Virus record (IMG/VR): IMGVR_UViG_3300037492_000285
Coordinates: 35,120-99,119 of that record
DNA from: a virus
DNA length: 64,000 nt
Strand: one strand, 5' to 3'
A model generated the notes under the pieces. The model was not told the DNA's origin. It made no database searches and worked only from the letters and a program-made list of their open reading frames with translations. This document shows positions 1 through 64,000 of the stretch, in pieces. The translations under genes and the position numbers were made by a program. Numbering within the stretch: position 1 is the stretch's first letter; every line of letters starts with the position of its first letter.

Positions 1-3000
1 TTAACTATCAACAAATTGCTAGTCAAATTACATTACAATGGGAAACTTGGAAAATTCCTGCTACAGAGAATTATTCAGATGAACTTAATGCTACAAATCT
101 AAGAAGTTATCTTAGGGATGAAGTATATGCATTTGAAATTGTATTCCTTCTTAGAAATGGAAAACAAACAGATGGTTTTCATATTCCTGGAAGAGTAATA
201 AGTTTATTAGAAACATCTTTTCCTAATGTACCTAATACAAATCCTGATTTCATAGGAGATGGTACAAGTGCCCCTTATTGGAAGATATATAACACTGCAT
301 CAGTTGATGCAACCTATTCAACATATTCTACTAATCCTTCATATAAAGGACCCTATCAATATGGTGAATTTGCATATTGGGAATCAACAGAAGAATATCC
401 TTGTAACATAGACGTATGGGGAGATCTTGCTGGACAAAAGATTAGACATCATAAATTTCCTGATGTATTAGTTTCACCTATAATTGAATCAAAGTTATTT
501 ATAACTGCTGATTCAATGGTTATGGGAAATGATGCTGTATTTCCTATAGGTGTTAAAATTAATAATCAACAAATACTTAGTTTAATTAATTCATCCAATC
601 TTACAGTTGATCAAAAATCAGATATTATTGGATTTAAAATAGTAAGAGGAGATAGAGGAACAAATAAATCTATTGTTGCTAAAGGCATTCTTAGGAATGT
701 AGGAAAATATACAAGAGAAAAAAGAGATGTTTATTTTCCTAACTATCCCTATAATGATCTTAATCAAGACCCATTCTTATCTGGTACAAATAATGCATAT
801 GCACAAATTTGTAAAAACTATGATGTAGAAATATATACATTAGATCCTATAACTTTAATTAGCACTGTTCAATATACAGATTGTAATACTGATACTATTA
901 CTGAAATAACATATGATAGTATAGGAATTAAAGATACAATTTGTTCAACAAGCAAACCTACAATATTGGGTGGCACAGGAAGAAGTGGTGTATCCACATA
1001 TGAAATTTGGGAAGCACAACAAAATTGTCAACTCTGTAGAGGATATAGAATTGGGTATTATGATAGATTCTTAGGATGGACAGAATTATGGATAAATGGA
1101 TCCCCATTTGGTGGTCAGGTAACAGTTATTCAAGTTGTTCCTGATACAGGAGGTGTATCCTATATTCAAGGTCCTGGTGATCCTAATATTGATTATATAC
1201 GTACTGTAATTGGTGGAACTTGTGATGGTGCTCAAGAATTACTTCCTATTAAGGATGTTCCTGATCTTGCATATAGACAAATTTTTAATTCTCCTGAAAC
1301 ATCCTTTGGACAACCATTCTTAGGAAACATACTCAAACTTGAGAATGTAATGTTTGGTGCAGGAGAGGCACACTTTATCAAAGTTAAAAATAACGCAAAA
1401 TATAGACTGCTTACAAAGGAAGCGCAACAAGATGCACTTAAAAGTTCATCTGATCTTGCAGCAATGACTACGGATTTTAATTCGATTGCTATGTTTACCG
1501 CATATCAGGCATATCTTTCTATTTATATAAATGGTATAACAAGAAAGAATTATGCTTATTCGTTTAATTCTATAGCAGATTATAATTATAATCTTGGTAT
1601 TCCTAATAATCAAGGAGTAAAACAGCGTAATCTTGATTTAAAACAATATCTTATTCCTGGAGTTATTTCTACAGGAGATAATTTTAATATAAATAACTGG
1701 CACAGAGAAACATCAGTATATTTAAGAACAGATATTACTAATACTGCTCTTCCTTTTCCTGATCAAAGTCCTGAGATGATTTCTACAGGAACTAGTCTCT
1801 TAACTGATAAGTCAAGATTTACAATATCAGAAATTGGAAATTGTACTACTCCTGAAAAAGAAATGAAAATTAATGTTGTTTCATATTATGCAGCATTAAA
1901 AAATCTTTTTGTTAACCAATGGGGACAAATTTATTCATATGATACAATAGATACAGGATTTCAACAAACATTTGATAATCTTAATTCTTCCACTATTTTT
2001 GGCGGAGATACATTCATTAGTAGGTTTGCATTTAAAACCAAACTCCCATTCTTTATTGATAATAGAGTTAATGCTCCTGATGATAGTGATATTTTTTATG
2101 ATGAAATTGGTAATGTAGCATATCCTAAATATTGGCATTCAGCACGATCTATACTTGCAAATTTCACATTTCCTGTATACGATAATGGTAATATTGAAAC
2201 TCCTGCAGGAATGACTAATATCATATCTTATAAGGCTCATAACTTTGATTGTCCTAATAGTCAAGGTGGTCCTACTGATACAAATGCTGCAGGAAGAACA
2301 TATTATGATGGATATTTTTATTTATTTGCATATGGTATTCCTAATTTCTATTGTGAAAGTGCATATAATACTGATCTTCGTCAAGCATTTAACAATAGAG
2401 AGGGAGATTTCTTTCCTCATGTAAGTACAACTATTCCTGATGATTGGTTCCAAGAAACATTTGTACCAATTATTCAGGACAATACTTATTATTATAATAT
2501 AACCTTTTCCAAACAGAATAAAGAAAATACATTTACACATCTTCCTCCAGATTGGGAGGATAAACTTTGTTATACACATTATCCATTTAGGGCAATTTAT
2601 TCAGACACTCAAAATACTGATGCTGATAATAGAGTGAATGCTTGGCTTACTTATAGAGCTATTTCATATTATGATTTTCCTCAAAATTTTGGAAAACTTA
2701 CATCTTTAGATGGTATCCAAAATAGAGCAATACTTGCCAGATTTGAAAATAAGAGTCTTCTTTATAACACTCTTCTCACCATTGACACAAGTAACCCTCA
2801 AGCTGCCTATATGGGGAATCCTACATTATTTAGGGGATCTCCTCCAGTTGATTTTGCTGAAACAGATCTTGGATATGTAGGTTCACAGAATAAAATGTTG
2901 TTAAAGATTCCACAAGGACAAGTTACAATAGATGCAAAGAGAGGACAAGTCTTTTTAGTTTCAGGACAACAAGCTAATGATCTTTCTGCATTTGGTTCTG

Positions 3001-4910
3001 GGATGAACAGATTCTTTACAGATCATTTAGCATTTGAAATATTAAGATTTTTTCCAACTGTAAATACAGATAATAACTTTACAGGAGTAGGACTTCACGG
3101 AGTATATGATAGTAAGTTTGATAGGATTATTATAACTAAACTTGATTATGTTCCTATAGATCCAAATGTTAAATATGATCCTATTACAGAAGAGTTCTAT
3201 ATTGAAACAGTCTATCCTATTCTTTTATATTCGTGTGAGTTAGTAGGTAATGCTATTCAAGTTGATGATGAATATATTGTAACAACTAGTACAACAACTA
3301 CAAGACTTCCTGAAACAGAAATAGATTATATAGTACGTACAGTTGTTTCTTTAAAAGATCGTGATTATTTCTGTAATAAGTCTTGGACACTTTCTTTTAA
3401 CATGAATACAAAAAGTTGGATATCCTTCCACAGTTATATTCCTAATTGGTATATAGCTGAAAATAACTTCTTCTATTCAGGACTAAATAGTTGCTGTGAA
3501 GATTTTGATTTTATTGCAGGAACCATTATTCCAAATCCTCCTACCACTACCACCACTACAACTACTGGCGTTCCTCCAACTACTACTACCACCACCACAT
3601 CAACAAGTACAACGAGTACAACAACCACTTCTACAACAAGTACAACAACAACTACTACAACAACTATGTATGTATGTCAAAGACCTCAAGGGTTAACAAG
3701 ATATCAACTTGTTACAGGTTATACTACTATTTCTCCTGTAACAACGTTTGTTTCAACAGCAAATGCTGAAGATGCTTGTGTTGCTGCAGCATTTATAGTT
3801 AGTGAACCTGTTGATAATGTTATACCAACTTCTATTTATACAGATACAGCAAGTATATCAATTAATAGTCAAGTCTATTTAGTTAATGGTACAACTGATT
3901 GCACATGTGTTCCTGATGGTTGGTATTTCACACCTGAAATGGCATATGATGGTCAAGTATTGGAAGTTAGTTCTTGTTATATTGTAAATATAGTAGATTG
4001 TATACCTACAACTACTACTACTACTACATCTACTACCACCACAACTACCACTACTATTCCTTTACCGATTCCTTGTGGTGTTCCCACAACATTCTCTGGA
4101 GGAATATCTTATCCATTTAACCGAACAATTACATTAGATGCTACTACAGGTATAACCTTATTTGATTATGATGCATATAGTGTTCCTGATAGATTTATTG
4201 TAAGTTGGAATGCTGGTGTAGAAATAGATACTGGTTATGTAGGAACTGTTAATTTTGATTTTGGTGGTGTAAACAGAAGCGCATTTAATTTTGCACTTCT
4301 TGGTAGAATAGATCCAATTACGAGTAATGTTTATCCTGACCTTATCACTTATCCTGATGATGGTTATCCAAGGATTACAAGTCCAGGCATTGGTACAATG
4401 TCATTTAATAAAACATTAGCTGCTCCAGCAGATGCATATGTTGATGTATACGCACCTATGAATGGTACTGCTTGGACGTTCAAGTTAAATTGTCCAGGAA
4501 TAACTACAACAACTACCACTACTTCTACAAGTACTACTTCTACGACTAGCACAACAAGTACAACAAGTACAACAACAAGTACTACTAGCACTACAACAAG
4601 TACAACAAGTAGCACAACTACTACTACTACCACCACTGCAATTCCTGTATATGACTATTTAATATCAACACTTACATATTTGAATAGTGCTACAGTATGT
4701 GCATTGCCATCAGAACCTGTAACAACTATCGTATATTCAAGTTATGCCCCATCAGGATTAATTACTCATCAATTATACACAGATGCAGGATTAACTACTC
4801 CTTATATAGGAACTGATGGATATCATTGGTTTTCAGAAAATCCATCTGGTGGTCAGGTATATTGGGTACGTACAGCGTCTGGTGTTGTTACAACTGGTGG
4901 TTTCTGTTAA
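1..4910 (+). CDS. Large crAss-like tail-region structural protein (5' end outside window)
   Basis: The frame is open from base 3 without a stop to the TAA at 4908-4910, giving at least 1635 residues. The first ATG at 516 is internal, because upstream codons encode ordinary protein with motifs such as FHIPGR. The body (to about base 3530) is rich in aromatic, Asn and Gly residues, and its end contains DYFCNKSW and SWISFHSYIPNWY, wording I associate with a conserved large tail or muzzle-region protein of crAss-like phages. After it come three Thr-rich linkers separating three domains of about 90-150 residues with paired cysteines, resembling exchangeable phage fibre modules. It is followed after 15 bases by another conserved structural gene. 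A role in the tail or host contact is inferred from family resemblance and gene order; the exact position in the virion is not known from the sequence. Confidence 0.75.
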   Translation, partial: NYQQIASQITLQWETWKIPATENYSDELNATNLRSYLRDEVYAFEIVFLLRNGKQTDGFHIPGRVISLLETSFPNVPNTNPDFIGDGTSAPYWKIYNTASVDATYSTYSTNPSYKGPYQYGEFAYWESTEEYPCNIDVWGDLAGQKIRHHKFPDVLVSPIIESKLFITADSMVMGNDAVFPIGVKINNQQILSLINSSNLTVDQKSDIIGFKIVRGDRGTNKSIVAKGILRNVGKYTREKRDVYFPNYPYNDLNQDPFLSGTNNAYAQICKNYDVEIYTLDPITLISTVQYTDCNTDTITEITYDSIGIKDTICSTSKPTILGGTGRSGVSTYEIWEAQQNCQLCRGYRIGYYDRFLGWTELWINGSPFGGQVTVIQVVPDTGGVSYIQGPGDPNIDYIRTVIGGTCDGAQELLPIKDVPDLAYRQIFNSPETSFGQPFLGNILKLENVMFGAGEAHFIKVKNNAKYRLLTKEAQQDALKSSSDLAAMTTDFNSIAMFTAYQAYLSIYINGITRKNYAYSFNSIADYNYNLGIPNNQGVKQRNLDLKQYLIPGVISTGDNFNINNWHRETSVYLRTDITNTALPFPDQSPEMISTGTSLLTDKSRFTISEIGNCTTPEKEMKINVVSYYAALKNLFVNQWGQIYSYDTIDTGFQQTFDNLNSSTIFGGDTFISRFAFKTKLPFFIDNRVNAPDDSDIFYDEIGNVAYPKYWHSARSILANFTFPVYDNGNIETPAGMTNIISYKAHNFDCPNSQGGPTDTNAAGRTYYDGYFYLFAYGIPNFYCESAYNTDLRQAFNNREGDFFPHVSTTIPDDWFQETFVPIIQDNTYYYNITFSKQNKENTFTHLPPDWEDKLCYTHYPFRAIYSDTQNTDADNRVNAWLTYRAISYYDFPQNFGKLTSLDGIQNRAILARFENKSLLYNTLLTIDTSNPQAAYMGNPTLFRGSPPVDFAETDLGYVGSQNKMLLKIPQGQVTIDAKRGQVFLVSGQQANDLSAFGSGMNRFFTDHLAFEILRFFPTVNTDNNFTGVGLHGVYDSKFDRIIITKLDYVPIDPNVKYDPITEEFYIETVYPILLYSCELVGNAIQVDDEYIVTTSTTTTRLPETEIDYIVRTVVSLKDRDYFCNKSWTLSFNMNTKSWISFHSYIPNWYIAENNFFYSGLNSCCEDFDFIAGTIIPNPPTTTTTTTTGVPPTTTTTTTSTSTTSTTTTSTTSTTTTTTTTMYVCQRPQGLTRYQLVTGYTTISPVTTFVSTANAEDACVAAAFIVSEPVDNVIPTSIYTDTASISINSQVYLVNGTTDCTCVPDGWYFTPEMAYDGQVLEVSSCYIVNIVDCIPTTTTTTTSTTTTTTTTIPLPIPCGVPTTFSGGISYPFNRTITLDATTGITLFDYDAYSVPDRFIVSWNAGVEIDTGYVGTVNFDFGGVNRSAFNFALLGRIDPITSNVYPDLITYPDDGYPRITSPGIGTMSFNKTLAAPADAYVDVYAPMNGTAWTFKLNCPGITTTTTTTSTSTTSTTSTTSTTSTTTSTTSTTTSTTSSTTTTTTTTAIPVYDYLISTLTYLNSATVCALPSEPVTTIVYSSYAPSGLITHQLYTDAGLTTPYIGTDGYHWFSENPSGGQVYWVRTASGVVTTGGFC
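3543..3665 (+). repeat. Thr-rich linker 1
   Basis: An almost unbroken run of ACN codons with a few Ser codons, interrupted once by Gly-Val-Pro-Pro. All synonymous ACA, ACT and ACC codons are mixed, so the amino acid rather than one triplet is repeated. It separates the main body of the tail protein from its first appended domain. Confidence 0.9.
4008..4055 (+). repeat. Thr-rich linker 2
   Basis: Sixteen codons, all Thr except one Ser, lying between the first and second appended domains of the tail protein. ACA, ACT and ACC codons are mixed as in the other two linkers. Confidence 0.9.
4503..4637 (+). repeat. Thr/Ser-rich linker 3
   Basis: Forty-five codons of Thr with regularly placed Ser (TST and TTS patterns), before the last appended domain of the tail protein. 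Linkers of this kind are likely extended and are possible O-glycosylation sites, which is an inference. Confidence 0.9.
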
Positions 4911-4925
4911 TAATAAATTTATACT

Positions 4926-5792
4926 ATGTCAAAGATTATATCTATAAAACTGACAAAATTTGGACCTAATTCAGGACCTTTTGATATCTATGATCAGTTT
5001 GGAAATGTTATTGCTAAAGGTGTTAGTAAAAAAACACTCATTAACGGTATTAGTTATACTGTTGATGATAGTGTAACATTGATTGAATTAATATCTATTG
5101 GTGAATGTAAATTAGAAAAACGTAAATTTATTATTGTAATCACTCAACAAGAATTTTTTGAAACTAAACCTAAAGAAATTGCTACTGGTTGTACGTGGAG
5201 ACATTTAACAAATGCTACCATATACAATACCTTCTATGGAAATATTGCACCTTATATAATTGAATACCCATTTGCTTATACATATCAAGATGAAATTCTT
5301 CAGAATGTAAAAGACTATACAAAGGTGTATAAATATTTTAATCACAGTGAAGGTGTACCAAGTAACTATAATAAAATAGAAGTGAACGATGCTTGGTTCA
5401 ATAAAGCTATTCTATACAATGGACAACAATGTACAGGACTTCTTGAACTTGTTCCAAAACCTTTACACAATCTTAGTCAGTATTTATCCTATCCTAAATA
5501 TAATGTTGATAGTAAGACTATAACATATACCAAGAGTGATAACTTCTATCAATATAATACATTCTGGTCAGTATTACAAAATAAGACTACACCAATGTTT
5601 GAAAGAAGTTGTGATAATCTTTCTATAGACAAAGTACTTGTACAGGCTAATATGGATTATTCAACAAGATCATTTAAAAAGGAACCACTTAGAGCAAAAG
5701 AATTAAAGGTGAGACATATATTAGATGATAGATCTGATGTAAATGTAGTTTCCCAATTTATTATAACCCCGTCTCAAATCTCTTATAAATAA
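4926..5792 (+). CDS. Conserved crAss-like structural protein
   Basis: This 288-residue protein starts 15 bases after the large tail gene and ends overlapping the next start by one base (TAATG). Its second half contains NKAILYNGQQCTGLLEL, QYNTFWSVLQNK, DYSTRSFKKEPLRAKELK and a C-terminal QFIITPSQISYK, phrases I recognise as conserved in crAss-like phage structural proteins in this position. No enzyme motif, signal peptide or membrane segment is visible. It is probably a tail or muzzle component working with the preceding protein. The family assignment rests on recalled sequence resemblance; the function is inferred from position. Confidence 0.7.
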   Translation: MSKIISIKLTKFGPNSGPFDIYDQFGNVIAKGVSKKTLINGISYTVDDSVTLIELISIGECKLEKRKFIIVITQQEFFETKPKEIATGCTWRHLTNATIYNTFYGNIAPYIIEYPFAYTYQDEILQNVKDYTKVYKYFNHSEGVPSNYNKIEVNDAWFNKAILYNGQQCTGLLELVPKPLHNLSQYLSYPKYNVDSKTITYTKSDNFYQYNTFWSVLQNKTTPMFERSCDNLSIDKVLVQANMDYSTRSFKKEPLRAKELKVRHILDDRSDVNVVSQFIITPSQISYK

Positions 5793-8700
5793 TGAAAAAA
5801 GGTTGGTTAGATAAATACATAGAAATTGCTGATGGTGGAACAACTATATCTGGTCCCACTATATTAAGTAGACAGAAGTATAATCAAAAAAATATAACTC
5901 CTAAACAAGCATTAACACAGGAGGCACTACAATATATTTTTGGAAATCCCTCTGAAAATTATAATCCACAACCAATAGAACAAGTCCCCAATGATGCTAC
6001 TAATAGACAACCTTATATATCTAAACAACAAGCAGAACAAATATCTAAAGATGTAAGGAATCCTTATTATGGAAGTCCTAATTATCATGTTCCTGTAAAA
6101 GAATATTCTATTTCTCCTGATAAGCAAGAGAATAAAATGGATAATGAATTAGCAGAAAGAATTAAAAAAGAAGAAGAGAAACACACACAATGGGATAGAA
6201 TACATTATGGATCTAAAACAGCAATTAATTTAGCTAATATGTTCACAGCAGGTACGATGCCCCCATTAGCATATAGTGCAGGGGCAATGGATGCTTGGGA
6301 TGCAGGAATGGATTATAGTGAAGGAAATTATACAGGAGCAATGAATAATGCTACGGGAGCTTTATTAAATATACTTCCACAAACATTAGGGTTAAACACA
6401 AGGTCTTTTACTCCATCAACAAATTCTTATGCTACTGCAAGATGGTGGAAAAATAATCCAAGTGCTTTAGTAGCACCTACAACTATTACACCAAATTTAA
6501 TTGATTATGCTAATAGAGGATTAGGACTTTCTACTCAATATGTAAATCCTGCGTTAAATGCATTTGTTAATAATAAATTAAACATAAGAGGAGTTCAAAC
6601 ACCTATAACAGGTAAACTTGCCAGTGATATAGGATTATCTGTTGATGATGCGTATAAAACAATACATAAAAATGGAGGAGAAGTAAATTATAACAATAGC
6701 AATGTTTCTCTACCTGAAGGATTTGTAGGAATGGGTAATGATACAAGTGGTAGAAATTATTCTCCTGCTTGGGGAGGACAGTTTCAGAATGGTGGATGGT
6801 TGAGCAAATATATATCAGAAGACAAATTTCTTCAACCAAATAGTGAAAAACTTCCAACAGGATATAAAATACCAAATAGAGATCCAAGTTCTGAATTAGC
6901 TATGTCTATAGGAGGAGAAGATGGAGAACCTGCTTATTTAATTCCTTCATTTAAATATGGACAACCTCTTGAAGATCCTTTAAAAGAATATAGGGAAACA
7001 GGTGATTATTTAGGTGGACCTTTTAAAACGTGGCAAGAAGCAGATGATTGGGATATAAACGTTAGACATCCTTATGTGGAAAAGAATCAAGCCATTCCTT
7101 TCCCAATAAGAACAAAAGGAAAAGATATGCAAATGGGAGGAGTTCTCCCAAGTGCATTTGTAAGAACAGGAGATATTCCATCAGAAGGAAAATATGCAAA
7201 GAAAACAATGCCTTCTGCACAAACAGGTTTAATATCACATCCTGGTGGAAACAGAAACATTAATACAAATCAAGTTACTATTTCTCCAAGACAAGAATAT
7301 GAGAATATACAAGCAGAAAAAAAGAAACAAAGTGAACTTTTCAATTATATTCAAAAAAATAATGAAATTCAAAAAGCAAGATCAGACATATATACAGATC
7401 CACAAACAGGAAAACAAGTAATACAGAATATAGGAATACAACCATCAGCAAGTCCTATTGATGCTGCTGTATTAGGTGTAGGTGCTTTATATTCAGGAGG
7501 TATGGGATTATTAGGTAGTATGGCAAATATGTTAAGTCCTGTTCCATTACCATCTAAAAATATACTATCAAATATATATAAAAGATTCCCTTTAACAAAT
7601 AATGCAAAAATTAAACTTATAGAAGAACAAGATAAAGCATTTCAAACCGCAAATGCTTTTACGGAAGCTTGGGCAACACATCCAGTAACAAAAGAAAAAA
7701 TTAATAATATTTTAAATACTAGAAAAGGAAATTATATACAACATGATTTAGATACTCCATTTTATAATTATAATAATGTTTTAGTAGATACTAAGAATTA
7801 CAATCCTTATGATTTTCCTGGAGACGTGGCAGATTTGTTAAATAAAGGAGAAAGAAAATTTGCAGGATTTAATAATCCCCAAGGATATTCTGTTACACTT
7901 AGAAATGGTATTATAGGAAAAGTACCTGCAAAAAAAATAGGAGAAATAGCAGTACATGAAGGAGGACATACGATGCAACATATGGGAGGAGATCCTGCTA
8001 ATTATTATCATGGTGGTTGGAACAATGAAATAACAGCATATAATCCTAAAACAAATTATTATTCTGCAAATTTAGATACAGATTTAGGTAGATATTTTGG
8101 TAAAAATATGAAAACTCCTAATAAATTTGATAGCTGGGAAGCTTCACCCAATGAACTACATGCTGATTTAATGAAAGCTAGGTTTAAAGCAAACATAACT
8201 CCCGACACTGAACTTACTGATAAAGTAGTTGATAATTTAATAAAACAAGGAAACCTAAACAAATTTTTTAAATACGGAGTATCTAAAAATATTAAAAGAG
8301 ATATGATAAGAATGTTACCTGTAGTAACAGGAGTAGCACTACTAAAAAATAAACCTCAAGATGAATCCTCTTATGCATCAGGCGGACAAATAAAAACTGA
8401 TAATAGAGGATATTGGAATCCTAAAAATTGGGGACATCCTGTTAGAATAAACAGTAATGATATTACAATGGAAGGTGTAGATCAACCTCTATGGGGTATA
8501 TCTGACACAGGAGACACTAAATACATGGAACCTGGACAAGATTATAGATTCAAAGGAAAGTCTGTTACAGAGTATCCTATGGCTCAAAATGGACTTGTTA
8601 GTACATCGGATAAAGAAATATTATATGACGATAGAAGTTTATCTCCGAAAGATTTTACATTAAAATATATATCTTCTCCAAAGTATAAAGAGAGATTATC

Positions 8701-9406
8701 TAAATGGGCATATACAGATATTAATAATACAATAAAGGATAGAACAAAAGATGTTCAGAATACAAAAGTATATTATCAAAATGAAAGTCCAAATGTTGCA
8801 CAACAACTCAAAAATGATTTAAAAGGTATTCCGTATAGTACAATGGGGAGTACAGCTTTTTTTCCTGGTAAAATAATAATTGATAAAAAGCAAGTAAAAG
8901 AATTAGCAACAACTTCTGATGATGTATTAGCACATGAGTTTGCTCATAAAGAACTTATGAGTGGTTTTGCTCCATATGGGAAAGGATTAGATACAGAAGA
9001 TTCTTATCAAATATTAACTCATATGAAACCTGTAGGAAGATATACAGAACATGATTTAATTCCTTCTGAAAACAAAGCTGATTTAAATGCTGCGAGATAT
9101 GAATTATATAAACAAGGGGTAGATGTTTTTAAAAAAGATTTTACAAAAGAAGATTTAAATTTACTAAAGACTTCTAAAAACTTTACAGTAAAACGTCTTT
9201 TTAAAAATTATGAAGATAAAGATATCATATGGCTCATGAATAATATTGCTCAGAATAAACAGACTTCGTCAGATGTACCTTTAGCCCTAAATGGCATAAA
9301 TAATTTAGATGAAAAAACTACTGAACATCTTGATCAATTAACTAACTTTACAAATTATAATAAACCCACCGTTGGTGGTTGGTTATCAAAATACTCTCAA
9401 TCATGA
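5792..9406 (+). CDS. Large cargo-type virion protein with two zincin domains
   Basis: This 1204-residue protein carries the GWLDKY-type signature of crAss-like cargo proteins at its N-terminus, again near residue 331 (GGWLSKY) and at the extreme C-terminus (GGWLSKYSQS). Two HExxH zinc-metallopeptidase signatures are present. HEGGH lies at residues 722-726, with SPNELHADLMKARF some 65 residues later as the probable third-ligand helix. HEFAH lies at 1048-1052, with SENKADLNAARYELYK downstream. The second domain runs into DIIWLMNNIAQ, which also occurs in related phage proteins. The substrate is unknown; peptidoglycan-linked peptides, virion proteins or host proteins are all possible. The next gene starts inside its stop codon (ATGA). 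Related proteins are packaged in the capsid and ejected, so action at or after DNA entry is inferred. Confidence 0.8.
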   Translation: MKKGWLDKYIEIADGGTTISGPTILSRQKYNQKNITPKQALTQEALQYIFGNPSENYNPQPIEQVPNDATNRQPYISKQQAEQISKDVRNPYYGSPNYHVPVKEYSISPDKQENKMDNELAERIKKEEEKHTQWDRIHYGSKTAINLANMFTAGTMPPLAYSAGAMDAWDAGMDYSEGNYTGAMNNATGALLNILPQTLGLNTRSFTPSTNSYATARWWKNNPSALVAPTTITPNLIDYANRGLGLSTQYVNPALNAFVNNKLNIRGVQTPITGKLASDIGLSVDDAYKTIHKNGGEVNYNNSNVSLPEGFVGMGNDTSGRNYSPAWGGQFQNGGWLSKYISEDKFLQPNSEKLPTGYKIPNRDPSSELAMSIGGEDGEPAYLIPSFKYGQPLEDPLKEYRETGDYLGGPFKTWQEADDWDINVRHPYVEKNQAIPFPIRTKGKDMQMGGVLPSAFVRTGDIPSEGKYAKKTMPSAQTGLISHPGGNRNINTNQVTISPRQEYENIQAEKKKQSELFNYIQKNNEIQKARSDIYTDPQTGKQVIQNIGIQPSASPIDAAVLGVGALYSGGMGLLGSMANMLSPVPLPSKNILSNIYKRFPLTNNAKIKLIEEQDKAFQTANAFTEAWATHPVTKEKINNILNTRKGNYIQHDLDTPFYNYNNVLVDTKNYNPYDFPGDVADLLNKGERKFAGFNNPQGYSVTLRNGIIGKVPAKKIGEIAVHEGGHTMQHMGGDPANYYHGGWNNEITAYNPKTNYYSANLDTDLGRYFGKNMKTPNKFDSWEASPNELHADLMKARFKANITPDTELTDKVVDNLIKQGNLNKFFKYGVSKNIKRDMIRMLPVVTGVALLKNKPQDESSYASGGQIKTDNRGYWNPKNWGHPVRINSNDITMEGVDQPLWGISDTGDTKYMEPGQDYRFKGKSVTEYPMAQNGLVSTSDKEILYDDRSLSPKDFTLKYISSPKYKERLSKWAYTDINNTIKDRTKDVQNTKVYYQNESPNVAQQLKNDLKGIPYSTMGSTAFFPGKIIIDKKQVKELATTSDDVLAHEFAHKELMSGFAPYGKGLDTEDSYQILTHMKPVGRYTEHDLIPSENKADLNAARYELYKQGVDVFKKDFTKEDLNLLKTSKNFTVKRLFKNYEDKDIIWLMNNIAQNKQTSSDVPLALNGINNLDEKTTEHLDQLTNFTNYNKPTVGGWLSKYSQS

Positions 9407-12400
9407 TAGACACGATTTTAAAAATTGCTAAAGTTAAGGATATAAAATCCTTTTACAAAAAATTCCCAACAGAAGCAGCCTTTATGAAGGCTCATGGAAA
9501 AGAATTTAAAAAAGCTCAAGTGGGAGTATCTATAGATAAATCTTCTCCTACTACAGGTTTTACACCACTTGACTATGGTCAATATTATAATCAAGCTGAT
9601 AAATCTATTACAGGGTCTACTGAAGCAGAAAGACAACAGCAAGCATATCAACAAGCTATGCTTCAAGCCACACAACAAGGAGCTACTTCTGGAAGTAGTG
9701 GAGGATTTGATCTTGGAAAGATTGCATCCTCTATAGGGGATATTGCTAAAGTTGCTGGTAGTATGTCATCGGGGAAAAGAGGAATAAATATTCCCAAAGC
9801 ATATCCAGGAACTGAAGTAAATTTTGGTTCAGCTATGAACACTCAATGGAATCCTAATGGTACATCTCCTCCTACATATGCAACTAGTCCAAATGCTGTC
9901 CCTGTTGATCAATATACTATGGAGGGGGATAATAATAATATTTCTAATTTGCTTAATCAAACTGCTGGTAGTGGTCAAAATAAACCTGGAACAAAAGTTA
10001 ATTGGGCACAAGGACTTCCTATTGTTGAAAAAGTGGTAGGACTAGTTCAAAAAGTACAAGATGAAAAAGAAGCAGTAAGAAAAGCTAGACAAGCAGAAGG
10101 TGTTAGTAAGGCAACTGCTAAAGCTACTGAACAGGTAGATGTTGATTCTCAAAGACAATTATCTGAAAACATAAATAAAAAAAGAGAGGCAATGATGCCT
10201 GTTAATACAGGTCAAGAATTTTTTCCTATATATGGTGTGGGTACAAATCCTCTTGCAAGAAATGGATATATGTTACAAGGTGGGGGAGAAATACAGAATA
10301 CGTATGCTCCTAATACATTATATGATGATCTTGGATTTGAACCTCTTAATGATTCTGATATAGTTAAACAATATAGAATGGGAGGAAATCTTCGCCAAGC
10401 ACAATGGGGAGAACTTATATCAGCAGCATCAAAAGGAAAATTTGGAAGCACTTCACAATTTGCAGGAGGAGCAGGGGGAGGAGTTGGACAATTTGCTAAT
10501 GCAGGAGGTACAGAAGCAGTAGGAAATGCTGCTACACAACTTAGTGGTGGTGATAGTGCAGGTGCTGATATTGGAGGTGAAGTTGGTGGAGCAATTGGTA
10601 GTATATGGGGACCTGTAGGACAACTTATTGGTAAAACTGTAGGTACAGTTGGTGGAAATCTAATTGATACAAATCCTGAAAAGATTAAAAATGCCCAAGC
10701 TGCCACTACAAGAAATACTGGAAGAACAGCAGGAGCAAACTTTGGCAAAGGTGTTCAAGATCAATATAATTCTTATGTAAGAGATGGTGGAAATATTAAT
10801 CCACAACTTATTAATTATTTTGGAGACCACATAGCACAAGACGTTTATGATTTTGCACACGAAGGAATGGATTCTCTTAGAACAGGAGGTAACATAAGAC
10901 AAAATCTATTCACACAACAATCTATGGCAATGGGTGGAGAATTAAAAACTCTTTGGGGGGGACGTGCTGAACCTATTTCTTATAATCCTTATCTACCTGA
11001 TGGTGGAGAAACTGTTATGTTTAAAGGAAACTTACATAAAGAATCTGATGATCAGGGTAATACAGGAATAGGTGTATCATATGGAAATACACAACCATCA
11101 TATTCTAAATTTGAAACAGGTGGTAATGCTGAGGCTAATGTAGAAGTAGAAGGAGGAGAACCTGCTGTAAAATTACAGAATGGTGGACAAGAGGAGAGTC
11201 TTGTTGTATTTGGTAATCTTAAATTTGATAAAAAATTAGCAATGGCAACTAACGATAAAGAACTCATAGAACTTGCTGATGAATATGGTGGAAAGAAATT
11301 TAAAAGAATAGAACACCACATAGCTAATAAAACTAATCGTGAGAATAAAAAGATTGCAAAAGCTATAAGTGAATTAAATGAACTTGATTCAACTACATCT
11401 TTTGATAAACTTAAACTTACATCATTAAAGGCAACTATTGATGGTGGAAATATGAAGTTGAAAAAATATGCAGCAGATACACAAAACTTAGCTAACTATC
11501 AGGAAGCATTAAATGCAACAGCAGATGAAAATGGATTTATAGCTGACAATCTTGCTCGTGGTGAAGTTAAGATAGATAAAAATGCTTTCTCAAATTCTGC
11601 TGAATTTGGTACAAGCATTCCTAAAGCACAACATGGTTGGGATTCTGAAAAAGAAACTGCATATAGTAATTGGCTTAATGAAATTACTAGTAGAATAGGA
11701 AGTAATAAAAATAATATAGATACTCCACAAAATAAGAAAATTTTTGAAGAAAAATGGAAAAGTGAAACAAGTCATCGTAAAGATATTCAGTTAGAAAAAA
11801 ATCGTAATATACACCGAGATATTTATAATAAATATTTGAAAGATAAACGTATTGGTGAAATGAATTTATCATATGAAGATTTTGTAAAAAATATTCTTCA
11901 TTATGGAATAGAAGGTGCTCAAACTCCTGAATTTAAAGCATGGTATAGTAAGACTACAGGAAAACCTATTAGTCCATCTCCTGTTCAAACTACTGGTAAA
12001 TCTACTACAAAACTTGCTGGTGATAATGCTACAAAACGTGAAGCAGCAATAAGAAGTTCAGGACAACCTCCTGTAGCACAACCATCTGGATATGTAAGTA
12101 AATATGGATTAGTTCCTTGGAAAGGAAACACTAGTCCTGGTGATCGTTATGGGATGAAAACTAAATCAAGTTTTACTGGAGAAGAATGGGATAAAATTGC
12201 AGAAAATCTTGGATTTACAGGACAAGGAAATGAAGAATTTCAAAAGTTTCTTTTAAATAATCCTCAATCTAAACCTTTAATTGAAGCAAGACATAAAGAA
12301 CTTTATGACAAAGCACCGTTCATTGATAAGAAACTTGGATATGGTTGGGCTTCTAAAGAACTATTAAATCTTATTCCTCCTCCACAAGATACTCCAAAAC

Positions 12401-13233
12401 TTCCTGGAATGTCTGTTACAACAGATAACACAACTACAAGAATTCCATACACTCCTCCTATTGAAGATAAACCCAAGTTTCCTTGGATACCTGCATTAAA
12501 TACATTGATTCCTTATCTTAGACCAACAGATCAAGAACAATTAGATCCTAATCAGTTAGCAGGAGAAATGTATGCTATGTCTAATAATAAAGTGGAACCT
12601 GTTCAATATCAAAATTATCAACCTGAGTTAACTGTTCCTTATGATATATCATTGCAAGATATAATGAATGAGAACCAAGCTGATTATAGAAGTGCACAAA
12701 GAATGTCAGGATATAATCCTGCTGCTCTTGCATCATTAAATGCACAGAAATATGGAGCTAATCAGAAAGTGTTAGCTGAACAGTTTAGATTAAATCAAGC
12801 TGAGAAAGATAAAGTGTATAGTGAAAATAGAAATATTCTCAATGATGCTCAATTGAAAAATCTGCAAGGACTTGATCAACAGTACGTAAGACAACAAGAA
12901 GCATTGTCAAATACTAAAGCTACAACACTTGCTGCTTTAAATTCTATTAGTGATAAATATGCTAAGAATAAATTAGAAAATAGACAACTTGGTGTATATG
13001 AAAATCTATATAACTATAGATACAACGATCAAATGAAAGCTCAGAATTACAATCCTTTTGCACAATTTGATATAAATGGAGGAATGGGAACAACTGGTTT
13101 AGAAGGATTAACGGAAGAAGAAAAAGCGATAGCAATAGCAGATGCAAAACTTAACAGAGCTAAAAAAGCTTTAGCTACAACCAAAACTACAGTGAGAAAT
13201 GGCGCAATTGTACAATCTGCCAACAAACTCTAA
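9403..13233 (+). CDS. Large crAss-like cargo-type virion protein
   Basis: The preferred start is ATG 9403, which overlaps the previous stop as ATGA and gives MIDTILKIAKVKDIKSFYKK; it encodes 1276 residues. The N-terminal segment with SFYKKFPTEAAFMKAHGKEF is typical of crAss-like cargo proteins. Residues around 380-430 are extremely Gly/Ala-rich with glycine-zipper spacing (GGEVGGAIGSIWGPVGQLIG), suggesting a segment that could insert into a membrane. Several MGG and GGN motifs recur through the first half. The C-terminal third is helical and Gln/Asn-rich with a conserved-looking DYRSAQRMSGYNPAALASLN stretch. No catalytic motif is seen. It probably belongs to the ejected cargo or conduit proteins; this is inferred from family and position. 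Confidence 0.75.
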   Translation: MIDTILKIAKVKDIKSFYKKFPTEAAFMKAHGKEFKKAQVGVSIDKSSPTTGFTPLDYGQYYNQADKSITGSTEAERQQQAYQQAMLQATQQGATSGSSGGFDLGKIASSIGDIAKVAGSMSSGKRGINIPKAYPGTEVNFGSAMNTQWNPNGTSPPTYATSPNAVPVDQYTMEGDNNNISNLLNQTAGSGQNKPGTKVNWAQGLPIVEKVVGLVQKVQDEKEAVRKARQAEGVSKATAKATEQVDVDSQRQLSENINKKREAMMPVNTGQEFFPIYGVGTNPLARNGYMLQGGGEIQNTYAPNTLYDDLGFEPLNDSDIVKQYRMGGNLRQAQWGELISAASKGKFGSTSQFAGGAGGGVGQFANAGGTEAVGNAATQLSGGDSAGADIGGEVGGAIGSIWGPVGQLIGKTVGTVGGNLIDTNPEKIKNAQAATTRNTGRTAGANFGKGVQDQYNSYVRDGGNINPQLINYFGDHIAQDVYDFAHEGMDSLRTGGNIRQNLFTQQSMAMGGELKTLWGGRAEPISYNPYLPDGGETVMFKGNLHKESDDQGNTGIGVSYGNTQPSYSKFETGGNAEANVEVEGGEPAVKLQNGGQEESLVVFGNLKFDKKLAMATNDKELIELADEYGGKKFKRIEHHIANKTNRENKKIAKAISELNELDSTTSFDKLKLTSLKATIDGGNMKLKKYAADTQNLANYQEALNATADENGFIADNLARGEVKIDKNAFSNSAEFGTSIPKAQHGWDSEKETAYSNWLNEITSRIGSNKNNIDTPQNKKIFEEKWKSETSHRKDIQLEKNRNIHRDIYNKYLKDKRIGEMNLSYEDFVKNILHYGIEGAQTPEFKAWYSKTTGKPISPSPVQTTGKSTTKLAGDNATKREAAIRSSGQPPVAQPSGYVSKYGLVPWKGNTSPGDRYGMKTKSSFTGEEWDKIAENLGFTGQGNEEFQKFLLNNPQSKPLIEARHKELYDKAPFIDKKLGYGWASKELLNLIPPPQDTPKLPGMSVTTDNTTTRIPYTPPIEDKPKFPWIPALNTLIPYLRPTDQEQLDPNQLAGEMYAMSNNKVEPVQYQNYQPELTVPYDISLQDIMNENQADYRSAQRMSGYNPAALASLNAQKYGANQKVLAEQFRLNQAEKDKVYSENRNILNDAQLKNLQGLDQQYVRQQEALSNTKATTLAALNSISDKYAKNKLENRQLGVYENLYNYRYNDQMKAQNYNPFAQFDINGGMGTTGLEGLTEEEKAIAIADAKLNRAKKALATTKTTVRNGAIVQSANKL

Positions 13234-13322
13234 TTAATTTGATTAAATAAAATTACCAGAATATATTATAATTCTTTGATTGTATAATATTTTCTATTAC
13301 ATTTGTTAACTTTATAAAAGAC
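13234..13322 (+). promoter_or_regulatory. Bacteroidota-type promoter before the 796-aa gene
   Basis: The 89-base AT-rich spacer is the largest gap in the left 36 kb. It contains TTTG at 13275-13278, then 19 bases, then TACATTTG at 13298-13305. This matches the known Bacteroidota sigma-factor pattern (TTTG near -33, TAnnTTTG near -7). The ATG follows 17 bases later at 13323. It would give the cargo and polymerase genes their own transcript start. Confidence 0.55.
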
Positions 13323-15713
13323 ATGGCTTCATTTACCGATAAACAGATCCCAACTTTCAACCCATACGTACAACAATTACCTGTTCAGGCAATGGTTGAA
13401 GTGGGTATGCAGAAACAAAAGCAATATGATGAGGGTGTTCAAAAAATACAGACCCAAATTAACAATGTTGCTGGACTTGATTTTTATAAAGATGTAGATA
13501 AAACTTATTTACAGTCTAAACTCAACGCATTAGGTAATAATCTTAGAGGAGTTGCAGGTGGAGATTTCTCTAACTCGCAACTTGTTACCTCTGTAGGAGG
13601 AATGGTTAGTCAAATTGGAAAAGATTCCTTTATACAAAATGGTGTATCATCAACTGCCAAACTCAGAAAACAATTAACTGAGATGGATAGATACAAAAAA
13701 GAAGGTAAATCTGATAAAAATAATGAACAGTTCTTTTATGAAAAATTTGTAAATCCTTATTTAAATAGTGGTTTAACAGATGATCGTGGAGCACCAATTG
13801 CTTTTTCAGGAGAATATTCTCCTTATGTAAACATAACAGAAGAAATACAGAAACAAGTTAAAGATGCAGGAATAGAATCATCAATTCTTGAACAAATGTT
13901 TCAAACTGATACACAGGGCAATATAAAGTTTAATCCTGCAACAGGTGAAGCACTTCCTGCAAGAACTATGACACATGTTGAAGAAAGTAGCAATGCAAAA
14001 GCAGTTCAGGCAATTATTAATAATGTGTTAAAACAAGGGAATGTTCAAAATCAAATACATATTGACGCTTGGGCAAATACAAAAAATGTTCCTGTGGAAA
14101 GTATATTATCTGTATTTGCTACCAAATATGAAGGAGTCTTTTCAGAAATAGATCAAAGTTTAGGGCAATTAAATACTCTACTTACAGGAAAAACTACTCC
14201 CGAACAAAAACTTGCTCTGGAAGCTCAAAAGAAAAAGTTATCTGATGAACGAATTACTTATGAAAAACAATATACAGATCTTGCAGAATTAGCTACAAAA
14301 TCTCCAGATGCATTTAAAGAAAGTTATTATAGAACAAATTTTCAAAATAGTTTAGTTACACAATTTACAGACACTACAAAGAAGATTACAAATCTTACAA
14401 ATCCTTTAACACAACAACTTAATAACGAAAGAGATTTTAGATTTAAACAAGGACAAGAAGCATTTGATCAAAAAATGGCTTTAAGAGCTGCTGATTTAGC
14501 AGATTTAAAATTTACAGCGGAAAATGAATTTGATAGAGCAACAGGTCAATGGAAAGCAAAACCAAAAGAAGGAGAAGGGGCTTCTGGAGAACTATTGAGA
14601 TTAAGTGCTGATGTTCCTGGAACTATGGGAAAATCTGCAGTGGAAAGAACTACGGAACAATTAGCATCCTGGGAAGCTACTAATTATGCTAATGGTGTTG
14701 ATGTAATATTTACATTATTAAGTAAAGGTAATAATGGTAAAACTCAAAGTGGTAAACCTTTAACTAAGAATGATATATTACAAAATATAAAAGGTTGGTC
14801 AAAATCAACTAATGAAACTCCACAACAATTTGTTACACGATGGATATTAAATTTAGATAATAAAGCTAAAGATCTGGGAGTAACTTTAACTCATGCAGAT
14901 AAACAAGCAGTAGCAGACTATAAAACAAGTCATTATAATTATACCACATTACTTGCAGCAAGAGAAGATATTTATAGACAAGTTGCACAAACAGGAGTAT
15001 CCCCTGAAGTAGCAAGTAAACAGATAGAAGAAAGATTAGGTAAATTTACAACAACAGATGATGTATTTTCTTTCACTCCTACAGATGAGAAAGAAATGAA
15101 AATTGTAAAAAATAGAGTGAGTGCCTTTATTTCTAATGCAACAAACTTAGCTGGAGCAGAATATGATCAAACTGCTGCATTAAAAGCTTTAACCGATCCT
15201 AATTCAAAGGTATCATTTAAAGCAAGTGCTCCTTACGAAGTTGGTGGAACTTGGAAAGGTGTTGCTACAATAACTGATGATACTGGAAAAGTTAGAGAAG
15301 TTAATATAGATTCACAAAATGATTTTGAACAATTAACAGGACAATCTTTCAATGCTTATAAATTTAATCCATTACAAGTAAGAGCTGCAACTAGTCAATA
15401 TGGTTCAACAAATTTAGGTGCATACACTACAAACCCTGACGCTTGGCAAACTGCAGCTATTCCTTCTGAAGAACTTTATCAATTGCGTACATCAACTAAA
15501 TATACACCACTTGGTGCAGATTTAGTGGTTATGCCAAGAGGGGGGGGATATATCGCTAGTGTATATGTTAAAAATAATACTACTAAAAAAGTTGAAAATG
15601 TTGAATTTGATAGAATTTATTTGAATGAAGATATTGCTAAAGCAGATTTAGCTTTATTGAGTGAATCAATGATTACAGCACAAATCAATAAAAATTTAAA
15701 CTTACAGAAATAA
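13323..15713 (+). CDS. Conserved crAss-like virion protein upstream of RNA polymerase
   Basis: A 796-residue, mostly helical protein. Its N-terminus (QQLPVQAMVEVGMQKQKQYD, then AGLDFYKDVDKTYLQSKLN) is a hallmark I recognise from crAss-like phages, where the gene lies next to the giant polymerase gene, as here. The stop codon overlaps the next start by one base (TAATG), implying coupled translation with the 4821-aa protein. No catalytic motif or membrane segment stands out. A structural or cargo role, possibly in packaging the giant proteins, is inferred from conserved neighbourhood. Confidence 0.75.
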   Translation: MASFTDKQIPTFNPYVQQLPVQAMVEVGMQKQKQYDEGVQKIQTQINNVAGLDFYKDVDKTYLQSKLNALGNNLRGVAGGDFSNSQLVTSVGGMVSQIGKDSFIQNGVSSTAKLRKQLTEMDRYKKEGKSDKNNEQFFYEKFVNPYLNSGLTDDRGAPIAFSGEYSPYVNITEEIQKQVKDAGIESSILEQMFQTDTQGNIKFNPATGEALPARTMTHVEESSNAKAVQAIINNVLKQGNVQNQIHIDAWANTKNVPVESILSVFATKYEGVFSEIDQSLGQLNTLLTGKTTPEQKLALEAQKKKLSDERITYEKQYTDLAELATKSPDAFKESYYRTNFQNSLVTQFTDTTKKITNLTNPLTQQLNNERDFRFKQGQEAFDQKMALRAADLADLKFTAENEFDRATGQWKAKPKEGEGASGELLRLSADVPGTMGKSAVERTTEQLASWEATNYANGVDVIFTLLSKGNNGKTQSGKPLTKNDILQNIKGWSKSTNETPQQFVTRWILNLDNKAKDLGVTLTHADKQAVADYKTSHYNYTTLLAAREDIYRQVAQTGVSPEVASKQIEERLGKFTTTDDVFSFTPTDEKEMKIVKNRVSAFISNATNLAGAEYDQTAALKALTDPNSKVSFKASAPYEVGGTWKGVATITDDTGKVREVNIDSQNDFEQLTGQSFNAYKFNPLQVRAATSQYGSTNLGAYTTNPDAWQTAAIPSEELYQLRTSTKYTPLGADLVVMPRGGGYIASVYVKNNTTKKVENVEFDRIYLNEDIAKADLALLSESMITAQINKNLNLQK

Positions 15714-18700
15714 TGCAAGACCCTATAGTTAATCTTTCTGGTAGTCCAGAAGTTCCTGATTTAGTTAATGCGAATGGTTCAGCAAGACCTGTTTCTAATA
15801 ATGTTCAAGCTGAATATAATCCATTGAATGATACATCGTTAAATTATATTTCTGCCCCCACAAGATCTTATGATGCTTCTTCTGTAACTATGGAAGAAGC
15901 TGCGCCATTTAGAACAGGAAGATACAATAATGTATTATATGGATATAATAATGAGGACGCAGCTGCACAAAGACAAGGATGGACTTCTAAAATGGTTAAT
16001 GGTGTAGGTAAAGGTTTACTATTAACTGGTACTACCTTTGTACAATCTACAGCAGGATTATTGAATGGTTTATATCAAATGGTAGATGATGGTAGATTTG
16101 CATCATTCTACGATAATGATTTTAATCGTAAGATTGATGAAATTACTAAAGCAGCAGAAGATATTTTACCAAATTATTATTCAGATGCTGAGAAAAATTC
16201 TAGGTGGTATTCTCCTTCTAAATTATTTAGTGCAAACTTTCTTTGGGACGGTATTGTTAAAAACTTAGGATTTGCTGCTGGAGCTGCTTTATCAGGAGGT
16301 GTATTTGCTACAGGATTAAAATCATTAAGTCTTTTGCCAGGATTAGCAAAATTAGTATCTATAGGAAAAGGTGCAGAAGTGTTAGCAGCTAGTACAGAAG
16401 AAGCTGTAGCAGCTGCTGCCACTGCAGGAAAAGTTGCTGAAGGATACGGTAAGTTAAAAGCTATATCAAATCAATTTTTAGGTTCATATAAAACATTAAA
16501 TGCTGGTAATAGAGCAGTTGTTGCAGGACTTGCTACAACTGGTGAAGCTGGATTTGAAGCATTTAATAATCTGAATCAATTTAGGGATGATAAAATAGAA
16601 GAATATAAAAATACTCATGGTGGTCTTGATCCTATTGGTGCAGAGTTAGATAAAATTAATAAGGCTTCTGAGTCTGTTGGTAATAGTTCCTTTTTAGCCA
16701 ATGTAGCACTATTAAGTGTTACTAACTATATTCAATTTCCAAAAATATTAGGATCTTCCTATCGTGCAGAAAAGGATATAATTAATGGTGTTAGTAGAAA
16801 AATTGGAGAAGTAACAACAGATACCACTGGTAAATTTATAGAAAAAGCTGTAACTGGTAATAAATTTTTATCTGCTTTAAATAAAATAAGACCATATACA
16901 TTTTCTGTACCTGAAGGATTTGAAGAAGGTGCGCAGTATGCTATTCAAATTGGCACACAAGATTATTATGATAAGAAGTATGATAATAGTGCTACAAGTG
17001 CTATAGGTAGTATATTTGAAGGAATTAAAGAAACAGTTGGTACAGATGAGGGTATGGAAAATATTCTTATTGGTGGACTTTCTGGAGCATTGATGTTAGG
17101 CAGAGGTAGATATAAAGAAAATTCTGCAAAAGATATAAACACTAAAGCTGCGATTGAATCTTTTAATAAATCTAAACTTTCTGATTTTACAAGTGACACA
17201 ATAGATTCTGTTAATAGAGGAACTGTTTTACAAGAAGATAGGGAAGAACTTTTAAAAGCAGGAAAAATTACTGATAGTAAAGATAAAGAAGCTGATTATA
17301 TTATTAATTATTTATCTCCTCGTATTAAATATGGTAGATTTGATCTTGTAAGATCAGACATTGCTGAATATAGAACTCTTGCTAGTACTGAAGAAGGATT
17401 TGCACAACTTCAAGCTGAAGGAAAAGCTCTTGCGTCAGATACAAGAGAAGCATATTTAACCAGACTTGCGAAATTTGAAGCCACTGCAGAAAACACAAAA
17501 TCATTATATCAATCACTCAATCTTCGCTATGGAGGAAAAGTAGATGTGGATAAAAATCCCATGTATACTTCTGCAGTGATGGATAAGATGGTCTATGCTG
17601 CAGCAAAGGTAGCAGATTATGATGATAGGCTTCCTTCTGTTGAAGCAACTCTTGTTAATGCAGGCATTGATATTGGTACAGTTAATGCAGACCTTATAAC
17701 AGGAAATTTCGAAAGTTATAATGCTGCTATGGAAAAAGTCAAGACTCTTGATTCTACTATTCAGGAAGATGTTGGAGAAGCATTATATAGTGTTGGTCAA
17801 ATGACTGTTCGTAGAAATTTATTTTTACAGGAATATACTGATATAAAAAATAATCCTAAAGAATATACATCAAAAGAAGAAAAGGAAGCATTAGAAAAGA
17901 AAGCTTCAATTGCAGCTGTACCTCCCACTTCTGAACCAACTGCTCCTGAAATAGAAAAAACTAATATAACTATTCGTACAAAATTTGGAGAAACTACATA
18001 TCAAACTAATACTGAATATATATTAGGAAAAGTATCAACCTTTAATACTAATGGTGATGAAATTATTCATCTTCCTAGATTAACGATACTTAAAGATAAT
18101 GGAGATAAAACAATTGATGTACAAGATTCAAAAGGGAATGTTAAAACTATAGAAAAAACAGAACTTGAATCTTATAACTTAACTCCTTCTAGCAGACTTG
18201 CTACAGATAAAAAGTTTAAATTTTTTCATGATAATAGAAATATGTTATATTATCATCATGGAATAAAATTAAAAAATGGTAAGTCTGCAGTTGGAAGATT
18301 AAGATTTAGTGGTAAAAAAGGCAAATTAATATTTGCTTATGTAGATGATAAAGGCGTAGTTCAAGAAAAAGAAATATGGAACACTTTATTTAAGGCTAAA
18401 CCTGGATTTCATCAAGGAATGGTTGCCCCAATAAATATACTTACAGAAGATCAACAGAAATCTGAGAAAGCTTTTGTTGAAGATAATACTACAGTTTCTG
18501 ATAGTCTTCAAATGAGAAACGATGTTATTGCTGATTTATATGAGAAAAGTTTAGATCGTCTTGCTAAAGTACGCAAAGATCTTGAACAAGCAAGAGATAA
18601 AATTAGTAAAAGTCAAGAAATTCTTACTGAAAAATCAACAGCACTTGATAATGAAAATTCAAAAAAACGCAGAAGCATTAAAAAAATTAATGCTATCAAA

Positions 18701-21700
18701 AATGAACTTGCTGTTTTATCTGAAACACATAATAAATTAACCATAGAACTTGCACAATTAGAAAATGAAAAAGAAGAATTAGAAGCAGTGCTTCCTAATT
18801 TTTTAAATTTTATCGCTGATCTTGAAAATCTTCCTGATGATGTAACTGATATTATCAATATACTTAAAGGGGATATTGATACTATAGATCAAACTATAAA
18901 CAATGTTAAAGATAGTATCACTCAAACCACCACTTTGTTAAAAGATATTGAGGATACATTAGTACGTGCACTTTCTCTTTTTAATGATTACATTAAAAGA
19001 TTAAAAGAAGAAAACCCCAATGTTCCTTTGTTTATTGAGGACTTTCAAGACAGAATAGAAAAAATATATGGTGAAGAGGGAGCTAAACAATTTATTGCTG
19101 AACGATTAGGATTTACAGAAACAGTAATAGAATTACAATCTAACATTGCTGATTTTCAAAATGAATTACGGATTCCTGAATTTACTAATAAGTTAGAAAA
19201 AGTTACCGATGAACTTAAAAGTCTTGATACTCAATTAAATGACTTAATTAATTTACAACTAGCTAAACAAGAATTATTAGAAAGTTTTAAAGAAGTAATC
19301 GAAAAACAGAAAAAAGAAGAAGAAGAATCAGAACAACTCCAGAAAAATGAAAGTCTTAAACATGCATACATAGGTACTCATGAATTAAGTATTCAAAATT
19401 TTATTACAGGAACACAATATGAACCTGCAAGTAAAAAAGATAACAAGGCTGTAGTTCGTGGAACAAGACCAATTGCTAAAGGAAAAGATCATCAGGTACG
19501 AGCAAATAATTTTGGATTTAATTTTCCTAAATTTACAAAAAAAGTTCAAGAAAAAATCAAAGGAATAGTTGTAACTTTTAATACAGAAGATCAAATTCTT
19601 AAAGGACTTTCTGATCATTTATTGGCTGGTCTTACTGATGCAGAAAAAGAAAAATATAAAAAAGAAGAACTTGTTGCTCTTGTATTAGTACAAGATAATG
19701 GAGACGGTACTTTTACATTGATTAATGAAAAAGGAAAACCTATTAGTAAAACTAAAACTGGTAAATATATTAATCCATTAAATCTTGCTATTTATCAAAC
19801 TTTCCCTATGGGAGATTTAATGGGATCATATCCTGATAAAAATAATCCAAAAATATTTACTCGTCAAAGTATGTTTAGGGAAGATATTAACCCTGACTTA
19901 AAAACAAGATTAGAAAAAGAATATACTGCATGGAGAATAAACCAACTATCTCAAAAAACACTTGGAGGATTACATGAAATTAAAGTTTCATTTGGTATTC
20001 CTGAATATGTGGGGGAAATGAGAAGGGATGAAAAAACTGGAAAAGAATATTTTGATAGAGATACTTCCGCTAGAGTTCCTGTGCAAAAATCAGGACTTAT
20101 AACTGATAATGATTTAAAAGAAAAACAAGTTGTTACTGTTGCTACAACTAATGATGATATTACTGAAGGAGGTGTAACATTTAAAACTCCTAGAGGTAGG
20201 GTATTTTTAAAAATTGCTAATTTTGGAATTGCTAAACTTTTCAATAGAAAATTTAATGAATCTGAAGCTTCTGTAATATTTGATGTAATTCATCAAATTT
20301 CTAAAGAAGGTGCAACATCAGGAAAAATGACTCCTGAAACCAAAAAATTAATAGAATGGTTAAAGACTGTTGTATATTGGGGAATTGCTAAAGATAGGTT
20401 TACAAATGAAAGAAAACCTGCAGGATATAATAATGTTTGGTTTGAGACAGTTAAAACTGAAGATGGAGGAGATGTAACAAAATTATTTATTTCTGGTATT
20501 AGTAATACGCCTACTCAAGGATTTACTTTTACTCCTATGTCATTACAAGATAATAAACGTGATATTATATATTTACTTACACAATTATATCATAATACAA
20601 ATGCACATCGTGTAAATGAAGGATCGTGGAAAAAACCTTATATTCAAATAATAGGAATTGATAAAACTGGAACTTTAATTACTAAAAAATGGTCTAATTA
20701 TCAAACTTATTTACTTTCAGATAAATCTCCTGATAGTGAAGGTAATTTAACTATTGCTAGAAATGTTGATGATATTCCATTAGTTACACAACATAGACCT
20801 CTAAAAAATGCAGAAGATGTAAATCGACATAGTATTTATTTTACATTAAATTCTCCCACCACAGATTTTGATTTTACTGAACCTGCTCCAACTCCAACAG
20901 TTGAAACTCCTACACCTACTTCTAAAGTAGTAACTGCTCCCACAGCTGCTCCTGCAACTACCACTCCTGCTGCCAGTAATCAAGGTGCATTTGCTGCCTC
21001 AGGGGCATTTATTTTTGATGGATTAACTATAAATATAATAACTACTACATATGGAAAAATTTATTTTAGATTTAATAGTAAAACAAATGAAATAAATTAT
21101 GTTAATTATGATGATTCAATTATAGATCAATTAAAACTTCCAGTTAATGAGGGGGGATATGGACTTACAACAGATGCGGAAATAGAAAAATCTATTCAAG
21201 GAAGTATTCAAAGAAGAATATTACAACATCTTGAAAATGCTGCAGTTCCTGAAGCATCTCCTATAATTGATGCCCCTACTGTTACACCTGCTGTTTCGGT
21301 AGATGAAGATGTTGCTGCAAAATTAGCAAATATAATTGTTGACGATGAAGGACAAGTTCCACCTATAGACGATGATGAATGGAATGAACCTGGAGGACAG
21401 GATAATAAGGCTTATCGTTTAGAAATTGTAGAAAATTATAAAAATTTCAAACGTGAAGATTGGAGTAAACTTGAAGAATGGTTTAAAACTCATTTTAAAA
21501 ATATTCCTATATATAGGGTAAAGAATATAATACAAGCTACTAACGGAAAACAAGCATGGGGTATGTTACACAAAGGTGCAATATATCTTTATGAGAATGC
21601 TGAAGTTGGTACAGCTTATCATGAAGTATTTGAGGCTGTATGGAAAATGTTTGCTGGTCCAACAGATAAACAACTTATTATTGATGAATTTAGAAATAGA

Positions 21701-24700
21701 AAAGGTAGTTATACAGATAGATTTAATAAAGATGATTCTGGTAAACCTATTGTAATAAAATATTCAAAAGCTACTCCTGAACAAATAAAAGAAGAAATCG
21801 CTGAAGAATTTAGAGAATTTATTCTTTCAGGTAAAACAGTAGCAACTACACAAAAAGGTAAATCTTTAATTTCAACATTATTTCATGATATTATAAATTT
21901 CTTTAATACATATTTTTTTGGAAAATCTGCCAGATTAAATACTCAAAAATTATTTGATAAAATTGGCAATGGTTATTATAATGAATTTAATCCTTATGCT
22001 TCAAAATTAAATTATGCAGAAACAGGCATCATAGATATTGAAGATATGCAAGGAGATACTACTTCTGAATTTAGTAAAGTAAAAAATATTCCTGCACTTC
22101 AGGTACATGAAGTTATACAACATATGACTTTTCATGTATTACGTTCTCTTACCAGAACAAACCAAGATTTATTTTCTATACCTAATTTAAATAAAACAGA
22201 ATTATATAGTAATCTAAAAAAACAGGTTGAACTTACAATTAGAAGTAAAAGAGATGCTTATGTAGCATTGTCGAAAAATGGAGAAATACCCGAAGAAGAA
22301 GCTAATTTTAAAATTAATAATCTTAAATATTTATATGGACAATTTCAAAGTAATTGGAATGATATTATTTTAAAACATGAAGATTATTTAAAAAAATTCA
22401 ATATTGAATTTGATGAAAACGATGAACTTGCATTAGATGAAGATAAGGGCAAAGAAGATCCTTATGGTAACGCAAGACAAATAGATACGTTTAGAAAAGC
22501 CAATAGTGCAATTAAATTACTATTTGGATCTTTACCTTATGTAAAAAGAATAACTACCAGAGATACTACAGGTAAAGAAATTAGTACAACAATCACACAA
22601 TCATCATCTTTTGGAGGAGTAACGTTATTGCCTGCAGATAAAGTAAATATTGAATTATTAAATAAATTACATGATTCAGTAGACTTAAATGAAATGTTAA
22701 CCAGACTTCAAAAATTAGCGATAGATAATCCTAATTACGAAGCTCTTTATTATCGTCTTACTAAAAGTGAATCTTCAAATGCTGTAGATTATGATACACT
22801 TAAAGATCATGATTGGCATCTTATTAATGCTTTTTGGAAAGCAATGAAAAAACAGAATGCAGATGTTATTACTGTATTCATTCTTCCTGCAGGAGATATC
22901 GTAATAAGTGATTCAGCATTAAGTAGTGCTACCAAACAAGCTAAACGTACGTTAAGTAATAGTATGATTAGCAAAATTAAAAAAACCAATAATAAAGATG
23001 ATTCTGGTACAAAATATTTTACATATAATGATCGTACTGGAAAATATACAGTTACTCCACTTGCAAAAAATATCAAATTTAGTTCTAGTCAATTAGAAGG
23101 ATATATAAAATTTTTATCAGAACTTGGTATTGATTTTACAATGGATGATTTAGATAAACTTGATACTATTGAACACAGAACTAAACTTAATATATTTAGG
23201 AACGCGGTGGAAGGGATTCAACTTAGTATTTCTAAACTTGAACCTATACTTGAAAATGGTAAAGTAAAAACAGACGCAGAAGGTCACCCTATAGATTTTA
23301 GTATTAGTTCAATTAGTTCTAGAACTTTAGATATTGATAAGAATTTAATGCAACTTGCTACTATTAAAGCTGTTCTTGAAAATCCTGAATTTGAAAGTAC
23401 TTATTTTAATCTTAATGGTGATCGTACCCAAACATATGTTGGTACAAATGCATTAAGCAACCTCCATCATGTCTTGTCAAAATTAGAAAATATCAACGAA
23501 TTGACTGATGATATTAGAGGATATTCAGAATTTAAATTCCTTCTTACAGATAAATTTGCTAAAGGTTCCATTCTTTTACAAAGAATGTTTAATTTAAGTG
23601 ATGATGGATCTGGGAATCGTATTTCTGGTACTGAATACATTTTAAAACCTGTATTTATTGATGGTACAGTTAATGAACAAAACGGAAAGAAAAAAGAATC
23701 TTCAAAACAAACATATAAACAAAGATTAATACAAGAACTTAATTTAAATATAGATGGTGTTTACCTTAATCTTGTTCCTGGCGATGCCTCTATGGAACAT
23801 GCATCAAGATTACATGATAGAGAAAATCCATTTGTAACAAGTGATGACTATGATAATAAAGAATATCTTGAAATATTTAAAGATTATTTTATGTCTGAAG
23901 TTGAACTTTCAAGGGATGATCGTAGAGTGGTTGGTAAAAATAAGTCTACAGATCTACGATTCTTTAAAGCTATTCTTGCAGATAATAGTAAGACAAAAGA
24001 TGAAGATATAAATAGATTACATAATAAAATTATAAATACTTCAAAAAAAGTTTCATCACAAAAACTTTATAAGGATAATAAAAAAGAAATAGATGCAGCT
24101 GTAGAAAAATTTATTAAACAAGAAGGTGACGATGTATATGCATTACTTACTGCTTTTGAAATTATAAAAGAAACAGAAGAAGGAATTACTGTTGAAAATC
24201 TTTTATTGACTGAAGGTTTAGAATTAACAGAAACTGCATTAAGAGAAAAACTTAATATTCTTTCTATTAATTATATAATTGCAAATATTGAGTTTCATAA
24301 AATTGTATATTCTGATCCTTATCAATATTCTGATGAACTAAAACGTATTAAGAATTTTCTTTCTCCTAGAGAGCCTTTAATGCATGGTTCTGCTACAGTC
24401 ATGAGTGCCATCAATACTCAATATAATCAGGACTATCTTGAAACTGAAAACGATCTTGGATATTCAGATATGAATAGAGATCATTTTAGATCAATTACTC
24501 TTGCTGATTTATTTAGTTATGATGATACTATTCAAGATTATTCAAATGCCTATGAAGAGCCTGAAGGAGGAGGATATATCGTGATGAAAGGTCTTAGGTT
24601 ATTTAGAATTTTAGGAGGAACTTGGTCAGATGATAATGAACGTCAATACAAATATGATGTAGCTTGGGAAAAAAGGAAAAAAGCAGAAATTGCTAAAGCT

Positions 24701-27700
24701 GCAGGTAACATTACACTTGCAACTACTCTTTATGATAGCATAAGTCTTAAAGAAATTGATCTATTAGATAGAGGAAATCCTAACATAAGAGATACTTATA
24801 CACCTATTAAACCTATTGTTTCTGGTAATAAAAATAATGGTAGAGATTATAATGACGTAGTCCTACATAAATTTGCATTAGTACCAATATCATATAGAGT
24901 TATGTATGAATTAAATCCTAATTCAAACATGTTAAAACTTTATGATAAAATGGAAACTGAACAAGTTGATTATGCTGTATATGAATCAGGTAGTAAAGTA
25001 GGTACTGAAAAACTTACTAGATTATATGATGATAAGGGAAACTTTAATACTGCTCCAATACAAACTCCTGAAGAATTATTAGATCCATATTCAGAACAAG
25101 CTATATCTAATATTCCTTATTCTATCGTAAGTGTACAAACAGAAGTTCCCTCAAAAGATACTCCTAAAGTTACACAAGGTTCACAAATTACCAAACTTGT
25201 CACTCTTGATTTCATGGATGCAGGCGTACCCATTGATTTTCATATAAAGGACAATAAAGGAAATCTCATAACAGATTTTGATCAAAGATTTATTGCTTGG
25301 ACAGCATTGAAAACAGATGCTGAAAAATTTGAACAATCTTCATTATATAAAGAAATAAAAAATAATCAAAAACTTTTAGAAGCTAAGATTGAAAATGGTT
25401 ATTATTCTTTATTAAAAAAATTAGGAATTAAAAAAACAGATGATGGATTTGTTCTTTTTGATAAAGCCAGATTAATAAATACTTTAAAGGATGAAATTTT
25501 AAAAAGAGAAGTAAATGATAATATATTAGATGCATTTGATGGATTTAAGAAAGGAGATGTTGTACTTGAAGCTACTCCTGCATATCAACAAATAAGGAAC
25601 ATTCTTTATTCTATTGCGGATCATAATGTTGTAAGACCTAAGATTTCTGGTGGTATGAAGGTACAAATTCCATCTACTCTTTTAGAATCCGTTAGGGCAG
25701 TTCCTGTAATAAAAAAAACTAGAAAAGGAAAAGAAGTATTAGGATATTCCTCTGATGTTTTAAAATTTTATGAAGATGTTGATGGAAAACGTTATTGTGA
25801 AATAATGATTGGTAGATGGTTTAGTAGTACAAAAACTGATAAAGAGTTAATTGAATATTTTAATAATACAAAAGAAGGACAAGCACAAATGGCTGCTTTA
25901 GCAGGTGTTGCTTTTCGTATTCCTACACAGAAACAAAATTCAATTGATGCTTTTAGAATTAAACAATTTCTTCCTACTGAATTTGGTGATTCAGTTGTAA
26001 TTCCTTCAGCATTAGTAAATAAATCAGGATCTGACTTTGATATTGATAAACTTTCAATTTATTTAAAAAATGTTATCACAGGTAAAAATGGTTTTCCTGA
26101 AGTTATTAAACTTCTTACAGATGAAAATTCTACTATAGAAAAAAGATATACTAAATGGGTAACTTCAGTTAGTGATAGAGATGTATCTAAATATGTACAT
26201 TTTTTGAATAAAGGAATTATAAAAGAACTTAGGAGTAATTTTAAAAATGAATTAGTTGAAATAAGTAAAAAATATAAATCTGAAGTAAGTCTTGAAAAAA
26301 CTAAAGCTTATGAGGAACTTGTTAATCTTTACGAAAACGATCTTAAGAAAAATTTAGCACATTCTGATCAAGAATTATATTTAGAAGAATTATTTGATGT
26401 AGGTAGATCTGTATTCTTTAGATTATCTCCAACAACTAGAGTAGATTATTTTGAACTTAAACAAGAATTAAAAGAACAGAAGATTGAAGGTCCTGCAGAA
26501 ATAGAACAGTATCTTGCTTTAACTATATCTAAACTTTGGAGTAATCAAAATCCTAAAGATGCTGAAGAGTTAACTAATCTTGCTAAAATTTATGAAGAAG
26601 AATTAAGAGCAATAGGTATAGCGACTGATTATATAAATGAATATAAAACAAAAGCTCTTGCTGCATTTAGAGAAAAGAAGACTACCGCAATTCGTGAAGT
26701 TATTGATATAATTAATCGTGTAAGAGAAGGTATAACCTATGATTATTATGTTGAAAAAGATGAATTAGAATTACTTGCAGCTAAAGAAATGGCTGAAATG
26801 GATGAATTATTATCTATTGAAGAATTTGCAAAATTATCTATACTTCAACAAAATACTAAAGAAGCTCTTGAAAATTCATATATTGAATCTTTAGAAAATT
26901 TAATATCACATCCCTTAAATTTTGCAAATTTAGTTAAACCTAATTCTGCAGAACAAATGAAGGTTTTATCAAAAACTATTAATACAAAACTTGGTATAGC
27001 TGAAAAGGATTATTCTTCTGTAGGAAATATGCTCAATAGAAGATTTATGACAGGTTTAAGACAAGCTTTTGTAGGAGGTAGATATGCTATTGGTATTGCT
27101 GCAGTAGCACAAACTAATCATGCTCAAAATCAACGTGCAGTAACATTTCTTGATCCATCTAGATTAGCTACTATTAATATACCAGATTCTGATAAAACTA
27201 TTCTTGGATACAATAAAGATGCAAAAAGTTATGCAACAGATTCAAATATTAATTTTGCAGAATATAATTCAATCAAAATTAATGGAATAAAAAAACCTAC
27301 ATTATCTAAAATAAAAGATGCATTAGGAATAAATTTTATATCAGATATCATTGGACAATTTATTGATGGATATGTTGATATATCTAAAGGACCTTGGATT
27401 ATGGATTTAGGAGCAACTCCTAATGTAGCAGGAACTTGGTTATTCCTTATTAAATTAGGTGTACCAATTAATAGTGTTGCTTATTTTATGAATCAACCTA
27501 TTATTCGAGAATATCTACAAAAAATAGATAATAAAGGATATTCCTGGTTATTTATTGGTACGTTTGTTGACCAAATGTTATTAAAATATAAAACAAACGC
27601 AACTTTTAATGAGACAGGAACAGTAGTAACAACTATTCCAGGAGAAACCCTTCTTGGTAATAATGTTGGTAAAGCTCTATCAGAAATGTCAGAACTTGAA

Positions 27701-30178
27701 AAAGCTGAACAACAATATATGCTTAAAGAGTTTTTGAAATATGCTAAAATGGCTTCACATTTATTTGATGTTACACAGGGTTCTAATTTTGATACTGCTA
27801 ATCTTAATGATCCTTATTTAATATTTAAAAAACTTTTACAATGGAAAAAGGCACAAAACACAATGATATCATCTGTAGATGATTTAATGGAAAATTCTTT
27901 TGTGGCATTCTTAAAAACTGCAATGCTTAATGTAAGAGATGCGTTTACAACTATTCTTATTTCTGATAGTAATAAAACTGATGGTACTAGAGCATCGGTT
28001 AGAGACGTTATTGAAACTGTATTAACTCCTTATATAAGTATTAATGATAGAGATTTTATTAGACTTTCTCAAAAAGCAGTCAATGATCTGTTTGATTGGG
28101 CAGTACAAACAAACACCCAACTCAATAATAAAATAGCAAACATATTACTTGGTGTAAAAGATCCAGCTACTAAACAAATACTGATTGATAGTGCTGCTGT
28201 TGAAATAATGAAGTTTAAAGAAAGTATATTAGGAAATAAATCTGGAACTATAAAAGCTCAAGAAAATCATCCTTTATATAACAATATCATATTAAGATCA
28301 ATAGATATAGAAGTAGGAGGAAAAGAAAATAAAGTTAACAATATCTATATAACAGGAAGAGACAATAAAGTATATGATCAAAATCTTATCATATATGGAT
28401 TTGAAGAATTAAAGAAAAACTTAACTGATAATAATAATCTTGAACTGTATACTAAATTAGTAAGTCTTGCAGTAATACAATCAGGTCTTACTAATTCAAA
28501 AATTGCTTTTACTAATCTTCTTCCTTATGATGATTTCAAAGAAATATATAATGAAACCTTGTCTGAATTAGAAAATATGAGTAATTTAGCAGACTTTGCT
28601 AAACTTAATGTATTTGAAAGAAACAATTGGAATAATGACGATGTTGCACCATTTCTTAAAGATGAACTAACTAAAAGTAAAAGTGGAAGATATTATTATA
28701 AAAATCAATTTTTTGTAAATGAAGGTCTTAGAAAAGCATCTGAAAAAGGATTACTCCCTAAATTAATTAGAATCTCAACAGCTTCATTTGAAGGACGTTC
28801 TGATTTTATGGTATATAGTTGGGAAGATAAAATAGGAAGTGCTGAAAGAATTAGAAGAAGAAAATCTGATAATAAATCACATATCCATAAAGTATTAATG
28901 AAAAAAGTTTATATAGAAACTAAACAAGGTAGAAAACCTCTCATTCAAATTACTGAAAGTAATGGGAGTTTATACTATAGTTATGTATATAAAGCAATTA
29001 ATGCTTGGGGAGATTCTTTTAAAGCACAAGAATTTTATGATAAATTAAATCCTAATGATGGTAATTCAACTATAGGACCTGCATCTGTAATAGATAATGG
29101 ATTTGATAAAGTGCAAAAAACTCTTGATCAATATGGCAGACAAACATCTTCTAATGAAATGGAAGATATTGATATTATTTCTTATTATACAGGCGATATA
29201 TATGGTATGACAAAAGATGAGTTTTCTAATATAGAATCAATTGTTCAATCTCCTTCTATTATTCCTACACAATCTAATAATATAAATATATATGCAGGAA
29301 CAAATGAAAATGCTGATTTAAGTAATTTTGCAGAAAGACCAGTTAGAATAGGTGGTATGAATTATAAAAATGTAGAATCTGCATTTCAACATACTAAATT
29401 AACATTTTCTAATCCTTTAACTACTCAACCTATTGCAATTCAAGAAGCCCAATGGTTTAATCTTACTGGGAAAGAAGCAAAAGCTTTAGGTAAATTATTT
29501 AAAGGATTAGATACTGTAGAATGGGATAATCAATCTTCTTCTATAATGAAGACTATATTAAAGGAATCCTTTATTCAAAATCCAAATGCTTTACAAAAAC
29601 TTCTTGCTACAAATAATGCTACATTAACTCATACCCAAGATAGAAGTAAGTGGGGTACAGAATTTCCTAAATTATTAATGGAAGTAAGAGAAGACTTAAG
29701 TATTGAACCAGTATCTACTAATATTAGAAATGCAGAAGAAATATATTCTAAATTAGGTAATAAAACAGTTTCAGAAAATGTTAAAATAGTTGATAAACCC
29801 TATCTCTATTCTGATGAACAAAAGAAAGGAAAAGCTATTGTAGCTTATAAATCAACTAAAATGCCAACATCTTTTGAAAATCCTTTTCATACAAGTGGTA
29901 AAACTACTAAAGAAAATGTGATTGACTTTATTGATTTTTTCTTAAATAGTAATGAGACACAAGCTGTTTGGATGAGAAACAAGGCAACGTCAGGAGAATT
30001 TAAAGGAAAACCAATTTATTATGGAAACACACAAGCCACTAAAGAAAATCAACCTTCCCATGCAACAGCAATAGACTATCTAATCAATAAATATGATTGG
30101 GATCAAAGGAATGGTATTAATAAAAATGCTCCCGAAGGACTTCCTCCTATTAATAGAACACCTAAAACTTGCGAATAA
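15713..30178 (+). CDS. Giant crAss-like virion RNA polymerase fused to NADAR and other domains
   Basis: A single uninterrupted frame of 4821 residues. Residues 1-470 contain Gly/Ala-rich hydrophobic stretches (about 95-120 and 182-215). About 930-1210 is charged and predicted coiled coil, and about 1720-1760 is a Pro/Thr/Ala linker. A zincin-like helix with HEVFE sits at 1970-1974; the second His is Glu, so it is probably inactive. D3441-F-D3443-I-D3445, within VNKSGSDFDIDKLSIYLKN, matches the catalytic aspartate motif of the crAss-like virion RNA polymerase, a two-barrel enzyme characterised in phage phi14:2. About 4524-4662 is a NADAR domain (LSNFAERPVRI, conserved Glu at 4555, SKWGTEFPKLLMEVREDL). 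The last 130 residues resemble DUF4326. In relatives this polymerase is packaged, ejected and transcribes early genes. It is much longer than the 2180-residue phi14:2 protein. Confidence 0.9.
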   Translation: MQDPIVNLSGSPEVPDLVNANGSARPVSNNVQAEYNPLNDTSLNYISAPTRSYDASSVTMEEAAPFRTGRYNNVLYGYNNEDAAAQRQGWTSKMVNGVGKGLLLTGTTFVQSTAGLLNGLYQMVDDGRFASFYDNDFNRKIDEITKAAEDILPNYYSDAEKNSRWYSPSKLFSANFLWDGIVKNLGFAAGAALSGGVFATGLKSLSLLPGLAKLVSIGKGAEVLAASTEEAVAAAATAGKVAEGYGKLKAISNQFLGSYKTLNAGNRAVVAGLATTGEAGFEAFNNLNQFRDDKIEEYKNTHGGLDPIGAELDKINKASESVGNSSFLANVALLSVTNYIQFPKILGSSYRAEKDIINGVSRKIGEVTTDTTGKFIEKAVTGNKFLSALNKIRPYTFSVPEGFEEGAQYAIQIGTQDYYDKKYDNSATSAIGSIFEGIKETVGTDEGMENILIGGLSGALMLGRGRYKENSAKDINTKAAIESFNKSKLSDFTSDTIDSVNRGTVLQEDREELLKAGKITDSKDKEADYIINYLSPRIKYGRFDLVRSDIAEYRTLASTEEGFAQLQAEGKALASDTREAYLTRLAKFEATAENTKSLYQSLNLRYGGKVDVDKNPMYTSAVMDKMVYAAAKVADYDDRLPSVEATLVNAGIDIGTVNADLITGNFESYNAAMEKVKTLDSTIQEDVGEALYSVGQMTVRRNLFLQEYTDIKNNPKEYTSKEEKEALEKKASIAAVPPTSEPTAPEIEKTNITIRTKFGETTYQTNTEYILGKVSTFNTNGDEIIHLPRLTILKDNGDKTIDVQDSKGNVKTIEKTELESYNLTPSSRLATDKKFKFFHDNRNMLYYHHGIKLKNGKSAVGRLRFSGKKGKLIFAYVDDKGVVQEKEIWNTLFKAKPGFHQGMVAPINILTEDQQKSEKAFVEDNTTVSDSLQMRNDVIADLYEKSLDRLAKVRKDLEQARDKISKSQEILTEKSTALDNENSKKRRSIKKINAIKNELAVLSETHNKLTIELAQLENEKEELEAVLPNFLNFIADLENLPDDVTDIINILKGDIDTIDQTINNVKDSITQTTTLLKDIEDTLVRALSLFNDYIKRLKEENPNVPLFIEDFQDRIEKIYGEEGAKQFIAERLGFTETVIELQSNIADFQNELRIPEFTNKLEKVTDELKSLDTQLNDLINLQLAKQELLESFKEVIEKQKKEEEESEQLQKNESLKHAYIGTHELSIQNFITGTQYEPASKKDNKAVVRGTRPIAKGKDHQVRANNFGFNFPKFTKKVQEKIKGIVVTFNTEDQILKGLSDHLLAGLTDAEKEKYKKEELVALVLVQDNGDGTFTLINEKGKPISKTKTGKYINPLNLAIYQTFPMGDLMGSYPDKNNPKIFTRQSMFREDINPDLKTRLEKEYTAWRINQLSQKTLGGLHEIKVSFGIPEYVGEMRRDEKTGKEYFDRDTSARVPVQKSGLITDNDLKEKQVVTVATTNDDITEGGVTFKTPRGRVFLKIANFGIAKLFNRKFNESEASVIFDVIHQISKEGATSGKMTPETKKLIEWLKTVVYWGIAKDRFTNERKPAGYNNVWFETVKTEDGGDVTKLFISGISNTPTQGFTFTPMSLQDNKRDIIYLLTQLYHNTNAHRVNEGSWKKPYIQIIGIDKTGTLITKKWSNYQTYLLSDKSPDSEGNLTIARNVDDIPLVTQHRPLKNAEDVNRHSIYFTLNSPTTDFDFTEPAPTPTVETPTPTSKVVTAPTAAPATTTPAASNQGAFAASGAFIFDGLTINIITTTYGKIYFRFNSKTNEINYVNYDDSIIDQLKLPVNEGGYGLTTDAEIEKSIQGSIQRRILQHLENAAVPEASPIIDAPTVTPAVSVDEDVAAKLANIIVDDEGQVPPIDDDEWNEPGGQDNKAYRLEIVENYKNFKREDWSKLEEWFKTHFKNIPIYRVKNIIQATNGKQAWGMLHKGAIYLYENAEVGTAYHEVFEAVWKMFAGPTDKQLIIDEFRNRKGSYTDRFNKDDSGKPIVIKYSKATPEQIKEEIAEEFREFILSGKTVATTQKGKSLISTLFHDIINFFNTYFFGKSARLNTQKLFDKIGNGYYNEFNPYASKLNYAETGIIDIEDMQGDTTSEFSKVKNIPALQVHEVIQHMTFHVLRSLTRTNQDLFSIPNLNKTELYSNLKKQVELTIRSKRDAYVALSKNGEIPEEEANFKINNLKYLYGQFQSNWNDIILKHEDYLKKFNIEFDENDELALDEDKGKEDPYGNARQIDTFRKANSAIKLLFGSLPYVKRITTRDTTGKEISTTITQSSSFGGVTLLPADKVNIELLNKLHDSVDLNEMLTRLQKLAIDNPNYEALYYRLTKSESSNAVDYDTLKDHDWHLINAFWKAMKKQNADVITVFILPAGDIVISDSALSSATKQAKRTLSNSMISKIKKTNNKDDSGTKYFTYNDRTGKYTVTPLAKNIKFSSSQLEGYIKFLSELGIDFTMDDLDKLDTIEHRTKLNIFRNAVEGIQLSISKLEPILENGKVKTDAEGHPIDFSISSISSRTLDIDKNLMQLATIKAVLENPEFESTYFNLNGDRTQTYVGTNALSNLHHVLSKLENINELTDDIRGYSEFKFLLTDKFAKGSILLQRMFNLSDDGSGNRISGTEYILKPVFIDGTVNEQNGKKKESSKQTYKQRLIQELNLNIDGVYLNLVPGDASMEHASRLHDRENPFVTSDDYDNKEYLEIFKDYFMSEVELSRDDRRVVGKNKSTDLRFFKAILADNSKTKDEDINRLHNKIINTSKKVSSQKLYKDNKKEIDAAVEKFIKQEGDDVYALLTAFEIIKETEEGITVENLLLTEGLELTETALREKLNILSINYIIANIEFHKIVYSDPYQYSDELKRIKNFLSPREPLMHGSATVMSAINTQYNQDYLETENDLGYSDMNRDHFRSITLADLFSYDDTIQDYSNAYEEPEGGGYIVMKGLRLFRILGGTWSDDNERQYKYDVAWEKRKKAEIAKAAGNITLATTLYDSISLKEIDLLDRGNPNIRDTYTPIKPIVSGNKNNGRDYNDVVLHKFALVPISYRVMYELNPNSNMLKLYDKMETEQVDYAVYESGSKVGTEKLTRLYDDKGNFNTAPIQTPEELLDPYSEQAISNIPYSIVSVQTEVPSKDTPKVTQGSQITKLVTLDFMDAGVPIDFHIKDNKGNLITDFDQRFIAWTALKTDAEKFEQSSLYKEIKNNQKLLEAKIENGYYSLLKKLGIKKTDDGFVLFDKARLINTLKDEILKREVNDNILDAFDGFKKGDVVLEATPAYQQIRNILYSIADHNVVRPKISGGMKVQIPSTLLESVRAVPVIKKTRKGKEVLGYSSDVLKFYEDVDGKRYCEIMIGRWFSSTKTDKELIEYFNNTKEGQAQMAALAGVAFRIPTQKQNSIDAFRIKQFLPTEFGDSVVIPSALVNKSGSDFDIDKLSIYLKNVITGKNGFPEVIKLLTDENSTIEKRYTKWVTSVSDRDVSKYVHFLNKGIIKELRSNFKNELVEISKKYKSEVSLEKTKAYEELVNLYENDLKKNLAHSDQELYLEELFDVGRSVFFRLSPTTRVDYFELKQELKEQKIEGPAEIEQYLALTISKLWSNQNPKDAEELTNLAKIYEEELRAIGIATDYINEYKTKALAAFREKKTTAIREVIDIINRVREGITYDYYVEKDELELLAAKEMAEMDELLSIEEFAKLSILQQNTKEALENSYIESLENLISHPLNFANLVKPNSAEQMKVLSKTINTKLGIAEKDYSSVGNMLNRRFMTGLRQAFVGGRYAIGIAAVAQTNHAQNQRAVTFLDPSRLATINIPDSDKTILGYNKDAKSYATDSNINFAEYNSIKINGIKKPTLSKIKDALGINFISDIIGQFIDGYVDISKGPWIMDLGATPNVAGTWLFLIKLGVPINSVAYFMNQPIIREYLQKIDNKGYSWLFIGTFVDQMLLKYKTNATFNETGTVVTTIPGETLLGNNVGKALSEMSELEKAEQQYMLKEFLKYAKMASHLFDVTQGSNFDTANLNDPYLIFKKLLQWKKAQNTMISSVDDLMENSFVAFLKTAMLNVRDAFTTILISDSNKTDGTRASVRDVIETVLTPYISINDRDFIRLSQKAVNDLFDWAVQTNTQLNNKIANILLGVKDPATKQILIDSAAVEIMKFKESILGNKSGTIKAQENHPLYNNIILRSIDIEVGGKENKVNNIYITGRDNKVYDQNLIIYGFEELKKNLTDNNNLELYTKLVSLAVIQSGLTNSKIAFTNLLPYDDFKEIYNETLSELENMSNLADFAKLNVFERNNWNNDDVAPFLKDELTKSKSGRYYYKNQFFVNEGLRKASEKGLLPKLIRISTASFEGRSDFMVYSWEDKIGSAERIRRRKSDNKSHIHKVLMKKVYIETKQGRKPLIQITESNGSLYYSYVYKAINAWGDSFKAQEFYDKLNPNDGNSTIGPASVIDNGFDKVQKTLDQYGRQTSSNEMEDIDIISYYTGDIYGMTKDEFSNIESIVQSPSIIPTQSNNINIYAGTNENADLSNFAERPVRIGGMNYKNVESAFQHTKLTFSNPLTTQPIAIQEAQWFNLTGKEAKALGKLFKGLDTVEWDNQSSSIMKTILKESFIQNPNALQKLLATNNATLTHTQDRSKWGTEFPKLLMEVREDLSIEPVSTNIRNAEEIYSKLGNKTVSENVKIVDKPYLYSDEQKKGKAIVAYKSTKMPTSFENPFHTSGKTTKENVIDFIDFFLNSNETQAVWMRNKATSGEFKGKPIYYGNTQATKENQPSHATAIDYLINKYDWDQRNGINKNAPEGLPPINRTPKTCE

Positions 30179-30179
30179 T

Positions 30180-33100
30180 ATGCCTTGTAAAATTGAAATA
30201 AGAAAGAATATAACACGAGATGTTATAGATCATTCAGACCATGCCCTTAGAATGTCTCTTGAGGATGCTAATCAAGTTGCTAGTAAGATCAATAATTCAT
30301 ATGGAGTTAGGGTAGTCTCTTTTGGTATGGAAGGAGAAGATGTTGTTGCTAGACATATAAATATACCATCAACTCTCGTTGATGTATATTATAATCATGA
30401 ATTAAAATTAGAAGCAAAAAATCAAGAAATTATTGATCAGTCTGCAGAAGATCTCCAACAATCTGAAATAGAACGAGGAACTCTAGCAGAAGAAGATCGT
30501 AATGAGTATTATCAAATTAAACAAGAACAATATCACGAAGGGTTGCGTGAAACACTTTTAAAATTTCTAAAAGGAATAAATATTACAGTGGATGATCATG
30601 CTACTGATTTATTATCTTCACTTAAGTTTAAAGATACTCCTACAGCAGCATTCGATGTACTTCAAAAATTTTTAGCATTAAAAGATGATATTACCGATCC
30701 TGATTTAGCTTTACAAGTATCTAATGTTATATACACTTTTCTTGGAAAAAAATCTAAATTAGCTAAAGACTTATGGTTTAATGTTAACAAGTGGTCTAAA
30801 TATAAAGAAGTATATGATAGATTTTCAGGTGTCCACGAAGAAGTTTCAGAAGATACTGATTATAAAGATGAAAGAGTAAACAACTTTGCTCATAAACAAG
30901 CCATAATTCACTTAATAGCTGAATCTATACTAAATAATTATGGAAAGACTATAGATGTTAAATCTCAGGATAATCCAGATATAGATAAGACTTATTTTGA
31001 AAATCTTGGATATAGGGATAAATATGAAGTTAATGTTCTTAAAAATCTTCTTAATGGCGTTTGGAATTGGATAAACAAAAATATATTACAAAATAAACCT
31101 TTTCGTGAAGTAGATGAACAAGGATTAAAAGATACAATATTAGATATTGTAGATGATGTTTTTAAACAAGATTATAAAAAATTTGTACGAAACACATTTA
31201 TGAAAGATGGTAAATTATATAAACAAGATGGTAAAGAACTTGAACTTAAGGATTATGATGAAACATTAAATAAGGATTCATTTGCTAAAGAAATTATAAC
31301 CACATTGGTAGAACATCCTTTTATGGGATATAAATTATCAGGGAGTCAAACCTTACGAAAATATGGTAAGGTATTTAGACCTATTGATGAAGATCTTCAT
31401 GATATTGATGGTGTAATTACTCTTGATCAATTTAGGAAAGAACAAAATTCACAAGAATTTTTACGTTGGTTAAGAACACGAGGTTTATTTTTACAAAAAA
31501 ATAATAAACGAAAAGAATTTACAAAAGGTGTTGAAAAGTTTCTTTCTGAAGAAGCTTGGTATAAAAATCTTAAAATATTATTTCCTAGTTGGAAATTGGA
31601 TGTAGCATTTATTGGTAAAGATCACAAAAATGCAGAAAGTGTAACCATTACAGGGAGTATTGCGCATCCTACAGAAATAGATCCTAAGACAGGAAAAAAT
31701 AAATTATATGTTATGGATTTCTTTCTTAGAACAGATGAAGGATTTTATCCTGAAATATTTGATAACTATTGGAAAGATTGGAAACAAATATTTGAGGCAA
31801 AACTTAATATGGGAAGATCTAAAGATCTAGAAGATCTTATTTATTTTGATCCATTTATTCAAGATAAATATAAATTTACTAATAAAGGATTTCGATATTT
31901 TACTTTTGCCAGTAATGCTGAATTTGGAAATAATCAAAATCAATTAACTGATATGTCTATGTCAGCAGCATCTGAAGAAACTTTAAATAAGGTGAAGGAA
32001 GCTGCTAAGAAAATGGGTATTAATATTGAAAATCTTGCAGATTATGCTAAAAAAACAGGACTTGATATAAAATCTATTAATGGTGTTGCTGATCTTATTA
32101 AAGGAATTGTAGCAATTGCTCAAGGGGTTGAAAATATTGCATTAACTGAAGAAATGGTACATATAGCTACAGCTATATTAGAACAAACTAATCCTGCATT
32201 TATAACACAATTAATTTCTAAAATAGATAAGTTTAAAATTTATGATATTACTCGTAAAGCTTACGCGGGAAATAAAAATTATCAATTATCAAACGGTAAA
32301 CCTGATATTCGTAAAATTAAAAAGGAAGCAGTTGATAAATTAATTGCAGAACTTATTATTTTTCAATCTGAAGGAAGTACAGAATATCCTGAATTAAGGG
32401 AAGAAAAAAATCAGTCTATTATTAAACAATGGTGGAATTGGATCCTTGGTTATATAAGAGAAGTATATAGAAAAACTAATATTTCAATATTTGAAGAAGC
32501 TGCACAAAAAGTTATGGCAGCAGATTATGGAACTATATCGGATATAAAACGTAAAGATACATTTTATCAAATTAAAAATGATAAAGTGGATGCTTTGTAT
32601 GATACTGTTATAGATAGAGATAGTAGAATAGAAGGACCTATTCCTGCAACTGATACAGATAAAAGACATTATTTATTTGATGGAAAACGTGTAGCAAAAA
32701 GTGTAACTGAAAAAGTTAAAGCTTTTTTAAAAATGCCAACACGAACTCCTGCACAACAAATTATAGATGATCAAAAAAAAGAATGGGGAAGTGAAGGACA
32801 TGCATTTATATATAAATATATCACTACTAACCTTATAGATAAATTAGGATATAGACTAGATGTGCCACTTAACATAAGAATTGATAATGCATTTACGGAG
32901 GAAATAGAAAAAGCTTTAATAAACTTTTCTAAAGAATTAATAAACTCTTATAAAGATGGTACTAGATTTCTCTTAGAAAGAAAAGTAGTCAATGAAAAAG
33001 TTAAAGGGTTAATTGCTTCTGCTATTGACTTTATGGCTATTGAACCTAATGAGGAGACAGGAATGAAAGTGGATATTCTTGATTGGAAATTCACTAGTAT

Positions 33101-36100
33101 TGATAAAACACGAGAAGATGATATTCCTTGGTTTAAACAAAAAGAATGGATTCCTCAAATGGGTGAATATTCTAAAATGTTATATAATTATGGAGTTAAG
33201 CCTAATCAGTTGAGAAAAACTCGAATGATTCCTTTTATAAATAATTATAGTTATTCTGTACCTGGAGATACTAAAAGTGCTCTTGTTCCTACATCTGTAG
33301 AAGTTGGAAAAATTAATAGTCTTACAGAAACTAATTTATATTTACTTCCTGTGGCTCTTCCAACAGAAAGTACAGGAAATAGTAAAATAGATAAACTTCT
33401 CGAATCATTACGTCAACAACATAAAAAACTTTTTTCAAAACCTGTTTCTCCTGAAGATAAATTTCAGAAAAATATAGAATTAGCAGCATTAAGTGCTGCT
33501 ATTAGATCTTTGCATTTAAGATTGGATTTTAAACCATTGATTAGTGTTGGTAAAACATTTTTAGATAATGCTAAAGTGGTAATATCATCTTTTGAAAATA
33601 TTGATTATTCCAAATTAACTGTAAAAGAAATACAAGATAAATTAACTAATCTAATAGAATATGGAAAGAGTGCTGAGAAATATACAAAACTTGATGACAT
33701 ATTTCTTTCTCATTTTCCCAAAGAAGGATTAACTAAAGAAGATCTTGACATATTAGTAAGTTTAGATCGTCTTAGTAGTGCTACAGAAAGAATGGTCCAT
33801 AAGATAGAAACTATTCAAACAGAATATGTTATACAACTTGCTTTAAGTAGGGGAATTAATCTTGACGTTGTTGTAACTCCAGAAGGGGAACGTAAAATTC
33901 AAGCTGAAGCAACAATAAGTGGATTTGTAAGAACTTTTGAAGAAGCTTCAAAACTTCCTGCAAAACTTATTAATCTTGCTACAAATCTTATAGTAAACTC
34001 ACATAATTTAGTTGATCTAATTTATGCTGAAAAAATGAAAGCATATGAGAAAATTATAATTCCTTTAGAGAAAGAAGCAAGGGCGAAAGGTGTTAAAGCT
34101 TTTAATATGATTGGAAATATATCTACTACAGGATTAAATTTAATTCGGAAAATAGATAAAGTTTTTTGGAATGAATTACAAGATGCTAGAACCAAACATG
34201 ATAAAAAGTTTTTTTTAAGTAATTTAGATATTGTTGAATATAATAAATTATCAAAAGACATTATTGATAAGGGTATTGAATTATTAAATAGGCAAAATTT
34301 TTCGAGTGATGAAAAAACAAATGAAGAAAAAAAATCAGCAGCCATAACAAGACTTAAAAACTCTATTGATATAAATAGAGATACATTTAATGGATATGAA
34401 GGATTTCAGTTTGGTAGACTTATAAATCAAACATTGATTGAAGAAGGACATTTATCTGAAGAATATTTAAATATGTCCAAAAGTGAGAATGCTTTAAGAG
34501 TTTGGGAATTTTTTACAGAATTAAATCAAAAAGGAAAACAACTTGGTTATCTTGAGAAAGAAGGAACTTCCTTTTTTCCATTAATTGAAGCAACTACTTT
34601 ACATAAATTTAATCAAACTCAAAATTATGGAGCTCAATTAAAAGACTTTTTTACAGATTTATATTCAGTTAGAATAAATGAAGAGAACGCATATTCAAAA
34701 ATTGATCCAGAAACTCAAAAGAAAAGAAAACAAATACCTAAATATTTTACAAAAACTGATAAAAAAGTAGAACAATTATCTACAGACCTTAATCAAGTAG
34801 GAGGACTTTGGCTTAAAGCATTATTAGATTATGAAAATTCTAAAAGTATGGAAGGTACTCTTCAAACTATTTTAATTGTAGAAAAAGCTAAAGGGAGTCT
34901 TATTTTAGATGAACAAGGAGACGTCATGTTTGATGGTGCTGTTGTTAGAGTGGATGAATCAGTTAATAAAAATGCTAATATTTTAGAAGCAATTGTAGAT
35001 GATCATTTATATAATTTACAGGAAGATGCTAATTCTATAGGTAATTTAAGTCTTTCTTCTGTTACAGGAAAATTAAAGAAAGATAAAGAATCAATAGAAA
35101 AAACTGAAGTTTCAATAAAAAAGGGAATAAAAAATGCAGATGTACTTGTCAGAGTATTGGGTGTAGGATTAAAACCTTTAATCGGTCTTTCAAACTGGGC
35201 AGGATTTCAATTACATGCATTTATTACTTCTGGAAGTTTTTATACATTTTCAGAATTTGAAAAAAACAATGCAAAAATTACAACTAATCTTGGAATTTCT
35301 ACAATTGAAAGAGGGTTGTTAAATCTTATTGTTCCTTTAACTGAAAATATAACTACAGAAATGAGAAGGCGTATGGCAAAATCTCAAGGATTTCTTGAAT
35401 ATTTAAGTACTTGGACATTTTCAGATGTAATGATGGTTACTAGTTCATTTCCTGAAAGAAAGTTACAGTTTGCTAATGCTATGAGTTTTAATCAAAATTC
35501 AATGGTAGTTAATGGTAAAATTGTAAACATTAGACAATATGTAAAAAAACAAGATAGACAAGAAAAATATAAAAAAAATGAAGATGGTTCATATGTATTA
35601 AATGAAACAGAAAGATCTGCTTTAGATAAAACTTATGAAGAAAGAGTTAATCAATTAAAAGAAACTTCGTCATTAGTTAAAATTGCAAAAATAGAAAATG
35701 ATGAAGTTATTATTCCAGGAGTATCTACTGAGGCATTATCTGAATATCGTACTAAAATTATTGAACATACTAGAACTTTAAATGGTCAAATGACTGAAGG
35801 TAATAAAGCTGGATATAGAAGAGATACTATATTAACATCTTTTATGATGTTCAAGACTTGGATTCCTAAACTTACATCAGGTCGTATATCTGGTATTCAA
35901 AAAAACATAGAACTTGATGAATGGCAATATGGAAGAGCTAGAGTTTTTATAAAAACATGGGCACATCTAGGAACTAAAAATATTATGAAAATGCGTGATA
36001 TTATACTTGGTACAGATGAAGGACTCAAGATATTAAATGATATGTTAGAAATTAAAAGACAAGAGTATTTTAAAAAAACAGGGCAAACTCTTGAAATTTC

Positions 36101-36578
36101 AGAAGAAGAATTTTATGACTTAATGAAAAATGAATTAACTAGAGAATTAAAAGAACTCGAAACATTATTTTTATTAATGGGTGTTATAATTGCTACGAAA
36201 GTTGCTGCTCCTCCAGATGATTCAACCGATTTGGAAAAAAATAGATTTAAATATTTTAGTAAGGGTATAAATAAAATAGTTGATGAAATAGCATTTTATT
36301 ATAATCCTACATCTATGGAAACTATAACTAGAGGAACAGTACTTCCTGCATTAGGATTATTAACAAAAATTGAAAAAATTATTGAAAGTTTAAGTAAAGA
36401 AGTAATTGGTTATGCTATAAATGATGAAGATATGGTAAAAAAAGCTTATCCAATGAAATATTTTCTTAATATAATTCCTGGAGCAGCTCAATTTAATTCA
36501 GAAGTTCTTCCTTATATAGCACCAGAATTAGCTAAAGAAATGGGCATACGAGTTACTTCACAATCTAGAAGACAATAG
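30180..36578 (+). CDS. Giant virion protein with nucleotidyltransferase-like and PD-(D/E)XK domains
   Basis: ATG 30180 lies one base after the preceding stop and starts MPCKIEIRK; the frame is open further upstream (from 30093), but that would overlap the polymerase gene by 86 bases. The product has 2132 residues. G388-S389, D408-I-D410 and D513 (in VMDFFLR) look like the three acidic positions of a Pol-beta-type nucleotidyltransferase, followed by IFEAKLNMGRSKDLEDL near 537-553, a typical end of such domains. EWGSEGHAFIYKYI, D950, D968-W-K970 and QMGEYSKMLYNYG form a PD-(D/E)XK nuclease pattern. LTEEMVHIATAIL near 655 is of unknown meaning. The C-terminus (NIIPGAAQFNSEVLPY, EMGIRVTSQSRR) is typical of the protein following the polymerase in crAss-like phages. 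It is probably packaged with it; the catalytic activities are inferred from motifs. Confidence 0.8.
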   Translation: MPCKIEIRKNITRDVIDHSDHALRMSLEDANQVASKINNSYGVRVVSFGMEGEDVVARHINIPSTLVDVYYNHELKLEAKNQEIIDQSAEDLQQSEIERGTLAEEDRNEYYQIKQEQYHEGLRETLLKFLKGINITVDDHATDLLSSLKFKDTPTAAFDVLQKFLALKDDITDPDLALQVSNVIYTFLGKKSKLAKDLWFNVNKWSKYKEVYDRFSGVHEEVSEDTDYKDERVNNFAHKQAIIHLIAESILNNYGKTIDVKSQDNPDIDKTYFENLGYRDKYEVNVLKNLLNGVWNWINKNILQNKPFREVDEQGLKDTILDIVDDVFKQDYKKFVRNTFMKDGKLYKQDGKELELKDYDETLNKDSFAKEIITTLVEHPFMGYKLSGSQTLRKYGKVFRPIDEDLHDIDGVITLDQFRKEQNSQEFLRWLRTRGLFLQKNNKRKEFTKGVEKFLSEEAWYKNLKILFPSWKLDVAFIGKDHKNAESVTITGSIAHPTEIDPKTGKNKLYVMDFFLRTDEGFYPEIFDNYWKDWKQIFEAKLNMGRSKDLEDLIYFDPFIQDKYKFTNKGFRYFTFASNAEFGNNQNQLTDMSMSAASEETLNKVKEAAKKMGINIENLADYAKKTGLDIKSINGVADLIKGIVAIAQGVENIALTEEMVHIATAILEQTNPAFITQLISKIDKFKIYDITRKAYAGNKNYQLSNGKPDIRKIKKEAVDKLIAELIIFQSEGSTEYPELREEKNQSIIKQWWNWILGYIREVYRKTNISIFEEAAQKVMAADYGTISDIKRKDTFYQIKNDKVDALYDTVIDRDSRIEGPIPATDTDKRHYLFDGKRVAKSVTEKVKAFLKMPTRTPAQQIIDDQKKEWGSEGHAFIYKYITTNLIDKLGYRLDVPLNIRIDNAFTEEIEKALINFSKELINSYKDGTRFLLERKVVNEKVKGLIASAIDFMAIEPNEETGMKVDILDWKFTSIDKTREDDIPWFKQKEWIPQMGEYSKMLYNYGVKPNQLRKTRMIPFINNYSYSVPGDTKSALVPTSVEVGKINSLTETNLYLLPVALPTESTGNSKIDKLLESLRQQHKKLFSKPVSPEDKFQKNIELAALSAAIRSLHLRLDFKPLISVGKTFLDNAKVVISSFENIDYSKLTVKEIQDKLTNLIEYGKSAEKYTKLDDIFLSHFPKEGLTKEDLDILVSLDRLSSATERMVHKIETIQTEYVIQLALSRGINLDVVVTPEGERKIQAEATISGFVRTFEEASKLPAKLINLATNLIVNSHNLVDLIYAEKMKAYEKIIIPLEKEARAKGVKAFNMIGNISTTGLNLIRKIDKVFWNELQDARTKHDKKFFLSNLDIVEYNKLSKDIIDKGIELLNRQNFSSDEKTNEEKKSAAITRLKNSIDINRDTFNGYEGFQFGRLINQTLIEEGHLSEEYLNMSKSENALRVWEFFTELNQKGKQLGYLEKEGTSFFPLIEATTLHKFNQTQNYGAQLKDFFTDLYSVRINEENAYSKIDPETQKKRKQIPKYFTKTDKKVEQLSTDLNQVGGLWLKALLDYENSKSMEGTLQTILIVEKAKGSLILDEQGDVMFDGAVVRVDESVNKNANILEAIVDDHLYNLQEDANSIGNLSLSSVTGKLKKDKESIEKTEVSIKKGIKNADVLVRVLGVGLKPLIGLSNWAGFQLHAFITSGSFYTFSEFEKNNAKITTNLGISTIERGLLNLIVPLTENITTEMRRRMAKSQGFLEYLSTWTFSDVMMVTSSFPERKLQFANAMSFNQNSMVVNGKIVNIRQYVKKQDRQEKYKKNEDGSYVLNETERSALDKTYEERVNQLKETSSLVKIAKIENDEVIIPGVSTEALSEYRTKIIEHTRTLNGQMTEGNKAGYRRDTILTSFMMFKTWIPKLTSGRISGIQKNIELDEWQYGRARVFIKTWAHLGTKNIMKMRDIILGTDEGLKILNDMLEIKRQEYFKKTGQTLEISEEEFYDLMKNELTRELKELETLFLLMGVIIATKVAAPPDDSTDLEKNRFKYFSKGINKIVDEIAFYYNPTSMETITRGTVLPALGLLTKIEKIIESLSKEVIGYAINDEDMVKKAYPMKYFLNIIPGAAQFNSEVLPYIAPELAKEMGIRVTSQSRRQ

Positions 36579-36638
36579 TAATAGTGTTATGCTATATTAT
36601 GTCTAAAATAAATTAACGTTTGTAAATTATATTATGTT

Positions 36639-36674
36639 AAAATTGTATATTTGTAAAGAAAAATATACAATTTT
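36639..36674 (+). terminator. Perfect 14-bp inverted repeat after the cargo operon
   Basis: The arms at 36639-36652 and 36661-36674 are perfectly complementary over 14 bases (AAAATTGTATATTT) with an 8-base loop. The repeat lies in the 148-base gap between the giant protein gene and the lysis genes and ends in a T run. All pairs but two are A-T, so it is a weak terminator candidate. TATATTTG at 36646-36653, inside it, also fits the host -7 element, but TTTG at 36619-36622 is 23 bases away, rather far. Confidence 0.5.
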
Positions 36675-36726
36675 ACAATATAATTTGTAAAAATATTATA
36701 AATTCTTACTAACTTATGGACTCATA

Positions 36727-37074
36727 GTGAAAACATTAGTAAATTGTCAAACAGAAGGATTAACTTGTCAGGATCAAATAACAAACGAGCTCAAAAGCAT
36801 GGATCAAAGACTATACGATCTAGAGGAACGTATCACCTCTATCGACACTAAACTTACTCAGGTTGTAGATGCCATACTAGGAAATCCACTCACTAAGACA
36901 GGAGGATTTGTTAATGATATCGAAGTCTTAAAAGACAAGACAAAAGTTCTTGAGGGAAAGATACAGAAGCAAGAAGAATTTAAAAAGAAAATTGGTTGGA
37001 CAATAGGAATTATTATATCAATAGTTATAGTAATTGAATATCTTTCAACCATATACTCAAACATTAAAATATGA
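36727..37074 (+). CDS. Small coiled-coil protein with C-terminal membrane anchor
   Basis: 115 residues from a GTG start; the nearest upstream ATG in frame is followed by a TAG. Residues about 20-95 are predicted coiled coil (LKSMDQRLYDLEERITSIDT), and residues about 95-110 are a single hydrophobic segment (GWTIGIIISIVIVIEYL). Its stop overlaps the next start (ATGA). Position directly before a holin-like gene and the endolysin suggests a role in lysis or its timing; this is inferred. No family is recognised with certainty. Confidence 0.7.
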   Translation: MKTLVNCQTEGLTCQDQITNELKSMDQRLYDLEERITSIDTKLTQVVDAILGNPLTKTGGFVNDIEVLKDKTKVLEGKIQKQEEFKKKIGWTIGIIISIVIVIEYLSTIYSNIKI

Positions 37075-37316
37075 TATTATTTTTACAAATCTTTAAGGAT
37101 GAAAGAGGACACTATTCTTCCAATAGATTTGTAGGAATATTATGCACTTTAAGCCTCTGTGTGACATTATTTATTAATGTTCTATCAAAGGGAGTATTTA
37201 CACCTGCGGATTCACTGGTGAGCGCAATAGGCATGTTAGCATTTGGATCTTTAGGACTAGGTGCAGCGAATAAAATTTTTAAGAAATCAAAACCACACGA
37301 AGATGAATCTATCTGA
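37071..37316 (+). CDS. Putative holin
   Basis: 81 residues with two hydrophobic segments, about 18-35 (FVGILCTLSLCVTLFINVL) and 44-64, the second rich in Gly/Ala, then a charged tail (KKSKPHEDESI). Small size, two membrane spans, a charged C-terminus and overlap with the endolysin start by 14 bases are the usual features of a phage holin. Holins lack a sequence signature, so the call rests on topology and neighbours. Confidence 0.6.
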   Translation: MILFLQIFKDERGHYSSNRFVGILCTLSLCVTLFINVLSKGVFTPADSLVSAIGMLAFGSLGLGAANKIFKKSKPHEDESI

Positions 37317-37776
37317 ACACTTAACATTAGCAGAAGTTATACGAAGTGATAGTGCCAAACGTAAAGGAATCAATAATCAGCCTACAGAGGAACATTTAAA
37401 AAACCTTAAACTTCTTGCTGAAAAAATATTTGAACCTATACGTAAACATTTTGGTGTTCCTATTTATATATCAAGTGGATATAGGAGTAAAGAGTTAAAT
37501 TCATCTATTGCTGGGAGTAGTCTTACTTCTCAACACTGTCAAGGAGAAGCCCTTGATATAGATATGGATGGGTCTGCCAATAGTATTACAAATGCAGATG
37601 TGTTCAATTTTATTAAAGATCATTTAGAATTCGATCAACTTATTTGGGAATTTGGATTTAATATAAATCCTGATTGGGTACATGTAAGTTATGAATCTAC
37701 AGGTAAGCAAAGAAAACAAGTTTTAAAATCAACTAAATCAGGAAGCAAAAATGTTTATACGTCTTACAAAGGCTAA
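37303..37776 (+). CDS. M15-family peptidase endolysin
   Basis: The chosen start is ATG 37303 (MNLSEHLTLAEVIRSD), as the frame upstream lies inside the holin-like gene. The 157-residue protein shows the peptidase M15A pattern: YISSGYRSKELN, then SQHCQGEALDIDMDG with His and Asp zinc ligands six residues apart, and DWVHVSY with the third ligand His. M15A enzymes cut D-Ala or L-Ala peptide bonds in peptidoglycan, so this is the lytic enzyme. There is no signal peptide, so the holin must release it. Strong match in motif order and size. Confidence 0.9.
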   Translation: MNLSEHLTLAEVIRSDSAKRKGINNQPTEEHLKNLKLLAEKIFEPIRKHFGVPIYISSGYRSKELNSSIAGSSLTSQHCQGEALDIDMDGSANSITNADVFNFIKDHLEFDQLIWEFGFNINPDWVHVSYESTGKQRKQVLKSTKSGSKNVYTSYKG

Positions 37777-38374
37777 TCTTAATACGCTGTTACCGAGTGT
37801 GTTAATCATTGTACTTTTTTTAATTATAATCTTGCAACGTTGTAATAGAACTGATGTTCCTGTTATAGCCCCTAAGATAGATACTATAATAAATATCATT
37901 ACTATACACGATACTGTTGTAGGAAAACCAAAGTATATTAAAACCAAACCTGATACTATTTGGCAAATTATTCCTGAATATGTTCCAGATACAAACTATC
38001 CAGGATTATTAAAACAATATACAGACCTTGGTAATAAACTCTTTGCTCAAAATATTTATGAAACAAAGTTTCCCATTGATACATTTGGATTTGTTACAGT
38101 CTTTGATACAATTAAAATAAACAAATTAATAGGAAGTAAATTAATAAGTGATTTAAAAATTCCCGAAAAGATAATTACAATAACAGAACAAGCTCCACCT
38201 AAAAGACAAGTGTATGTAGGTATGGCACTGATAGGAAATCCTACAGAACTGCTTAACGGTATGCAAATAGGAGCATTGTATAAAGATAAAAAGGATAGAA
38301 TATTTGGAGTTCATGTCGGATATAATGGCGAAATTCAGTATTCACTTTCTAGTTATTGGAAATTAAAATTTTAA
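37751..38374 (+). CDS. Membrane-anchored protein, possible spanin
   Basis: 207 residues, overlapping the endolysin end by 26 bases. Residues 13-28 are a membrane segment (LPSVLIIVLFLIIILQ), then an extended periplasmic region with repeated Asp-Thr-Ile patterns, and a C-terminal beta-rich part (YVGMALIGNPTELLNGMQIG). Position right after the endolysin and an N-terminal anchor fit a protein that bridges or breaks the outer membrane during lysis. The C-terminal part could be a small outer-membrane-like barrel. Spanin function is inferred only from context. Confidence 0.6.
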   Translation: MFIRLTKANLNTLLPSVLIIVLFLIIILQRCNRTDVPVIAPKIDTIINIITIHDTVVGKPKYIKTKPDTIWQIIPEYVPDTNYPGLLKQYTDLGNKLFAQNIYETKFPIDTFGFVTVFDTIKINKLIGSKLISDLKIPEKIITITEQAPPKRQVYVGMALIGNPTELLNGMQIGALYKDKKDRIFGVHVGYNGEIQYSLSSYWKLKF

Positions 38375-38377
38375 ATC

Positions 38378-38503
38378 ATGGCAAAAGGTAAAGTTTCAAC
38401 AGACAGTAAAAAAATAACCTTTGGTAAGAAAAAAAGTGGGAAAGCCCACAAGACCTTCAACAAGAAAGATAAGAAGGAAAGAAATTACCGAGGACAAGGA
38501 TAA
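38378..38503 (+). CDS. Small basic conserved phage protein
   Basis: 41 residues (starting MAKGKVSTDSKKITFGKKK), three bases after the spanin-like gene. Lys and Arg make up over a third of the residues and there is no hydrophobic core, so it is probably disordered and nucleic-acid binding. I recall similar small basic proteins from Bacteroidota phages; the function is unknown. Confidence 0.65.
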   Translation: MAKGKVSTDSKKITFGKKKSGKAHKTFNKKDKKERNYRGQG

Positions 38504-38533
38504 AAACATTAAATTAGCAACACATGAATCCTG

Positions 38534-38755
38534 ATGGAGATAGTAAACCAAAGGCTAAAAAACTTAAGAAGTATGAGAGAACTATCCTTAATGTTAGGGA
38601 TGTTCTTTTTGCCATTTGGATACGATTTTATATTCAAACTCATCATGGATTTGACGCAATCATTCTGGGTAGCAGATCTTACTTTTTATGGACTCTCAGG
38701 CTCGTTTTTCTCTTGTTATATACTATTATCCAGATATATAAATAAAATGGTTTAA
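38534..38755 (+). CDS. Small membrane protein (start uncertain)
   Basis: 73 residues with two membrane segments (LSLMLGMFFLPFGYDFIFKLIM and the FYGLSGSFFSCYILL region). A second frame, 38524-38745, overlaps it almost completely and begins with a plausible soluble N-terminus (MNPDGDSKPKAKKLKKYE) before turning into less protein-like sequence. The membrane frame is the more natural protein. Its true N-terminus may come from the other frame through a frameshift near 38573, or it may start at the Met of MRELSLMLG. It lies between lysis genes and the fibres; the function is unknown. Confidence 0.55.
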   Translation: MEIVNQRLKNLRSMRELSLMLGMFFLPFGYDFIFKLIMDLTQSFWVADLTFYGLSGSFFSCYILLSRYINKMV

Positions 38756-38819
38756 ATAAAGTACACAATTAACAACTAAAAATAGAATTTATCCATTCTA
38801 CACATAAACTGTTACAACT

Positions 38820-40520
38820 ATGTCAAACTCAAATGTATATATCAAAAGTGGTATTTGGAGAAAGACCACAACTCCTGTAAAAGGAGAATTAAATCTTGAC
38901 GCAATAATTGCAGCAGTTAGTCCTCCTTCTGCCCCTTCTATTATGATTGCAGGAACAGGAACATGTTCTACAATGAGAGATGGAAATTTTAATAGTGCAT
39001 CTGGTCTTTATTCAACTGTTGGTGGTGGGTATGGTAATACAGCATCTAATCCTGTTTGTTCAAGTGTTGGTTCAACTGTTAGTGGTGGAATAAATAATAC
39101 AGCATATAATAGTTATTCAACTATTAGTGGTGGAATTGGTAATGTGGCATGTGGTAATCGTGCAACTGTTGGTGGTGGAAATAGTAATACAGCATCTGGT
39201 TATTGGTCAACCGTTAGTGGTGGATATATTAATATAGCATCTGGTTATATTTCAACTGTTGGTGGTGGATATAGTAATACAGCATCTGGTTATATTTCAA
39301 CTATTAGTGGTGGAAGGGTTAATATAGCATCTGGTCGATATTCAACTGTTAGTGGTGGAAATCTTAATACAGCATCTGGTGATTGTTCAACTGTAGGTGG
39401 TGGAATATGTAATACATCATCTGGTTTTATTTCAACTGTTGGTGGTGGAAGGACTAATACAGCATGTGGTCAATATTCATTTGTTGGTGGTGGGGAAAAA
39501 AATACAGCCTCTGGTAATAACGCAACAATTGGTGGAGGAATATGTAATAATTCTACATATCTTGGAACTTTTGTTGGTGGAGGAAATAAAAATTCAGCAA
39601 CATCATATTATGATGTAGTAGTAGGTGGAGCTTGTAATACTGCTTCAGGAATGTATTCCTTTATAGGTGGTGGACGTAGTAATCGAGTATCTGGTAGAAA
39701 TTCAACTGTTAGTGGAGGATATTATAATTGTGCGATAAGTGGAAATAGCGCTATAACAGGAGGAGACTTTAATCGTATATATAGCGGTTATAATTCGTTT
39801 ATTGGTAGTGGAAGTTTTAATTCTATATGTGGTACTCTTGCGACAATAAGTGGTGGTGGATGTAATTTAGCTACAGGAACACTTTCGACAATCAGTGGAG
39901 GAGGGAATACTGCATCATTATTTTATCCACCTACAACTCGTCCAGGAAATATAGCAGCGGGATATGCCTCAACGGTAAGTGGAGGATTTCAAAACTGCGC
40001 ACTTAATGATTATTCTTCTGTATCAGGAGGATGTAATAATATAGCATCTGGTCAATATTCAGGTATACTTGGTGGACAAAATAATACTACAGCTGGTTTT
40101 GCAGATTCATTCATTATTGGTTCTAATCTTACAGCAGGAGCAGTTTGTACCACTTATGTTAATAATCTTTGTGCTAGTGGTGGAATATATGGAGCAACAA
40201 AATCATTTGTAATTCCTCATCCAACCAAGCCCACAATGACCCTACAATATGGTGTCTTAGAAGGACCTGAACATTCTGTTTATGTTCGTGGAAGATTAAC
40301 AGGAATAAATAAAATTACACTTCCTGAATATTGGATTAATTTAGTCCATGAAGATACAATAACAGTACATCTTACGCCTATTGGGGATTATCAAGCCCTA
40401 TCGGTCAAATCGGTCACAGCTAATGAGATTGAAATTAATGGAGTCCAGATAGATTGTTTTTATAGTGTATATGCCGAAAGGAAAGATATAGATAAACTAA
40501 TAATAGAAAAAAACATATAA
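38820..40520 (+). CDS. Tail fibre with YadA-head-type repeats, first copy
   Basis: 566 residues. Residues 1-40 (YIKSGIWRKTTTPVKGELNLD) share a pattern with the N-terminus of the collagen-like fibre at 49632 and probably dock it to the virion. Most of the protein is 14-residue repeats of the form STVSGGxxNTASGx, matching YadA/Hep_Hag head repeats of trimeric adhesins, which fold as left-handed beta-roll trimers. The C-terminal 110 residues (TLQYGVLEGPEHSVYVRGRL, LPEYWINLVHEDTITVHLTPIG, CFYSVYAERKDIDKL) form a beta-sandwich-like end domain known from phage fibres. It should bind the host surface as a trimer. A second fibre follows after three bases, with shared DNA. Confidence 0.85.
   Translation: MSNSNVYIKSGIWRKTTTPVKGELNLDAIIAAVSPPSAPSIMIAGTGTCSTMRDGNFNSASGLYSTVGGGYGNTASNPVCSSVGSTVSGGINNTAYNSYSTISGGIGNVACGNRATVGGGNSNTASGYWSTVSGGYINIASGYISTVGGGYSNTASGYISTISGGRVNIASGRYSTVSGGNLNTASGDCSTVGGGICNTSSGFISTVGGGRTNTACGQYSFVGGGEKNTASGNNATIGGGICNNSTYLGTFVGGGNKNSATSYYDVVVGGACNTASGMYSFIGGGRSNRVSGRNSTVSGGYYNCAISGNSAITGGDFNRIYSGYNSFIGSGSFNSICGTLATISGGGCNLATGTLSTISGGGNTASLFYPPTTRPGNIAAGYASTVSGGFQNCALNDYSSVSGGCNNIASGQYSGILGGQNNTTAGFADSFIIGSNLTAGAVCTTYVNNLCASGGIYGATKSFVIPHPTKPTMTLQYGVLEGPEHSVYVRGRLTGINKITLPEYWINLVHEDTITVHLTPIGDYQALSVKSVTANEIEINGVQIDCFYSVYAERKDIDKLIIEKNI
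39213..39425 (+). repeat. 213-bp exact repeat, copy 1 (in first fibre gene)
   Basis: Identical base for base to 41661-41873 by direct reading. Divergence begins at both edges (C/T at 39212, T/G at 39426). It encodes five 14-residue fibre repeats and preserves frame and register. Confidence 0.95.
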
Positions 40521-40523
40521 GTT

Positions 40524-42356
40524 ATGGCAATACCTTCGAGACAAATAGGTTGGAGTGATGATTCAAACCTATTACAAAATATATTAAAACAACTTTCACG
40601 GCTCACACAAGTGGTAGCTTCTACAGTTGTACCTATTCCTCCAAGTTCATCTATTATGATCTTGGGAACAGGAACAAATTCCACAATGCGTTGTGGGAAT
40701 AGTAATAGTGCTAGTGGAGATTATTCAACTGTTAGTGGCGGATTTACTAATACAGCATCTGGTCCTATTTCAACTGTTGGTGGTGGAATAAATAATACAG
40801 CATCTGGTTATCGTTCAACTGTTAGTGGTGGAAATAGTAATACAGCATCTGGTGGTTGGTCAACCGTTAGTGGTGGATATATTAATACAGCATCTGGTTA
40901 TGTTTCAGTTATTAGTGGTGGAATTTATAATATAGCATCTACTAATTATTCAACTATTAGTGGTGGAAATAATAATATAATCTCTAATGCAACTTGTAGC
41001 TTATATTCATTAGGCGCAACAATATCAGGAGGTGTTGGTAATAATACCACAGGAGGAACGTGGAGTTCAACTTATTGGGTTGTATCACCAACTCCAATAG
41101 ATGCTGGATTAATGAGTTTTGTTGGTGGAGGATTTCAAAATATAGCATCTGGTTATCGTTCAACCATTAGTGGTGGATATAAGAATACAGCATCTAATGC
41201 TGGTTCAACTATTGGTGGTGGAAGGACTAATACAGCATCTGGTATTTATTCAACTGTTAGTGGTGGATATACTAATACAGCATCTGGTTATTGGTCAACT
41301 GTTGGTGGTGGAAGGAGTAATACAGCATCTGGTAATTATTCAACTGTTAGTGGTGGATATACTAATACAGCATCTGGTTATTATTCAATTGTTGGTGGTG
41401 GAAAGACTAATACAGCATCTGGTGATTATTCAACTGTTGGTGGTGGAAGTAGTAATACAGCATCTGGTAATCGTTCAACTGTTGGTGGTGGATATTGTAA
41501 TACAGCATCTAGTGATTATTCAACTGTTGGTGGTGGATTTACTAATACAGCATCTGGTAATTATTCAATTGTTGGTGGTGGATATTGTAATACAGCATCT
41601 GGTGATCGTTCAACTGTTAGTGGTGGAAGGAGTAATAAAGCATGTGGTAATATTTCAACTGTTAGTGGTGGATATATTAATATAGCATCTGGTTATATTT
41701 CAACTGTTGGTGGTGGATATAGTAATACAGCATCTGGTTATATTTCAACTATTAGTGGTGGAAGGGTTAATATAGCATCTGGTCGATATTCAACTGTTAG
41801 TGGTGGAAATCTTAATACAGCATCTGGTGATTGTTCAACTGTAGGTGGTGGAATATGTAATACATCATCTGGTGATTATTCAGCAATATTAGGTGGAAAG
41901 AGTAATACTACAGCTGGTTTTGCTAATTCATTTATTGTTGGTTCTAATTTAACAGCAGGAGCTGCTTGCACAACATATGTTAATGCTCTTTCAAAAACAT
42001 CAGGAACATTCAGAATAAATCATCCAAATCCTGCAAAGACTAATACACATTATTTACAACATTCATTTGTAGAAAGTCCAACAGCAGGGGATAATATTTA
42101 TCGTCATATTGTTAGAACATGTAATTGTAGTGGAATAATTGAACTTCCTGATTATCACAAATATTTAAATGAGAATGATCAGGTGTTTATTTCCGCTACA
42201 TGCCATTTAGGATATGGATTTGGTGTGGTGAATAAAGAACAAACGTGTGTAACTGTCACCACAAACAGTGATGGTGAATATAATGTCCTTTTGATAGGAA
42301 CAAGAAAAGACGTTAATGCTGTAACAGCATGGGACGGAATAGAAATTTTAAAATAA
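40524..42356 (+). CDS. Tail fibre with YadA-head-type repeats, second copy
   Basis: 610 residues, beginning MAIPSRQIGWSDDSNLLQNI, a module found again in the 44-residue protein at 44470. About 450 residues of 14-residue STVSGGYTNTASGY-type repeats follow, with an unusual insertion near bases 40990-41110. The C-terminal domain (HYLQHSFVESPTAGDNIYRH, IELPDYHKYLNEND, LIGTRKD) belongs to the same general end-domain class as the first fibre but is clearly diverged. The pair may be alternative or co-assembled receptor-binding proteins. Repeat DNA is shared with the first fibre, so recombination between them is likely. Confidence 0.85.
   Translation: MAIPSRQIGWSDDSNLLQNILKQLSRLTQVVASTVVPIPPSSSIMILGTGTNSTMRCGNSNSASGDYSTVSGGFTNTASGPISTVGGGINNTASGYRSTVSGGNSNTASGGWSTVSGGYINTASGYVSVISGGIYNIASTNYSTISGGNNNIISNATCSLYSLGATISGGVGNNTTGGTWSSTYWVVSPTPIDAGLMSFVGGGFQNIASGYRSTISGGYKNTASNAGSTIGGGRTNTASGIYSTVSGGYTNTASGYWSTVGGGRSNTASGNYSTVSGGYTNTASGYYSIVGGGKTNTASGDYSTVGGGSSNTASGNRSTVGGGYCNTASSDYSTVGGGFTNTASGNYSIVGGGYCNTASGDRSTVSGGRSNKACGNISTVSGGYINIASGYISTVGGGYSNTASGYISTISGGRVNIASGRYSTVSGGNLNTASGDCSTVGGGICNTSSGDYSAILGGKSNTTAGFANSFIVGSNLTAGAACTTYVNALSKTSGTFRINHPNPAKTNTHYLQHSFVESPTAGDNIYRHIVRTCNCSGIIELPDYHKYLNENDQVFISATCHLGYGFGVVNKEQTCVTVTTNSDGEYNVLLIGTRKDVNAVTAWDGIEILK
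41661..41873 (+). repeat. 213-bp exact repeat, copy 2 (in second fibre gene)
   Basis: Identical to 39213-39425, direct orientation, 2448 bases apart. Homologous recombination between the copies would delete the intervening DNA and produce an in-frame hybrid fibre with the N-terminus of the first and the C-terminus of the second. Confidence 0.95.
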
Positions 42357-42381
42357 AATACAATAATCAAAAATAATTTTA

Positions 42382-42389
42382 TAACTTTG
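42382..42389 (+). promoter_or_regulatory. Possible -7 promoter element
   Basis: TAACTTTG fits TAnnTTTG and lies 29 bases before the ATG at 42419, in the 62-base gap after the second fibre. No TTG is present at the expected upstream distance, so support is partial. Confidence 0.35.
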
Positions 42390-42418
42390 TAATTAATTAA
42401 TCTTTAAATCTTAAAAAC

Positions 42419-42751
42419 ATGTTGTACGCAAAAATTAGCCCAGTGGCTACAATCACAAAACAAATCACTCCTTTTGAAGTAGAAACTATCACAGCAGATT
42501 ATATGACTGCTATTGCTCGCCCTTATGGTGCTGGAGCTACAAAGGTAAACTTTGAAGTGGTGTTTGGAACAATTACATTAGATGAAGCTGGTGTTCCTGC
42601 ATCATTTAATAGGTTATCAACATCAAACACTACATTATTATCCACTCAACTTTCAGGATGGGGAGTTGATGATAGTGTTCTTTTAACAACTATCGCTGTT
42701 GAAATGGGCACAGTTGCTACAGAATTTGTAACTATTGACACTGATTTTTAA
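42419..42751 (+). CDS. Small conserved structural-type protein
   Basis: 110 residues of soluble, beta-rich sequence (starting MLYAKISPVATITKQ) without cysteines, membrane segments or catalytic motifs. It contains the pattern FEVVFGTITLDEAG and ends in IDTDF. Nine bases separate it from the glycosyltransferase gene. I recall similar short proteins among tail genes of related phages, but no function can be named; it may be a decoration or fibre-accessory protein. Confidence 0.6.
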   Translation: MLYAKISPVATITKQITPFEVETITADYMTAIARPYGAGATKVNFEVVFGTITLDEAGVPASFNRLSTSNTTLLSTQLSGWGVDDSVLLTTIAVEMGTVATEFVTIDTDF

Positions 42752-42760
42752 TAAGTATCT

Positions 42761-43636
42761 ATGAACATTATATTCCAAATCAACGGGGGAATAGGTAAAT
42801 GTGTATTAGCTACAGCAGTTTGTGAGGCAATTAAAAAAGAATATCCTGATTCCACTTTAATAGTGGTGTCGGGATATTCTGATGTCTTCCTTAACAATCC
42901 TTTTGTAGACAGAACCTACACCTTTGGAAGTATGAGTTATTTCTATGAGCAATATATAGAAGATAAAGAAATAAAAATATTCGCTCATGATCCTTATTTA
43001 GAAACATCACACATTAAGCAAGATGAACATCTTATTGAAACGTGGTGTAAACTATTTAATGTTCCTTATAATGAAGAACAGCCAAAGATTTATTTAACAG
43101 ATAGGGAGAAAAAGTTCTTTAGTACTAAATATACTTCTGACAAACCTATTCTTCTTCTTCAAACTAATGGAGGTGCGCTAAGTGATCTTAAATATTCCTG
43201 GGCAAGAGATATTCCAATAGTAGTTGTTCAAGAAATAATTAACGCTTTTAAGGACGAATATAACATAGTTCATATAAAGCGTGAAGATCAAATTGGATAT
43301 GAAGGAACTGTTCCTATTACAGACACATTTAGGTCATTGGCAGTCTTAATTCAAAATAGTGATAAGAGATTGTTAATTGATAGTTTTGCTCAACATACAG
43401 CAGCAGCTATGAATAAATCTTCAACAGTTTGTTGGATAGTTAATAGCCCAAATGTGTTCGGTTATAGCTTACATAGTAACATAATAGCTAATCCCTTCAC
43501 TATTAAACCTGAATTGAGAAATTCGTATTTCTCAAAATTCAACATTACAGGAGATCTTATTGAGTTTCCTTACAATGTAGAAAGTGAAATTTTTAATACT
43601 AAAGAAATAATCGAATCACTCAAAAACCAACCTTGA
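42761..43636 (+). CDS. Glycosyltransferase family 9-like protein
   Basis: 291 residues. The N-terminus (INGGIGKCVLATAVCEAIKK then YPDSTLIVVSGYSDVFLNNP) matches the ADP-heptose:LPS heptosyltransferase (GT9, GT-B fold) pattern, where the Gly-rich loop follows the first strand. A nucleotide-sugar region follows (PILLLQTNGG, later LLIDSFAQHTAAAMNKSSTVCW resembling the SG.xHxAxA motif). It should transfer a sugar from a nucleotide donor in the cytoplasm. The acceptor is unknown: host lipopolysaccharide or the phage's own proteins. The stop overlaps the sulfotransferase start (TGATG), implying a joint pathway. Confidence 0.7.
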   Translation: MNIIFQINGGIGKCVLATAVCEAIKKEYPDSTLIVVSGYSDVFLNNPFVDRTYTFGSMSYFYEQYIEDKEIKIFAHDPYLETSHIKQDEHLIETWCKLFNVPYNEEQPKIYLTDREKKFFSTKYTSDKPILLLQTNGGALSDLKYSWARDIPIVVVQEIINAFKDEYNIVHIKREDQIGYEGTVPITDTFRSLAVLIQNSDKRLLIDSFAQHTAAAMNKSSTVCWIVNSPNVFGYSLHSNIIANPFTIKPELRNSYFSKFNITGDLIEFPYNVESEIFNTKEIIESLKNQP

Positions 43637-44457
43637 TGATAGAAAAAGTTTTTTACCAAAGTTCATTACCACGATCAGGCAGTACAATTTTTCAAAACAT
43701 AATAGCTCAAAATCCTGATTTCTATGCTACACCAACAAGTGGTGTATTAGAATTAATATATAGTGCAAGAGCACAATATACAACTTCTCCTGAATTCAAA
43801 GCACAAGATGCTGATTTAATGAGAGATGCATTTTTAGAATTCTGTAGACAAGGAATGTTTGGATTTTATAACTCTATTACAGATAAGAAATATGTCCTTG
43901 ATAAATCAAGAGGATGGGGAATACATTATGATTTTCTAAATCTTGTTCATCCTTCTCCTAAAGTTATAGTGGTTGTTCGAGATCTTAGAGATGTCTTTGC
44001 ATCTATGGAAAAGAATTATAGAGCAGCTCCTGATAAGCATAATGATATACTTGATTGGAGTAAAATGCAAGGAACATCAGTTGCTAAAAGAATTGATCTT
44101 TGGTCACAAGGAGCTCCTCTTGGAATGGCAATTGAAAGATTGGCAGAAATATTTAGAATGGGATTAGACAAACATATGCATTTTGTAAAATTTGAAGATT
44201 TGTGTCTTTATCCAGATCAAGAAATGCAACGAGTATATGACTATCTTGAACTTCCTAATTACATTCATGATTTTGATAACATAGAACAAGTTACAAAAGA
44301 AGATGATGAAGTTTACGGTATCTATGGAGATCATAAAATAAGAACTAAACTTGAACCTGTAAGGTCAAGAGCAAAAGAACTATTAGGAAAAGATATTACA
44401 GATTGGATTTATAAAAATCACGAATGGTTTTTCCAACGATTTAAATACACACATTAA
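43636..44457 (+). CDS. Sulfotransferase
   Basis: 273 residues from ATG 43636, coupled to the upstream gene; an upstream TTG would add one residue. LPRSGST at residues 11-17 is the 5'-phosphosulfate loop, and R115-D-L-R-D-V-F-A-S123 is the 3'-phosphate binding motif with the correct Arg-to-Ser spacing of eight. Together these define PAPS-dependent sulfotransferases. FVKFEDLCLYPDQEM near the C-terminus is also typical. It would transfer sulfate to a hydroxyl, most likely on a sugar given the adjacent glycosyltransferase genes. Sulfotransferases are uncommon in phages. Confidence 0.9.
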   Translation: MIEKVFYQSSLPRSGSTIFQNIIAQNPDFYATPTSGVLELIYSARAQYTTSPEFKAQDADLMRDAFLEFCRQGMFGFYNSITDKKYVLDKSRGWGIHYDFLNLVHPSPKVIVVVRDLRDVFASMEKNYRAAPDKHNDILDWSKMQGTSVAKRIDLWSQGAPLGMAIERLAEIFRMGLDKHMHFVKFEDLCLYPDQEMQRVYDYLELPNYIHDFDNIEQVTKEDDEVYGIYGDHKIRTKLEPVRSRAKELLGKDITDWIYKNHEWFFQRFKYTH

Positions 44458-44469
44458 ACTATAAATAAA

Positions 44470-44604
44470 ATGGCAATCCCAAGTAGACAAATAGGATGGG
44501 GAACTAATACCAATTTGTTGTGGCAAATTTCTAAGCAATTAGAAAAACTTATTAGAGTGGCTGGTCCTTCCACCACAACTACTACCACCACAGCAATCCC
44601 TTAA
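44470..44604 (+). CDS. Mini-protein: fibre docking module plus Thr tail
   Basis: 44 residues. MAIPSRQIGW is identical to the start of the second repeat fibre (40524), and residues 10-32 continue to align (LLWQISKQLEKL versus LLQNILKQLSRL). The protein then ends with a seven-Thr run and AIP. It looks like the virion-anchoring module alone, either a stripped fibre remnant or a small cap or adaptor. It lies 12 bases after the sulfotransferase gene. Confidence 0.65.
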   Translation: MAIPSRQIGWGTNTNLLWQISKQLEKLIRVAGPSTTTTTTTAIP

Positions 44605-44684
44605 TGTAAAAATAAAACCAAACTACGTATGAAAGATGAAAAAAATTATTCAATCACTTATTAGGATATGTCAAATTTTAATTC

Positions 44685-44692
44685 TATCTTTG
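44685..44692 (+). promoter_or_regulatory. Possible -7 promoter element of the HNH gene
   Basis: TATCTTTG fits TAnnTTTG, 26 bases before ATG 44719. It lies inside the extended frame that begins at 44668, which favours the start at 44719. No upstream TTG is seen at the expected distance. Confidence 0.35.
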
Positions 44693-44718
44693 TTATTATA
44701 ATTAATAATAATAATATT

Positions 44719-45261
44719 ATGGAAATAGAAATTTGGAAATCAGTAAAAGGATATGAAAATTATTACGAAGTAAGTACTAAAGGAAATATTAGGACTATTG
44801 AAAGAATTATTATACTCTCAACTCATCAATATTTAAAAAAACAAAAAATATTGACACAATTTGTAGATAGTCGTGGTTATTTTCATGTAAAATTATATAA
44901 TGGTGCTGGGAAATCTAAATCTTTAACTACTCATAGAATAGTTGCTTTAACTTTTTTAGATAATCCTACTAAATTAATAGAAGTTAATCATATTGATCAT
45001 AATAAACATAATAATAATTTAAGTAATTTAGAATGGATTACTAGAAGTGAAAATATAAAACATTCATATCTTCATCGAGATCCTAATACTTATAAAGGAA
45101 GTGGTAATAAAAATTCAAAATTAATTGAAGAACAAGTTATAAATATTAGAAAAGAATACAAAAATAATAAAACTACATACAAAGAACTTGCCTATAAAAA
45201 CAATGTCGGAATAACATTAATAGGTTATATTATTAATAATAAAGTGTGGAATCATGTCTAA
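44719..45261 (+). CDS. HNH homing endonuclease (NUMOD4-HNH)
   Basis: 180 residues from ATG 44719 (MEIEIWKSVKGYENYYEVST). Residues 1-50 are a NUMOD4 module. About 71-115 is an HNH_3 nuclease (HRIVALTFL, EVNHIDHNKHNNNLSNLEW), and the last 45 residues look like a helix-turn-helix binding module. It is free-standing, with no intron core beside it, and overlaps the next gene by eight bases. Such enzymes cut DNA lacking the gene and spread by repair. Its codon use is more AT-rich (many AAT and AAA) than that of the flanking enzymes, consistent with a mobile origin. Confidence 0.9.
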   Translation: MEIEIWKSVKGYENYYEVSTKGNIRTIERIIILSTHQYLKKQKILTQFVDSRGYFHVKLYNGAGKSKSLTTHRIVALTFLDNPTKLIEVNHIDHNKHNNNLSNLEWITRSENIKHSYLHRDPNTYKGSGNKNSKLIEEQVINIRKEYKNNKTTYKELAYKNNVGITLIGYIINNKVWNHV

Positions 45262-46270
45262 ACCAATATTAATTACATGCCAACCAGATGATCAATATTT
45301 TATATGGCAAAATCATCTATATATAGAATCTTGTTTAGAACGAGGTTTTCAAGAAGAACAAATCCATATTTTATTATATAAACCTAAAGATAGGAAATAT
45401 AATACAAATTGGGAAAAGTTAAAAGAATATTATCCAAAATTAAATATATTTATTTATGAGGACAAAGGAGTAGGAGAATATTTAAATATTTATATTCCTA
45501 TATTAAGACCACATATTCTTTGGCAACATTTTGAAGTTTACCCAGAATTACAAACCAAAACTATAATCTATACAGATTGTGATATAATATGGTTAAAATC
45601 ATTAAATATAGAACATCTTTTAGATGATGATGTAAATTATGTAAGTGATGCTAATTCTTATTTAAATAATTCATATTTTGAAAGTAAGTATAAAGATATA
45701 CTTCCTAATAAACAAGAAGAGGCTAAATCACGAGATTTTTTAAAAGAAGTTTGTAAAATAGTAGGAATAGATAAACAAATTGTAATAGATAATAATACTA
45801 ATACTGGAGGAGTTCAGTATATATTAAAGAATATAGATTCTACGTTTTGGAAAAAAATTGAAGCAGATGTTCTTACAATAAGAACATATTTGCAACAAGT
45901 GAATCGACAATTTTTTAAAGATGAAAATAGTGGAATACAATCATGGTGTGCAGATCTTTGGGCTATACAATTTAATCTTTGGTTTTTTAATAGAAAAAGT
46001 AAAGTTGTAAAAGAGTTAGATTTTGCTTGGGCTCCTGATCCTATAATAAAAATAGATACCTATGCAATCTTTCATAATGCAGGAATATCTGGAGATACAA
46101 TGGACAATTATCCTTGTTTCTATAAAGGAAAATATCATCAAGGTAAAGATCCTATGAAAGATTTTCATCTAGATTTTATATTAAATCATGATGAATCAAA
46201 AAAACATTGTACGTGGTATTACACCTCAAAATTAAATGAATTACGAAATAAATATAAATTAAACTATTAA
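45254..46270 (+). CDS. Putative glycosyltransferase, GT-A type
   Basis: 338 residues. YTDCDIIWLKSL at 106-117 contains a DxD-type metal and nucleotide-sugar site at the end of a strand, and NTNTGGVQYILKN downstream resembles the acceptor loop of GT-A enzymes. The N-terminal strand (PILITCQPDDQYFIWQ) precedes a helix as in such folds. HNAGISGD near the C-terminus could supply the metal-binding His. The donor and acceptor are unknown. Its position among fibre genes suggests decoration of virion protein or a host glycan. Confidence 0.65.
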   Translation: MSKPILITCQPDDQYFIWQNHLYIESCLERGFQEEQIHILLYKPKDRKYNTNWEKLKEYYPKLNIFIYEDKGVGEYLNIYIPILRPHILWQHFEVYPELQTKTIIYTDCDIIWLKSLNIEHLLDDDVNYVSDANSYLNNSYFESKYKDILPNKQEEAKSRDFLKEVCKIVGIDKQIVIDNNTNTGGVQYILKNIDSTFWKKIEADVLTIRTYLQQVNRQFFKDENSGIQSWCADLWAIQFNLWFFNRKSKVVKELDFAWAPDPIIKIDTYAIFHNAGISGDTMDNYPCFYKGKYHQGKDPMKDFHLDFILNHDESKKHCTWYYTSKLNELRNKYKLNY

Positions 46271-46281
46271 TTTTTACTAAA

Positions 46282-46470
46282 ATGGCAAAAGATAAAAATC
46301 TTAAAGCATTTGTTCGCTTTGATGGAAGTGGACGAGTGGTTGCTGGCAGTCTTGTTCTTCGAAAGAATAAACCTAAAGTTGGCAAGTGGTATGAAATACC
46401 AGCCTCAGAATGTTGTAATCCTTCAACTACTACTACTACCACTACAACTGGTAGAGGAGGACCTTTTTAA
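46282..46470 (+). CDS. Small Thr-tailed virion-type protein A
   Basis: 62 residues (MAKDKNLKAFVRFDGSGRVV) ending in an eight-Thr run and GRGGPF. It is a paralogue of the next gene, sharing LKAFVRxDGSG, PKVGxWxEI and ECCN. I recall such short proteins with Thr tails in Bacteroidota phages. The fold is probably a small beta-domain with a vicinal Cys pair; the function is unknown. It lies 11 bases after the glycosyltransferase gene. Confidence 0.7.
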   Translation: MAKDKNLKAFVRFDGSGRVVAGSLVLRKNKPKVGKWYEIPASECCNPSTTTTTTTTGRGGPF

Positions 46471-46488
46471 TTTTTAAAACTTAAGAAA

Positions 46489-46707
46489 ATGGCAACAAAT
46501 AAAAGAGATTTAAAAGCCTTTGTTAGATATGACGGATCTGGGAATATAGTTCCCAGCTCTGTTATTCTTGCAAGGAAGATGCCTAAGGTAGGCAGATGGA
46601 CAGAGATAGATGCATATGAATGTTGTAATTATGTAGCACCAGATATTCTTCTTTTAGAAGATGGAGGATCTTTATTACAAGAAGACAATGGAGAAATTTT
46701 ACTTTAA
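46489..46707 (+). CDS. Small virion-type protein B, paralogue of A
   Basis: 72 residues (MATNKRDLKAFVRYDGSGNI). It shares the 45-residue core with the preceding gene, including ECCN, but replaces the Thr run with a short repeat (LLLEDGGSLLQEDNGEILL). The pair are tandem duplicates with different tails, 18 bases apart, suggesting interchangeable C-terminal extensions on a common anchor. Confidence 0.7.
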   Translation: MATNKRDLKAFVRYDGSGNIVPSSVILARKMPKVGRWTEIDAYECCNYVAPDILLLEDGGSLLQEDNGEILL

Positions 46708-46730
46708 TAATAATAATAATAATAAACAAA

Positions 46731-47513
46731 ATGGCAAACAAAAAAATTAGTCAGCTCACAGCAGCTGCAGCATTAACAGGAACAGAAATAGTTCCAATTG
46801 TACAAGGAGGAGTGACAGTACAAACAACAGCACAAGATGTTGCTGATTTAGGTGGAGGATTTTCATTTTCTTATCTTATGAACCCTAATTCTGGTATAAT
46901 TAGCATTGTTAATGCTGTTGAAGGTATATCTATTCCAAATAGTTCAACAGCAACTTATACTAAAACAGTACCTCTTTTATTTACTGCTCCTACAGCTATA
47001 TTTGGATGTTTTCTTTATGATAGCGTTAACAGTGGTGGGCTAGGATCATCTCAAGTCAGTTTTTCATATGATTATGGAATTACAAATTCAGGATTAGGAA
47101 GTTCTGGAAACGGAGTAACATCAGATGTTGATTCAGTTTTAAGATTTGTAGCGTTTCAAGATTATACCCAATCATTTAGAGCTCAAGATTATGTGGGAGC
47201 AGCAGCAGCAGGTAGTGGATTTGGTGAAATAGATGAAACAGGTACATTCCTATTGCCAGGACTGGAAGTTTTAAAAACTCCAACTTATACACAATTAAAT
47301 AATAATTTTTTTGGAATTTACAATGGACCTTATAGTTCTACTAGTAAGGGCATTGGTTATAGTAGTTCAAGTGCAGTTGTTACACAACTGCATAGTATTA
47401 TTAAAGCAATTTATATAAGTGGAAACAATCTTGTATTTAATTTTAAAAAGAGGGCTGCAACTTCTGGAGAAACGTGGACTAAATTAAATCTTAGAATTTA
47501 TAATTTTTCATAA
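46731..47513 (+). CDS. Tail fibre or adhesin-type protein
   Basis: 260 residues. The N-terminus (KKISQLTAAAALTGTEIVPIVQ, then GGVTVQTTAQDVADL) is a widespread phage fibre attachment module. The rest is Ser/Gly/Asn-rich beta sequence without cysteines, like a receptor-binding domain. It follows a run of AAT/TAA triplets at 46707-46725. Its two-base spacing to the next gene suggests co-translation. Confidence 0.75.
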   Translation: MANKKISQLTAAAALTGTEIVPIVQGGVTVQTTAQDVADLGGGFSFSYLMNPNSGIISIVNAVEGISIPNSSTATYTKTVPLLFTAPTAIFGCFLYDSVNSGGLGSSQVSFSYDYGITNSGLGSSGNGVTSDVDSVLRFVAFQDYTQSFRAQDYVGAAAAGSGFGEIDETGTFLLPGLEVLKTPTYTQLNNNFFGIYNGPYSSTSKGIGYSSSSAVVTQLHSIIKAIYISGNNLVFNFKKRAATSGETWTKLNLRIYNFS

Positions 47514-47515
47514 TC

Positions 47516-47734
47516 ATGGATATACAACCTTTTGAAAAGTATTTTACATTTATGAATCATACATTTAACTATACGTTAGATGAAACAAAACATCCATATC
47601 AATGTCTCATTAACGGTAATTCAATTGAAACAGATTTGGGTATATTTGTATTTCATTTTGGTATGTCAGTAAATGGAGTATATTATACAAACACTCATGA
47701 CTTCTACAAAGCAATATTCCCAAATTGGACGTAA
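47516..47734 (+). CDS. Small hypothetical protein downstream of fibre
   Basis: 72 residues (MDIQPFEKYFTFMNHTFNYT), rich in aromatic residues, with no membrane segment or known motif. The final part overlaps the start of the GT4 gene in another frame. Position right after a fibre gene suggests a fibre chaperone or accessory protein, which is only inference. Confidence 0.5.
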   Translation: MDIQPFEKYFTFMNHTFNYTLDETKHPYQCLINGNSIETDLGIFVFHFGMSVNGVYYTNTHDFYKAIFPNWT

Positions 47735-48824
47735 AATCAATGTTCTTTTTATAATTCCTGATAGTACTCATTCTCCCTTTGGGGGAATGGGAACACAGGC
47801 AAAGGGACTTATTGATTTTTGTAAAAATGTAAACTTTATAGAACATAACCCATGTTCTTATTTACCTTTTTACATAAATGAAAATGTAGAGCAAAGTACA
47901 ATTTTTGCTCAGTTATATGGACAAGCTTTTAATTTACCAGATAAAAAGCTTTTAGAAAATATAGATATAATTCATTCTTTCGATGCTTCAACATCTGTAC
48001 AAGGTAGAGCGTTAGCCACTCATTTAGGAGTGCCTCATGTTATGACTCTTCAGTTAAGTATGCATTGGTTATTAACAAATATCTATAAATCGCATGGTTC
48101 TTTATTTTCTACTATTGAATTAACATCTATCAATATGGCTGATGTTGTTATTCATGTATCTAAAGAATATCTTAACAAGTTTGGTATATTAAATCCTAAT
48201 AGTTTTTATATGCCAAATGGAATAGATTTAGATAATTGGCATTCAATAAAGCATAAAGATGTAAATCTACCTGGTAGAAAAGATGCTAAGAAGCTTTGTT
48301 ACATAGGTAGATATGCTGAAATGAAAAATATTGAAGGTATAGTAGGTTCAAATATTCCAGAAGATGTAGATGTTTATTTTATAGGTGGAGATAGAGGTGG
48401 TCGTGAGAATTGGTATAAAATGATGCGTGACTATGTTGACAAAAATGAAAATGCGTATTACTTAGGAGAGAAACATGATGATGAAAAAATTAATACGTTA
48501 AGAGCTATGGACGCTATAATAGTCCCTTCTCATCATGAACCTTTTGGAATAGTATGTTTAGAAGCATTGGCTTCAAATTGCATTCTTTTAAGTTCTTTTG
48601 AATCAGGTATGGGAGAATATCTTACAGAAGATATAGCAATAAATTGTGGAACTTCTTCTGAATCTATATCTACTGCAATTAAAAAATGGTTACATTTATC
48701 AAATAATGAAATAACAAAAAGAAATAAACTTGGAATAGAACTTTGTAAAAAATATTCTTGGGAAAATTCTGCGAATATTTTAGAAAATATTTACAGACAT
48801 GTATTAAATTTAAAATCAAAATAA
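47697..48824 (+). CDS. Glycosyltransferase family 4-like protein
   Basis: 375 residues from ATG 47697, which overlaps the previous gene by 38 bases; an ATG at 47673 is possible. The first strand (INVLFIIPDSTHSPFGGMG) with its Gly loop, VIHVSKEYLNKFG, PNGIDLDNW, LCYIGRYAEMKN and HHEPFGIVCLEALAS (the E-x7-E motif) are classic GT4 (GT-B fold) signatures. It transfers a sugar from a nucleotide donor in the cytoplasm; the acceptor is unknown. It is the third glycosyltransferase in the fibre region. Confidence 0.85.
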   Translation: MTSTKQYSQIGRKINVLFIIPDSTHSPFGGMGTQAKGLIDFCKNVNFIEHNPCSYLPFYINENVEQSTIFAQLYGQAFNLPDKKLLENIDIIHSFDASTSVQGRALATHLGVPHVMTLQLSMHWLLTNIYKSHGSLFSTIELTSINMADVVIHVSKEYLNKFGILNPNSFYMPNGIDLDNWHSIKHKDVNLPGRKDAKKLCYIGRYAEMKNIEGIVGSNIPEDVDVYFIGGDRGGRENWYKMMRDYVDKNENAYYLGEKHDDEKINTLRAMDAIIVPSHHEPFGIVCLEALASNCILLSSFESGMGEYLTEDIAINCGTSSESISTAIKKWLHLSNNEITKRNKLGIELCKKYSWENSANILENIYRHVLNLKSK

Positions 48825-48881
48825 ATGGCACTTAAATCATTATTCCCAGATGGACATTTCCCTACTCCTCACACTATATGA
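48825..48881 (+). pseudogene. Truncated duplicate of the Dps-like gene start
   Basis: 18 codons (MALKSLFPDGHFPTPHTI) beginning directly after the GT4 stop. The first ten codons parallel the Dps-like gene 102 bases downstream (MAIRSLFPDD), with the DNA stretch TCATTATTCCCAGATG identical in both. It then diverges and stops. It is probably a leftover of duplication or recombination, or possibly a leader peptide. Confidence 0.5.
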
Positions 48882-48926
48882 TCTTGTAGAGACTCCTTTA
48901 TATGAAAATTAAATAAATAATATATT

Positions 48927-49340
48927 ATGGCAATTAGATCATTATTCCCAGATGACATGATGAAGTCTATGGGAACAGATATGTCTCTTGAAGGTGTAGC
49001 AAGTAAGCTTACATATTTTCACACACAACTTCATTTAATACATTGGCAGACAAGTAGTTATGCAGAACATATGGCTCTCGGTGGATTATATGATTTTGTA
49101 CATGATTTCAAGGATGATGTAATGGAAAAACTAATGGGATATACAGGAAAGAGACCTTCTGCATATAAGATTGATCCTCTTACAAATTGTACAGCCATGT
49201 CTTGTGTAGAATCTCTTTGTAACTTTGCATCTGAACTAAAAATGTATGGGGAAAGAAACTCATTCCACGACATTTGCAATCTTGCAGATTCTCTCTCTGG
49301 CGAAGCTGCAAAAACTAAATACCTATTAACTTTATCGTAA
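48927..49340 (+). CDS. Ferritin/Dps-like protein
   Basis: 137 helical residues. LTYFHTQLHLIHWQTSSYAEHMALGGLYD, split as helix-turn-helix, resembles the Dps ferroxidase region: a conserved His-Trp, then His and acidic residues at spacing like HW...H...D...D. The size is slightly shorter than Dps (about 160). Related DUF5856-type proteins occur in large phages. It could protect DNA or bind the virion; iron binding is not proven by the sequence. The stop and next start overlap (TAATG). Confidence 0.55.
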   Translation: MAIRSLFPDDMMKSMGTDMSLEGVASKLTYFHTQLHLIHWQTSSYAEHMALGGLYDFVHDFKDDVMEKLMGYTGKRPSAYKIDPLTNCTAMSCVESLCNFASELKMYGERNSFHDICNLADSLSGEAAKTKYLLTLS

Positions 49341-49630
49341 TGGAGGTTAACAAAAAACATTTTCCTAAAGTGATGCAAGATAACGATGAAGTGTTTCTTG
49401 CACACTTAGAAGGTGTTATAAGTTCTGTTGATGAATTATGTAGTCTAGAGATTACAAAGAACACTGATAACTATAGATTTAGAATAGCAGCAAGTCATCC
49501 TATGTACAATAACATGCTTATAGAAGAGATTCTTAAGTTCTGTAACATGTTCAAGATAAGACTTGACATGAGTAAGAGTATTAAAACATCAAGTGTGATT
49601 ACATTTAAAATAACATTAAACGAAGCATAA
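49340..49630 (+). CDS. Small conserved hypothetical protein
   Basis: 96 residues (MEVNKKHFPKVMQDNDEVF) with mixed alpha/beta pattern and the segment RFRIAASHPMYNNMLIEEILKF. It is translationally coupled to the Dps-like gene by a one-base overlap and followed one base later by the collagen-like fibre gene. No motif identifies a function. Confidence 0.6.
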   Translation: MEVNKKHFPKVMQDNDEVFLAHLEGVISSVDELCSLEITKNTDNYRFRIAASHPMYNNMLIEEILKFCNMFKIRLDMSKSIKTSSVITFKITLNEA

Positions 49631-49631
49631 G

Positions 49632-50774
49632 ATGCCTACATTTATAAAAGCAGGATTTTGGGAACAACTGTGTGTTCCTTGTAAAGGATACAAAGGCTGG
49701 CTTAATCTTGATGAACTCATTAAGAAACTAGCTAGTACAGTGGTTGGACCTCAAGGTCCTCAAGGAATTCAAGGGGAACAAGGCGAACAGGGTATTCAAG
49801 GAGTACCAGGACCACAAGGTCCACAAGGAGACCCAGGAATATCTCAATTAGTCGGAAATACTTTATTTGTTGATGCTGTTTATGGTAATGATACTTTAGC
49901 TTTACTAGACCCTAATGCTCAACCATTTTTAACTATATCTGCTTCTTTAGCAATTGCTACCTCTGGTACAAATGTTATTATTAATGCAGGTACATATAAT
50001 GAAGCTCTAACTATTCCATCAGGAGTGTGTGTAACAGGAGCAAGTACACAAGCAGTTACTATTCAAAAATTAGGAGTGACTACAAATACAACACTTATTA
50101 CTTTGAATGCAAATTCAAGATTAGAAAATGTAACTTGTACATTAACTTCAGCAGGTAATTATAATCTTACGGGTGTTGAGTATGCAACTGGAGCTTCTAT
50201 TACTGCTAAAATTCGTACATCAGTAATAAATGTTACTTCAACTACAGTAAATGGTCCTACTATTTTAGGAGCTTTATCTGCTGGTATCTCTGCTACTGGA
50301 TATTCAGCTACAGATGCTATTGCTCGTACTACAATAAATGTAACATCTAGTAGTACAGGAATAACAAGAGGTGTTTATGTAACTGGTGCAAATAGATTTA
50401 CAATAAGAGAAACTAATATTTATGCAAGAGGTACGGGAACTAATATAGTAGGTTTTGAAACTAATAATGCTTCTTCTGTTTCAGCAATAAGAACTTCAAC
50501 TGTAAGTGGTGCATTATATGATGTAAATAGAGCTTTAGGAACTATGCTTGTGGGAGCTACTGACCTTGTTAATAACACTGCAAATGGTAATTCATTTACT
50601 GCCACTCAAGCACCTGCTTCTTTCTCTTTTGGAACTATAAATGGACTTGGTACAAATAGAAGATATTATATGTTGACAGGAACTATACCTGTTGGGCAAT
50701 TAACAAATGAAGCAAAAAGTAATCCTTATGACCCATTATTGGCTTTACCTGTACCAGTTCTCAAGTGTCTTTAA
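49632..50774 (+). CDS. Collagen-like tail fibre
   Basis: 380 residues. Residues 1-37 (PTFIKAGFWEQLCVPCKGYK then GWLNLDELIKK) form the anchor module shared in pattern with the fibre at 38820. About 38-68 are Gly-X-Y collagen repeats (GPQGPQGIQGEQGEQGIQG), which trimerise. The rest resembles a right-handed beta-helix (LFVDAVYGNDT, then TNVIINAGTYNEALTIPSGV, AIRTS and related rungs), as in fibres and tailspikes. No catalytic residues can be assigned. The frame ends abruptly (PVPVLKCL), and the next frame appears to carry the missing C-terminus. Confidence 0.8.
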   Translation: MPTFIKAGFWEQLCVPCKGYKGWLNLDELIKKLASTVVGPQGPQGIQGEQGEQGIQGVPGPQGPQGDPGISQLVGNTLFVDAVYGNDTLALLDPNAQPFLTISASLAIATSGTNVIINAGTYNEALTIPSGVCVTGASTQAVTIQKLGVTTNTTLITLNANSRLENVTCTLTSAGNYNLTGVEYATGASITAKIRTSVINVTSTTVNGPTILGALSAGISATGYSATDAIARTTINVTSSSTGITRGVYVTGANRFTIRETNIYARGTGTNIVGFETNNASSVSAIRTSTVSGALYDVNRALGTMLVGATDLVNNTANGNSFTATQAPASFSFGTINGLGTNRRYYMLTGTIPVGQLTNEAKSNPYDPLLALPVPVLKCL

Positions 50775-51022
50775 TTATAGCGGTAACTACGGCTTATCAA
50801 CCAGCTTTACCAGTAGGAACTTCAATAACTTTAAACATATATAAAAATTTATCTTTAACCCCAGAAATAAGTTTAACAATGTTACCTGCTGATGGCGGTT
50901 TAAAAAGATTAGATACTCAATCTTTTTCACTTGGCACTTTAGATGTAATTAGAGTAACTGTAGAAACAACTGGTAATGTTGGAGCTGGAGGAGCATTTCA
51001 AGCTGTAATAGGATACTATTAA
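50765..51022 (+). CDS. Fibre C-terminal fragment in shifted frame
   Basis: 85 residues from a GTG overlapping the fibre stop by 10 bases. Its frame is open upstream to 50732, where it reads TSSQ before VSLIIAVTTAYQPALPVGTS, a natural beta-strand continuation of the fibre. The piece ends like a fibre tip (TVETTGNVGAGGAFQAVIGYY). It is either the separated C-terminus after a frameshift, reached by programmed slippage, or a small separate tip protein. Confidence 0.55.
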   Translation: MSLIIAVTTAYQPALPVGTSITLNIYKNLSLTPEISLTMLPADGGLKRLDTQSFSLGTLDVIRVTVETTGNVGAGGAFQAVIGYY

Positions 51023-51093
51023 AATTACAATAAATTAATATGTCATATTATTCAGAAATTTTTACATTAAACAAAATCTATTAGACTGTATTT

Positions 51094-51117
51094 GTATATA
51101 TAAAAAACATTATATAC
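51094..51117 (+). terminator. Weak AT-only hairpin
   Basis: GTATATA (51094-51100) and TATATAC (51111-51117) can pair around a 10-base loop, followed by TTTTA. It lies in the 127-base gap after the fibre fragment. Pairing is almost entirely A-T, so termination strength is doubtful. Confidence 0.3.
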
Positions 51118-51149
51118 TTTTACTGATCATTTTAAAAAACCAACACATT

Positions 51150-51383
51150 ATGGCAACTTACGATTCAAACAAAAAGTATTCATGGACTCCTGAGGACACA
51201 TTTACATTATCAGGAAGAGATTTTGGATTTTTACTTAACACAATTAGAGCAATTCTTAGCACAGAAACTGCTGCACAAATTCTGCTTGCAGAAAAAGCTA
51301 ATGTAATTATTGAAGGAATAATGGCAAAAGCTGTAGAAGAAGGTGTGATAAATGAAATGCCAGAAGAAGAAGCAGAAGAATAA
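51150..51383 (+). CDS. Small acidic hypothetical protein
   Basis: 77 residues (MATYDSNKKYSWTPEDTFTL). A helical middle (FGFLLNTIRAILSTETAAQI then LLAEKANVIIEGIMAKAVEE) and a Glu-rich tail are visible, with no membrane or metal motif. It is the first gene after a 127-base gap. I have seen similar short proteins among crAss-like late genes; the function is unknown. Confidence 0.6.
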   Translation: MATYDSNKKYSWTPEDTFTLSGRDFGFLLNTIRAILSTETAAQILLAEKANVIIEGIMAKAVEEGVINEMPEEEAEE

Positions 51384-51402
51384 CAATTTAAAATATTAAA
51401 TC

Positions 51403-51576
51403 ATGGCAACAGTTAAAAAAATGCAAGCTGGTGGTGTAACTTCCAAATCTCTTAAGGTTGGAATGGTAGACCCTAATGGTGCTTGGACAAAGGTTCAAGA
51501 AAGAAATCTCCCTCCTGCAAAAGCAAAAAATGGAGCATGTTTAAAATGTGGTGGTAAAATCTCTAAAAAGAAATAG
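51403..51576 (+). CDS. Small basic protein with one CxxC
   Basis: 57 residues (MATVKKMQAGGVTSKSLKVG), rich in Lys and Gly. The C-terminus reads ACLKCGGKISKKK, a single CxxC half of a zinc site. It ends in TAG two bases before the next start. Probably a virion-associated or nucleic-acid-binding accessory protein; this is inferred from composition only. Confidence 0.6.
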   Translation: MATVKKMQAGGVTSKSLKVGMVDPNGAWTKVQERNLPPAKAKNGACLKCGGKISKKK

Positions 51577-51578
51577 TC

Positions 51579-51785
51579 ATGAACATTACTCCTGTTTCCA
51601 ATGGCCCATTGGTTAAATCTAATGGAACCACATTAAAAAGTGGTGGGAAAGTTAAAAAGAATTGGATTCAGGGTGCAGTTAATCCTGCTCATAAGGGATT
51701 TTGTACTCCTGAAAGTAAGAAAACTTGTACACCAAAAAGAAAAGCATTAGCCCAAACATTTAAAAAAATGGCTAAAAATAAATAA
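51579..51785 (+). CDS. Small basic conserved phage protein
   Basis: 68 residues. The phrase KNWIQGAVNPAHKGFCTPES, followed by KKTCTPKRKALAQTFKKMAK, is a conserved pattern I recall in Bacteroidota phages. It is strongly basic with two cysteines and no membrane segment. It is grouped with other tiny basic genes at 51403 and 51963. The function is unknown; binding to DNA or to virion surfaces is plausible. Confidence 0.65.
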   Translation: MNITPVSNGPLVKSNGTTLKSGGKVKKNWIQGAVNPAHKGFCTPESKKTCTPKRKALAQTFKKMAKNK

Positions 51786-51807
51786 TAACTAATTTAAAAC
51801 AAGACTA

Positions 51808-51963
51808 ATGAAAAAAATAATTTTTATGGTTGCTGTGATTGCAACATTGTTTGTATCATGTACAACTAAGACTCCTGAAGTTTCTACCACACCAAATGAT
51901 TCAACTTGTGTTGATTCTCTGAAATGTGATACGATTGTAATTGATTCAATAATTTTGAAATAA
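51808..51963 (+). CDS. Small lipoprotein
   Basis: 51 residues: MKK start, hydrophobic segment (IIFMVAVIATLFV) and lipobox LFVSC, with Cys at residue 18, as in Bacteroidota lipoproteins. The mature 34 residues are Thr/Asp-rich. It would be exported and lipid-anchored. In a phage, such proteins act as outer-membrane spanin subunits or block superinfection; which applies here is unknown. The stop overlaps the next start by one base. Confidence 0.65.
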   Translation: MKKIIFMVAVIATLFVSCTTKTPEVSTTPNDSTCVDSLKCDTIVIDSIILK

Positions 51964-52103
51964 TGAAATCAGGCACTCCTAAAAAAGCACCAAAGGTGGC
52001 TCCTCCTCCAAAAGATAAGCCTAATTTTATGAAGGAGATGGACAAAGTTAAAAAAGGAAAGAGCCCTATGGCTCCAATGACAGGTAAAAAGTTATCTAAA
52101 TGA
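51963..52103 (+). CDS. Tiny basic Pro/Lys-rich protein
   Basis: 46 residues (MKSGTPKKAPKVAPPPKDKP). Lys and Pro dominate, so it is probably disordered. It overlaps both neighbours (one base upstream, ATGA downstream), which supports real translation. Function not recognised. Confidence 0.55.
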   Translation: MKSGTPKKAPKVAPPPKDKPNFMKEMDKVKKGKSPMAPMTGKKLSK

Positions 52104-52717
52104 GTTTATCATCTATTGGTAAAAAGCATAAAACAGATAAAGCAACGCATGGGTATTTAGACCATTATGACGTTGCTTTATCTGCTTTAAAAGACCTTCC
52201 TATTCAAATGTTAGAAATAGGAATACAAGATGGATTTTCTTTAAAAATGTGGGAAGAATATTTTCCTCAAGGAATGATCTATGGTGTTGATATCCATAAT
52301 AAGGAAAAGTTTGATACAACAAGAATCAAAACTTTTACTATTAATCAGGAGAATAAACATCATTTATCCACTCTTCCTAAAAATCTCGATTTTATTATTG
52401 ATGATGGTGGACATACAATGTTACAACAACAAGTAACGATTAATACATTATTCAATCATTTGAAACCTGGAGGACTTTATATATTAGAAGATCTCTGTAC
52501 ATCAAACCCTAATCAATATCCTGGTTATGGTAGTACTCCACAGAATAATACTTTGCAACTTATAAAAGATTTGCAGAGTAAGACACTTTCTCCTAATAGT
52601 AAATATTTCATTACTAATATAGAGTTCAATCAGTTATTGAATGAAATAAAATCAATAGAAATTATAACAACACATAGTTGTATAACATCCTTAATTTGGA
52701 AAGAAGCCTCTTTATAG
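52100..52717 (+). CDS. SAM-dependent methyltransferase (sugar O-methyltransferase-like)
   Basis: 205 residues. KKHKTDKATHGYLDHYDVAL, then LEIGIQDGFSLKMWEEYFP (motif I at 38-45), GVDIHNK, LDFIIDDGGHTMLQQQ and LKPGGLYILEDL follow the class I methyltransferase order. The IDDGGH pattern with the N-terminal DK.. segment resembles the family of O-methyltransferases that act on sugars of macrolides and cell-surface glycans. It ends within the hairpin at the strand switch. Likely role: methylating a phage or host glycan. Confident for methyltransferase, moderate for substrate. Confidence 0.8.
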   Translation: MSLSSIGKKHKTDKATHGYLDHYDVALSALKDLPIQMLEIGIQDGFSLKMWEEYFPQGMIYGVDIHNKEKFDTTRIKTFTINQENKHHLSTLPKNLDFIIDDGGHTMLQQQVTINTLFNHLKPGGLYILEDLCTSNPNQYPGYGSTPQNNTLQLIKDLQSKTLSPNSKYFITNIEFNQLLNEIKSIEIITTHSCITSLIWKEASL

Positions 52718-52722
52718 AGGCT
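52705..52722 (+). terminator. Bidirectional terminator between convergent blocks
   Basis: Stem AGCCTCT (52705-52711) and AGAGGCT (52716-52722) with loop TTAT, followed by a T run on the plus strand. The minus strand forms the same hairpin followed by TTCTTTCC. Both convergent methyltransferase genes end inside it. It is the clearest terminator in the window. Confidence 0.85.
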
Positions 52723-53251
52723 TTTTTATTCCCCAAAAATATAAATCACAAGCATTTTTATTTGTTTGGAATTCATATGATTCAAACACATCAACGTTCA
52801 TGACAGTTCTCACATCTTGTTCTGTTAAATTTTTATAATAATCAGACCAATCATTAGAGAGTAGTGGTGCTGCCCAAGCATTTGCTCTTCGTGTGCCATG
52901 CTCTTGCCTTCCTGTAGTAGCACAAGTAAATACAAATATTCCTCCAGGTTTAAGCATTCTTATAATATTCGCAAATGTTTGCGGATAGTACATGTCGTGT
53001 TCAAAACATTCAGTAGAAACAATAGCATCAAATGAATCATTTGGTGAATTATATTCATGTCCTTTTGATACAATATCAACATTGGGTCCTTCTCCTACAT
53101 CTAGTCCTAAACATTTTCCTCCTGTAAACATCCATCTATTATTTCCATTAATATCAAGAGAACCTACATCAAGACTGTTTTTATTTATGAATAATTCTGG
53201 AAATTTTTTAACTACTTGTTCACAAAATTGTTTTTGTGCTCCGTGTGCCAT
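52712..53251 (-). CDS. SAM-dependent methyltransferase (type 11-like)
   Basis: 179 residues. LDVGSLDINGNNRW (motif I from residue 27), LGLDVGEGPNVDIV, DAIVSTECFEHDMYYPQTFA and MLKPGGIFVFTCATTGRQEHG are the ordered motifs of class I methyltransferases. The substrate is not predictable. It converges on the plus-strand methyltransferase with a six-base overlap in the terminator hairpin. Upstream, six bases away, lies a glycosyltransferase-like gene, suggesting glycan modification. Confidence 0.8.
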   Translation of the reverse strand: MAHGAQKQFCEQVVKKFPELFINKNSLDVGSLDINGNNRWMFTGGKCLGLDVGEGPNVDIVSKGHEYNSPNDSFDAIVSTECFEHDMYYPQTFANIIRMLKPGGIFVFTCATTGRQEHGTRRANAWAAPLLSNDWSDYYKNLTEQDVRTVMNVDVFESYEFQTNKNACDLYFWGIKKPL

Positions 53252-53257
53252 ATTATT

Positions 53258-53887
53258 TTATTTTGGTTGAATTTTATTCCAAAGAAAAGCGTGACTTCCC
53301 CAATATGAATTATGATCTGTAAATATCTTTCCATAACAATTAAAATGGCTTGTAAAATTACGTCCATGATTAATATGTACTGCTGGATAATTTGAATAAT
53401 ATTTATTTTTAATTGTAGGCTCTACATTTACTCCTCTTATTTTAGCTGGTTCAATTAATTTTTCAAAATGCTGAAGAGCAAAACTAACTTCCATTGTCAT
53501 TTGATGAAGTGGTAATTGACAAGGAAGTTTATTTTGAAATCCATCTTTACACATTCCTATATAATTATCATTGATGATAGCATCTTTAAAATCAGGATAA
53601 TCAAAATAATTTTGTGGATAAAGTACATCATGTTCTAAAAAACTAACATATTTGTAATCTCCTGTTGATTGTCCGTGGTTTATTGCTGCTAATATTTTTT
53701 CAATTATATTATAATGATTTCTAATAGGATTATTTACAATAATTTCTTCAAATTTATTGTTTTCTATAGGTTTATTTGCACAAACAATAATTCGTACATC
53801 TGTAGAAATCAGACTTAACTTCTCCAGAGATAAATTAAGTATCTCTGGAAAAGCATTATCTGTATAGAGTATTGCTAATTTAGACAT
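53258..53887 (-). CDS. Glycosyltransferase-like protein
   Basis: 209 residues. A first strand (KLAILYTDNAFPEILNLSLE), a second strand (VRIIVCANKP) and YKYVSFLEHDVLYP at 78-91 give a GT-A-like layout, with EHD at 85-87 in the place of the DxD motif. The C-terminal part is rich in His, Tyr and Asn (VHINHGRNFTSHFNCYG). Similar short proteins occur near glycan genes in phages. Donor and acceptor are unknown; it could also be a non-catalytic relative. It lies four bases after the next minus-strand gene. Confidence 0.55.
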   Translation of the reverse strand: MSKLAILYTDNAFPEILNLSLEKLSLISTDVRIIVCANKPIENNKFEEIIVNNPIRNHYNIIEKILAAINHGQSTGDYKYVSFLEHDVLYPQNYFDYPDFKDAIINDNYIGMCKDGFQNKLPCQLPLHQMTMEVSFALQHFEKLIEPAKIRGVNVEPTIKNKYYSNYPAVHINHGRNFTSHFNCYGKIFTDHNSYWGSHAFLWNKIQPK

Positions 53888-53891
53888 CGTT

Positions 53892-54188
53892 TTATGTCAA
53901 AACAGTTTCGTAAAATCGTTCAACGTCTTCTACTTCTAAATATATTTCACTTTGAAATACATTTGTTTCACGTTTGTAAGAAGTAATCTTTCCTTGCTTG
54001 TTATGAACAGGAACTTCTTGTGCCCTTTGATGAATATCATCCAATAGAACGAGTAGACGCCCATCATCCATACCAAGGGTACGAATCACCTTCCTCACAT
54101 TAAAACTGTCCCTGAACTCTTTAAATACAGGATTTTCGGGTGTTCCTGACACCAACTCTTTACGAGTGTAGAAAAATTGGTTTTTCAT
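53892..54188 (-). CDS. Conserved crAss-like hypothetical protein
   Basis: 98 residues (MKNQFFYTRKELVSGTPENP). The sequence DDGRLLVLLDDIHQRAQEVP followed by NVFQSEIYLEVEDVERFYE is a conserved pattern I recall from crAss-like phages, usually near recombination genes. It has no catalytic or membrane motif. It is part of the chain starting at recA, overlapping the upstream gene by four bases. Confidence 0.65.
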   Translation of the reverse strand: MKNQFFYTRKELVSGTPENPVFKEFRDSFNVRKVIRTLGMDDGRLLVLLDDIHQRAQEVPVHNKQGKITSYKRETNVFQSEIYLEVEDVERFYETVLT

Positions 54189-54520
54189 TTTGTTTTATTA
54201 TTAAAATTTATAAAAGGTAACATTTTACGAATAATCCCATCAAGTCCTTTATCACTAAGATAATACCATTTGTTTTTTCTTCCAATATTACAGGCTATGT
54301 TATATAGGGGCCACATAATAAAAACTGAAAGAACTAACATCCAGAATGTAGCACCAAGTCTAAACAATAAAGAAAATACAAAAAAACGAATCATCCATCC
54401 ATATAGATGCCACGCAAATGATACTGCAGGATCTGGGACTAGTATATCACGTTGTTGAAATCCTTCTCTTATTGTAATAAGAAGAGCAATTAGCAATAAT
54501 AACATTAAATTTTCTGTCAT
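54185..54520 (-). CDS. Small membrane protein
   Basis: 111 residues with hydrophobic segments at about 4-18 (NLMLLLLIALLITI), 41-55 (GWMIRFFVFSLLFRL) and 57-72 (ATFWMLVLSVFIMWPL), so probably three membrane spans, with a basic C-terminus. It overlaps both neighbours by four bases. The function is unknown. A membrane protein inside a recombination operon is unexpected and may act on the host envelope or defence. Confidence 0.65.
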   Translation of the reverse strand: MTENLMLLLLIALLITIREGFQQRDILVPDPAVSFAWHLYGWMIRFFVFSLLFRLGATFWMLVLSVFIMWPLYNIACNIGRKNKWYYLSDKGLDGIIRKMLPFINFNNKTK

Positions 54521-54918
54521 AGATTATATTTGGTTTTTAAGTAATTACGTTGTTCGTTGACATCTTCAAACTTGTACATGTTGTTCTCAATGTCTGTATG
54601 TTCATCGAGTGTCAAAAGTACAATATTTTCTTCATCAAACATAGCTTCTGGATATTTTTCTTTAGAAAGTATATGATGGAAGTAAATACTTAACGGATCT
54701 TTTCCTAAATATGTACCACTTATTTCTGAATAGTGATTGCGTTTTTTCCATATAGATGAAAAGAACTCATACATTTGTAGCATATCAACTACATTAACCT
54801 TGATTTTATTGATTAATGCAGTTCGTGTGTTACATAAAGGTTTCCCCATTGTATGACTTTTACATAGTCCTTTTGACCAAACAAAATTTGTACAATTTGG
54901 TATCTTACAAGTTTTCAT
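54517..54918 (-). CDS. HNH-type nuclease with N-terminal zinc finger
   Basis: 133 residues. C4, C9 and the CKSH of residues 18-22 (CKIPNCTNF, GLCKSH) look like a small zinc-binding site. IYFHHILSKEKYPEAMFDEE then NIVLLTLDEHTDIENN gives the His-His, Asn and His of an HNH nuclease (as in NinG-like recombination nucleases). Location two genes after recA suggests a recombination or packaging role rather than homing. Confidence 0.65.
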   Translation of the reverse strand: MKTCKIPNCTNFVWSKGLCKSHTMGKPLCNTRTALINKIKVNVVDMLQMYEFFSSIWKKRNHYSEISGTYLGKDPLSIYFHHILSKEKYPEAMFDEENIVLLTLDEHTDIENNMYKFEDVNEQRNYLKTKYNL

Positions 54919-55130
54919 GGTATTTTTTCGAATTTCTTAAATTCTGACTTGACGTTATACATATTTATTAAGAAATTAAGTTTATGCTTCCACCCATTAT
55001 AAAAAGGATTATCCTTTTCTAATGGTTCTGATTGCATTTCTTCTATTTCCCTAAATAATTCTGGAAGACTAAGATATTGCTTCTTGAAAAGATTTAACTC
55101 ATCATCGCTTACTCCTGTAATTAAACTCAT
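54915..55130 (-). CDS. Small hypothetical protein in the recA operon
   Basis: 71 helical, charged residues (MSLITGVSDDELNLFKKQYL) without cysteine or membrane segment. It overlaps recA at its start and the HNH gene at its end by four bases each, which supports translation. No function recognised. Confidence 0.6.
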   Translation of the reverse strand: MSLITGVSDDELNLFKKQYLSLPELFREIEEMQSEPLEKDNPFYNGWKHKLNFLINMYNVKSEFKKFEKIP

Positions 55131-56182
55131 AATTCATCTATAGTATTAATTTCAATAATCACCTCTTCAATTGGAAGATCTGTGGTATTTTTAATTTTAT
55201 TGATTATTTTCTGTTTGAGTTCTTCGTAAAATTCTGGATTATCCAAAATTAATGTTTTAAACTCATCAACATCATATTTAACTTCATCAACAGTAATGCT
55301 TTTTCCCCATTTCTTAGCAATTTCAAAATCATTTAAGAGCTGTAAAAGTTCACCAAGTTTATCAATACCTTGTCCGTACACAATATCAAATTGTGATATT
55401 CTATATGGAGGAGACATTTTATTCTTAGTAGCTTTTACCTTAGTGATATTACCATAAGTTACATCTCCATCTTTAGCTAAAGACCTGCTCACTTCAATTC
55501 TACAGTCTGTGTAGAATTTTAAAGCATGTCCTCCTTGTGTAGTTGTAGGATTACCAAACATAATACCAATCTTTTCACGATATTGACTAATTACAATTAC
55601 ACAAACATTGTGTTGTGAAAGAGCACTTTTCAGTTTTGGATAGGCATTACTATTTAATAATGCTTTTCTACCAATAGTACTATCACCCACCTCCCCATCT
55701 AACATCTTTTTAGGAATCAATGAACTATCACTATCAATAATTATAAGATCAATATCGCCAGTATTAATCATTTCCATAGCAACATTAAATCCTTCTTCTC
55801 CACAACTAGGTTGAGCAATTAACATTTTAGTGGTATCTACACCAAGTTGTTGAAAATACTGTTTGTCTACAGCATGTTCACCATCTATATATAGCACTGT
55901 TCCACCTTTCTTTTGACATTCTGCAGCTACATGTCCACATATTGTTGATTTTCCTGTACCTTCCCATCCCATCAATTCATACATTTTTCCTTTTACAAAT
56001 CCTCCAACACCTAAAGTTACATAATCAAACCCAATACTTCCTGTACTAATAACATCATAGTTATTATTAGACTTTGAATCTAATGCTAAAATAGTTCCAA
56101 CCCCATAAGTCTTATTTAACTTATCTAATGCAGCTTGAAACTTGCTGTTTTTGTTTTCTAAATTCTCTTTTTGTTTTGCCAT
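55127..56182 (-). CDS. recA: RecA recombinase
   Basis: 351 residues from ATG 56182 (MAKQKENLENKN); an in-frame ATG at 56209 lies upstream of a possible promoter element and is less likely. GWEGTGKST at 72-80 is the Walker A loop. DLIIIDSDSSLIPK is the Walker B region, and GNPTTTQGGHALKFYTDCRIEV is the conserved RecA core segment after loop L2. It catalyses ATP-dependent strand exchange for recombination and repair of phage DNA. It looks like a bacterial-type RecA rather than T4 UvsX. It leads a chain of minus-strand genes down to 53258. Confidence 0.95.
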   Translation of the reverse strand: MAKQKENLENKNSKFQAALDKLNKTYGVGTILALDSKSNNNYDVISTGSIGFDYVTLGVGGFVKGKMYELMGWEGTGKSTICGHVAAECQKKGGTVLYIDGEHAVDKQYFQQLGVDTTKMLIAQPSCGEEGFNVAMEMINTGDIDLIIIDSDSSLIPKKMLDGEVGDSTIGRKALLNSNAYPKLKSALSQHNVCVIVISQYREKIGIMFGNPTTTQGGHALKFYTDCRIEVSRSLAKDGDVTYGNITKVKATKNKMSPPYRISQFDIVYGQGIDKLGELLQLLNDFEIAKKWGKSITVDEVKYDVDEFKTLILDNPEFYEELKQKIINKIKNTTDLPIEEVIIEINTIDEL

Positions 56183-56197
56183 ATTGTTAGTTTTATA

Positions 56198-56205
56198 CAA
56201 AGTTA
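56198..56205 (-). promoter_or_regulatory. Possible -7 promoter element of recA
   Basis: TAACTTTG on the minus strand fits TAnnTTTG and lies 15 bases before ATG 56182, the same spacing as the intron HNH promoter. No clear TTG lies at the upstream position. It sits just after the terminator of the reductase gene, where a promoter would be expected. Confidence 0.45.
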
Positions 56206-56238
56206 ACACTTTTTTGTCGGTTTTGAAAGAAAAATGAA

Positions 56239-56260
56239 GCCCCAGAAAAAATTCTGAGGC
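56239..56260 (-). terminator. Terminator after ribonucleotide reductase
   Basis: On the minus strand a nine-pair stem (GCCTCAGAA with TTCTGGGGC, one G-U pair) closes a four-T loop and is followed by a T-rich run. On the plus strand the same position is an A-C mismatch, so it works best for minus-strand transcripts ending the reductase gene at 56290. Confidence 0.75.
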
Positions 56261-56289
56261 TCATTTCCACAACAAAACAAAACAAATAT

Positions 56290-57257
56290 TTATTCTATAC
56301 TGCAATTAGAACCACTACAAGCGGTGGTTTGACTAAATTCAACATTATCGTCTGCTTCCAATATATTCCTAAGATCAATATTATGTAAATGTTTAACACG
56401 TTCTTCATATTGTTCTTTTGTAATATCTTCAAAAGGAGCTTGAGTGTAAGAACCTCCAAAATAAGGGAGCACACTAAGACCATTATATACATTTCTATTC
56501 TCCCACATCCATTTTCCTACATGTTCCCATTCGTCACATTCTTGTTCTGTTATAGGTTCAAAACCTTTTCCAAGTGGAGATACATCAAATGTTCCAAAAG
56601 TAAATTCAGATTTATATGTTCTATTTTTATCAATAGAAATTGTAGCAGAAACATTATGAGTATTATCACCACTTATATGTCCTGGTTTAATCCATTCTTG
56701 AGCAAACTTTTTAACACGCTCTAATGTATCAAGAGCTGTTTCAGTTCTTAATATAGAACCTTCAGGAGCTTTAACAGGAATTCGTACACATAATGTATCT
56801 GTAGGACGAAGAACATCATCTTCACATATCTCTGGATGATTTAACATAAGATAGGTAGCAATATCTTCATTTTTATTAAACCGCATTGTACGTAGATAAT
56901 AATCATTGTGCCATGCATGAATTCCACTTGCTGTACCCAAGACTAAAGAAGTTGTTCCTGAAGGTTTAATTGTAGTAACTCTTGCTGCTTCATTTATACC
57001 AATCATTTGGGAAATGAGTATATTAGTTAGTTTTGCTATATTGGCAGCAGCTTCAAGATTATATTTTAAAATCTCACCACTACCAATTCCTGTCATGCCT
57101 ATTCCTAATAAAGCATCTTTTTGAGTTGTTTTCTGCCATATAGGTCGTAGATAATGAAAATCTGTAAATCCTGCCTGTAAAGTTCCAAAGAATGCAGCAA
57201 CACTTACACGATCATTAAGATCTTGTTGATCTTCAATGTTATCTACATTGACTTCAC
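56290..57257 (-). CDS. nrdJ: Class II ribonucleotide reductase, exon 2
   Basis: This exon supplies about 322 residues. Exon 1 donates the first base of a Cys codon (TGT), and the frame continues EVNVDNIEDQQDLNDRVSVA, FFGTLQAGFTDFHYLRPIW, GIGMTGIGSGEIL, IKPSGTTSLVLGTASGIHAW and ends ACSGSNCSIE. The final Cys pair, five residues apart, matches the redox cysteines (731/736) of the Lactobacillus class II enzyme. The ATG at 57096 is internal, not a start. Exons 1 plus 2 sum to 1947 bases, or 648 residues, slightly shorter than that enzyme (739). The exon ends before a terminator hairpin. Confidence 0.9.
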
Positions 57258-57284
57258 CATTTGTTCAACCAAGTTCGTTATTTC

Positions 57285-57740
57285 TTAGTTAGAATCTTTT
57301 GGAATATTTATATTAACCCAATTTGTAAATTTTAATAATTCAGAATTATTAGCATAACTTTTCATCATATTTGCTAAATGACTTATAACTCTTACATTGT
57401 CTTTCGTATATCCTTTTAATGGATTTATTCTATCTAATGCTGGTGAGTTTTTTTGTCCTCCTGAATTTCCTGTTTTACAAATTAATTCTGTTCCTAAAAT
57501 TGGGCAATATTTTGGTATAATTATATCTTTTCTTTCTAAAGTAAATTCTAAATTTTTTATTTTAGCTCTACTTTTTGCTCTTTGAAACATTTTTATTTCA
57601 GGACTTGTACATTTTACTCGTTCTGAATTACATTTATTACAAAGAGTTACTGTTTTTGAGGTTTTTAAGAACATTGTACCACAATTAGTACATTCTCGTT
57701 CTGTCTCAGATATTTTATAACCTTCTCTATTAGTTTTCAT
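57285..57740 (-). CDS. Intron-encoded HNH homing endonuclease
   Basis: 151 residues. Cys 17, 20, 34 and 37 (CTNC, CNKC) form a zinc site. SRAKIKNLEFTLERKDI, CPILGTELI and SPALDRINPLKGYTKDNVRV are the H-N-H type nuclease pattern common in intron endonucleases. It lies wholly within the group I intron after the catalytic core, with its stop 27 bases from the 3' splice site. It would cut intron-less reductase genes and spread the intron. Confidence 0.9.
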   Translation of the reverse strand: MKTNREGYKISETERECTNCGTMFLKTSKTVTLCNKCNSERVKCTSPEIKMFQRAKSRAKIKNLEFTLERKDIIIPKYCPILGTELICKTGNSGGQKNSPALDRINPLKGYTKDNVRVISHLANMMKSYANNSELLKFTNWVNINIPKDSN

Positions 57741-57755
57741 AGTTTTGTATTTTTA

Positions 57756-57787
57756 CAAAATTACAAAACCTAATTGAGTTTTCCAAA
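57756..57787 (-). promoter_or_regulatory. Bacteroidota-type promoter for the intron HNH gene
   Basis: On the minus strand TTTG (57787-57784), 20 bases, then TAATTTTG (57763-57756) match the host consensus in both elements. ATG 57740 follows after 15 bases. This would let the endonuclease be made independently of the reductase transcript. TTTTGTA and TACAAAA just before the ATG can also form a hairpin. Confidence 0.55.
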
Positions 57788-57985
57788 TTTTCATCAATAT
57801 ATTTCTATACTGTTCAGACTATATCATCACCTTTTACAAGGGCTCTGTGCTTCCACTCACTTGAGTGTACGTCTTTCGACTAGTCGTTGAACCTTCCTAT
57901 TTCTAGGCTCGGCTGCTGATTGTCTTCACCATTATGTGGTCAGAGTTTCCAGCAATTCTCAGAGTTTTAAATCTCCATAAAGTTT

Positions 57986-58964
57986 AGAGATTACAGAATT
58001 GATATGGACGTAATGCAATTTCTGCACAAGGATTAGTTCCCCAATCCACATCATTAGTCCAATAAATTCCAGGTTCTCCAGATCCAGATAATTCAACCCT
58101 ATTCCAAAGACTTTTAAATTCTTCTTCAGAAATTTTATCCCTTTCGAGAACAACTGAATTATTGGCTCTTCCTCGTTGCTCATTTAATTCCCACCAATTT
58201 CCATATTTACAGGTAATCATTTCTTCATCATCGTGACTAAATAAAGAAATCATAGCACTTCTACGAATTCCTCCTGCTAATACAGAATTTGCAATATGAC
58301 AAAGAATATCGTGACAATCTAAAGAGGAAAGTTTTTCTCCATCTTGTTTTCGTTCAAGAATAGCATCAATGTGGGTAAGACAAATCTTTAAAGGTTCAGG
58401 ACCAGGAGCTTTACCTCCTGCTGTTACTAATTTTGCTCCCTTAACACGAATTGCTCTGAAATCAAAACTTGGTTTTAGTCCACCTTCAAAATAGAATTTC
58501 ATCAACACTTTAACAGCGTCTGCCCATCCCATTATACTATCTTCTATAAGCCAATGTCTGTGCTTATATGTAAGACTTTTTTTAATAGGAGGCAATTGTT
58601 CAATGTGATGTTTTTGTACAGAATAACCAACTCCTGTTCCACCCAATAATAAGAACATAGTTTCTGAAAAACTATAAGCACTATCAATTGGTAAGTAACA
58701 ACAATTATATATTCTTGAATGATTGACTTCAGCAGCTGGACCAGCAAACTGAAGAGCTCTCATTGAAGGTAACACTTTTTTATTTCTAATAAAAGAAGTG
58801 CTTGATAATATTCCATCTTTTAATTTAGGATATTGTTTAATCATCATATCCTGATATCTATCCACTATTTCATCCCATGTTTCTCTACGCATAAGCGATG
58901 GATTATACTTTGCGTATTTGCTAAAAACCGTTATCTCAGATAAATTCTGTAAGCCTTTGTCCAT
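57986..58964 (-). CDS. nrdJ: Class II ribonucleotide reductase, exon 1
   Basis: 326 full codons plus the first base of the next. RIYNCCYLPI supplies the Cys equivalent to 119 of the Lactobacillus adenosylcobalamin-dependent enzyme. LLLGGTGVGYSVQ is the conserved dimer or effector region. NPCAEIALRPYQFCNL gives the radical Cys at 313 and the redox partner at 324, eleven apart as in C408/C419. The enzyme reduces ribonucleoside triphosphates with a B12 radical, so the phage depends on host cobalamin. Unspliced message stops at TAA right after QFCNL. Confidence 0.95.
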
Positions 58965-58992
58965 AAGTTTTGTTATTTTTTGTTAGAAGTAA

Positions 58993-59021
58993 AAAGGGAG
59001 TAAAGATAATTCACTCCCTTT
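58993..59021 (-). terminator. Terminator upstream of ribonucleotide reductase
   Basis: AAAGGGAGT and ACTCCCTTT (plus strand 58993-59001 and 59013-59021) form a nine-pair stem with an 11-base loop, followed on the minus strand by TTTTA. It lies between the MazZ-like gene and nrdJ, and separates two minus-strand transcripts. Confidence 0.8.
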
Positions 59022-59054
59022 TATCAACCAAGTTTTTGCAAAAATTTAAGTTAA

Positions 59055-59369
59055 CTATTTTGATGATAGTTGAATTTCTAAAGAAGCTAATAAATTCCAA
59101 ATTGCTTGTGCTTCATGTGTAATTTCTCCATAAAGCAACATATCTTCACTTATTCCTTTTTGACTAAGATGTCTAAGTGCAGCATTTTTATATTGAAATT
59201 CAGCATCTTTCACTCTTTTAAAATTCATCCAATCTATATCGTGTGGATATTTTTTATGTCCTGCCTGTGAACATTTCACAATTTCCTTTATTGCATTTGG
59301 AAATTGTTCAAATAACACTGTATACATAGGAAGTTTATCATCACTCCATTTTTGTCCTTCTTTTTCCAT
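59055..59369 (-). CDS. MazZ/DUF5664-like nucleotide pyrophosphohydrolase
   Basis: 104 residues from ATG 59369, one base after the upstream stop; an ATG at 59393 would overlap that gene. AGHKKYP, the helix YKNAALRHLSQKG and ITHEAQAIWNLLASLE follow the DUF5664 (dATP/dGTP diphosphohydrolase) pattern, in which Arg-His and the final His...Asn helix bind metal and nucleotide. It would remove pyrophosphate from purine dNTPs. Role: adjusting nucleotide pools alongside the reductase downstream. No partner genes for 2-aminoadenine DNA are in the window. Confidence 0.7.
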   Translation of the reverse strand: MEKEGQKWSDDKLPMYTVLFEQFPNAIKEIVKCSQAGHKKYPHDIDWMNFKRVKDAEFQYKNAALRHLSQKGISEDMLLYGEITHEAQAIWNLLASLEIQLSSK

Positions 59370-59370
59370 A

Positions 59371-59670
59371 TTAAACATATGTATCACTAACATTTATCCA
59401 CTTACCATCCCATTGCATACATTCATTAAGTATAAATTTTCCTTTATGTATCCTTAATCTTACAGGAAATGCATTTAGTCTTTCTCTTGTGGTAGATGTT
59501 ACATATCCAGCACTGGATATAAGCACTTTTCCATCATCCGTTCTAGCTATCTCATTATCAAATAAATATAAATGAGCTTCCCCATTTATTATAGCAACTT
59601 CTGTATTACTTTTTTTAAAACGTTTCTTATGACGAAATGCGTAATACGCATCTGCTGTTATTTGTCGCAT
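59371..59670 (-). CDS. Conserved phage hypothetical protein
   Basis: 99 residues (MRQITADAYYAFRHKKRFKK). The pattern NTEVAIINGEAHLYLFDNEI, then TTRERLNAFPVRLRIHKGKF and WDGKWINV, is a frequent small protein of Bacteroidota phages in my recollection. It is a compact beta-rich domain with no catalytic motif. It overlaps the upstream gene by 13 bases. Function unknown. Confidence 0.65.
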   Translation of the reverse strand: MRQITADAYYAFRHKKRFKKSNTEVAIINGEAHLYLFDNEIARTDDGKVLISSAGYVTSTTRERLNAFPVRLRIHKGKFILNECMQWDGKWINVSDTYV

Positions 59671-60044
59671 AGCTTATTGTCTAAAAGGTTAAATGCATCT
59701 ATAACCGCATCTTTTTCAGCATTCTTTCTATCAGAATATTGTGTAAGTCCTGTTAATTCGAAATCTCTTGGTAATATTGTATAAGAAAATTCAGCACTAA
59801 CATTTTCTAAAGGAGTAGCAATTATATTAATGTATAATCCATAATTATCAAATACATCAAATAACATACGAGGATTGGACCCAAGCATTATTGCTAATTT
59901 ATCATTATTTACACCTTCTTTTCGCATATGTTCTTTGAACTCTTCAGGAACTTTATCTGTATTGAGAGAGTCAATCATTTTCTCAACAAACCAAGTTTTA
60001 ATAACTTCCGTAGCTGCAGGATATGTTTCAAGTAAATCGTTCAT
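59658..60044 (-). CDS. Hypothetical protein in the nucleotide-gene operon
   Basis: 128 residues (MNDLLETYPAATEVIKTWFV), a mixed alpha/beta protein with LPRDFELTGLTQYSDRKNAE near the C-terminus. No recognisable motif. It overlaps the upstream gene by four bases and the downstream gene by 13, which supports translation within one operon. Confidence 0.6.
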   Translation of the reverse strand: MNDLLETYPAATEVIKTWFVEKMIDSLNTDKVPEEFKEHMRKEGVNNDKLAIMLGSNPRMLFDVFDNYGLYINIIATPLENVSAEFSYTILPRDFELTGLTQYSDRKNAEKDAVIDAFNLLDNKLCDK

Positions 60045-60247
60045 ATTTTTATAATTTTAGTTAATTGTTCATATTTTTTGTTCCACCATTCTCTTTCGTA
60101 ATCATATTCTGAAAATATAGCTACATTATGAAATGAAAAATCTCTGTGAAGATCTTCATACATAGCACTAACCATTGCACAGAATACAGCAGTATCACGA
60201 ATTCCAAAGGATTCAACCATGTTTTCTAATAATCCGTCATTGTACAT
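60041..60247 (-). CDS. Small hypothetical protein
   Basis: 68 residues (MYNDGLLENMVESFGIRDTA), aromatic and acidic, with the segment FCAMVSAMYEDLHRDF. No motif recognised. It overlaps the upstream gene by 11 bases and the downstream gene by four. Confidence 0.55.
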   Translation of the reverse strand: MYNDGLLENMVESFGIRDTAVFCAMVSAMYEDLHRDFSFHNVAIFSEYDYEREWWNKKYEQLTKIIKI

Positions 60248-60791
60248 ATTCTTCTAGTTTAGTTAAGGTTAACGTTTCATGAGTTTCTTCAAACCCATTC
60301 CATACTTCTTGCTCATCAGAAAAAGTTACATCAAATTTATCTTCCCAAAATTTCACAAGATCTTCTGTTTTCTTAAATACACGATATTGTAAAGAAATTT
60401 CATCTCTATGTAAACCATTTTTCATAAGTTTAACCACTTTTGGAAATTCAATTTGAAATTCATTAGAAGTTTTTGAATATTTACCTTGTCTGACAAGTCT
60501 AAAATCTAAAGCAAATTTCATATCTAATTTATATACAACTACAATAAATCCATTTGGATAATCGTAATCTTCTATAATATCTTTAGTTCGCTCATATTCA
60601 TTATCTAAAAATTCCCTAAATTTATCAAGATCTTGAGGACGAAATAAAAGATATACAGAATTTTCATACTGTATATCTCTCATCTCATCTTTGACAAAAC
60701 CATTGAGAAATCCATTATCCTTTAAAGCGTCTTTGGGAATCTTTAATGTAGGAATCATAAATATACTAGTTATTGTCTTTTTTACTTCCAT
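60237..60791 (-). CDS. Conserved crAss-like hypothetical protein
   Basis: 184 residues. The opening TSIFMIPTLKIPKDALKDNG, YLLFRPQDLDKFREFLDNEY and FIVVVYKLDMKFALDF resemble a conserved early protein of crAss-like phages. It is soluble, alpha/beta, with no cysteine. It follows the exonuclease gene by one base, so a role in DNA processing is possible; this is inference from position. Confidence 0.65.
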   Translation of the reverse strand: MEVKKTITSIFMIPTLKIPKDALKDNGFLNGFVKDEMRDIQYENSVYLLFRPQDLDKFREFLDNEYERTKDIIEDYDYPNGFIVVVYKLDMKFALDFRLVRQGKYSKTSNEFQIEFPKVVKLMKNGLHRDEISLQYRVFKKTEDLVKFWEDKFDVTFSDEQEVWNGFEETHETLTLTKLEEYVQ

Positions 60792-60792
60792 A

Positions 60793-61839
60793 TTAGCCTT
60801 TTAGTGGGACAAGTCCGTTAGACATATAATTTTGCCTTGACATATTCCATGTATTGGTTGAAAGAGCCCAATCAAGATTACTTATAAGTTCTTTAACACC
60901 AGGATATTGTCTTCCTTTATGTTCAAATCCATTATAAGCTTCTGTAAGGTCACCAACACTAAGTGTATAAATCAAAGGGTTAAAATAATTAGTGCTATCA
61001 CAAACAATGAATTTAGGAGGATATACAAAATAACCAAATAATTCACCTTCTTTTGCCATATCATTAGCTGCACGATAATATAAGAATGCTTGAATATATG
61101 CTCTACGATATAGATAATATTCTTCATAAAATCCTTCTACCGCCCACACACATTTAAGGTCATATACTTGGATAGTTCTTTCTGTATGGTCTATAATTAT
61201 TTTATCCATCATAGACTTAAACGAATGATCATCTACTTCATAACCTTCTATTTGAAATTGATTTCTAATTTCCCAACGACTGCTAGTTACAAGATTTACA
61301 ATATCCTTAGTGACATTATTTGTCTTTAAATCCTCTACTATTCGTTCAGCATTTGTAATATCCTGTACAGTTACTACAGTGAGATTATTTGCTCTCACCT
61401 GACGAAGTTCATTATAAAAGATTTCAGAATCACTACCTATAAATTTGCCAATAACAGCTTCATATTTAATTTTAAATCCACTTTCTACATATGCCTCTTT
61501 AGACATATCTTCAAATGATTTTGTAACATTTCCATATTCATCTGTAGCATCTCTTGTTGCTCTATATAATGCTTCTACAAATTCAAGCATTAATCCTGTA
61601 GGACTACTTGCACAGGCTGACATATAAAATCTATTATCAAATAGTTCTGGTTCTAACAATAATGTTTCTACCACACGTCCCATAACTGCAGCTTGTGTAT
61701 CTTTATCTTCAACTGATTCTGAAAGAATGTATTTACGATAATATTTCTTTCTATCTAAAGAAAAGTCTTTAAGACTTGAGCTACTATCCATAATAATAGC
61801 ACGATAACCTGCTTCTGTTTTTATTGTTCCTGTTATCAT
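60793..61839 (-). CDS. PD-(D/E)XK exonuclease
   Basis: 348 residues. AVMGRVVETLLL at 51-62 is the alpha-helix with the conserved Gly and acidic residue. D212 and D227-L-K229 (in VYDLKC) form the PD-(D/E)XK core, followed by YRRAYIQAFLYYRA with the QxxxY-type motif of RecB/Cas4-like nucleases. These enzymes resect DNA ends for recombination or replication. It fits with phage RecA. One base separates it from the next gene, and 11 bases from the upstream gene. Confidence 0.85.
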   Translation of the reverse strand: MITGTIKTEAGYRAIIMDSSSSLKDFSLDRKKYYRKYILSESVEDKDTQAAVMGRVVETLLLEPELFDNRFYMSACASSPTGLMLEFVEALYRATRDATDEYGNVTKSFEDMSKEAYVESGFKIKYEAVIGKFIGSDSEIFYNELRQVRANNLTVVTVQDITNAERIVEDLKTNNVTKDIVNLVTSSRWEIRNQFQIEGYEVDDHSFKSMMDKIIIDHTERTIQVYDLKCVWAVEGFYEEYYLYRRAYIQAFLYYRAANDMAKEGELFGYFVYPPKFIVCDSTNYFNPLIYTLSVGDLTEAYNGFEHKGRQYPGVKELISNLDWALSTNTWNMSRQNYMSNGLVPLKG

Positions 61840-61850
61840 ATTTTTTGGTT

Positions 61851-62114
61851 TTAAGGTTTAATTGTTGGTGATGTGTCTAAATAGATAAATCCCCAATATT
61901 TATCAATAAGTTTTTTAGAAAGTTTGGTGACATCTTTAGTATAAGCCTTTGCCCAAATAACCCATTCATCGTGCTGTTCTTGTGTAACAGGAAATAAATT
62001 AAACCACGTAGATTCTTTTATCTCTTCAGGATATTTAGCAATCACTTCTTTACAATTGGTATTATGATATTTCAACCAACCATCTAATAAATCAGTTCTA
62101 TTAACTTTTTTCAT
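61851..62114 (-). CDS. Conserved hypothetical protein next to exonuclease
   Basis: 87 residues. The string LLDGWLKYHNTNCKEVIAKY, WFNLFPVTQEQHDEWVIWAK and DKYWGFIYLDTSP is one I associate with crAss-like replication regions. It is rich in Trp and charged residues. Function unknown. It overlaps the upstream gene by four bases. Confidence 0.65.
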   Translation of the reverse strand: MKKVNRTDLLDGWLKYHNTNCKEVIAKYPEEIKESTWFNLFPVTQEQHDEWVIWAKAYTKDVTKLSKKLIDKYWGFIYLDTSPTIKP

Positions 62115-62350
62115 TGTGTTAATATTAATGATCGTTTTGCACCTTCTAATTGAATTATCGCATCATTCAAATCTTTATTTTTTGTTTTTGTATAAAGATG
62201 TGAGCTATTATAAATTAAAGATGTACAAGATTCTACTAAATCATCACTATTTGAATATTCAACATCTTCTTCTAATAGTTCTTCAATAGTAGATATTTCT
62301 TCTCCTGCTAACCAACCTGTCTTTTTTTCTGAATATGAAATATTTTCCAT
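62111..62350 (-). CDS. Small hypothetical protein with strong Shine-Dalgarno
   Basis: 79 acidic residues (MENISYSEKKTGWLAGEEIS). GGAGG with AAG before it lies six bases upstream of the ATG, an unusually strong ribosome site for this phage, where most starts lack one. It overlaps the downstream gene by four bases. Function unknown. Confidence 0.6.
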   Translation of the reverse strand: MENISYSEKKTGWLAGEEISTIEELLEEDVEYSNSDDLVESCTSLIYNSSHLYTKTKNKDLNDAIIQLEGAKRSLILTQ

Positions 62351-62360
62351 TATTTCCTCC

Positions 62361-62543
62361 TTATTTTATAAATTTAACATCGTAGAACATTGTGTAATAT
62401 AGCACCAGTGATGCGAACTTAAATAAACCTATCATTGTGTTAAGCTTACCAATACGTACCGCTACACTATTCCATCTATCAAATATACAATATGCTCCTT
62501 CAGAGAAGGATATTATGTATCTATAGTTTTTTTGATTTTTCAT
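62361..62543 (-). CDS. Small hypothetical protein with a hydrophobic C-terminal half
   Basis: 60 residues (MKNQKNYRYIISFSEGAYCI). Residues about 37-54 (MIGLFKFASLVLYYTMFY) are hydrophobic enough for a membrane segment. Its TAA directly precedes the Shine-Dalgarno of the next gene. No family recognised; possibly a small toxic or host-takeover protein, which is speculation. Confidence 0.45.
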   Translation of the reverse strand: MKNQKNYRYIISFSEGAYCIFDRWNSVAVRIGKLNTMIGLFKFASLVLYYTMFYDVKFIK

Positions 62544-62559
62544 CTCTCTAGCTTTAGTT

Positions 62560-63285
62560 TTAAATTATTATTACTTCTTTTAACTTTTGTTGATAAGCAT
62601 TGTAAGCATCTATTTCTAAACTATATCTACCTAAAAATACTTTCTTTTTATTTATTCTTATCTGGGATAACCATTTGTTTTTTTCTTTATCCCATGAAAC
62701 ACCCACATAACTGCTATTCTTAGATATATTTTTTCTTTTTCTAAGATTTTGTTCAATGTGTAATTTAGTTTTATTAGTAATAGCTTTTTGTACTAATTTT
62801 TGATCAACATACACAAATCCTATTGTTAAATCATATAAATTTAATCTATGTCTAACATGACTAGGATACATTTTAGATTCTCTAGCAGCTTCATTTACAG
62901 AATTAAAGACTCTATTATCTTCCAATCTTCTTACCTTGTGTGAAATTTTAGGTAAATATTTGCTTTTAGTTTCTTCTGTAGGAATATACCCTAACGTACT
63001 ACACTCTCCCGATTCATAACATAAGTTTGCAAATTTTTTAGATTCTACTATGTTATATAATTTTGAATAAAAAAGTCCTTTTTCTTTAAGTTTTTCTTTA
63101 GAATAAGTTTGATATAAAATAATTGTTTTTATATCAATGTAAGAAAAGTTATGATGAGTTAAATGTTTTTTCCAATATACACCACTTCCTTTATACTTAT
63201 AGGGATTTTTCCTAGAAGTTATACCTAAATATCTTAAACCTAAAGGACTTTCTTTTAAATAGAGAGTTAATAATTTATCTTCCAT
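62560..63285 (-). CDS. GIY-YIG homing endonuclease with AP2 domain
   Basis: 241 residues. LRYLGITSRKNPYKYKGSGV followed by YWKKHLTHH and YNIVESKKFANLC is the pattern of phage Seg-like GIY-YIG endonucleases. The middle (LEDNRVFNSVNEAARESKMY) is a NUMOD-type DNA-binding module. SSYVGVSWDKEKNKWLSQIR then VFLGRYSLEIDAYNAY is an AP2 domain near the C-terminus. Its ATG lies inside the end of the HNH gene, overlapping by 11 bases, a typical insertion style. Confidence 0.85.
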   Translation of the reverse strand: MEDKLLTLYLKESPLGLRYLGITSRKNPYKYKGSGVYWKKHLTHHNFSYIDIKTIILYQTYSKEKLKEKGLFYSKLYNIVESKKFANLCYESGECSTLGYIPTEETKSKYLPKISHKVRRLEDNRVFNSVNEAARESKMYPSHVRHRLNLYDLTIGFVYVDQKLVQKAITNKTKLHIEQNLRKRKNISKNSSYVGVSWDKEKNKWLSQIRINKKKVFLGRYSLEIDAYNAYQQKLKEVIII

Positions 63286-63676
63286 GTTCTCTATCGTGGC
63301 AGGTTGAACATACTAGTTTTAAATCTTTACTATTACAGAATAATCTTTGTACAAATCCAGGTAAATCTTCAAATGAATTTAATTCACCACACTCTATTGA
63401 GTGATGTACATTGACTTCTTTTGAATCGAATAACTTATTACAACCTTCACATTTATACATCCACCTTCTACGTTTATTAGTACCTACATAAGGAATTTTT
63501 TGACGTTCTTTACAGTTTTTTATAGGTAAAAACCATCTACTTTTTTGTCGTAAAGCACTTCTTATTAAACTAAAAAAAGCAGCGTTACTTAATGTTCCGT
63601 CTGCAAAAGGTTTCTCTACTATTTTTTTCTTTTTAGATATAATAGTTGTTTTTGTTTTTAATACTTTCTTTTCCAT
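63275..63676 (-). CDS. HNH endonuclease
   Basis: 133 residues with a basic N-terminus. C78 and C81 (YKCEGC), VNVHHSIECGELNSFEDLPG and LVCSTCHDREHGR give a zinc-braced HNH nuclease: His-His, Asn-like and final His. It may be a homing enzyme or a recombination nuclease. It is followed by the GIY-YIG gene, so two nuclease genes lie together. It is downstream of a hairpin terminator at 63689-63725. Confidence 0.85.
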   Translation of the reverse strand: MEKKVLKTKTTIISKKKKIVEKPFADGTLSNAAFFSLIRSALRQKSRWFLPIKNCKERQKIPYVGTNKRRRWMYKCEGCNKLFDSKEVNVHHSIECGELNSFEDLPGFVQRLFCNSKDLKLVCSTCHDREHGR

Positions 63677-63688
63677 AAAAATAAAATT

Positions 63689-63725
63689 AGTGACGCCCCA
63701 AAATTACAAAATTTAGGACGTCACT
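63689..63725 (-). terminator. Terminator hairpin
   Basis: AGTGACG (63689-63695) and CGTCACT (63719-63725) are perfectly complementary, with inner AAATT/AATTT pairing possible. On the minus strand it is followed by a T-rich stretch. It would end transcripts of the gene at 63733. A TAATTTTG element (63706-63699) lies inside it and may start the HNH transcript. Confidence 0.7.
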
Positions 63726-63732
63726 TAATTAT

Positions 63733-64000
63733 TTAGTCAAGAATACTAATCCTATTACTGATTTCATTTTTCATAGCGTCTAATGAATCTATGATGCTAT
63801 TGATTTCCATAGTAGAAATTGCAGGAAGATTAAATTGATATTTTGTAGTTTCAGCAGTAAATCCTTCTGCCACTCTTATTTTAAGAGTTGCTAATTCATT
63901 TAATGCATATTGCTCATCTAATTGAAGAAAATCAAATGCCTGATCATTCATAATTTCATCAGCTTCTATGACATTAGATGAGCAATATGCATTAAATGAA
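63733..64000 (-). CDS. Hypothetical protein at the right edge, probably partial
   Basis: The first ATG in view is at 63951 and gives 72 residues (MNDQAFDFLQLDEQYALNEL), acidic and helical. The frame stays open to the window edge, adding 16 codons (ending VIEADEI before the Met), so the gene may start outside. No motif is recognised. It ends eight bases before a terminator hairpin. Confidence 0.5.
   Translation of the reverse strand, partial: SFNAYCSSNVIEADEIMNDQAFDFLQLDEQYALNELATLKIRVAEGFTAETTKYQFNLPAISTMEINSIIDSLDAMKNEISNRISILD

What the first reader, a model, noticed from the sequence alone, without database searches (positions are those of the whole stretch)
31335..31860. Nucleotidyltransferase-like domain in the second giant protein
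G388-S389, D408-I-D410 and D513, followed by IFEAKLNMGRSKDLEDL, follow the Pol-beta-type nucleotidyltransferase layout, although the gap from GS to DxD is 18 residues, longer than the usual 9-13. Such folds include toxins and antitoxins (MNT, AbiEii), tRNA-modifying and signal-making enzymes. A packaged one would be a new kind of ejected effector.
Basis: partly seen in the sequence, partly recalled or inferred. Interest (0 to 1): 0.65.

Follow-up and report, generated by a model that had tools for sequence, protein, structure and literature searches.

The report
Phage-packaged nucleotidyltransferase in a swappable slot
A crAss-like bacteriophage carries, at the front of a giant protein packed in its particle next to its RNA polymerase, an enzyme domain that probably attaches nucleotides to a host molecule; related phages carry other effector-type enzyme domains in the same slot, so it looks like an interchangeable weapon injected with the DNA.

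Summary
With the start at 30180, G388-S389, D408-I-D410 and D513 lie where stated. The domain has no Pfam, PHROG, NCBIfam, PADLOC or PDB sequence match, but 20 aligned homologues from environmental phages keep GS, R400, DxD, D513, K541, R546 and K548-D549..D552 invariant; a 29%-identical homologue keeps them too. These residues match the four mutationally tested AbiEii/DUF1814 motifs, with a longer spacer. AlphaFold gives the expected topology. Foldseek's best hits are Pol-beta-superfamily enzymes, but none is significant.

The phage is crAss-like and the protein directly follows the virion RNA polymerase gene. Homologous polymerase-block proteins of crAss001 and phi14:2 were found in virions. 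The domain is an N-terminal cassette: 20 of 20 large contigs with >=95% identical capsid protein gave no match, and those read carry ART-PolyVal, GNAT, unknown or no cassette there. Phages with 24-28% capsid identity carry it at 54-70% identity. This supports an ejected, exchangeable NTase effector; its target is unknown. Pol-beta NTases in such "polyvalent proteins" were already predicted, so this is a new variant.

Unexpected: these giant proteins are almost cysteine-free except for one cysteine at each facing terminus, also in phi14:2, crAss001 and Lbo-JY46.

The parts
30180..36578 (+). second giant protein of the virion-RNAP block (2132 aa); start one base after the RNAP stop codon
   Evidence: synteny in 26 relatives
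30522..31238 (+). helix-rich conserved half of the N-terminal module, preceding the NTase; contigs found with it that were read also carry the NTase
31239..31920 (+). Pol-beta-type nucleotidyltransferase domain (the finding)
   Evidence: alignments A3/A6; AlphaFold model m5578672612da pLDDT 78.7; Foldseek
31341..31346 (+). motif I, G388-S389
   Evidence: invariant in A3 and A6
31377..31379 (+). R400, invariant Arg between GS and DxD (compare motif II Arg of AbiEii)
   Evidence: PMC3985639
31401..31409 (+). motif II, D408-I-D410 (metal-binding DxD)
31716..31718 (+). D513, third carboxylate, on the strand VMDFF
31800..31835 (+). motifs III/IV: K541..R546 and K548-D549-x-x-D552 (+DxxD)
   Evidence: PMC3985639
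31941..36575 (+). backbone of the giant protein shared with close relatives that lack the NTase; the cassette boundary is at about 31920-31940
32787..33150 (+). PD-(D/E)XK-like stretch (EWGSEGHAF..DILDWKF), recognised by eye only
   Evidence: no Pfam match; PDDEXK domains in crAss-like transcription proteins are known (PMC7886860)
15713..30178 (+). giant virion RNA polymerase protein (4821 aa) with the DxDxD motif GSDFDID at 26033-26047
   Evidence: PMC7886860
30170..30172 (+). penultimate residue C4820 of the RNAP protein (junction cysteine)
30186..30188 (+). C3, the only cysteine of the 2132-aa protein (junction cysteine)

Best explanation
The stretch encodes a divergent Pol-beta-superfamily nucleotidyltransferase of AbiEii/DUF1814-like motif layout, plus a helical half that travels with it. 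[quoted passage not shown] Inferred course: the protein passes unfolded through the tail, refolds in the cytoplasm and, with Mg2+ held by D408/D410/D513, transfers a nucleotide from an NTP to a host molecule (a tRNA or other RNA, or a protein) in the first minutes of infection, for host takeover or counter-defence. Shown here: the motifs and their invariance, the genomic position, the cassette exchange. Shown by others for homologous blocks: packaging in the virion. Inferred: ejection of this protein, catalysis, target and benefit.
For: Invariant GS/R/DxD/D/K/R/+DxxD in 20 homologues and in a 29%-identical one; the equivalent residues are needed for AbiEii toxicity (PMC3985639). AlphaFold topology and Foldseek hits mostly within the Pol-beta superfamily. 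Crassvirus identity from TerL, portal and MCP. Directly downstream of the RNAP-block protein in the loci compared; RNAP-block proteins are in phi14:2 and crAss001 virions. Cassette behaviour: no match in 20 of 20 large contigs with MCP >=95% identical, although most of these hold the rest of the protein; there the slot holds ART-PolyVal (E 8e-15), GNAT (E 1e-4), unrelated stretches of 100-570 aa, or nearly nothing. Carriers have MCP 24-28% and TerL 28-36% identical to the window but the NTase 54-70%; only G002 carries it on the window's own capsid type. ART, GNAT and Pol-beta NTase are three of the four protein-modifying families listed for polyvalent proteins (PMC5512222).
Against: No significant sequence or profile match to any known NTase: Pfam, NCBIfam, PADLOC, PDB; AbiEii profile PF08843 gives nothing at E<=10 in 17 carrier records; hhalign against phiKMV-type phage NTases gives none. 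Foldseek E-values are not significant (best 0.02) and PDB is rich in Pol beta entries. The model is less certain around the GS helix and poor at the C-terminal helices. Being the best conserved part of the protein would also fit a core function in the phages that have it.
Confidence: 0.62

Rival explanations
1. The NTase is an auxiliary enzyme of the virion RNA polymerase: it acts on the phage's early transcripts (tailing, end modification) or on the RNAP itself, and is not a host-directed effector.
For: Adjacent to the RNAP protein in carriers, and in L044 fused into one 5567-aa frame with it; it is the best conserved piece of the block; Foldseek lists a poly(A)-polymerase-head phage protein and OAS1.
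Against: Absent from very close relatives with a 60% identical RNAP; carried by RNAPs only 22-28% alike; the same slot holds ART or GNAT domains elsewhere. A core RNAP partner would co-vary with the RNAP.
Confidence: 0.2
2. It acts as a counter-toxin: like MNT antitoxins it adds NMP to a host toxin or defence protein (for example a HEPN RNase) and silences it. This is one specific form of the best explanation.
For: MntA adenylylates HepT (abstract of PMC7641770); the polyvalent-protein NTases were predicted to act this way (PMC5512222); a possible counter-defence domain, NADAR, is fused to the neighbouring RNAP protein.
Against: The motif set with +DxxD resembles AbiEii-type toxins more than minimal MNT; no direct evidence for any target.
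Confidence: 0.2
3. A catalytically dead, structural NTase fold used for packaging or binding.
For: The only known context is structural; no activity has been shown.
Against: All metal- and nucleotide-binding residues are invariant at 29-70% overall identity, and close relatives do without the domain.
Confidence: 0.08
4. Not an NTase: a chance resemblance in a different mixed alpha/beta fold.
For: No significant profile or fold match anywhere.
Against: Four separate motifs in the right order, all invariant, on the predicted secondary structure expected.
Confidence: 0.07

Closest known systems
AbiEii / DUF1814 (MenT-type) nucleotidyltransferase toxins, PF08843
   Same: G[G/S]..DhD with a long spacer and an Arg, K..R motif, +DxxD motif; all mutationally essential in AbiEii (PMC3985639)
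   Different: No PF08843 match; spacer 18 instead of 15; Arg lies 8 rather than 4 residues before DxD; K to R spacing 5 instead of 7; inside a giant virion protein, not a TA operon
Pol-beta NTase domains of polyvalent proteins (Iyer et al. 2017, PMC5512222)
   Same: An NTase inside a multidomain protein delivered by a mobile element; slot-mates ART and GNAT are from the same catalogue
   Different: Those are minimal NTases mainly of Firmicute conjugative elements fused to ArdC-N; here a larger domain in crAss-like phages next to the vRNAP
crAss-like vRNAP-block proteins (phi14:2 g065-g067; crAss001 gp47, gp49, gp50)
   Same: Block of giant proteins around the RNAP; junction cysteines; RNAP-block proteins are in the virion
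   Different: No NTase reported in the passages read; no detectable sequence relation of the N-terminal module
phiKMV-type phage nucleotidyltransferases (phiNV3 p15, poly(A) polymerase head)
   Same: Best BFVD fold hit by probability (0.89, TM 0.34-0.40); G..R..DxD..D order
   Different: No profile similarity; a small replication-region protein, not packaged cargo

Membership tests
Pol-beta nucleotidyltransferase superfamily | G[G/S] followed by DxD | tested here: met
   G388-S389 and D408-x-D410 invariant in A3 and A6; spacing 18, longer than 9-13
Pol-beta nucleotidyltransferase superfamily | third carboxylate on a following strand | tested here: met
   D513 invariant; predicted on strand 154-164 of the model
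Pol-beta nucleotidyltransferase superfamily | fold match to solved members | tested here: inconclusive
   top PDB hits are OAS1, Pol lambda, Pol beta and Mg561, but best E 0.02
Pol-beta nucleotidyltransferase superfamily | nucleotide transfer activity | not testable with these tools
   needs biochemistry
AbiEii/DUF1814 (PF08843) | profile match above the Pfam cut-off | tested here: not met
   none at E<=10 in 17 carrier records; control genomes ring
AbiEii/DUF1814 (PF08843) | motifs III (K..R) and IV (+DxxD) | tested here: met
   K541, R546, K548-D549-x-x-D552 invariant; spacing differs
AbiEii/DUF1814 (PF08843) | cognate antitoxin AbiEi in an operon | tested here: not met
   neighbours are the RNAP protein and small late genes; judged by gene layout, no AbiEi profile was run
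Polyvalent proteins | multiple effector-type domains in one protein delivered by a phage | tested here: met
   the slot holds NTase, ART-PolyVal or GNAT in homologous proteins; NADAR in the adjacent RNAP protein
Polyvalent proteins | packaging and injection with the DNA | not testable with these tools
   inferred from virion mass spectrometry of homologous blocks
Crassvirales (crAss-like phages) | crAss-like TerL, portal and MCP plus a giant DxDxD RNAP | tested here: met
   PHROG hits, TerL neighbours, DFDID; IHF subunits not tested

The most novel reading that the evidence does not exclude
The NTase is the leading payload of a covalently coupled cargo train. Giant proteins of the vRNAP block are almost cysteine-free but carry one cysteine at each facing end (upstream C-terminus, downstream N-terminus), whatever domain follows. 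If these form disulfides in the virion, subunits would be ejected as an ordered chain and released by reduction in the cytosol, so any effector placed in the slot is delivered right behind the RNA polymerase. The cysteine pattern is observed; the bond and its role are not tested.
Probability: 0.35. Interest if true: 0.85.

Novelty: new variant of a known kind. Interest (0 to 1): 0.62.

Why it matters
It shows that crAss-like phages, a very abundant group, can use the second giant protein of their virion-polymerase block as a carrier with an exchangeable effector slot. That gives a concrete set of candidate injected enzymes (NTase, ADP-ribosyltransferase, acetyltransferase, NADAR) whose host targets can be tested. 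The terminal-cysteine pattern, if it reflects coupling, would bear on how such phages push megadalton amounts of protein through a narrow tail in order.

Tried and rejected
Pfam, PHROG, NCBIfam, PADLOC and PDB sequence searches of the domain and its homologues: only chance-level hits, such as PRP3 and SoxZ, rejected as unrelated. Two scans of bacterial and archaeal genomes found no homologue. tblastn in named phages and plasmids found none. hhalign against eight phiKMV-type NTases was negative. The first AlphaFold run with 10 sequences was too uncertain (pLDDT 65.6) and was superseded. The first idea that the module is a core RNAP partner, because it is so conserved, was dropped when close relatives proved to lack it. 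Direct geometry of the active site could not be measured because the model coordinates were not among the files in the Python box. ART-like stretches in L016, L017 and L023 were seen by eye but had no Pfam match.

Full report
1. The observation. The region 31335-31860 lies in a + strand ORF ending at 36578. With it, G388-S389, D408-I-D410 and D513 are exactly as described, followed by WKQIFEAKLNMGRSKDLEDL. The complete order of motifs occurs in 0.35% of 2000 shuffles of this protein and in only this one of 204 phage ORFs, so the layout is suggestive; the real test is conservation.

2. Conservation. IMG/VR scans gave about 35 contigs with the domain, some of them near-identical. In 20 aligned members G388, S389, R400, D408, D410, D513, K541, R546, K548, D549 and D552 are invariant (A3). 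L082 changes DID to DFD but keeps both Asp. A far homologue, found by profile at E 2e-7 in G040, is only 29% identical and reads LTGSTALSEQGTILRPNENPLHDID ... VIDFF ... WKDIFAAKLKFARYKDIWD: every one of these residues is kept (A6). In AbiEii, the DUF1814 toxin, a motif I Gly, the motif II Arg and both Asp, the motif III Lys and Arg, and a motif IV Asp (+DxxD) are each needed for toxicity, and its GS-DxD spacer is 15 rather than 9-13 (PMC3985639). The domain therefore has all four motif types, with somewhat different spacings.

3. Fold. AlphaFold with 20 sequences gives mean pLDDT 78.7 and the order helix, strand, GS helix, strand, DxD strand, helical insert, strands, third-Asp strand, two helices. 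Against BFVD the most probable hit is a phage poly(A)-polymerase-head protein (prob 0.89, TM 0.34-0.40). None is significant alone, PDB redundancy inflates Pol beta, and no profile method links the family to a known one. The superfamily assignment rests on motifs, invariance and topology together.

4. The virus. The record is 99 kb. TerL, portal and major capsid protein match PHROGs of those names; TerL is nearest to Leptolyngbya phage Lbo-JY46 (40%) and Cellulophaga phi17:2 (32%), and reaches many crAss-like phages. The upstream 4821-aa protein contains GSDFDID, the kind of DxDxD motif used to recognise crAss-like RNA polymerases (PMC7886860), and is related to the RNAP-block proteins of the other contigs. 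In phi14:2 the block is annotated from virion mass spectrometry, and in crAss001 gp47, gp49 and gp50 are in virions (PMC10172136). Packaging and ejection of the window protein are inferred from this.

5. A cassette, not a core part. The N-terminal module (roughly residues 115-580: a helical half plus the NTase) directly follows the RNAP-block gene in carriers. It occurs as its own 574-689 aa protein (L016, L030, L037, L041), fused to different C-terminal parts, or inside one giant frame with the RNAP (L044). Seventeen of the 20 records searched, counting the window's own and the carrier G002, hold the rest of the giant protein, and in ten non-carriers read in detail the shared part starts at about the same boundary (window residue 588-626 of the 30093 numbering, 826 in L193) after unrelated N-termini of 35-567 aa. 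Two of these are identified: ART-PolyVal (L195, E 8e-15) and a GNAT acetyltransferase (L196, E 1e-4). Conversely, carriers other than G002 in which the proteins could be matched have MCP only 24-28% and TerL 28-36% identical to the window and RNAP mostly 22-28%, but the NTase 54-70%. In a second capsid lineage, of 16 relatives searched besides L041's own contig, only one rang, with the divergent form. Some records are fragments, so single absences are weak, but the contrast is clear: the module moves between phages. The listed protein-modifying families of polyvalent proteins are ARTs, kinases, GNATs and Pol-beta NTases (PMC5512222); three of the four are now seen in this one slot.

6. How it most likely works. 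Shown: motifs, conservation, position, exchange. From established work: Pol-beta NTases move an NMP from NTP to an acceptor using the carboxylates and metal; AbiEii binds GTP (PMC3985639); MenT toxins extend tRNA ends and MntA adenylylates a toxin (abstracts). Inferred: the module is ejected with the vRNAP, refolds and modifies a host RNA or protein early in infection. RNA and protein targets cannot be told apart here.

7. An unexpected feature of the same protein. The 2132-aa protein has a single cysteine, C3; the 4821-aa RNAP protein has two, one of them the penultimate residue. In all 27 loci the second protein begins with Cys at position 3-5 although the following domains are unrelated. 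In 24 of 26 the RNAP side has a Cys in its last five residues; the exceptions, L013 and L016, have it 18 and 7 from the end. Where a third giant protein follows, that junction shows the same pair (L013, L016, L030, L037, L040, L041, L286). Second proteins total 48,344 aa with 34 Cys, of which 26 are the N-terminal one and 6 the C-terminal one. The same holds in phi14:2 (g067 C1797 of 1797; g066 C3 and C2179 of 2180; g065 C3), crAss001 (gp47 C2339 of 2341; gp50 C5 and C2404 of 2412; gp49 C5), Lbo-JY46 (last residue, then C4) and at one junction of Azobacteroides phage ProJPt-Bp1, whose proteins are not otherwise Cys-free. The block's outer ends lack it in these. Disulfides elsewhere in the crAss001 virion are reported, but the passages found do not mention these termini. 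Disulfide coupling of cargo, a composite metal site, or a packaging tag are all open.

8. Verdict. It is a new variant of a known kind, not a new kind of effector.

Noticed in passing
window 30170-30172 and 30186-30188; L013-L041, L191-L200, L286; L288 (crAss001), L289 (phi14:2), L046 (Lbo-JY46), L291: Giant vRNAP-block proteins are nearly cysteine-free except for one Cys at each facing terminus of neighbouring proteins (near the upstream C-terminus and at position 3-5 of the downstream protein), even where domains or gene orientation differ. Possibly disulfide coupling of cargo.
   Followed up: partly
window 29309-29665: A NADAR domain (Pfam E 5e-13, above cut-off) is fused near the C-terminus of the 4821-aa virion RNAP protein; NADARs reverse guanine ADP-ribosylation (abstract of PMC11125620), so this could be packaged counter-defence against DarT-type toxins.
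   Followed up: partly
window 32787-33150: PD-(D/E)XK-like nuclease motifs (EWGSEGHAF, DILDWKF) in the same giant protein, seen by eye; such domains in crAss-like transcription proteins are already reported (PMC7886860).
   Followed up: no
L016 after 5254, L017 7456-8400, L023 after 9712: A stretch VYQGY/VFQGT..LDNR..NYFT..A..YG resembling ADP-ribosyltransferases stands before the NTase in L017 and after it in L016 and L023, as if domains shuffle; no Pfam match.
   Followed up: partly
L044 1-16704: One contig has the NTase module and the RNAP DxDxD region in a single 5567-aa frame, with the module ahead of the RNAP part, unlike the others.
   Followed up: no
window 38820-42356: Two neighbouring proteins made of repeats of about 16 residues (STVSGGxxNTASGxY), like tail-fibre or head-domain repeats; the two share long identical stretches.
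   Followed up: no
L043 2507-4060 (upstream of the window in the same contig): The major capsid protein is 95-97% identical to many environmental contigs while the cargo proteins differ strongly, a marked contrast in rates or exchange.
   Followed up: partly
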